A DNA stretch of 20,173 nt. Source: a virus. Where the stretch lies: positions 1 through 20,173 of IMG/VR virus record IMGVR_UViG_3300028156_000008, one strand, 5' to 3'. The notes under the pieces are model-generated. The model was given only the letters and a program-made list of their open reading frames with translations. It had not been told where the DNA came from and did no database searches. This document shows, piece after piece, positions 1 to 20,173 of the stretch; the stretch's first letter is position 1, and each line of letters opens with the position of its first letter. The translations under genes and the position numbers were made by a program.

Positions 1-35
1 CAAGCTAGTAGTTAATAAAATATAATGATAATATA

Positions 36-63
36 GGGGAAGTAGTTAATGCTTCCCCTTTTT
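36..63 (+). terminator. Intrinsic terminator at the left edge
   Basis: GGGGAAG (36-42) pairs perfectly with CTTCCCC (52-58) across a 9-base loop and is followed directly by five T (59-63). It would end transcription of a gene lying left of the window and insulates the small-gene operon starting at 77. Confidence 0.85.
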
Positions 64-76
64 AATACAAACAACT

Positions 77-262
77 ATGAACCAGCAAGAGAAATCGAAC
101 TCTGTTATAGAGCTAATGAAAAGTATGCAAGACTTACATGTTGAACAACTATTAACTATAACTAAGTTAGGAAGACTTGTCCAAGATTTAAGACATGAAA
201 TAGCCTTATTACGAGGTGTTATATCAGATTTAGGAGGCGATCCTAATATCAAATTCAAATAA
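77..262 (+). CDS. Small helical hypothetical protein (61 aa)
   Basis: I do not recognise this protein. It is 61 residues, polar, and looks almost entirely helical: residues 8-50 have a heptad-like spacing of Leu, Ile and Val (LMKSMQDLHVEQLL, then LVQDLRHEIALL), which suggests a short coiled coil and therefore a dimer or a partner protein. It is the first gene after the terminator at 36-63 and is preceded by an A-rich leader (AATACAAACAACT) typical of Bacteroidetes translation starts, with no Shine-Dalgarno. It sits 20 bases before the next gene, probably in the same transcript. A function cannot be given; an early phage host-interaction protein is one possibility. Confidence 0.7.
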   Translation: MNQQEKSNSVIELMKSMQDLHVEQLLTITKLGRLVQDLRHEIALLRGVISDLGGDPNIKFK

Positions 263-282
263 ACCATTTAAAATATACAATC

Positions 283-561
283 ATGAATTACGTAGTAATG
301 ACACATGGGAGAAAAGGAATGTTTCTATTCCTTGTTGACAGATCAAAGACTAAAAATCAATGGTGGAGTTATGATTGGACTGATGCAATGCAATTTCATA
401 AGGAAAGTGCTGCAAAAATACAAGCTGGTAAACTTCGATTTAAAGAACCAAAAGTAATTACTATTGACAGGGCAATTGAACTGTCAAAAGAAAATGATCG
501 TAATTACGATTATGAAGTATTAGAGCATCCATTTTCATCCGAAGCACTTGGTCAAGATTAA
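283..561 (+). CDS. Hypothetical protein (92 aa)
   Basis: Not recognised. The 92-residue product is soluble, with a beta-looking N-terminus (MNYVVMTHGRKGMFLFLVD), a Trp-rich stretch near residues 27-32 (QWWSYDW), a helical middle and an acidic C-terminus. There is no signal peptide or membrane segment. The start has the same ATACAATC-ATG type of leader seen in front of several other small genes here, which supports this ATG. It lies between two other short genes on the same strand with gaps of about 20 bases, so it is probably co-transcribed. Its job is unknown. Confidence 0.75.
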   Translation: MNYVVMTHGRKGMFLFLVDRSKTKNQWWSYDWTDAMQFHKESAAKIQAGKLRFKEPKVITIDRAIELSKENDRNYDYEVLEHPFSSEALGQD

Positions 562-578
562 TCTAAAAACACACAATT

Positions 579-839
579 ATGTACAACTTATTAATAAAAC
601 ACGCAAATAAAAGCAGTGTACTTTCAGAATTAAGAGCTAAAGCTATAGCTGTAAAGCTTAAAGATAAAATACCACATTTAAAGAAAGGCTATAGTGATAT
701 AGCTTACAGAAGCTACTGTAGTAGACTTTATAATTGGATAAAAAAGTTAGAAATAGCAATTATTGAACATAACAAACACAACAATGAAATTATCGAGCAA
801 GTCAAGAACACTCTGGATAGAATGGAAGCAGGACACTAA
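579..839 (+). CDS. Basic helical hypothetical protein (86 aa)
   Basis: Not recognised. The 86-residue product is Lys-rich and looks helical throughout, with a Tyr-rich centre (GYSDIAYRSYCSRLYNWIKK, residues 36-55) and a C-terminal amphipathic helix (about 56-83). The positive charge could reflect nucleic-acid binding, but no known motif is visible. The start follows the leader AAAACACACAATT-ATG. Its last 56 bases overlap the beginning of the next gene in another frame, which suggests translational coupling. Confidence 0.65.
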   Translation: MYNLLIKHANKSSVLSELRAKAIAVKLKDKIPHLKKGYSDIAYRSYCSRLYNWIKKLEIAIIEHNKHNNEIIEQVKNTLDRMEAGH

Positions 840-1035
840 ATTCCCTACAGAAAAGCATAAGAACATTAAAGATGTTGAAGCTGCTGTAGCAATAGTTGGT
901 ACCAGAAATGCAAGTAATATAGTTAATGCTATTTATTATAGTATAACTGGACCAGTATATATTATCAGAAAAGGTGTAATACAACTTCGTAGTAAAAAGA
1001 GAGAATTAGTTACACCAACAGGGAAGAAATATTAA
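784..1035 (+). CDS. Basic hypothetical protein (83 aa)
   Basis: Not recognised. I chose the ATG at 784 (MKLSSKSRTLWIEWKQ) because it gives the shorter overlap with the preceding gene (56 bases); the frame stays open to an ATG at 763. The product is strongly basic with a central Ala/Val-rich stretch (DVEAAVAIVGTRNASNIVNA) and a Lys/Arg-rich C-terminus (RKGVIQLRSKKRELVTPTGK), so binding to nucleic acid is possible. It is the last gene before the strong terminator at 1044-1109 and so probably closes the first small operon. Confidence 0.6.
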   Translation: MKLSSKSRTLWIEWKQDTKFPTEKHKNIKDVEAAVAIVGTRNASNIVNAIYYSITGPVYIIRKGVIQLRSKKRELVTPTGKKY

Positions 1036-1043
1036 CAATATAT

Positions 1044-1109
1044 GGGCTACTACTCACAATCTCCGTTGTTTTGGGTTTATTTATTTAAGCTAGAGTAGTA
1101 GTCCTTTTT
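1044..1109 (+). terminator. Strong intrinsic terminator with a long loop
   Basis: GGGCTACTACTC (1044-1055) pairs with GAGTAGTAGTCC (1093-1104) over 12 pairs with one G.U, followed by five T (1105-1109). The 37-base loop is unusually long and holds a small internal hairpin (ACAA 1056-1059 with TTGT at about 1066-1069). It ends the operon 77-1035. Confidence 0.85.
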
Positions 1110-1122
1110 AAAACATACAATT

Positions 1123-1458
1123 ATGAAAACAACAAAAGGAAAACTGCGTAATATTACAACTGGTATTATGCATACAGAAATTAAAGATGTTTATTTATTT
1201 TTTGAAGAGTATACTGGTGAAAAAGGTATAATGACACACCATCTATCTTCAGCAATTAAAGCTATTACTGATATTCTTAAAACTAAACTGTCAGATAAAT
1301 GGTTTACTAAAGAATGGATTAAAGAAGAGTTAGATGAAGTTATTGAAATACCTGATATAACAGAAGAAGAAAAAGCATCTTTTTGGAAACTATTTCAAGA
1401 ATATAATTCTGAAGTATGGAATACAATAAAAGATAAAAGTATTATTGTAAATATGTAA
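1123..1458 (+). CDS. Acidic helical hypothetical protein (111 aa)
   Basis: Not recognised. The product has 111 residues and is soluble and acidic, with predicted helices through residues 20-110 and a Glu-rich segment (EEWIKEEL-type sequence around 64-90). There is no membrane span, Cys cluster or known catalytic motif. It is the first gene after the terminator at 1044-1109, and its ATG follows the leader AAAACATACAATT, the clearest copy of the recurrent A-rich start context of this window. Three bases separate its stop from the next gene. Acidic small proteins in this position in phages are often host-modulating, but that is only a guess. Confidence 0.75.
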   Translation: MKTTKGKLRNITTGIMHTEIKDVYLFFEEYTGEKGIMTHHLSSAIKAITDILKTKLSDKWFTKEWIKEELDEVIEIPDITEEEKASFWKLFQEYNSEVWNTIKDKSIIVNM

Positions 1459-1461
1459 ATT

Positions 1462-1656
1462 ATGAAACCACAATTAACAAAAGAAGAGTTTAAATTACTA
1501 GCTCACAGAGCTGGTTTTGATCCTGAGTATGATGGAAGAACAAAAATCTTTCATCTACACCCTAAGAGTACTATTACTGAACATGATAGACCACTAATTG
1601 AAAGTATTATAACAACACACTCAATTGATTTCACTTTTAGATACGAAGAATCATGA
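1462..1656 (+). CDS. Small hypothetical protein (64 aa)
   Basis: Not recognised. The 64-residue product is rich in His and charged residues (FHLHPKSTITEHDRP in the middle) and has no membrane segment. The arrangement, an N-terminal helix (KEEFKLLAHRAGF) followed by beta-looking segments, could be a small alpha/beta fold. It starts 3 bases after the previous stop and ends with a 4-base ATGA overlap with the next gene, so the three genes 1123-1958 are almost surely translated from one mRNA. Confidence 0.7.
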   Translation: MKPQLTKEEFKLLAHRAGFDPEYDGRTKIFHLHPKSTITEHDRPLIESIITTHSIDFTFRYEES

Positions 1657-1958
1657 AAGTAATAGAGATAGCATTTATTATATTAGCTGTTATGGTATTA
1701 TCATACGGCTATGCAAAATGGAGACTTAATTATGTAGCTAGATGGAGAATGCATGCTGGTAAAGGTGATAGAGCTATATTCTATGGTACTTTTACTAATA
1801 AATTAGAACGCTATACAGTAACAATTGTAGAAAGACAAGAAGAAGATATATGTAAAGTAGAATTTAGTGAGTTCACCAGATCAACTAGTGAGATGTTTAA
1901 ATACACACCACCTACTTATATTCATATTAAACTACTAAGTCCTACTGGTTTTTACTAA
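1653..1958 (+). CDS. Membrane-anchored hypothetical protein (101 aa)
   Basis: Not recognised by family. Residues 5-21 (EIAFIILAVMVLSYGYA) form one clear N-terminal membrane segment, followed by a basic flank (KWRLNYVARWR) and a soluble, beta-looking domain of about 75 residues (FYGTFTNKLERYTVTIVERQ onward). By the positive-inside rule the soluble domain would be cytoplasmic. The start codon overlaps the stop of the preceding gene (ATGA), which fixes the start well. A membrane-linked early phage protein could act in superinfection exclusion, but the sequence alone does not show it. Confidence 0.75.
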   Translation: MKVIEIAFIILAVMVLSYGYAKWRLNYVARWRMHAGKGDRAIFYGTFTNKLERYTVTIVERQEEDICKVEFSEFTRSTSEMFKYTPPTYIHIKLLSPTGFY

Positions 1959-2028
1959 AAATCGTAATTCAGTCTCTATACTGTATTTTTCTTACAGATG
2001 ATACTGTACTCCATCTTTTTTGAGAAAA

Positions 2029-2074
2029 TGCAGCACAGTCCATCCCATGAGGTCATTTTTTCTGACACTCTGCA
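2029..2074 (+). other. Structured intergenic hairpin
   Basis: TGCA (2029-2032) pairs with TGCA (2071-2074), and inside it GAG-GTCA (2049-2055) pairs with TGAC-CTC (2063-2070, one bulged A) around a T-rich loop. It lies in the 157-base gap between genes ending at 1958 and starting at 2116. There is no T-run after the stem, so it is not a standard terminator; an mRNA leader element for the following gene is possible. Confidence 0.4.
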
Positions 2075-2115
2075 AAAGTTTCGAGTTATCGTTAATTTAA
2101 ACATTCAACATCATT

Positions 2116-2400
2116 ATGGAAAATAATGAACATACAACTGATGAAGTTAGAGTAGAAGATGAGTTTTTTCATTATCATGTTAAAAAAGCATGTAGAATAC
2201 ATCTCTTTTATTCTATTGTTATTGTACTAATAATATTAGGCTTTGTATTTGAAATAGCTGTAATATTTTCTAGTACACTAGTTACTGCACTAGGATTTAA
2301 TGTAAAAGTTATTACATTAAGTACAGTTGCTGTTATAATAGTACTTGGTATATTAAGTACTATATTAAATAAACGTATGAAGAAGTACACAAGGAGTTAA
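2116..2400 (+). CDS. Two-span membrane protein (94 aa)
   Basis: Not recognised by family. The product has an acidic N-terminus (residues 1-20), a short basic stretch (HVKKACR), a first membrane span at about 29-53 (a long Ile/Val/Leu run), a short loop, a second span at about 65-84 (VITLSTVAVIIVLGILSTIL) and a basic tail (NKRMKKYTRS). Both ends would lie in the cytoplasm. Two-span hydrophobic proteins of this size include holins and small inner-membrane effectors; holin is a weak possibility because no lysis gene is adjacent. A hairpin (2386-2409) covers its stop codon. Confidence 0.75.
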   Translation: MENNEHTTDEVRVEDEFFHYHVKKACRIHLFYSIVIVLIILGFVFEIAVIFSSTLVTALGFNVKVITLSTVAVIIVLGILSTILNKRMKKYTRS

Positions 2401-2409
2401 ACTTGTGTA
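2386..2409 (+). terminator. Hairpin over the stop codon, probable terminator
   Basis: TACACAAG (2386-2393) pairs perfectly with CTTGTGTA (2402-2409) around an 8-base loop that contains the stop codon of the membrane protein gene. The downstream sequence is AT-rich but has no clean T-run, so it may be an attenuator or an mRNA end stabiliser rather than a classical terminator. Confidence 0.45.
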
Positions 2410-2624
2410 TACTATTATAATTAATGTAACTGCGCGTCTTGTATAGGTTATATTATATTATAGTAGTTGAGAAATAGGTTGATATTACTTAATTGGTAGA
2501 GTTAGACGAATTCAATAGGTACTTATAGTATACTTCATTCGGATTATTACAGATATTGTACTCTTAGGAGTTAATATATCATACTTATGAACAGTTAGTA
2601 TAATTTGGTAAGGAATAAACCCCT

Positions 2625-2746
2625 GCAATCTAAAGAATTATCTTAAATGGTAACGTCAGCGTTGTGAATAATCTAATTGTCTACTGCATACAGAGCAATG
2701 CTCGCCTTGTCTAACGACTTAGATTTAGTAACGAGGTATGTACAGT
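2625..2746 (+). ncRNA. Candidate structured RNA of unknown class
   Basis: The 2401-2804 stretch has no convincing gene. Within it I find two adjacent folded domains. Domain 1: GCAAT (2625-2629) with ATTGT (2676-2680), ATTAT (2637-2641) with ATAAT (2668-2672), and an apical AACG/CGTT hairpin (2652-2663). Domain 2 is a three-way junction closed by CTG-CATA (2684-2690) with TATG-TA-CAG (2737-2745), holding a GAGC/GCTC hairpin (2693-2703) and CCTTG/CGAGG (2705-2736) capped by TCTAA/TTAGA (2710-2723). I cannot match this to tRNA, RNase P RNA, 6S RNA or a group I intron. Bases 2410-2624 show no clear feature. Confidence 0.4.
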
Positions 2747-2804
2747 TTCGATAGCTGTTATTAATCTATTTTTCTTTTTATTAGGAAATTTATAAAAAAT
2801 TCAC

Positions 2805-2812
2805 TATATTTG
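2805..2812 (+). promoter_or_regulatory. Bacteroidetes-type -7 promoter box
   Basis: TATATTTG matches the Bacteroidetes -7 consensus TAnnTTTG exactly. No TTTG-like -33 box is visible at the expected distance upstream (about 2780). Transcription would start near 2818-2820, at the foot of the hairpin that precedes the tmRNA, so this is the best candidate promoter for that RNA. Confidence 0.55.
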
Positions 2813-2819
2813 TAGCCAG

Positions 2820-2875
2820 CTGTCTTTAAAAAATGGACTAGGTTTTCAGTTGTGTGTTTACTAGTCTTTAGACAG
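2820..2875 (+). other. Leader hairpin in front of the tmRNA
   Basis: CTGTCT (2820-2825) pairs with AGACAG (2870-2875), and GACTAG (2836-2841) pairs with CTAGTC (2861-2866) around a 19-base loop. Outside it TGTAGCC (2811-2817) can pair with GGCTACA (2879-2885), although the first of these may lie upstream of the transcription start. It would form the 5' precursor segment that RNase P removes to make the mature tmRNA 5' end at 2889. Confidence 0.5.
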
Positions 2876-2888
2876 TTTGGCTACACAT

Positions 2889-3233
2889 GGGGTAGAAAGG
2901 TTTAGACAGGTTACAAGTAAGATTATAATGCAGGCCGTTAATCAGATTATAACGTTAAAGTATCTGGACAATTATAAATGGCAAGGTTATACCTCTCCAT
3001 GCTCCAGTGCAGCAAGTTAGACTTGCGGCATAAAGCTGAGTTTGTAGCATACTTAGAAACAGAAGCTACTAAACTTCAGGGTGTCCTACCGAAGTAAACA
3101 ATAGGAGTAGTTTTATTGATTTTTACAAAATCAGTTGGTGGATCGTTAACCCTTATACGGTTAGCCTCATAAAGCTTGTAAACATTATTTTAAGAAAGTA
3201 GTTTGCACCCGAGTTCGACTCTCGGCTACTCCA
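2889..3233 (+). ncRNA. ssrA: Transfer-messenger RNA (tmRNA), phage-encoded
   Basis: tmRNA frees stalled ribosomes: its tRNA-like part is charged with alanine and its mRNA-like part adds a degradation tag. Seen here: acceptor strands GGGGTAG (2889-2895) and CTACTCC (3226-3232) pair fully, with G3 opposite U, the AlaRS identity pair; discriminator A 3233; T arm CCGAG-TTCGACT-CTCGG (3209-3225); D-like segment GGTTTAGACAGG (2899-2910) resembling the GGATTCGACAG of bacterial tmRNA; helix 2 GTTACAAG (2910-2917) with CTTGTAAAC (3175-3183). Pseudoknot-type stems follow the tag region: AGTTTGTAGC (3039-3048) with 3065-3075, TGATTTT/AAAATCA (3117-3133), TAACC/GGTTA (3147-3163). At 345 nt the length is normal. 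CCA is not encoded. The tag frame is uncertain (see findings). Confidence 0.9.
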
Positions 3234-3277
3234 CAAAGTCATCTAATCAATAATAATCACTTTAAATTAAATGTAAA

Positions 3278-3442
3278 ATGGATCAAACAAATAAAAGTTG
3301 TAGTGCAAATACAGTTAAACAAATAGTTATGGAAACACAAGAAATTTTAAATGTAATTAGTAATCTCACCGGATTACTTAATATCGCTATCAGCACCAAT
3401 GATCATGAAATTATTGCAATAGTTAAAAGAAAAAATACTTAA
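3278..3442 (+). CDS. Small hypothetical protein (54 aa)
   Basis: Not recognised. A 54-residue product encoded just downstream of the tmRNA. Residues 11-45 look helical with a hydrophobic stripe (VKQIVMETQEILNVISNL), a pattern similar in character, though not clearly in sequence, to the 61-aa protein at 77-262; both could be small oligomerising helical proteins. There is one Cys and no membrane span. The ATG at 3278 follows an AT-rich leader. With such a short frame, confidence that it is expressed is moderate. Confidence 0.5.
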   Translation: MDQTNKSCSANTVKQIVMETQEILNVISNLTGLLNIAISTNDHEIIAIVKRKNT

Positions 3443-3496
3443 ATATGTTAATATGCTTTAAGTTCTCTGATATTTCGCTGGATAAAACAACATATT

Positions 3497-3733
3497 ATGA
3501 AAAAAGACAAGATATTAACAATAGAAAGTTCTTTTCTAATCCATATAGCAGATAAATGGATTACAGTAAAAGAGGCTGAACAGTATCTTAAAGATGTACA
3601 AAAAGCTATTCGTGATAATGAAGATAAAGACACATTCACATTTAATAATCAAGAGGTTGATAAACAGTATATGATCTATATTTGTATGTATATAGAAGAT
3701 AGACTAAAATTTCATTACAATAAATATGGGTAA
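3497..3733 (+). CDS. Hypothetical protein (78 aa)
   Basis: Not recognised. The 78-residue product is soluble and charged. It has a beta-looking start (MKKDKILTIESSFLIHIADK), a helical middle (VKEAEQYLKDVQKAIRDNED) and a Tyr/Met-rich C-terminus (YMIYICMYIEDRLKFHYNKYG). The ATG follows the leader AAAACAACATATT, typical of this window. Its last 8 bases overlap the start of the zinc-ribbon gene in another frame, which points to coupled translation of the two. Confidence 0.7.
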   Translation: MKKDKILTIESSFLIHIADKWITVKEAEQYLKDVQKAIRDNEDKDTFTFNNQEVDKQYMIYICMYIEDRLKFHYNKYG

Positions 3734-3905
3734 TCCGAAAGTAATCATAGTATGTACAACTTGTGGTAGTAGTGCTGTTACTAGAGAAGGAATACTAGTA
3801 TGGAATGTACCAAAGCAAGAATGGGAAATAGAATGTATGTTTATGGAATACTTTTGCCATAATTGTCAAAAAAATACAGGAATTAAAGAAAAATTTGTTA
3901 ATTAA
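3726..3905 (+). CDS. Small zinc-ribbon protein (59 aa)
   Basis: The 59-residue product carries two CxxC knuckles, CTTC (residues 10-13) and CHNC (44-47), separated by a beta-looking segment. This is the layout of a zinc ribbon binding one zinc ion; such domains bind nucleic acids or proteins, and no further function can be read. The ATG at 3726 overlaps the end of the preceding gene by 8 bases. The final codons (KEKFVN and TAA) lie within the left copy of the 21-bp direct repeat that brackets rtcB, so the right copy at 5101-5121 looks like a duplicate of the 3' end of this gene. Confidence 0.7.
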   Translation: MGNPKVIIVCTTCGSSAVTREGILVWNVPKQEWEIECMFMEYFCHNCQKNTGIKEKFVN

Positions 3906-3907
3906 TA
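3887..3907 (+). repeat. 21-bp direct repeat, left copy (flanks rtcB)
   Basis: These 21 bases, starting AGAAAAATTTGTTAATTAAT and ending in A, recur identically at 5101-5121. This copy encodes the last residues (EKFVN) and the stop of the zinc-ribbon gene and ends 17 bases before the rtcB start. The identity is direct; its origin by insertion of rtcB is inference. Confidence 0.85.
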
Positions 3908-3924
3908 AATTTAAAAAGAGAAAC

Positions 3925-5094
3925 ATGAAACAAGTAATAACAACAGAAAGAGTACCTATCAAGTTATGGCTTGATGATATTGAATCTGGAGCACTAGCAC
4001 AAGCAAAAAATACAGCTAATTTACCATTTACATTTAAACATGTAGCTATAATGCCAGATAGCCATCAAGGTTATGGTATGCCTATTGGTGGTGTATTAGC
4101 AACTAAAGGAGTTGTTATTCCTAATGCTGTTGGTGTTGATATTGGTTGTGGAATGTGTGCTGTTAGGACTTCTTTAATAAATATAAATAGAGAAGAGCTT
4201 AATTTAGTAAGAGAAGATATTAAAAAGCTTATTCCAGTAGGATTTGCGCACCGTTCAACTATACAGAATCAGGATTTAATGCCGGATTGGGAATATATAG
4301 ATGATAAAAGATGGATTGTATCTCAACAGTATGAAAAAGCATTATTCCAACTAGGTACACTTGGTGGAGGCAATCACTTTATTGAAATACAAAAAGATAG
4401 TAATGGCTATATATGGATTATGATACATTCTGGTAGTAGAAACATTGGATATAAAGTAGCTGCACATTACAACAAATTAGCTGAAGAACTAAATAGTTTT
4501 TGGTATTCGGAAGTGCAAAAGGATAAAGAATTAGCTTTTCTACCTACCAATTCTGATGCAGCTAAACACTATTTTAGAGAAATGCAGTTTTGTATTGATT
4601 TTGCTTTAGCTAATCGCACAGTTATAGTGAATGATATAAAGCAAATACTTACAAGTGCTTTTGACTACATTATATTCGATGATCCTATAAATATAGCACA
4701 TAACTATGCTAGATGGGAACATCATTTCAATAATAATGTAGTAGTACACAGAAAGGGTGCAACTTCTGCAAAGGAAGATGAATTAGGTATTATACCTGGT
4801 TCACAAGGAACCAAATCATATATTGTTAAAGGTTTAGGTAATACAGAATCATTTACATCATGCTCTCATGGAGCTGGTAGAGCTATGGGTAGAAATGAGG
4901 CTATTAAAAAGCTTGATTTAGCACATGAATTGCATATTCTAGATAGTCAGGATATACTTCATAGTATAACTACTACTAAAGATTTAGATGAAGCTTCTAG
5001 TGCTTATAAAGATATTGATGTAGTTATGGAAAATCAAAAAGATCTTGTAAAGATAGTAACAGAACTTACACCATTAGCTGTAATAAAAGGATAA
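3925..5094 (+). CDS. rtcB: RNA-splicing ligase RtcB
   Basis: RtcB joins RNA ends carrying 2',3'-cyclic or 3'-phosphate to 5'-OH ends using GTP and Mn, so it repairs cleaved tRNA or rRNA. Seen here: metal-ligand motif VDIGCGM (D72, C75), GGGNH (N150, H151), IHSGSR (H168), a further His in NIAHN (H259), HRKGA (H275), PGSQGTKS, and SHGAGRAM, whose H315 is the residue guanylylated in the family. All catalytic residues seem present; at 389 residues it is at the short end of the family. I chose ATG 3925 (MKQVITTERV); a TTG at 3895 lies in the repeat and is unlikely. It stands apart between two copies of a 21-bp repeat and 0.7 kb from a tmRNA, suggesting repair of RNA cut by host defences. Confidence 0.95.
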   Translation: MKQVITTERVPIKLWLDDIESGALAQAKNTANLPFTFKHVAIMPDSHQGYGMPIGGVLATKGVVIPNAVGVDIGCGMCAVRTSLININREELNLVREDIKKLIPVGFAHRSTIQNQDLMPDWEYIDDKRWIVSQQYEKALFQLGTLGGGNHFIEIQKDSNGYIWIMIHSGSRNIGYKVAAHYNKLAEELNSFWYSEVQKDKELAFLPTNSDAAKHYFREMQFCIDFALANRTVIVNDIKQILTSAFDYIIFDDPINIAHNYARWEHHFNNNVVVHRKGATSAKEDELGIIPGSQGTKSYIVKGLGNTESFTSCSHGAGRAMGRNEAIKKLDLAHELHILDSQDILHSITTTKDLDEASSAYKDIDVVMENQKDLVKIVTELTPLAVIKG

Positions 5095-5100
5095 CATTAT

Positions 5101-5121
5101 AGAAAAATTTGTTAATTAATA
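5101..5121 (+). repeat. 21-bp direct repeat, right copy
   Basis: Identical to 3887-3907. Here it is not part of a gene, yet it can still be read as GAA AAA TTT GTT AAT TAA, the end of the zinc-ribbon gene, 6 bases after the rtcB stop. It looks like a leftover gene end. Confidence 0.85.
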
Positions 5122-5136
5122 TTAAAATTAATGATT

Positions 5137-5439
5137 ATGACACAACAAGAAGAATTATTTTCCAATGCTACATTTGACGGCTCTAATTACATTCCCAGGT
5201 TTGATGATAAAAGATTACGTGGTCAATTAAAGCGTGTTTGGGATTGTATGAAAGATGAAAGATGGAGAACATTAGCAGAGATAGAAGTAATTACTAATGA
5301 TCCTCAAGCAAGTATATCTGCACAACTAAGACATTTACGTAAAGAGAGATTCGGCTCTCATTTTATTAACAAACGTTCTAGAGGAGCTAGAGAAAGTGGA
5401 CTCTTTGAGTATCAACTAGTAGTAAACAACACCGTATAA
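5137..5439 (+). CDS. Winged-helix DNA-binding protein (100 aa)
   Basis: The product looks like the small winged-helix proteins common in phage genomes: a helix VWDCMKDERWRTLAEIEV (about 36-53), a recognition-helix region PQASISAQLRHLRKERFG (about 57-74) and a basic beta wing (HFINKRSRGARESGLFEYQL, about 75-94). It should bind DNA, as a regulator or as part of a DNA-processing complex. I prefer the ATG at 5137; one at 5131 in frame would add only two residues. It follows rtcB by 42 bases that hold the right direct repeat. The precise target is unknown. Confidence 0.7.
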   Translation: MTQQEELFSNATFDGSNYIPRFDDKRLRGQLKRVWDCMKDERWRTLAEIEVITNDPQASISAQLRHLRKERFGSHFINKRSRGARESGLFEYQLVVNNTV

Positions 5440-5449
5440 TATTAACACT

Positions 5450-5716
5450 ATGTCACACGATAAATATAAAGATTTAATTCTATACTTAAATAGTAAAGGA
5501 TTTATAAAAATAGTAGGCTCAGTATCTAATAGAGATATAATTACATTAACATTTACAAGAGAAGGGGAAGGTCATATTGTAATTATGCACTATACTGAGG
5601 CAGAAAATGACAAATATGGTGCTCTTGTTTATAATACTGAAGCTCTTTTAACAACAGAGATTCTACCTACAGATAACTTTAATATATTTATGAAAAAATT
5701 AACATCATTAATATGA
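5450..5716 (+). CDS. Hypothetical protein (88 aa)
   Basis: Not recognised. The 88-residue product has alternating beta-like stretches (GFIKIVGSVSN, IITLTFTREGEGHIVIMHYT) and a helical C-terminus, consistent with a small alpha/beta domain. There is no signal peptide or Cys motif. It starts 10 bases after the winged-helix gene and its stop overlaps the next start (ATGA), so it belongs to the same operon. Confidence 0.7.
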   Translation: MSHDKYKDLILYLNSKGFIKIVGSVSNRDIITLTFTREGEGHIVIMHYTEAENDKYGALVYNTEALLTTEILPTDNFNIFMKKLTSLI

Positions 5717-5880
5717 GTATAGGATCAGGAATAGGAGCAGCTAGTGCTGCTAGTGAGATTATTACACTTGTTGATAATCTTATTGAAAATGCTGAAGAAG
5801 AATCAGTATTAGAGGTATTAGAGGTTATAAAAAGAAAAGCTCAACAAATTAAGGAAGCTGGAGACAGTGGATGGTATTAA
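5713..5880 (+). CDS. Small acidic helical protein (55 aa)
   Basis: Not recognised. A 55-residue product with a Gly/Ala/Ser-rich start (MSIGSGIGAASAASEI) followed by a long amphipathic, acidic helix (about 13-50, LIENAEEESVLEVLEVIKRK), likely to dimerise or bind a partner. The ATGA overlap with the preceding gene and the short gap to the next one support translation. It is short, so expression is likely but not certain. Confidence 0.55.
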   Translation: MSIGSGIGAASAASEIITLVDNLIENAEEESVLEVLEVIKRKAQQIKEAGDSGWY

Positions 5881-5891
5881 ACAACAACATT

Positions 5892-6122
5892 ATGAGTAAT
5901 AAATATGAAATATGGTCAGAAGGATTTTCAGTTATAGAAGAACATGCTTCTGCTCGTTTTGAAGGAGTCTTTGAAGGAGAAACATTTATGGATGCTTATT
6001 TAGATATGGTGAAACAGCAATATGGAGCTAATCCACCAGATTATGTTAAATTAAATGAACCAGTTATCTGGGGATGTAGATGTTTTGATAATGAAATAGA
6101 TGCACGTAAATCATTTGGCTAA
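5892..6122 (+). CDS. Hypothetical protein (76 aa)
   Basis: Not recognised. I chose the ATG at 5892 (MSNKYEIWSEGFSV) because it follows the leader AAACAACAACATT; an ATG at 5871 in frame lies inside the previous gene. The product has the look of the small proteins in which a beta strand (YEIWSEGF), a Gly/Glu loop (FEGVFEGETFMDAY) and helix and strand segments alternate, ending with a WGCRCFDNEIDARKSFG segment; similar sequences are common in gut phages without known function. It is soluble, with two Cys (WGCRC) near residue 64. Confidence 0.7.
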   Translation: MSNKYEIWSEGFSVIEEHASARFEGVFEGETFMDAYLDMVKQQYGANPPDYVKLNEPVIWGCRCFDNEIDARKSFG

Positions 6123-6135
6123 TAAATAAATATAT

Positions 6136-6342
6136 ATGAGTAAACTAATAAATACTAAATACGAGTATGACATACATGAAACTGTATATCACATAACTCC
6201 AGAAAGTCCTAAAGGTATTGTAATAGGTAGAAGAGTTGTAACTGATCCTTATTATTTTATTGAATATCTTGTAGCTTTTAGCCATGATGAGTCTTTATGG
6301 TGTGGTGAATTAGAATTAAGTAGAGATAAAGCTATAATATAA
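6136..6342 (+). CDS. Hypothetical protein (68 aa)
   Basis: Not recognised. The 68-residue product looks all-beta: VYHITPESPKGIVIGRRV then YYFIEYLVAF and SLWCGELELS. This order (a Val-Tyr-x-Ile strand, a loop, a Gly-Ile-Val strand and a final strand ending in an acidic helix-start) resembles small SH3-like barrel proteins that phages carry, but I cannot assign a family. It starts 13 bases after the preceding gene and is the last gene before the polymerase. Confidence 0.65.
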   Translation: MSKLINTKYEYDIHETVYHITPESPKGIVIGRRVVTDPYYFIEYLVAFSHDESLWCGELELSRDKAII

Positions 6343-6380
6343 TAAGAATGCCAAATCGTCAAGTGTTAACTAAAAATAGA

Positions 6381-6386
6381 AAGGAG
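6381..6386 (+). promoter_or_regulatory. Shine-Dalgarno site of the DNA polymerase gene
   Basis: AAGGAG lies 7 bases before the ATG at 6394. It is a full Shine-Dalgarno match in a window where the other starts I checked have only A-rich leaders. It favours 6394 over the in-frame ATG at 6415 as the polymerase start. Confidence 0.55.
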
Positions 6387-6393
6387 ACTCTAG

Positions 6394-8250
6394 ATGGAAT
6401 GTCAGGTGACGAGGATGAAAGAGCAACTAGAAGAAGTTAATAATTTTATTAGAATCAACGAATTTGTTGGTTTTGATACAGAAACTTCTTCTATGTTGCC
6501 TTTTGATGGTAAGTTATTAGCTGTACAAATAGGTGATTTTAATACACAATATGTTATAGATGTACAAACAATTGGGATAGATAATCTATTACCTACACTA
6601 AATTTACTTAAAGATACTATAGTCATAGGCCATAATCTAAAGTTTGATCTTAAATGGATGCATTATCATGGAATAAAAGTAGATAAAGTATTTGATACAT
6701 TTTTAGCTGAATGTTTATTAACTGCAGGCTTAGATAAAGAAAATAGACACTTATCATTACAAGCTTGTGTTAGTAACTATTTTGGAGTAAGACTTGATAA
6801 AAGTATAAGAAGTAAGATTATCTATGAAGGATTTTCTGATAGAGTTATTAGATATTGTGCTGAAGATGTAAAGTATTTATCTCTATTAAGAAAAAGACAA
6901 TTAGAAAAAATAGAAGAGTGGGAACTAGAAAAAGTAATGGACTTAGAGAATAGATTTGTTAAAGTTCTTATGCTAATGGAATATTACGGTCCCATTATTG
7001 ATACTAAGAAATGGACTGAAGTATATACTTTAGTTGAAAAGACATTAGGAAAAACAGTTGAACAGCTTAATAATATTATATTACATAATGATAAGTTAAA
7101 GAAATATATTAATACTGAACCTCAACTAGGTTTAGAATTTCCAGATTTTAATAATAAAGTAGCTGATAAAGTACTTATTAACTGGTCTTCTCCTATTCAG
7201 AAGTTAAAACTACTACATGGATTAGATATCAATGTTAAATCTACAGAAGCTAAAGATCTTATAAGAAAGAGAGATAAACATCCTATAGTACCATTACTTA
7301 TTAAATATAGTAAATGGAACAAGCTATCTACATCATTTGGTAGAAATTTTCTTAAGTTTATTCATCCAGTTACAGGTAGAATACACCCTGATTACTTTCA
7401 AATAATAGCCTCTGGACGTTTAAGTTGCTCTAAGCCCAACCTTTTAAACATACCGTCACATGGAGACCTTGCTAAGAAGATACAGGCTTCCTTTATACCC
7501 AAGTATGGAAATAAGATAGTTGGCGGAGATTATAGTAATTTTGAACTACGTATTATTTCAGAATTTGCAGATGAACCATTATGGACTACAACATTTGCTG
7601 AAGATAGGGATTTACATTCAGAATTATGCACTAGAATATTTAATATAAGAGAAGATCAAGTTAATGATCCGTTCCCACTAAAACCAGATTTTACATACCG
7701 CCATGTACAAAAAATTATAGACTTCGGTTTATCATATGGTATGACTGAATTTAAGTTAGGCGATCTCCTTGATATTCCTACCAGAGAAGCGAGGAAGTTA
7801 ATAAACAGCTTCTTTATCACCATACCAAGGGTTAAAAAGATACTATCTATCTGGGCATATGCAGCTACTTCAAGAGGATATATCAGGACTGCCCCACCTT
7901 ATAGAAGAATTAGATGGTTTCCCAATTGGAATGAAGATCTATCTAAAGTAGAACCGTATCTAATATCTGCTATTGAAAGAGAAGCTAAAAACACAGTACC
8001 TCAAGGTAGTAATGCAGATTGTATTAAAGAGGCATTATGCTTAGTACAAGATGAAATTGACAATAATAACTATCCAGTTAAGATCATGCTAAGTATTTAT
8101 GATGAAATTGTAACTGATTGTAAAAAAGAGTTTACAGAAGAGTGGAAAGTAATACTAGAAACATTGATGATCAAAGCTGCAAAAGAAATTCTTAAAATAA
8201 CACCAGTTAAAGTTAATGTCACTATAAGTGATCATTGGATAAAAGATTGA
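6394..8250 (+). CDS. Family A DNA polymerase with 3'-5' exonuclease
   Basis: This is the replicative polymerase. N-terminal DEDD exonuclease: FDTET (D28, E30), HNLKFD (N81, D85) and YCAED (Y154, D158). Polymerase domain: the ASGRLSCSKPNLLNIP segment (339-354), motif A GGDYSNFELR (D379), motif B RHVQKIIDFGLSYG (R436, K440, F444, Y448) and motif C SIYDEIV (D570, E571). At 618 residues it lacks the 5'-3' nuclease of bacterial Pol I, as in phage enzymes of the T7 type. Two small departures: Asp in place of Asn before Phe in motif B, and Tyr in place of His in motif C (IYDE for VHDE). The catalytic acids are intact, so it should be active. It opens the replication block. Confidence 0.95.
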   Translation: MECQVTRMKEQLEEVNNFIRINEFVGFDTETSSMLPFDGKLLAVQIGDFNTQYVIDVQTIGIDNLLPTLNLLKDTIVIGHNLKFDLKWMHYHGIKVDKVFDTFLAECLLTAGLDKENRHLSLQACVSNYFGVRLDKSIRSKIIYEGFSDRVIRYCAEDVKYLSLLRKRQLEKIEEWELEKVMDLENRFVKVLMLMEYYGPIIDTKKWTEVYTLVEKTLGKTVEQLNNIILHNDKLKKYINTEPQLGLEFPDFNNKVADKVLINWSSPIQKLKLLHGLDINVKSTEAKDLIRKRDKHPIVPLLIKYSKWNKLSTSFGRNFLKFIHPVTGRIHPDYFQIIASGRLSCSKPNLLNIPSHGDLAKKIQASFIPKYGNKIVGGDYSNFELRIISEFADEPLWTTTFAEDRDLHSELCTRIFNIREDQVNDPFPLKPDFTYRHVQKIIDFGLSYGMTEFKLGDLLDIPTREARKLINSFFITIPRVKKILSIWAYAATSRGYIRTAPPYRRIRWFPNWNEDLSKVEPYLISAIEREAKNTVPQGSNADCIKEALCLVQDEIDNNNYPVKIMLSIYDEIVTDCKKEFTEEWKVILETLMIKAAKEILKITPVKVNVTISDHWIKD

Positions 8251-8271
8251 TTAATTTAAAATACAACTAAA

Positions 8272-8781
8272 ATGAATAAATCACAATTTAAACTAAGAAA
8301 AGTAGAAGAAGTGTATGTAATAACACTTGAAGACGAATTAACGACTATTTATCATCCTAGTGTTGAAGTAATAGTAAGAAATGATAATACTATTACTATG
8401 ACTTCTCCCGAAAATGGAACAGTATTACCTATCAATGCTAGTTTCTTAAATACTCCACAAGTTATCTCTGATATAAAAGCAGATTTAGCAATTATAACTG
8501 AAGCTCTTGATTTTGTAGCTAGTTTAAGTAGTGGAAATACTTCTGCTTATCATGGGCCGTCTATAAAAGGATCAGAACTATTACGACAGGATATTGCTAA
8601 AGCTAAATTTCTAGCAGAACAACCAGAAAATGTTAGAGAAGCTGTTGAAAAAGGAGATTTAATATTAGTCTGTAGAGATAATGGTAAAGTTTTTCTACGT
8701 GCTGGAGTTGGAGTAAGAAGAGCACTAAAATCTAAAACTGATGAATCAACCAAAGAAGAAAAGGGTACTGGAAAAGGGTAA
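8272..8781 (+). CDS. Hypothetical protein in the replication block (169 aa)
   Basis: Not recognised. The N-terminal half looks beta-rich (residues 1-65, for example VYVITLEDELTTIYHP and VEVIVRNDNTITM). A helix with HGPSIKGSELLRQDIAKAKF (about 94-113) follows, then a short beta hairpin (GDLILVCRDNGKVFLRAGVG, about 128-147) and a Lys/Glu-rich tail. It begins 22 bases after the polymerase stop, and its end overlaps the nuclease gene by 41 bases. The position suggests a replication accessory protein, but nothing in the sequence proves it. Confidence 0.7.
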   Translation: MNKSQFKLRKVEEVYVITLEDELTTIYHPSVEVIVRNDNTITMTSPENGTVLPINASFLNTPQVISDIKADLAIITEALDFVASLSSGNTSAYHGPSIKGSELLRQDIAKAKFLAEQPENVREAVEKGDLILVCRDNGKVFLRAGVGVRRALKSKTDESTKEEKGTGKG

Positions 8782-9370
8782 AACTGAAGAGTATATTAAA
8801 TGGTACTTTGAAGAACTACAGGAGAAGGGTTATGTACATAGTATAAATACAAATCCTTCTTCTATAGTTATCTTTGAGAAAATTGCAGTAACTCAATGGG
8901 TAACTTTACGACAAAGAGTTTATACTGCTGATTTTGAAATAATATGGACTATTTTAGGAATGGTTAAATGGTGTAATTTACAATATTCAACAGATGCTAT
9001 AAGAAAACCATTTATATCATATAACGATAGTACTTTAATAGAAGTTAAACCTAATGTATCATATAGATTAGCTAGAGCTAATACTTCAATGGTTACATTT
9101 CCTTTAAGAAGGAATATGTTGTATCAGGCAACCGGTCAATATGTACAAATGGTTAAAACAGAAGATTTATTTGCATCAACATTTACACCTAAGAGATATT
9201 TATTAACAGATAAAACAGGAAAACCAAGAATAATTCATTTTCATACAAGAACATTAGATGAATATTTACAATTAACTGATAACTTAACTAAACCTATGCC
9301 GGGTAGCAAATGGGATAGAGATGAGATATCAGACGATGATCTGGGATTTAAGTTTGTAGAAGATGGATGA
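8741..9370 (+). CDS. PD-(D/E)XK-type nuclease, DUF1064-like
   Basis: A helix-rich N-terminus (residues 13-30) precedes a nuclease-like core: VYTADFEI with D64, a long insertion, then TLIEVKP with E101 and K103. The order Asp, then Glu-x-Lys on the next strand is the PD-(D/E)XK signature, and the Tyr-x-Ala-Asp-Phe context is typical of DUF1064-type and related phage endonucleases, which are thought to act in recombination or junction resolution. A conserved-looking helix YRLARANTSMVTFPLRRNML follows. It overlaps both neighbours by a few codons, so it is translated with them. I infer the family from the motif; a different PD-(D/E)XK branch is possible. Confidence 0.65.
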   Translation: MNQPKKKRVLEKGKTEEYIKWYFEELQEKGYVHSINTNPSSIVIFEKIAVTQWVTLRQRVYTADFEIIWTILGMVKWCNLQYSTDAIRKPFISYNDSTLIEVKPNVSYRLARANTSMVTFPLRRNMLYQATGQYVQMVKTEDLFASTFTPKRYLLTDKTGKPRIIHFHTRTLDEYLQLTDNLTKPMPGSKWDRDEISDDDLGFKFVEDG

Positions 9371-9947
9371 TGAAACATTTCACATACTTGTTAATATTTG
9401 TATACTACTTAAAATAGATGCAAGAACTGTAATGTCTAGTAAAACTAGAGATGCTTCATTTATAAAAAATGTTCTACAATACATACTTTTTACATTATAT
9501 AATAAAAATAGATTATATTTATCTTTACAATTAAAATACGGAGGAATAAATATACGTAACTCGTTTATGCGAATTAATAACTACATTTACACTAAAGATA
9601 AGAAGTACTACCCTATGCTATTGACTATTAATAAACTCTACCCAATATTAGATATTGGAGTAGCTATTTATGAACTAAAGTCATTAACTTATGGATTTAC
9701 ACAAAGAAACAAGTGGAGCAAACGTCAAAAAAAGAGAGTTACTCCATTACGAGCAGCGAGAATATGTAATGAAATTATTAAACTTGAAAGACAATCAGAA
9801 AAACAAGTTAAAGAAGCTATTAACAGCGATTATTTCATTACTAGTTATCGTGAGTATAGGGATTATTACAACCTCCCCTATAAATATTACAAAGGCCAAA
9901 TTTCAAAACAAACTTATTCTATATTTACCAGACACATTACCAGATAA
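9363..9947 (+). CDS. DnaA domain-IV-like DNA-binding protein
   Basis: Residues 12-80 resemble the DNA-binding domain IV of DnaA: a helix, then TVMSSKTRDASFIKNVLQYI (22-41, matching the D-I-x-S-K-x-R-x-x-x-I-x-x-A-R-Q pattern), then the helix-turn-helix with YGGINIRNSFMRINNYI (59-75) in the place of DnaA's GGRDHSTV signature. There is no AAA+ domain, so this is only the DnaA-box-reading part, with an unknown, basic 110-residue C-terminus. It might mark the phage origin or compete for host DnaA boxes. The start overlaps the nuclease gene by 8 bases. Its last 179 bases are shared with the transglycosylase gene in another frame. Confidence 0.6.
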   Translation: MDDETFHILVNICILLKIDARTVMSSKTRDASFIKNVLQYILFTLYNKNRLYLSLQLKYGGINIRNSFMRINNYIYTKDKKYYPMLLTINKLYPILDIGVAIYELKSLTYGFTQRNKWSKRQKKRVTPLRAARICNEIIKLERQSEKQVKEAINSDYFITSYREYRDYYNLPYKYYKGQISKQTYSIFTRHITR

Positions 9948-10494
9948 TTACTATATTGATATTCAAAAAGTATTTCCTAATACTTTAATCAATACATTTG
10001 CAGTTCATAATCCAAAAAAGACCTACGAAGAGTTTAAAAAGAAACTTAGGTACATAGAGTCTAGTAATAGCTACAGTAGTAGACGTACTAATAGTAATGG
10101 ATCATTATCTCAATATCTTGGTGCTTACCAAATAGGTTCTCAAATGAGGACAATAATAGGATTAGGAGATATATCTGACAGTTTATTTTTATGTACACCT
10201 TCTATTCAGGATGCAGCTATGGACTTATGTATAATTTACAATCGTAATTTACTTAGACCATATTTAGAACAATATGAAGGTACTTTTATTGCAGGTTATC
10301 AAATGACAGAAAGTAATATGCTAGCCATAGCACATAATGCTGGTCCGTATGGCTTAATCAATTTCTTAATATCCTATGGAGTAAATCTTCCTAGAGATAG
10401 TAACGGTATATCTTACGAGTTTATGAAATTAAGTGGCTATAAAATAACACCACATGGGAACAACAACAAATCTTCAACAGCAACTAGACGCTAG
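9769..10494 (+). CDS. Membrane-anchored lytic transglycosylase
   Basis: A peptidoglycan-cleaving enzyme of the SLT or lysozyme-like fold. The N-terminus is basic (MKLLNLKDNQKNKLKK), then one membrane span (about 18-35, LLTAIISLLVIVSIGIIT), which would place the enzyme in the periplasm. The catalytic domain shows YIESSNSYSS (E97 as the likely catalytic Glu), GAYQIGSQM (118-126) and LAIAHNAGPYG (184-194), equivalent to E-S-x-x-x, G-x-x-Q and A-x-N-A-G-P of transglycosylases. I chose ATG 9769 since it gives the normal signal-anchor start; an in-frame ATG at 9691 lengthens the overlap with the DnaA-like gene from 179 to 257 bases. The position among replication genes is unusual. Confidence 0.75.
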   Translation: MKLLNLKDNQKNKLKKLLTAIISLLVIVSIGIITTSPINITKAKFQNKLILYLPDTLPDNYYIDIQKVFPNTLINTFAVHNPKKTYEEFKKKLRYIESSNSYSSRRTNSNGSLSQYLGAYQIGSQMRTIIGLGDISDSLFLCTPSIQDAAMDLCIIYNRNLLRPYLEQYEGTFIAGYQMTESNMLAIAHNAGPYGLINFLISYGVNLPRDSNGISYEFMKLSGYKITPHGNNNKSSTATRR

Positions 10495-10774
10495 TGAACC
10501 AGGTTTAGGCGATAGTAACTCAAAACCTATGCTTGATAACATTAGGTTTAAAAAGAGTGAATTAACAAGTAAACAGAAATCTGCTGGTAAAATTGATGGT
10601 TTATATCCAGTAATAATTGACAAGTCTCTAGTAGTATTCATCAAAGATCCTAGTAGAGAACAAGAAGTATTTGAAAAATATTATAAACATATATATGGCA
10701 GATTACCTGCTGAAGAATTATTTACATTTATTGACGATAAACAACAGGCAGATGATACAGAAGACGATGAATAG
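10454..10774 (+). CDS. Acidic-tailed hypothetical protein (106 aa)
   Basis: Not recognised. The N-terminal 35 residues are Gln/Ser/Gly-rich and probably disordered (TNLQQQLDASEPGLGDSNSK). The middle (45-80) has a beta segment (GLYPVIIDKSLVVFIKD) and a helix, and the end is strongly acidic (DDKQQADDTEDDE). The acidic tail resembles those on phage and bacterial single-strand binding proteins, but the body does not. It overlaps the transglycosylase gene by 41 bases and the helicase gene by 8. Confidence 0.65.
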   Translation: MGTTTNLQQQLDASEPGLGDSNSKPMLDNIRFKKSELTSKQKSAGKIDGLYPVIIDKSLVVFIKDPSREQEVFEKYYKHIYGRLPAEELFTFIDDKQQADDTEDDE

Positions 10775-12032
10775 AGAACAAGTTCAGAATGAAGCTCTGA
10801 ATACATTAAAACTATTTAGTGGAATAGGTTCATTGATAATGGATACTGGGGTAGGTAAAAGTAAAGTTGCAATAGACTTTATTATTGATGATCCAAATAT
10901 ACAAACAGTATTAATTACATCTCCTAGAGAGAATCTAAAGGCTAACTGGTATAATGAAATAATATTATGGAGTAATTCTGTTGGTATATTCGCAGAAAGT
11001 GATCTTGAACCTAATACTATTCCATTTATGATGGGTGATAAAATAGTATTAGTAACTTTTGAAAATATACAAACTTGTTACAGATGGGAAAATAGACATT
11101 TTGACATGGTTATTGCTGACGAGGTACATTGCTGCATGACCTCAGAATATTCCAGAATATTCCTCAACAACGACTTTACATATAAAGTAGGACTAACTGC
11201 CACCTCTGATATAAAAGGTAAACCAGAGAAGCTAGAGCTATATAATTTGTACTGTCCTATCATTTATACTTTTCTAACTGCTGAAGAATATGGAGTAGTG
11301 AATAAGACCAAAATCATTGTAGTAGATCATATTCTGAATAATGTGCATAAAATTCACATTAAGACAAAAAAACATGACTTTTTTCTTGGAGAACAGGAAA
11401 GATATTCGTATATTTGCAAAGAGTTCAGACGAGGACAGAGTTTGATGGCTTCAACAGGAAGTACAAACTATTTTGAAGATGCTGATTACTGGTTCTGGAA
11501 AGGGAATGGAACACCAAATCAAAAAGAAGCAGCTAGAGTTTATCTAAAAGCAGTTCAGAATAGAAAGTACTTTCTGCTGAGGCTTACTTCCACAAAACAA
11601 ATTGCTATTAAACTTAGTGAACAATTAACACAGGTTAATGGTAATAAAGTGCTTGTATTCAGTGAGCTTACTGAACAAATTGACAGTATTTGTACACATA
11701 CAGTACATAGTAAGCATAAGAATGATATTAATGCGCAAACTTTACAGAGATTTAATGATGGTGACATAAAAGTACTAGGTTCATGTTATTCCTTAACTTT
11801 GGGACTTAACATGAAAGCTGTTAATATCGCTATCTTTGAATCATATTTAAGTAGTTTTACAAAAGCTAAACAAAGAAGAGGAAGATTAAATAGATTAATT
11901 GCAGATGAAGAAATAGCAACACTTTACATAATTAGACTTCCTAACACTCAAGCAGAAACTTGGTTTAACGGATTTGTTGACAAAGACGAAATAAGCGAAG
12001 TAATAAAGTCGGAGGACATCTTAAAAGAGTAG
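10767..12032 (+). CDS. Superfamily 2 DNA helicase
   Basis: An ATP-driven DNA translocase. Motifs in order: motif I TGVGKSKVA (27-35; K31, S32), motif Ia SPRENLKANW, motif II IADEVHCC (DEVH 118-121), motif III GLTATS (142-147), then in the second RecA-like domain VLVFSELTEQ (motif IV region, 295-304), VLGSCYSLTLGLNM (motif V region, 336-349) and QRRGRLNRL (motif VI, 369-377). At 421 residues from ATG 10767 it is compact, with no extra N-terminal domain; the frame also extends upstream to 10671 inside the previous gene, which I reject. In crAss-like phages an SF2/SNF2-type helicase lies in this replication block; branch migration or origin opening are plausible roles. Confidence 0.9.
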   Translation: MNREQVQNEALNTLKLFSGIGSLIMDTGVGKSKVAIDFIIDDPNIQTVLITSPRENLKANWYNEIILWSNSVGIFAESDLEPNTIPFMMGDKIVLVTFENIQTCYRWENRHFDMVIADEVHCCMTSEYSRIFLNNDFTYKVGLTATSDIKGKPEKLELYNLYCPIIYTFLTAEEYGVVNKTKIIVVDHILNNVHKIHIKTKKHDFFLGEQERYSYICKEFRRGQSLMASTGSTNYFEDADYWFWKGNGTPNQKEAARVYLKAVQNRKYFLLRLTSTKQIAIKLSEQLTQVNGNKVLVFSELTEQIDSICTHTVHSKHKNDINAQTLQRFNDGDIKVLGSCYSLTLGLNMKAVNIAIFESYLSSFTKAKQRRGRLNRLIADEEIATLYIIRLPNTQAETWFNGFVDKDEISEVIKSEDILKE

Positions 12033-12034
12033 TT

Positions 12035-12247
12035 ATGGAAAGAGATAGGTATGATTTACTTGATATGTGTATAGCCACAATTAAACTAAAATATAATGCG
12101 TGTATATCACCAGAACAATTACAGGATGTACTGAATAAAGAATTTCCGAGAATGATGTTTTCTATTGATGAGATAGTGGAGTTCCATATGTTGGCAATAG
12201 AAATAGAGGATAATCAACTAATACTAAAAAATACTGGTAATGGATAG
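12035..12247 (+). CDS. Hypothetical protein (70 aa)
   Basis: Not recognised. The 70-residue product is mostly helical (RYDLLDMCIATIKLKYNA, then SPEQLQDVLNKEFPRMMFSI) with a final hydrophobic strand (FHMLAIEIEDNQLILKN). The layout of helices followed by a beta hairpin resembles a small winged helix, but I would not assign it. It starts 2 bases after the helicase stop, and its end overlaps the next gene by 8 bases, so it is translated as part of the replication operon. Confidence 0.7.
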   Translation: MERDRYDLLDMCIATIKLKYNACISPEQLQDVLNKEFPRMMFSIDEIVEFHMLAIEIEDNQLILKNTGNG

Positions 12248-12902
12248 TAGTATATTTATAAATATAACCAAATTAATTAAAAGCCAATTAGGCTTACTTG
12301 AATTCTGTGTACTACAATTAATCCAAGATAAGAATTTTAAAACATTAGATTTACTACTAAATAATCAAATAGAATTAAGAGAGATAGAAAATTGTCAGTC
12401 TTTATCTGATTTTGCTCCAAATGATGAGGTTATAGGAGAACAAGTAAGTAACCTTATAAGAGATTTGGAAAATAGTGGTTGGATAAAGATTACAGGAGAT
12501 GATCTACTTAAAAATCTAGAAATTAGACAGAAGTTTATTGAGCTAGTTGAATCTAATGATCTTGTTAATAGAATTGATGATGTAGAAAAATGGTACCAAG
12601 AGTACCGAGATTTATTTAAAGTTATTCCAGGTGCCAGAGTTGGTATCATGGGTAGTAGACAAGCTGTTATTGACAGACTAAGAAGATTTTTAAAAGAACA
12701 TCCACAAGTTACAAAAGAACAAGTTTTACAAGGAACTAGAAGGTACATCGCTACAGAGTCTCCTAAGTATGTGATGAATGCTGAGTATTTTCTATATAAA
12801 CAGGATCAGTTTGATAAGACTACTAGGTCTAAGTTGGAAGCTGTTTTAGAAGATTTCTCAGAGAGAATCCCCAATGACTACGATCAAACTAGAAATATTT
12901 AG
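12240..12902 (+). CDS. Possible replisome organiser or helicase loader
   Basis: A 220-residue protein between the two helicases. The N-terminal half is helical (LIKSQLGLLEFCVLQLIQDK...). Residues 118-188 resemble the C-terminal region of phage replication initiators and DnaT/DnaD-type loaders: WYQEYRDLF, then SRQAVIDRLRRFLKEHPQVT, then a helix (QVLQGTRRYIA) and a segment ending NAEYFLYKQ, which corresponds to the usual WLNxxxW part. Such proteins hand the replicative helicase to single-stranded DNA, and DnaB is the very next gene. No ATPase motif is present, so it would be a non-ATPase loader. The assignment is inference from pattern and place. Confidence 0.5.
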   Translation: MDSSIFINITKLIKSQLGLLEFCVLQLIQDKNFKTLDLLLNNQIELREIENCQSLSDFAPNDEVIGEQVSNLIRDLENSGWIKITGDDLLKNLEIRQKFIELVESNDLVNRIDDVEKWYQEYRDLFKVIPGARVGIMGSRQAVIDRLRRFLKEHPQVTKEQVLQGTRRYIATESPKYVMNAEYFLYKQDQFDKTTRSKLEAVLEDFSERIPNDYDQTRNI

Positions 12903-12903
12903 T

Positions 12904-14055
12904 ATGGCTCATTTTAGACATACTTTAGATGTTATAGAAAGGGGTATGACAGGCGGCAATGAAGGCTTGTCACACGGTTTATCCAGAATCAGTTATTTTG
13001 TTCCCGGTGTTCAGAAGGGAAACATCTATTTAATAGGTGGAGTAACTGGTTCTGGTAAAAGTGCCTTAGCTATGGATATGTTTGCTTGTAATCCATATGA
13101 TGACTACCTACTAAGAAGCACTACTTCTCCTGAAAATCCTATTAAGTTAAAAATATTTATTTGGTCATTAGAGATAAGTCCAGAAATATTATTAGCTAAA
13201 ATGATTTGTAGGAAAATGTTTTTGCAACATGGTATACTAACTGATATTAATTATATATTGTCAAGGGGAAAGAATAGAGTATCTGCAGAGATATACGATC
13301 TAGTAAAATCTTACGCACATTATTACGAAGAATTTGAAGATAGAGTTATAATAAACGGGGCAGATAATCCTACTGGAATCCGTAACACTTTATTAGAATA
13401 TTTAAAAGCACACGGAAATATAGAAGAGAAGATTATTACTATAAAAAATAGAAATCATGATACTGGAGAAATAACAGAAAGTAATCGACCTATTTTTGGA
13501 AGGTATAAACCGGATCATGATAATACCTATATTATAGTAATAGTTGATCATGTTAACATATTAAAAAAGGAACAAAGATTTAGTAAGAAAGAAACTGTTG
13601 ATAAATTAATGGAGTATATGATGGACATGTCGAATAAATATAAGATTACTCCAATAATAGTACAACAACTTAACAGGAATATTGAACTAGTAGATAGGAT
13701 GAAAATGTCTTCTATTGAACCTCAAATATCAGACTTTAAGGAAACATCAGATTCAACAGATGCTGCTCATTTCATATTTGGAATGAGTTATCCTCAAAGA
13801 TGGGAAATAGGTTCATATAGAGGTTATGACTTAACCAAATTAGGTAATAGGTTCAGAGGTCTTAAGCTATTAAAGAATCGGGATGGTAATGCAGATGTAC
13901 TTGTAGGTCTTAAATTTTTAGGAGAGATAGGTACATTTAAAGAGTTACCTCCGGGCAAGGAAATGTCTGAGCAAGATTACATTAATATACAATCAATAAC
14001 TAAAAGCTATGACCATAGTATTACCAACAACAGTATCAGAGTCCAAGCTAACTAA
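12904..14055 (+). CDS. dnaB: DnaB-like replicative DNA helicase
   Basis: A RecA-fold hexameric helicase of the DnaB/gp4 type that would unwind the fork 5' to 3'. Motifs: Walker A GGVTGSGKSALA (residues 45-56), H1a IFIWSLEISPEILLAKM, Walker B-like IVIVDHVNIL, sensor TPIIVQQLNRN (H3 with the two Gln) and GNRFRGLKLLKNRDG (H4, with the Arg-Lys pair for inter-subunit contact). The 383 residues contain the C-terminal ATPase; the N-terminal DnaB scaffold domain is missing, as in many phage versions. An in-frame ATG at 12874 would add 10 residues overlapping the previous gene; I prefer 12904, one base after the previous stop. The primase gene follows 1.9 kb on. Confidence 0.85.
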   Translation: MAHFRHTLDVIERGMTGGNEGLSHGLSRISYFVPGVQKGNIYLIGGVTGSGKSALAMDMFACNPYDDYLLRSTTSPENPIKLKIFIWSLEISPEILLAKMICRKMFLQHGILTDINYILSRGKNRVSAEIYDLVKSYAHYYEEFEDRVIINGADNPTGIRNTLLEYLKAHGNIEEKIITIKNRNHDTGEITESNRPIFGRYKPDHDNTYIIVIVDHVNILKKEQRFSKKETVDKLMEYMMDMSNKYKITPIIVQQLNRNIELVDRMKMSSIEPQISDFKETSDSTDAAHFIFGMSYPQRWEIGSYRGYDLTKLGNRFRGLKLLKNRDGNADVLVGLKFLGEIGTFKELPPGKEMSEQDYINIQSITKSYDHSITNNSIRVQAN

Positions 14056-14758
14056 TCCAGATAGCATTATATTATATGGACTCCCAAAATCAGGAAAAAC
14101 GAGTTTTTGCTCTACTCTACCAAATAACTTAATTATTGATCTTGAAAAAGGAAGTAGGCATGTATCTGCTTTAAAATGTGAAGTAGAGAATTTTGCTGAT
14201 CTAACTGAATTAGGTCGTGAAATAATGAAGGCTGGTAGACCTTATAAATATATCACTATTGACACAATCACTAAATTAGAGGAATGGTGTGAAGGTGATG
14301 CTACTGAACTATATATGAAAAGCCCTATTGGCAAAAACTTTAATAGATATGATGAAGGACCAAAAGCTGGTCAACTAAAACCAAACAGTGAATGGACTAG
14401 TGTATTAACATTACCCAAAGGAGCAGGTTATTATTGGCTTCGTTTAAGTTTTAGCACTTGGTTGGATAAGATCAAATTATTGGCACCCTACATCATACTA
14501 ATAGCTCATATCAAGGATGTTTACCTAGAAAAAGCAGGTAAAGAGGTTTCTGTCAAGGACTTAGACCTAACCGGGAAGATAAGAGGTATTAGTTCGTCAA
14601 ATGCTGATGCCATAGGCTATGTATATAGAAGTGGCGACAAAGGTGAAACTTTAAGGATTAACTTTCAATCTAATGATTCAGTGCTTTGTGGAGCGCGTCC
14701 AGAGCATTTAAGAGGACAGGATATGGAAGCTGACTGGAGTAAAATCTTTGTAGAGTAG
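14009..14758 (+). CDS. Sak4-like RecA-fold ATPase (AAA_24 type)
   Basis: A phage nucleotide-binding protein of the AAA_24/Sak4 type, small Rad51-like ATPases used for recombination and single-strand annealing with SSB. Walker A is GLPKSGKT (24-31), a strand NLIIDLEKGSRHV follows (40-52, where the family has an acidic residue), and Walker B is YITIDTITKLEEW (81-93; D85). The later segment PYIILIAHIKD (sensor 1 region) and the beta hairpin DLTGKIRGISSSNADAIGYV fit the family. At 249 residues the length is normal. It overlaps dnaB by 47 bases; a likely SSB gene lies 0.35 kb downstream, its expected partner. Confidence 0.8.
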   Translation: MTIVLPTTVSESKLTNPDSIILYGLPKSGKTSFCSTLPNNLIIDLEKGSRHVSALKCEVENFADLTELGREIMKAGRPYKYITIDTITKLEEWCEGDATELYMKSPIGKNFNRYDEGPKAGQLKPNSEWTSVLTLPKGAGYYWLRLSFSTWLDKIKLLAPYIILIAHIKDVYLEKAGKEVSVKDLDLTGKIRGISSSNADAIGYVYRSGDKGETLRINFQSNDSVLCGARPEHLRGQDMEADWSKIFVE

Positions 14759-14793
14759 TTAATTTAATAATAAATCTTTTAAAACTTAAAAAA

Positions 14794-15033
14794 ATGGAAA
14801 ACGCTGAAAAAATTACAATCACAAGGAGCATGCTTGATAATGCTATGTCACAAGGAATGAAACGTGCAGATATTGCTGCAACATTTGGTCTTAGTCTTAA
14901 TCAGGTTAAGAAGCTTATGGCACAGGCCGGATATCAAAAGAGACGTGCTTCTTATATAAACTTTAACTTTGTTGATGATGCAGTTTCTGGAGTTGCTACA
15001 GAACCAGAACAAGCTGAATCAATCAATTACTAG
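14794..15033 (+). CDS. Helix-turn-helix DNA-binding protein (79 aa)
   Basis: Residues 10-45 form a standard helix-turn-helix: RSMLDNAMSQGMKRADIAAT is the first helix pair, and FGLSLNQVKKLMAQAGY (residues 30-46) gives the turn and the recognition helix. A short basic stretch (QKRRAS) and an acidic Gln/Glu-rich tail follow. It is probably a small regulator, possibly of the adjacent replication genes. The ATG follows an A-rich leader (TTTTAAAACTTAAAAAA) and stands 35 bases after the Sak4-like gene. A short hairpin (CGGAA 15042-15046 with TTCCG 15051-15055) lies just after its stop. Confidence 0.7.
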   Translation: MENAEKITITRSMLDNAMSQGMKRADIAATFGLSLNQVKKLMAQAGYQKRRASYINFNFVDDAVSGVATEPEQAESINY

Positions 15034-15106
15034 TCCTGTTACGGAATACTTTCCGCTACCCAATCATTTGAAGTAAATTTAAGTTTAACTAATTAAACTA
15101 ATTAAT

Positions 15107-15940
15107 ATGGCGATAAAAGGAAATGTTGGAAACGTAGAGGTAGCAAAGGACATAAAACTGTATACAGGAATTGTTGGTGCACAAGTACTAGCTATTAATC
15201 CTAGTTTGGAAGAGATAAACTCGTTTGGTGTAAACTTTCAAAATGCTATAACATATACCGATGTTAATAATGACGGTAATGAAAGAGTAAGGATTGATGT
15301 ATGGTTTAAGTGCACTACACCAGATTCAGATGTAGCTGCTACTAATCCAGGTCTAAAAGACATACAAAATCTTGTTACTAAAGTAAGTTTCTTCCTTTCC
15401 AACAGATTTAAAACTACTAACGAAGGAACTAAACTAGGTTTTATTAACAATTTTGGCCAGAATGCATGGGCTGAAATTATACCAGATGCTACAGAACCTA
15501 ATTTACCTTCTGAATCGTGGTTTAGAACAGAAGGAATACGTCAAGCATATGACGGAGAAGATGTTCTTATCAACTTTATTCGTAATTGGGTAAATGCTGG
15601 TAAGAATGATGAGATGTCTCTTGATAATGTTAAGGATATAATTCTCGGTAAATTTGGAGAATTACAATCACTTGTTCCAACTTATAAGAACAATGTGGTC
15701 AGAATTATGCTTACTGTTGTAGTTAAAGATAATAAATATTATCAATCAGCCTACAATAGATTTTTTGCTCGTTGGAATCATACAAGCCCACTTATCTGGC
15801 GTAAGTATATTCAACAAGATAAGTATAATAAGCCAAAAGGACCGTGGAGTTATGTTTTAACAGAATATAAACCAACGGATATGCCGGTAGTTGAAGAGGT
15901 ACCGGATGAGGAAGTCCAAGCTCAGTCCAATAAATGGTAA
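15107..15940 (+). CDS. Probable single-stranded DNA-binding protein
   Basis: A 277-residue protein that ends in an acidic tail (MPVVEEVPDEEVQAQS) with the bulky final residue W277. In phage SSBs such tails recruit partner replication proteins. The body has beta-strand-like segments (RVRIDVWFKC, residues 59-68; KVSFFLSNRF; NNVVRIMLTVVVKDNKYYQS) as expected of an OB-fold, plus basic and aromatic residues in the C-terminal third. The position between the Sak4-like ATPase and the primase is where crAss-like phages keep their SSB. No clear OB-fold signature can be confirmed by eye. An AT-rich tandem (AACTAATTAAACTAATTAA) precedes its ATG. Confidence 0.55.
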   Translation: MAIKGNVGNVEVAKDIKLYTGIVGAQVLAINPSLEEINSFGVNFQNAITYTDVNNDGNERVRIDVWFKCTTPDSDVAATNPGLKDIQNLVTKVSFFLSNRFKTTNEGTKLGFINNFGQNAWAEIIPDATEPNLPSESWFRTEGIRQAYDGEDVLINFIRNWVNAGKNDEMSLDNVKDIILGKFGELQSLVPTYKNNVVRIMLTVVVKDNKYYQSAYNRFFARWNHTSPLIWRKYIQQDKYNKPKGPWSYVLTEYKPTDMPVVEEVPDEEVQAQSNKW

Positions 15941-15946
15941 TTTACC

Positions 15947-16924
15947 ATGATACAAGGACACTCTCAAATAAGAAAGAGTGATATATTAGCAGTAACTAGT
16001 GAGGAAGAGTTATTCAAGAAGTACTGTAATAATTTTGAATATATCAACGTATCATTTAAGAGTGAACTGAGAGAGGACAAAACCCCCAGTTGCAGGATAG
16101 CTGATCTAGGTAGCGGTTTACGCTATAAAGACTTTGGATCAGCTATACCTGCAACTGATGTTTGGGGCTATGTGATGTTAAAGTTTGGACTAAATTTCCC
16201 AGAAGCACTAGAAAAAATAGCTACTGACTTATATATCACTAGTACTACTGGTATTATAATAGAACCAGTACTACAAAAATCCTATCCTAGACCACCTAGA
16301 AAACATCTTCTTATTAAAAGAAGAGATTGGCTATTATCAGACAAAGAGTTTTGGTATAATAGATATAACATTACAAAAGAATTATTGAATAGTTATTGTG
16401 TTAAACCTATAGATTACTACTGGTTTAATGGTACTGTGTTTAGAGTTCTAAAACATGCCTATTCTTATGATTATTATTGGAATGAAGGAGTCTTCTTAAG
16501 AAAAATATATCAGCCTTATTCACATAAAAATAAATGGATATCTAATGTAGATACCACCATAGTACAAGGCATTGATAATATACCTAAATTAGCTCCGTTA
16601 TTAGTTATATCTTCATCTTTAAAAGACGTGATGTGCTTAAAACTATTAGACTATAATGCTGTCGCTCCTAATAATGAAAGAAGTTGGCTACCAGCTATGG
16701 TTTGGAAAAAGTTTAAAAAGAGGTATAAAAAAATAGTTATACTATTTGATAATGATGAAACAGGTCTAGAATCAGCCTCTAATTTTTCTAAACAATATAG
16801 TATAGATTACAAATATATTCCACTCTCATTTACTAGACAAAATAAGAATATAAGTGATTTTATTTATAATCACTCGTTAAAAGAAGCTAAACTATTAATG
16901 AATAGTTTATTTAATCAGTTATGA
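15947..16924 (+). CDS. DnaG-like primase with Toprim domain
   Basis: A primase that would make RNA primers for the phage fork. Residues 37-90 match the CHC2-type N-terminal domain of DnaG (FKSELREDKTPSCRIA, then YKDFG, DVWGYVMLKFGLNFPEALEK), but the zinc-binding Cys/His set is missing; only C27 and C49 are seen. The Toprim domain starts at LLVISSSLKDVMCL (218-231) and contains LFDNDETG (266-273; D268, D270). The position of the usual catalytic Glu (xxEGxxD) is Ser here (S222-S224), unlike classic DnaG. It may be a divergent active primase with another acid, or need a partner. It begins 6 bases after the SSB gene. Length is 325 residues, with no helicase domain. Confidence 0.8.
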   Translation: MIQGHSQIRKSDILAVTSEEELFKKYCNNFEYINVSFKSELREDKTPSCRIADLGSGLRYKDFGSAIPATDVWGYVMLKFGLNFPEALEKIATDLYITSTTGIIIEPVLQKSYPRPPRKHLLIKRRDWLLSDKEFWYNRYNITKELLNSYCVKPIDYYWFNGTVFRVLKHAYSYDYYWNEGVFLRKIYQPYSHKNKWISNVDTTIVQGIDNIPKLAPLLVISSSLKDVMCLKLLDYNAVAPNNERSWLPAMVWKKFKKRYKKIVILFDNDETGLESASNFSKQYSIDYKYIPLSFTRQNKNISDFIYNHSLKEAKLLMNSLFNQL

Positions 16925-17082
16925 AACGATATCTTATTAAGTTAGAAATAATTAAGCTAAGTACTAATAGAAAATTCACTAGATACGAACTTGTACTAGC
17001 AGAGAGTAAACAACAAGCCGCTAATTTAGCAAAAAATAAGTATTCTAAAAAGGGTACTCGAATTCGATTACTTAATGTTTAA
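16921..17082 (+). CDS. Small basic hypothetical protein (53 aa)
   Basis: Not recognised. A 53-residue, very basic product (KRYLIKLEIIKLSTNRKFTR, then SKQQAANLAKNKYSKKGTRI) with two beta-like strands and one helix, a pattern like small phage proteins that bind RNA or DNA. Its ATG overlaps the primase stop (ATGA), which makes translation likely. It sits just before the ubiquitin-like gene and could belong to either block. The function is unknown. Confidence 0.6.
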   Translation: MKRYLIKLEIIKLSTNRKFTRYELVLAESKQQAANLAKNKYSKKGTRIRLLNV

Positions 17083-17099
17083 TTTAAACCTTTCAAAAC

Positions 17100-17543
17100 A
17101 TGAACGAAAGAAAAATCACTGTTGCCTCAACAAAGGCAAACAAACCTGTGACATTTAAAAGTGCTGCAGCAACATGGGGCGATCTTAAGAATGAGTTAAG
17201 CTCCAACAATGTCGAGTTTAATGATAAGATGAACGCTGTATTGAAAAATACCAGAACTAATCTTGTTCTTGATGACGCTGTATTACCTGAAGAGGATATA
17301 ATTATCTTCTTAATGGCAAAGAAGATGAAGTCAGGTACTGCTAAAAAATCTACAGCTAAAAAGGCTCCGGCAAAGAAGTCCACTGCAAAAAAGCCAGCTA
17401 AGAAAGCTCCAGCCAAATCTGCAACTAAGGTTAAAGCTAAACCTGCTCCTAAAAAGAAGACTGTAGTTAAGAAAGTTTCAAAGGCTGATGAAGCTTTAAT
17501 GAAAGAAGCTACTGAGATGGAGTCTAAGCTTAAAAGAATGTGA
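17100..17543 (+). CDS. Ubiquitin-like protein with H1-like tail
   Basis: Residues 1-79 look like the PRTRC_C type of prokaryotic ubiquitin-like beta-grasp domain: strand RKITVAS (4-10), strand PVTFKSAAATW (16-26), helix GDLKNELSS (27-35), and later strands TNLVLDD (53-59) and EDIIIFLMAKKMKSG (65-79). The order and the KxxKSG-type end match Ubl proteins of PRTRC and phage ubiquitin cassettes. From 80 to about 127 comes a Lys/Ala/Pro repeat (GTAKKSTAKKAPAKKSTAKK) like histone H1 or bacterial HU-tail proteins, followed by a short helix (ADEALMKEATEMESKLKRM). The Ubl is thus fused at its C-terminal end, with no diglycine at the protein terminus. It could bind DNA through the tail. Start 17100 follows TTTCAAAAC. 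Confidence 0.75.
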   Translation: MNERKITVASTKANKPVTFKSAAATWGDLKNELSSNNVEFNDKMNAVLKNTRTNLVLDDAVLPEEDIIIFLMAKKMKSGTAKKSTAKKAPAKKSTAKKPAKKAPAKSATKVKAKPAPKKKTVVKKVSKADEALMKEATEMESKLKRM

Positions 17544-17722
17544 TTATGGACTCCAAAGCCGCTGAAATAGGAGTATGGCTTATCGTTATTGTTATCTTAA
17601 TTACTATAGGAATTATTTTTTATTTTAGGTTCAAAAAGAGTAAATTTAACTCTGAGCCTAAGTTAACAGAAGAAGAGTTACGTCTAATGGAAGAGGCTAA
17701 ATCTTTGGAAGATAGGCTTTAA
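17540..17722 (+). CDS. One-span membrane protein of the Ubl module (60 aa)
   Basis: A 60-residue protein with a membrane segment at about residues 9-28 (IGVWLIVIVILITIGIIFYF), a basic anchor (RFKKSK) that faces the cytoplasm by the positive-inside rule, and a 20-residue acidic tail (KLTEEELRLMEEAKSLEDRL). The tail closely resembles the last 20 residues of the ubiquitin-like protein encoded just before it (LM-x-EA-x-x-[ML]-E-x-[KR]-L in both), so they probably share a binding partner or arose by duplication. The start overlaps the Ubl stop (ATGA; an in-frame ATG at 17546 is an alternative), showing tight coupling. No known family is visible. Confidence 0.7.
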   Translation: MIMDSKAAEIGVWLIVIVILITIGIIFYFRFKKSKFNSEPKLTEEELRLMEEAKSLEDRL

Positions 17723-17748
17723 AATAATCAGTTCTTCCAATAATATAG

Positions 17749-17781
17749 AGAAGGGGTAGGTACATACTTACCCTTTCTTTT
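17749..17781 (+). terminator. Intrinsic terminator within the Ubl module
   Basis: AGAAGGGGTAGGT (17749-17761) pairs with ACTTACCCTTTCT (17766-17778) over 13 pairs (two G.U) with an ACAT loop and four T at 17778-17781. It separates the Ubl and membrane genes from the E2-like gene, so the two halves may be expressed at different levels or the stem may be partly read through. Confidence 0.8.
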
Positions 17782-17795
17782 AAAATTCTAGTATA

Positions 17796-19253
17796 ATGAG
17801 CCAAGAAATAGAACGAGAAGCAGAATTTGATCAGAGTGAATATGAAATGCTTGAGAATATGCTGTTAGCAAATAAGATACATGATGAAGTTATAACAGAA
17901 GTTAAAACTGAGATTAAAGAAATAGTATCTGCTAAACCTATTATTAATCATTATAAAAGGTTTAAATTTGATGAAGCAGCAGTAACTCCTGATACCAATA
18001 GAATTTTAATTGATTTTTGTACGCATTTAGATAAGTTAGGTGAATTAAATTATTTACCAAATGAAAAACATATTATAAACTACATACAATTTTTACAAAG
18101 TGCTTTAAGTTTAGATTCTATCTATTATAGTACAATGATGAAAACTTTAGCAATGTTTATGATTGTTTTTGACACTTATTATAAAGATAGATGGGATTTA
18201 ATAACTCTAGATTCGTATAATAGAATAGGTATAGCAGCTTATTATCCCGAATTTGTAATAGAAGATAGTGACGGTGAAACACATACTATAAAAGATTTAT
18301 ACGGCATATATAAGTTTTCTGGATCTACTTATACTGAATTAGAGATATTATATACTAGAATTACTATAACAGAAGAAGAAGCATCATCTAATTACTTCTT
18401 TTCTCATGGCAATTTTCCTAGTAACAGAATGATGAATGGAGGATATTATGGTAAAGTATGTGCTGGTTCTGGAGAAATAAAGACTATGATGGGACAAGTT
18501 CCTTCTCTAACAAGTCAAGATAGTCTTACTATAGAATTTGTTACACTTCTGGCTTTACAGTTAGAAGAGTTTTTTAAGTATGAGTACATCCCCGGCAGCC
18601 CTATGAAGAATATTCAAGCAATTGGATTTGGTGGACATTTTTCAGTACCTAATTTATTAGAAAACCATTTTCTAAAAGAATTTGTAGATAAAATTAGTTT
18701 AATACCCGGAATAGCAGTTAAAAATTCTTATTTTGGGCTTATATCATATTTACCTAATATAAATAAAGAGTTATTTGCTAGGTTAATAGAATTTACGTAT
18801 GTACCTAAATGTTTTTTAGATACTAATGATAATAGTTATTTTAATTCAAGTAATCCTATAATAGCAAATAATTCTGATGCTTTTAGATTTAAAGGTAATT
18901 TAATGATTATTTTTAGAGAAGAACAGAAGTATTTAAAAATAATAAAAGAGGAATCTAAACAAGTTGTAATACTTACTCAAACAATTCATCCTGCAACTTT
19001 ACGTTTAATACATGATCTAATTAACAAATTGTTATTTATACATTCAATACGAAATTCTTATGACAAAAAACCAGTCAAAAAACGAAAAGCGAAATTGGGC
19101 ACTGAACAGACCAGTAATCTCTTCAGAAGAAGGAGAGCAGTTACTCTTAACTCACAAAGCATTGTCAGGGAGAACCCCACAAGCGGGACAATATCCATTT
19201 CAGGACAAGACTACGTATTCCAAACCCAAACTGTCTCCGCCAGTACGACATAA
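17796..19253 (+). CDS. Candidate E2-like (PRTRC_B/Prok-E2-type) protein
   Basis: A 485-residue protein that I place tentatively with the Prok-E2-type proteins (PRTRC protein B), which act like ubiquitin-conjugating enzymes. The region 190-300 holds the pattern: a strand (TRITITEEEA), FFSHGNFPSN (H204), a Gly-rich turn, then YYGKVCAGSGEI with C222 as candidate active-site Cys (compare G-x-VC-x-G in PRTRC_B), and a later helix-rich stretch (IEFVTLLALQLEEFF). Before it is a helical, acidic N-terminus (1-60) with a possible coiled coil; after it is an unmatched 170-residue part and a basic Ser/Thr-rich tail (KKRKAKLGTEQ, FRRRRAV). The last 194 bases are shared with the JAMM gene in another frame. 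Function is inferred from partner genes. Confidence 0.5.
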   Translation: MSQEIEREAEFDQSEYEMLENMLLANKIHDEVITEVKTEIKEIVSAKPIINHYKRFKFDEAAVTPDTNRILIDFCTHLDKLGELNYLPNEKHIINYIQFLQSALSLDSIYYSTMMKTLAMFMIVFDTYYKDRWDLITLDSYNRIGIAAYYPEFVIEDSDGETHTIKDLYGIYKFSGSTYTELEILYTRITITEEEASSNYFFSHGNFPSNRMMNGGYYGKVCAGSGEIKTMMGQVPSLTSQDSLTIEFVTLLALQLEEFFKYEYIPGSPMKNIQAIGFGGHFSVPNLLENHFLKEFVDKISLIPGIAVKNSYFGLISYLPNINKELFARLIEFTYVPKCFLDTNDNSYFNSSNPIIANNSDAFRFKGNLMIIFREEQKYLKIIKEESKQVVILTQTIHPATLRLIHDLINKLLFIHSIRNSYDKKPVKKRKAKLGTEQTSNLFRRRRAVTLNSQSIVRENPTSGTISISGQDYVFQTQTVSASTT

Positions 19254-20173
19254 TGTAGTTGAAATGGATGGAGCTAGATTAACTATTTGTAATGAAGCTC
19301 AAAAACAAATAGACTATCTATTAAATAAGTTTCCTTCTACTGAATGGTCTGGTATTATGGTTTGGGATGTAATAGAAGGTAGTCTTCAAGACCCAGCTAC
19401 TTTATTAGTAGAGGTTAAGTATATACTATTAATGGATATTGGTTCTGCAGCTTATACTGAATATGAAACTGAAGCTGAACTTACATTAGATCTCTATGAT
19501 GAATATCCAGATGCAATGTTAATGAGGATAGGACATTGCCATAGTCACCATAGCATGCAAGCTTACTTTAGTAGTACAGATACTCAAGAGTTGCATGATA
19601 ATGTAGATAAACATGTAGCATACCTATCTCTTATTGTCAGTTCAAAATCAAAATATGTTGCTAAAATGGCAGCTTTATCTATTGACGAAACTAGACATAT
19701 AGTTAAAGATTTCGATGATAGTGAAGCTGTAGCAATTTCAGAATCTAAAAGCATGATTATTTATAATGTAGATATTATAGGTCAGGAACAAAAGAGATTT
19801 GAAGATACAGTAATTGATGCTAGAATAGATAAAGTTACAAAATTTTCAAGTACTAAAAGTAAAAGTAAGAATAAAAGTTATTCACCACATAATACTGATT
19901 ACTATGACAGAGTTTATAATTTTGGTTCTCACAATGCGGAACAACAGATGGAAATGTTTAAAGATACTGAACCTGTAGATAAGGAATTTGTTAATGGTAT
20001 AGAATGTATATTGTATCTAACTATTCCCCCACTCGAAATACATAGACTATTAAAAAGATTGCTTGGTATTAATGCGGAGGCTAATTTATCTGTTGAGGTA
20101 AAGGCTATGGATTTAATTCAAGGGTCAGCTTTAATGGATGAACTAGCAGATACATTTGAAGAAGAAATACTAC
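19060..20173 (+). CDS. JAMM (JAB) metalloprotease, partial at window end
   Basis: The frame runs open from ATG 19060 past the right edge. It has a full JAMM motif, the zinc site of deubiquitinase-like isopeptidases: E95 in TEWSGIM, and H161-S-H163 then seven residues to S171 and two to D174 (HCHSHHSMQAYFSSTD). It is the sort of protease that matures or removes a ubiquitin-like tag, and fits PRTRC protein A. Residues 1-70 are basic, Ser/Pro/Gln-rich and probably disordered; they share 194 bases with the E2-like gene. After the JAMM domain (about 70-230) comes a Ser/Lys-rich linker and another region of unknown fold. The stop lies outside. An in-frame ATG near 19266 (MDGARL) would avoid the overlap. 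Confidence 0.85.
   Translation, partial: MTKNQSKNEKRNWALNRPVISSEEGEQLLLTHKALSGRTPQAGQYPFQDKTTYSKPKLSPPVRHNVVEMDGARLTICNEAQKQIDYLLNKFPSTEWSGIMVWDVIEGSLQDPATLLVEVKYILLMDIGSAAYTEYETEAELTLDLYDEYPDAMLMRIGHCHSHHSMQAYFSSTDTQELHDNVDKHVAYLSLIVSSKSKYVAKMAALSIDETRHIVKDFDDSEAVAISESKSMIIYNVDIIGQEQKRFEDTVIDARIDKVTKFSSTKSKSKNKSYSPHNTDYYDRVYNFGSHNAEQQMEMFKDTEPVDKEFVNGIECILYLTIPPLEIHRLLKRLLGINAEANLSVEVKAMDLIQGSALMDELADTFEEEIL

Follow-up and report, generated by a model that had tools for sequence, protein, structure and literature searches.

The genes at the right end of a 20,173-bp virus fragment (the window, that is, the whole stretch of DNA that we analyzed), together with the gene that follows them on a near-identical contig, probably encode a complete phage-borne pathway for ubiquitin-like conjugation and deconjugation. 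The cassette looks like a tag, an activating enzyme, a carrier enzyme and a tag remover, and what appears to be a complete miniature ubiquitin system of this kind lies among the DNA-replication genes of many crAss-like viruses, whose hosts are gut and environmental bacteria. To our knowledge, work on ubiquitin-like tagging in bacteria has dealt almost exclusively with host defence and with plasmids. We found no paper that names this cassette or describes one as a standard phage part, and the main texts of the crAss genome papers and of a Crassvirales review mention neither ubiquitin nor ThiF (supplements and subscription papers were outside our scope). In cultured gut phages (crAss001 and its relatives, which infect Bacteroides) and in the Fpv phages of Flavobacterium, the replication block includes the whole predicted pathway as a standard component; in such phages the Ubl and E2 genes are currently annotated as hypothetical.

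Gene layout and distribution

The initial annotation had described four same-strand genes in the window, and all four open reading frames are present on the + strand at the coordinates that it gave. The first encodes a Ubl precursor of 147 aa (17100..17543), a beta-grasp domain followed by a Lys-rich tail; the second, a one-span membrane protein (17546..17722); the third, an E2-like protein of 485 aa (17796..19253); and the fourth, a JAMM metallopeptidase (19060..20173; Prok-JAB, 3e-5) that is truncated because the contig ends inside its gene. The start of the JAMM gene is uncertain (19060 or 19261) because its open reading frame overlaps the E2 frame. Contig L002, which is near-identical to the window (99.97% over 12.4 kb), extends past the window end; on this continuation, the full-length JAMM (438 aa; L002:11265-12581) is directly followed by a predicted E1/ThiF gene (L002:12565-13356; Pfam ThiF, 3.2e-17), as had been predicted for the DNA to the right of the window. 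With this E1 adjoining the Ubl, E2-like and JAMM genes, the reading of the genes as a ubiquitin-type module holds.

Steigviridae (including crAss001), the Flavobacterium Fpv phages and, overall, about 120 distinct viral loci share the order Ubl, E2-like, JAMM, E1, a repetition that excludes chance. The four crAss001 proteins are Gp79 (Ubl), Gp78 (E2-like), Gp77 (JAMM) and Gp76 (E1). Of 124 loci, 106 have the complete set, always arranged in this order; when ten of the incomplete loci were inspected, seven that had seemed to lack the Ubl were found to have it. In the phage collection, the JAMM of the cassette and its E1 each occur in 74 records, with identical organism tallies. The gene 5′ of the cassette in the window encodes a DNA primase (Toprim; 15947..16924, + strand; phrog_12622 DNA primase, 3e-25), and in 94/98 loci a primase precedes the cassette on the same strand at a distance of ≤4.5 kb. 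The best tblastn matches of the window primase are crAss-like primases and those of PolA are in crAss-like phages; from these sequence similarities we infer that the virus belongs to Crassvirales, an assignment at the level of order. The cassette is missing from the equivalent site in one Suoliviridae genome; because some Crassvirales are without it, the cassette is dispensable within the order. Among 84,980 bacterial species genomes, the E1 type of the cassette was found on only three MAG contigs, so no cellular source was found.

The one-span membrane protein (19-residue hydropathy maximum, 2.91) more likely starts at ATG 17546, giving 58 aa, than at GTG 17540. The protein is present as first described, but its membership in the module did not stand: in the short-Ubl loci that we examined, no small gene between the Ubl and the E2 encodes a comparable membrane span, so we rejected it as a conserved part of the cassette and regard it as particular to this phage. 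The C-terminal motif of the membrane protein resembles the Ubl tails, and it scores within the top 0.9% when compared with 2892 non-Ubl background open reading frames.

The predicted tag and its enzymes

A beta-grasp fold, expected within residues 1-79 of the Ubl precursor, is present in the AlphaFold model (88 homologues), where it spans residues 1-76; as far as residue 70, pLDDT is mostly 93-97. The structural matches of the model are ubiquitin, SUMO, ISG15, DIX and UBX domains (Z 8.3-9.4), and we confidently predict that the protein has the ubiquitin fold. The domain closes with the motif M-K-S-G (17325..17336, + strand; Gly79 codon, 17334-17336), in which K77 is conserved in 100/111 homologues, S78 in 104/111 and G79 in 111/111. 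Beyond Gly79 lies a predicted removable tail, a basic linker and a C-terminal helix (17337..17540, + strand), that is modeled with pLDDT 51-65 and a terminal helix at residues 128-146. The length and sequence of this tail vary freely among homologues, which extend 1-213 residues past the Gly. Eighteen phages have a Ubl that ends 1-5 residues past the Gly (in 11 of these, exactly one residue past it), and in the short-Ubl phages a separate small gene occupies the place of the tail. The Ubl gene of cr106_1 is divided exactly at KKIKSG; we searched this gene for a group I intron and detected none. The short Ubls that end by the Gly and the split in cr106_1 together suggest that the JAMM probably trims the Ubl precursor, and Gly79 is predicted to be both the cut site and the conjugation residue. 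Fusion and fission of the tail, as judged by its C-terminal motif, are no more than suggested (combined p 7e-5 assuming independence; per gene, 6/13 at ≤0.05, with most others near chance).

The candidate E2 cysteine of the initial annotation, Cys222 (codon 18459-18461), is conserved in 120/120 homologues and is the sole invariant Cys of the 485-aa protein; H204 (codon 18405-18407) is conserved in 119/119, G224 in 120/120 and E263 in 120/120. The AlphaFold core (residues 108-261) has the topology of an E2, that is, a helix, a four-strand meander, H204, C222 and two further helices, with H204 and C222 located between the meander and the next helix. The structural neighbours are mostly E2, UEV and RWD proteins, CBASS Cap2 among them, with modest scores (Z 4.7-6.5); an E2/RWD-like fold is tentatively predicted around C222. 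With the full 485-aa model, Foldseek gave no significant match (best E 0.51), and UFC1 recurs in its list without significance. Searches of Pfam, NCBIfam, PADLOC and PDB sequences gave no match for the E2 candidate, and we found no sequence-profile match to any E2.

The JAMM had been described as having every catalytic residue, and we confirmed E95 (codon 19342-19344), H161 (19540-19542), H163 (19546-19548), S171 (19570-19572) and D174 (19579-19581), all on the + strand. This set is invariant or nearly so (E95 119/119, H163 120/120, S171 122/122, D174 122/122), and the protein matches CSN5 and archaeal JAMM1 across the HSH...S..D motif. In the E1, GxGGIG, D66, N72, Q76, K87, R132 and C210 are invariant or nearly so; C210, present in 118/118 sequences, is most likely the thioester Cys. 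When the E1 profile is compared with solved structures, UBA5, a protein-conjugating E1, ranks best (2e-12).

Proposed pathway and alternative readings

The genes, their order, the invariant catalytic residues and the predicted folds lead us to infer a series of reactions, together with a possible target and purpose. The JAMM would cut the Ubl precursor after Gly79 of K-x-K-S-G, freeing the tail; the ThiF-like E1 would then adenylate the exposed Gly and hold the Ubl in thioester linkage, most likely through Cys210; the E2-like protein would accept the Ubl at Cys222 and transfer it onto lysines of target proteins (no dedicated E3 is seen); and the JAMM would also remove the tag. After digestion with trypsin, tagged lysines would be expected to retain a Ser-Gly remnant (+144.05 Da), so the question of whether bacterial viruses modify proteins with a ubiquitin of their own is now testable in culturable systems, perhaps with existing proteomics data. 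From the location of the cassette within the replication module and its retention as a unit, we tentatively propose that its likeliest purpose is control of phage or host proteins of DNA replication or maintenance during infection; the suggestion in the initial annotation that the targets are host defence or chromosome proteins is a guess. More tentatively still, the tail may be a second functional protein to which the Ubl is fused when it is made, with cleavage by the JAMM releasing both, and conjugation may regulate the phage replisome in a SUMO-like manner in gut viruses, for example Steigviridae.

The main alternative shares this biochemistry and differs in purpose: the E1, E2 and JAMM would act mainly against a host Ubl defence (CBASS Cap2/Cap3, Bil/Bub), or the phage Ubl would tag defence proteins. 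Phages are what such host systems defend against (PMC10097602, PMC11354881), the E1 weakly matches the E1-E2 and BilD defence models, and the absence of the cassette from the equivalent Suoliviridae site is as often seen for accessory functions. However, the cassette has its own Ubl with an invariant Gly, which would be needless for the mere removal of host tags, and it is fixed in the replication module, beside the primase in 94/98 loci, and not among early or variable genes; we therefore consider counter-defence somewhat unlikely.

It is improbable that the E2-like protein, rather than being an E2, binds metal or acts as a structural scaffold (UEV/RWD-like), with the E1 and JAMM acting without an E2. 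The moderate fold scores are compatible with such a role, the top VIA match of the model is an RWD-type chain of the TREX/THO complex, and H202-x-H204, C222 and E263 could form an alternative metal site (HxH...C...E); however, RWD and UEV folds are without a catalytic Cys, whereas here the Cys and the C-x-G motif are invariant in 120 sequences, and the PRTRC_B E2s also have C-x-G.

We regard as very improbable that the Ubl is a ThiS/MoaD-like thiocarboxylate donor, activated by ThiF for the synthesis of a modified nucleoside or cofactor. GenBank labels the E1 ‘thiamine biosynthesis protein ThiF’, its best NCBIfam matches are ThiF models (all under the cut-off), and some sulfur-transfer operons also hold JAB proteins (PMC1779556); however, every complete locus encodes the E2-like protein with its invariant Cys, the annotated loci have no adjoining rhodanese, cysteine synthase or thiamine gene, and the last two residues of the phage Ubl domains are SG or AG, not GG. 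Activation of the Ubl tail or a peptide for natural-product synthesis of the MccB/PaaA type, suggested by the presence of MccB and PaaA among the solved matches to the E1 profile, is scarcely credible given that the conserved residue is the Gly that closes the Ubl fold and not the end of the tail, that the tails are free in length and sequence, and that a JAMM and an E2-like protein are both present.

Comparison with known systems

PRTRC cassettes (ParB-related, ThiF-related) combine ubiquitin-type parts on plasmids and phages, and the initial annotation had turned to them to explain the window. We rejected membership because every gene model tested fails; nonetheless, the core gene order agrees, and this part of the assignment stands. 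In seven complete phage genomes and L002, TIGR03737 and TIGR03738 (PRTRC_B and PRTRC_C) gave no match up to E 1 and the PRTRC_F model gave none; likewise, the ParB-like gene sought beyond the window was found neither in L002 nor in these genomes (TIGR03734, PF02195), with the positive control plasmid detected. By hhalign, the Ubl gave nothing against PRTRC_C and the alignment of the E2-like protein with PRTRC_B was not significant, its sole aligned stretch being the Cys motif, so the profile check proposed for these two proteins came out negative. The PRTRC_ThiF model scores 40.7 bits against the E1 (curated cut-off, 144.75), and the PRTRC_A model scores 14.5 against the JAMM (cut-off, 101.8; window part of the JAMM alone). 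The PRTRC cassette of plasmids, operon type 6d of Iyer et al. (2006) (PMC1779556), shares with the phage cassette the order Ubl (C), E2-like (B), JAB (A), ThiF, the conserved terminal Gly of the Ubl (AKG/TKG in PRTRC, KSG in the phage), the x-Gly after the E2 Cys and HSH...FFS..D in the JAB, and its E1 and JAMM are related to those of the phage in profile comparison. It differs in that the phage cassette is without ParB and PRTRC_F; an invariant His precedes the Cys in the phage E2, whereas descriptions of the 6d E2 give no such His and place one downstream instead; and four PRTRC Ubls end on the Gly, whereas the phage Ubls continue for 1-213 residues.

In the tail assembly proteins I and K of lambda and T1, a Ubl lies beside a JAB, and the JAB is predicted to cut it free at the Gly (PMC1779556). 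The phage Ubl that adjoins a JAB is shared; however, no E1 or E2 is described there, and that pair is located in the tail-assembly module.

The UFM1 pathway resembles the cassette in that, among solved structures, the E1 profile matches UBA5 best and that UFC1 appears, not significantly, in the Foldseek list of the E2-like protein. UFM1 likewise requires C-terminal trimming, but by cysteine proteases and not a JAMM; in addition, the pathway is eukaryotic, and we detected no sequence relation of its Ubl or E2 to those of the phage.

CBASS Cap2/Cap3 also couples the reactions of an E1 and an E2 to removal by a JAB, and Cap2 is one of the structural matches of the E2-like protein. However, Cap2 unites E1 and E2 domains in one protein, whereas the phage has separate genes in all complete loci, and Cap2 tags with the C-terminal Gly of the cGAS-like enzyme itself, whereas the phage has a dedicated Ubl.

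In the BilABCD and Bub systems, as in the phage cassette, the Ubl, E2, JAMM and E1 are separate genes, and the JAMM of BilABCD is reported to trim the Ubl precursor, exposing the Gly (PMC11354881). BilA has two Ubl domains, whereas the phage Ubl is a single beta-grasp domain; in the CEHH motif of the BilB E2 (Cys138, Glu144, His146, His151) the Glu and His residues follow the Cys, whereas H202 and H204 of the phage protein precede C222 and are accompanied by E263; and the Bil and Bub systems are carried by the host that is defended, whereas the present cassette is carried by phages.

Gene content, conserved residues and folds

The four ORFs that the initial annotation read as a ubiquitin-like cassette are present at the positions that it gave. 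The same phage as in this 20,173-bp virus record occurs on two further viral contigs, and L002, a near-identical viral contig, matches the window with 99.97% identity across 12,378 bp and runs on past its right end. In L002 the JAMM gene (window 19060–20173, cut by the contig end) is completed to its full length of 438 aa, and the next gene is a ThiF/E1 enzyme (L002:12565–13356; Pfam ThiF, 3.2e-17); the E1 that had been predicted to the right of the window, the main test of that proposal, is therefore found directly after JAMM. Directly behind E1 lies a poorly conserved gene, designated gene X (L002:13353–14357; in crAss phages, e.g., L008:10375–11187); it may serve as an adaptor for substrates, may itself be a target, or may have no connection with the cassette. 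At 19060–19253 the JAMM frame and the 3' end of the E2 gene share the same bases; most loci have such an overlap (about 68 bases at the median, for stop-bounded frames), a hint of translational coupling. Elsewhere, the window encodes an RtcB-type RNA ligase (3895–5094; Pfam E 1e-110).

Conservation was counted across 120-odd homologues. In the E2-like protein (17796–19253), C222, G224, and E263 are each present in 120/120 and H204 in 119/119; in E1, D66, N72, Q76, K87, and R132 are each present in 121/121, and C210, predicted by its position to be the thioester cysteine, in 118/118. JAMM has the canonical HxH-x7-S-x2-D spacing, with E95 (119/119), H161 (119/120), H163 (120/120), S171 (122/122), and D174 (122/122), and G79 of the Ubl (17100–17543) is present in 111/111.

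The Ubl domain is predicted with high confidence to be a beta-grasp, with structural matches to ubiquitin, SUMO, ISG15, UBX, and DIX domains; its tail is mostly disordered and ends in a terminal helix. The predicted model of the E2-like core (residues 108–261) has the E2 order, that is, a helix, a four-strand meander, H204, C222, and two helices. Foldseek returned no significant match for this model (best E 0.51, to an E2); when the candidates were re-aligned, nearly all were E2, UEV, or RWD folds, including CBASS Cap2, with modest Z scores (4.7–6.5). Because this list is consistent and the Cys is invariant, E2 is the best reading of the modeled protein, although it is not proven. Against solved structures, the E1 profile matches UBA5 best, then MccB and others; the JAMM profile matches CSN5 and archaeal JAMM1 best, weakly but across the active site. 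From this anatomy and conservation, the genes very probably constitute a complete phage-borne ubiquitin-like conjugation cassette.

The Ubl tail and interrupted genes

None of the Ubls measured ends on the conserved Gly itself. In 18 phages the stop lies 1 to 5 residues past it (exactly one residue in 11), and in other phages a tail of 21–213 residues follows. In several phages with a short Ubl, a small gene for a helical protein stands on its own between Ubl and E2; some of these genes share a C-terminal motif with the long Ubl tails and about half have no resemblance, so the similarity (combined p 7e-5, with independence assumed) is suggestive only. The 58–60-aa membrane protein in the window also has this motif, and it alone among these small genes has a clear membrane span. 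Judged from these sequences, the Ubl modifier appears to be made as a precursor, and in the simplest reading JAMM would remove the tail after the Gly, by analogy with BilC, which is reported to trim BilA after its Gly (PMC11354881).

Two cassette genes are interrupted. The cr106_1 Ubl matches that of crAss001 through KKIKSG and stops two residues later, where an HNH endonuclease gene is followed by the tail as its own ORF (L013:5405–6608); no known intron family was detected at this split site. The JAMM gene of Fpv1 is marked by a selfish element, a group I intron (L015:6964–7994; its Rfam match, E 2.6e-9, does not reach the gathering score) that lies directly ahead of the HSH active-site codons and contains a LAGLIDADG homing endonuclease gene on the opposite strand. 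The JAMM gene of FpV4 is uninterrupted, and the exons of the two phages are near-identical.

Distribution, replication setting and inheritance

The annotated genomes of crAss001, DAC15, cr111_1, cr126_1, cr128_1, cr85_1, and other Steigviridae have one arrangement in common: primase, Ubl, E2-like, JAMM, ThiF, gene X, and uracil-DNA glycosylase; the Flavobacterium phages FpV4 and Fpv1 have the cassette with the glycosylase upstream. E1 carries the GenBank names 'thiamine biosynthesis protein' and 'ThiF', with a single case of 'E1 enzyme family protein'; JAMM is listed either as hypothetical or as 'metalloprotease domain', and both Ubl and E2 are listed as hypothetical. JAMM and E1 each have 74 matches in 50,697 phage records, with identical organism tallies; in bacterial species genomes, an E1 of the cassette type was found on three short MAG contigs only.

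Profile scans of IMG/VR gave 160 loci that, after merging with other loci and removal of duplicates, yielded 124. All four genes are in fixed order in 106 of these, and a Ubl gene missed by the first profile was recovered in 7 of 10 incomplete loci inspected. Of the 98 loci that extend far enough to tell, 94 have a primase just upstream; a uracil-DNA glycosylase is within 4.5 kb in 64/81. Downstream of the glycosylase, L002 encodes a PurA-like adenylosuccinate synthetase (17620–18756); PurA-like enzymes of some other phages make modified purines in DNA.

In cr10_1 (Suoliviridae), the interval between the primase and the endonuclease/exonuclease lacks the cassette, which therefore belongs to the replication module in certain lineages only. 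The E1, E2, and JAMM distances are correlated with one another and with those of the primase; once the effect of the primase is partialled out, correlations of 0.16 to 0.50 are left (none was reached in 500 permutations). Thus, the cassette is inherited as a unit, largely along with the phage. Two readings of its purpose lead: control of replication, which we put forward tentatively, and counter-defense, which we consider somewhat less likely.

Comparison with known systems

Among the papers searched, none was found that names the cassette, and it goes unmentioned in the main text of the crAss papers and of the review consulted. The anti-phage systems Bil/Bub and CBASS are set apart from it by the number of Ubls, by the E2 motif, or by the fusion of domains.

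In architecture the cassette comes nearest to PRTRC, which we take to be operon type 6d of Iyer et al. That operon type has been described (PMC1779556). PRTRC plasmid loci have the order ParB, E, C (Ubl), F, B (E2), A (JAB), and ThiF; the likeness proposed in the initial annotation holds for the core gene order and for the related E1 and JAMM, but it does not extend to PRTRC_B, C, F, and ParB, whose models all match a control plasmid and have no match in the phages, and the PRTRC ThiF and A models score the phage proteins far below cut-off. Membership in PRTRC is ruled out by these model searches; the phage cassette works, at most, like the PRTRC core.

Follow-up and report, generated by a model that had tools for sequence, protein, structure and literature searches.

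Recent discussion of ubiquitin-type conjugation in prokaryotes has centered mainly on host defence, and CBASS, in which Cap2 (an E1-E2 fusion) acts with Cap3, follows an E1/E2/JAB logic. The archaeon Caldiarchaeum subterraneum encodes a compact Ubl-E2-E1-JAMM set together with a RING-type E3, and its ubiquitin-like protein (Ubl) ends in GG followed by a nine-residue extension that the JAMM protease is reported to remove (PMC5654768). This Rpn11/JAMM enzyme cleaves both pro-ubiquitin and a Ub-GFP fusion, and the full-length pro-Ub is described as refractory to its E1 until it is cut (PMC5654768). DRJAMM is similarly reported to cut a MoaD-MoaE fusion to the C-terminal Gly (PMC8832034). In bacteria, the operon type 6d of Iyer et al. 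(2006), with examples that include a Bacteroides, is described as combining a JAB protein, an E1, an E2-like protein whose His lies downstream of the Cys, a helical protein and a small Ubl with a conserved C-terminal Gly (PMC1779556). The same paper predicted JAB release of a phage Ubl from lambda tail assembly protein I (TAPI), a Ubl with a C-terminal domain that is paired with the JAB protein TAPK (PMC1779556).

Here we analyzed a viral contig of 20,173 bases from IMG/VR (the window, i.e., the whole stretch of DNA under study), in which an open reading frame on the plus strand at 17100-17543 encodes a Ubl protein of 147 aa. The genes 3' of it encode a protein with one transmembrane (TM) segment, a 485-aa protein and a JAMM protease whose gene runs past the window end. 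Contig L005, 99.98% identical to the window, extends the block with the complete JAMM gene, a ThiF-type E1, a conserved gene and, further on, a uracil-DNA glycosylase. The features of the window are as follows.

15947..16924, + strand: DNA primase, followed downstream by the Ubl block in relatives
17100..17336, + strand: ubiquitin-like beta-grasp domain, residues 1-79, ending in KKMKSG (predicted model and fold matches)
17337..17480, + strand: basic tail rich in Lys/Ala/Pro, residues 80-127, with a histone H1-like composition (composition, codon and repeat checks)
17481..17543, + strand: short charged C-terminal segment, residues 128-147, and stop codon; similar end in L014
17546..17722, + strand: small one-TM protein, last ~14 residues like the Ubl tail end (LMEEAKSL / LMKEATEM); tentative link
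17796..19253, + strand: putative E2-like (UBC-fold) protein, invariant S203, H204 and C222 (CxG) (alignment and weak model)
19060..20173, + strand: JAMM metalloprotease (E..HSH-x7-S-x2-D), overlapping the E2-like gene and truncated where the window ends; the full gene is at 8001-9317 of L005

The order Ubl - E2-like - JAMM - E1 (ThiF), with the Ubl gene first and a DNA primase alongside, is conserved among relatives. Of 36 loci scanned, some of them near-duplicates, 31 have all four genes in this order, Bacteroides phage crAss001 and Flavobacterium phage Fpv1 included; in the remaining five the contig is short and stops before the block does. Wherever the contig was long enough, JAMM, E2-like and E1 genes adjoined the Ubl gene, and in most of the 36 loci scanned the primase lay upstream, the Ubl gene sitting within a replication/recombination block. 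The relatives reached were the Flavobacterium phages Fpv1 and FpV4, bajarodcaudo virus 1, members of the Steigviridae (crAss001, cr111_1, cr126_1, cr106_1, cr128_1, cr85_1, and DAC15) and IMG/VR contigs. Because the cultured relatives infect Bacteroidota, such a host is likely for the window as well. All four families are listed as "unknown function" in PHROGs, and the GenBank record of crAss001 names the E1 thiamine biosynthesis ThiF, calls the JAMM protein "metalloprotease domain containing," and lists both the Ubl and the E2-like protein as "hypothetical." A ubiquitin-type conjugation set appears to be conserved in phage replication blocks, and because it occurs in cultured phages of Bacteroides and Flavobacterium, crAss001 among them, it is testable in the laboratory.

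Each described system shares part of this arrangement. The phage block resembles the Caldiarchaeum operon in its compact gene set and extended Ubl, but the Ubl would end in SG, the tails range from 1 to 213 aa, and an E3 was not recognised. It contains the same four protein types as operon type 6d, from which it differs in that the E2-like His lies upstream of the Cys and the Ubl is extended. Whereas the lambda Ubl and JAB genes belong to a tail-assembly cluster without E1 or E2, the genes studied here lie among replication genes. In eukaryotic S27a and L40 fusions, too, ubiquitin is followed by a basic or ribosomal extension and cut at Gly; there the enzymes are cysteine DUBs rather than a JAMM protease, whereas tails here are interchangeable between phages, and we imply no evolutionary link. 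The E2 domain of CBASS Cap2 was among the fold matches of the E2-like model, although the phage encodes these enzymes in separate genes and supplies a Ubl itself. Apparently new are the location among phage replication genes, a Ubl extended by swappable tails, and the distance in sequence, the PRTRC_C and Prok-E2_D models giving no match. Titles and abstracts of the open literature on crAss-like phages, phage PRTRC and prokaryotic Ubl conjugation did not describe the pathway.

The earlier note, made from the DNA letters alone, had read the gene as a ubiquitin-like domain that ends in MKSG at residue 79, and both parts of that reading held: translation of the open reading frame gave a domain ending in ...LMAKKMKSG with Gly79 as its last residue, and the structure prediction that the note had called for was consistent with ubiquitin. 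Modeled with AlphaFold2 using 21 family members, residues 1-79 formed a strand-strand-helix-strand-strand arrangement (pLDDT 86). Foldseek returned SUMO1 and the Caldiarchaeum ubiquitin:Rpn11 complex as best matches (E ~1e-3), and VIA-align superimposed the model on ubiquitin (1ubq) over 71 residues with Z 8.1 at 2.8 A. By its predicted model, residues 1-79 are therefore a ubiquitin fold of the beta-beta-alpha-beta-beta type. Profile searches with 21 Ubl domains against Pfam and NCBIfam models detected no family. The PRTRC_C Ubl model TIGR03738 was absent from the families listed for these 21 domains and matched none of three records at E<=10. The Ubl profile gave only chance-like matches to PDB sequences (the best was a coiled-coil protein, E 0.0014), and a pattern scan of genome contigs yielded 16 pattern matches, none of them a relative.

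We next examined the junction between domain and tail in an unanchored alignment of 44 distinct full-length Ubls. Ser78 and Gly79 were each present in 43 of the 44, which places them among the best-conserved positions anywhere in the protein; the exception is L055, which has SKG (SKGA) in place of KSG. Conservation drops sharply at residue 80, which is mixed (Ala in 21 of 44). Every one of the 44 continues beyond the Gly, by 1 to 213 residues, the tails of L029 and L060 being minimum lengths because these two proteins are cut by the contig end. In each of 11 pairs compared, the Ubl domain was more conserved than the tail. A conserved Gly with a variable continuation is, as judged from the alignment, the pattern of a processed precursor. 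The earlier note had assumed that Ubl proteins usually end right after the last strand, a generalization that fails in this family: seven of the 44 end within two residues of the Gly (KSGF, KSGR, KSGK, KSGK, KSGI, KSGLN, and KSGKF). Classic ubiquitin and Ubl precursors likewise bear a few residues past the Gly. Some of these nearly tailless members still keep KSG and the enzyme genes.

The Lys/Ala/Pro stretch that the earlier note placed directly after residue 79 was confirmed by composition: residues 80-127 (48 aa) contain 19 Lys, 11 Ala, and 5 Pro, and the short charged, helix-like end was found as the last 20 residues. The net charge of the whole 68-aa tail is +19. Among 41 genes (31 from the window and 10 from L005), the best 48-residue window of Lys, Ala, and Pro reached 77% in the Ubl protein and 31% in the next best. 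DNA slippage or an artefactual array was considered and rejected, as we found no tandem repeat and no recurring 12-mers, and both Lys codons are in use; two near-identical contigs that bear the same Ubl, and may represent the same virus, also count against a slippage artefact. The histone likeness is one of composition only, the NCBIfam Hc2 model scoring 19.8 bits against a cut-off of 135. As a strongly basic small protein, the window tail probably binds nucleic acid; binding to DNA specifically is a plausible, lineage-specific guess from charge only.

Across the family, a survey of homologues that the earlier note had proposed for junction and tail upheld the junction and found tails to be common, but of differing kinds. 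Tails of 30 Ubls were charted for charge and the other 14 were read by eye. The window (+19) and L014 (+14) stood apart from the rest of the charted tails (-22 to +4), and they alone among the 44 bear a Lys/Ala/Pro tail. These two are sisters with SH-aLRT 100 in a tree of primase, E2-like, JAMM, and E1 proteins, in which L014 is represented by its primase alone. Since the Lys/Ala/Pro tail is confined to this pair, "histone-like" is a lineage label and not a family-wide description. Many Steigviridae tails finish in a [DS]-E-I-x-x-M-F-like end and others in an E-A-[RK]-x-M-like end; given such short conserved ends in some lineages, tails might also act while attached. The Ubl tail of cr126_1 (L011 6182-6823) holds a ribosomal L7/L12 C-terminal domain (PF00542; Pfam E 5e-12 for the whole protein and 3e-12 for the tail alone), the only domain above cut-off when ten tails were searched against Pfam.

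A natural separation of the two parts was found in crAssphage cr106_1, in which the Ubl reading frame stops after KSGKF and is succeeded by an HNH gene and then by a 130-aa reading frame for the tail alone; the latter is related to the tail of crAss001, its score being matched in 0 of 1000 shuffles. The tail is thus a separable module with its own gene in this phage. Rfam did not detect an intron across the cr106_1 Ubl-HNH-tail stretch; one may have been missed, because Rfam was also blank at the split E1 gene of L025. Small reading frames of roughly 40-50 codons lie between the Ubl and E2-like genes of L015, L018, L021, L022, and L024, whose Ubls have one or two extra residues, and these are perhaps the detached counterpart of the tail.

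The active-site motifs of the JAMM, E1 and putative E2-like proteins are retained. Unsplit JAMM proteins have the ligands E, HxH, S, and D (E..H[ST]H-x7-S-x2-D). A regular expression found the HSH form in 18 of 28 distinct JAMM open reading frames, the other ten being four split-gene fragments and six HTH variants (five seen directly in the alignment, L020 through its near-duplicate L021). The Prok-JAB match to JAMM (E 3e-5) fell just under its cut-off. The E1 (L005 9301-10092) matched Pfam ThiF with E 3e-17 and keeps the GxGGI nucleotide loop and a C[ST]xK[QA]T motif, which we take to resemble the catalytic-Cys motif of E1s; 18 of 28 have the KQT form and the rest are KAT forms or fragments. 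In contrast to the cr106_1 stretch, Rfam identified group I introns within the JAMM genes of L007 (Fpv1, intron at 8373-8618) and L037 (a Steigviridae-like contig, intron at 9258-9517). Interruptions also occur in the E1 genes of L016 and L025; at the latter, Rfam found no intron.

The 485-aa protein is best described as putatively E2-like. S203, H204, C222, G224, E263, G267, and P269 were invariant in an alignment of 16 sequences. Of 28 proteins, 27 have CxG (the exception is truncated with its contig) and 25 have HSH, in place of which the window protein has SHG. The predicted model was poor overall (pLDDT 53), with residues 109-261 forming a helix, four strands, the Cys, and helices; for region 92-264, the nine best VIA matches were all UEV/E2 domains, at a Z of only 4.3-6.1. 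Foldseek returned zero significant matches for the model against PDB, and Pfam yielded none above cut-off for the protein. The Prok-E2_D model (PF14460), which we presume to be linked to PRTRC, the cassette that we take operon type 6d to represent, matched none of three records at E<=10.

These findings suggest that crAss-like phages encode a small private ubiquitin pathway. The Ubl would be translated as a precursor (pro-Ubl) with its tail beyond Gly79, and JAMM, the product of a gene slightly farther downstream, would cut after Gly79, exposing the end -MKSG. The ThiF-type E1, encoded just beyond the window, would then adenylate the Ubl, and the E2-like protein would pass it to target proteins, from which JAMM may also remove it again. 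The same cut would release the tail as a separable passenger, other phages carrying other tail modules. We regard this reading, in which a JAMM cut after Gly79 yields both a modifier for E1/E2 and a free tail protein, as the probable one. The earlier note had likewise proposed that JAMM frees the Ubl end after KSG. The conserved Ser78 and Gly79, the variable residue 80, the neighboring enzyme genes with their retained catalytic residues, and the separate tail gene of cr106_1 support that proposal indirectly, the cleavage itself being a deduction from them. The cuts made by the archaeal Rpn11 and by DRJAMM serve as precedents. Counting against it are a mature end of SG instead of GG, the weak matches of the E2-like protein, SHG in the window protein as opposed to HSH in most, and SKG in L055. 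A pro-Ubl design in which tails are swapped, and in which one phage has its genes divided just where the cut is presumed, predicts cleavage after KSG. A wider version, in which crAss-like and related Bacteroidota phages run a private ubiquitin-type pathway with interchangeable nucleic-acid-binding tails, histone-like in the window and with an L7/L12 domain in cr126_1, and both products act on phage replication, is tentative and on balance doubtful; with a modifier fused to a nucleic-acid-binding tail, each JAMM cut would give one modifier for every DNA- or RNA-binding protein.

Three other explanations were weighed against the same evidence. The strongly basic tail (net +19) and the position of the gene in a replication/recombination block would suit a protein that is never cut, its Ubl serving as a docking domain and its tail anchoring a replication-complex scaffold on phage DNA. 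Yet basic tails of this kind occur in two of 44 relatives, tailless Ubls keep KSG, E1, E2-like, and JAMM genes are always there where contigs allow, and cr106_1 encodes Ubl and tail separately, which makes such a scaffold improbable. The related proposal of the earlier note, a DNA-binding Ubl that never conjugates, is unlikely on similar grounds, most other tails being neutral or acidic and the near-tailless members retaining KSG.

If instead the tail were the main product and the Ubl a cleavable N-terminal partner aiding its folding or dosage, as ubiquitin does for S27a and L40 in eukaryotes, one could understand why tails differ among lineages while the Ubl stays, and why the cr126_1 tail holds an L7/L12 domain. 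The E1 and E2-like genes would then be superfluous, and seven of 44 Ubls are essentially tailless and must therefore have a role of their own, so we give this explanation very little weight. An equally slight chance attaches to a sulfur carrier of the ThiS/MoaD type, in which the Ubl would serve not for protein conjugation but to carry a C-terminal thiocarboxylate made by the E1. The E1 is indeed a short ThiF-type enzyme, and JAMM processing of MoaD fusions has been reported (PMC8832034). An E2-like protein with an invariant Cys adjoins, however, and a sulfur-transfer gene was not recognised in the block, in which several genes are unannotated. The C[ST]xK[QA]T motif of the E1, presumably its catalytic-Cys motif, also points away from a sulfur carrier.

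Several smaller observations concern the surroundings of the Ubl gene. The C-terminus of the one-TM protein, TEEELRLMEEAKSLEDRL, resembles the end of the Ubl tail, ADEALMKEATEMESKLKRM, and that of L014; the pair ranked first of 820 C-terminal pairs, a modest result, as 33 of 2000 shuffles scored as well. A general docking motif at tail ends was rejected, since other proteins did not score clearly above background among 171 CDS (Fpv1 and most of crAss001, two Ubls included). A programmed frameshift from the Ubl into the next reading frame, considered from the overlapping frames only, was likewise set aside. The gene after E1 (L005 10089-11093; gp75 in crAss001) is conserved in crAss001-like and Fpv-like phages, has no Pfam match, and is possibly a fifth pathway member. 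Its FpV4 relative (L006 9991-11079) ends in VEDLPF, which to us recalls the C-terminal tips of SSB. Near the block, L005 14356-15492 encodes an adenylosuccinate synthetase-like protein that matches PurA (4e-34) better than PurZ (1e-13). Elsewhere in the window, 6394-8250 encodes a PolA-type polymerase (DpoZ model 1.5e-29, well under cut-off), and 3895-5094 encodes an RtcB-family RNA ligase.
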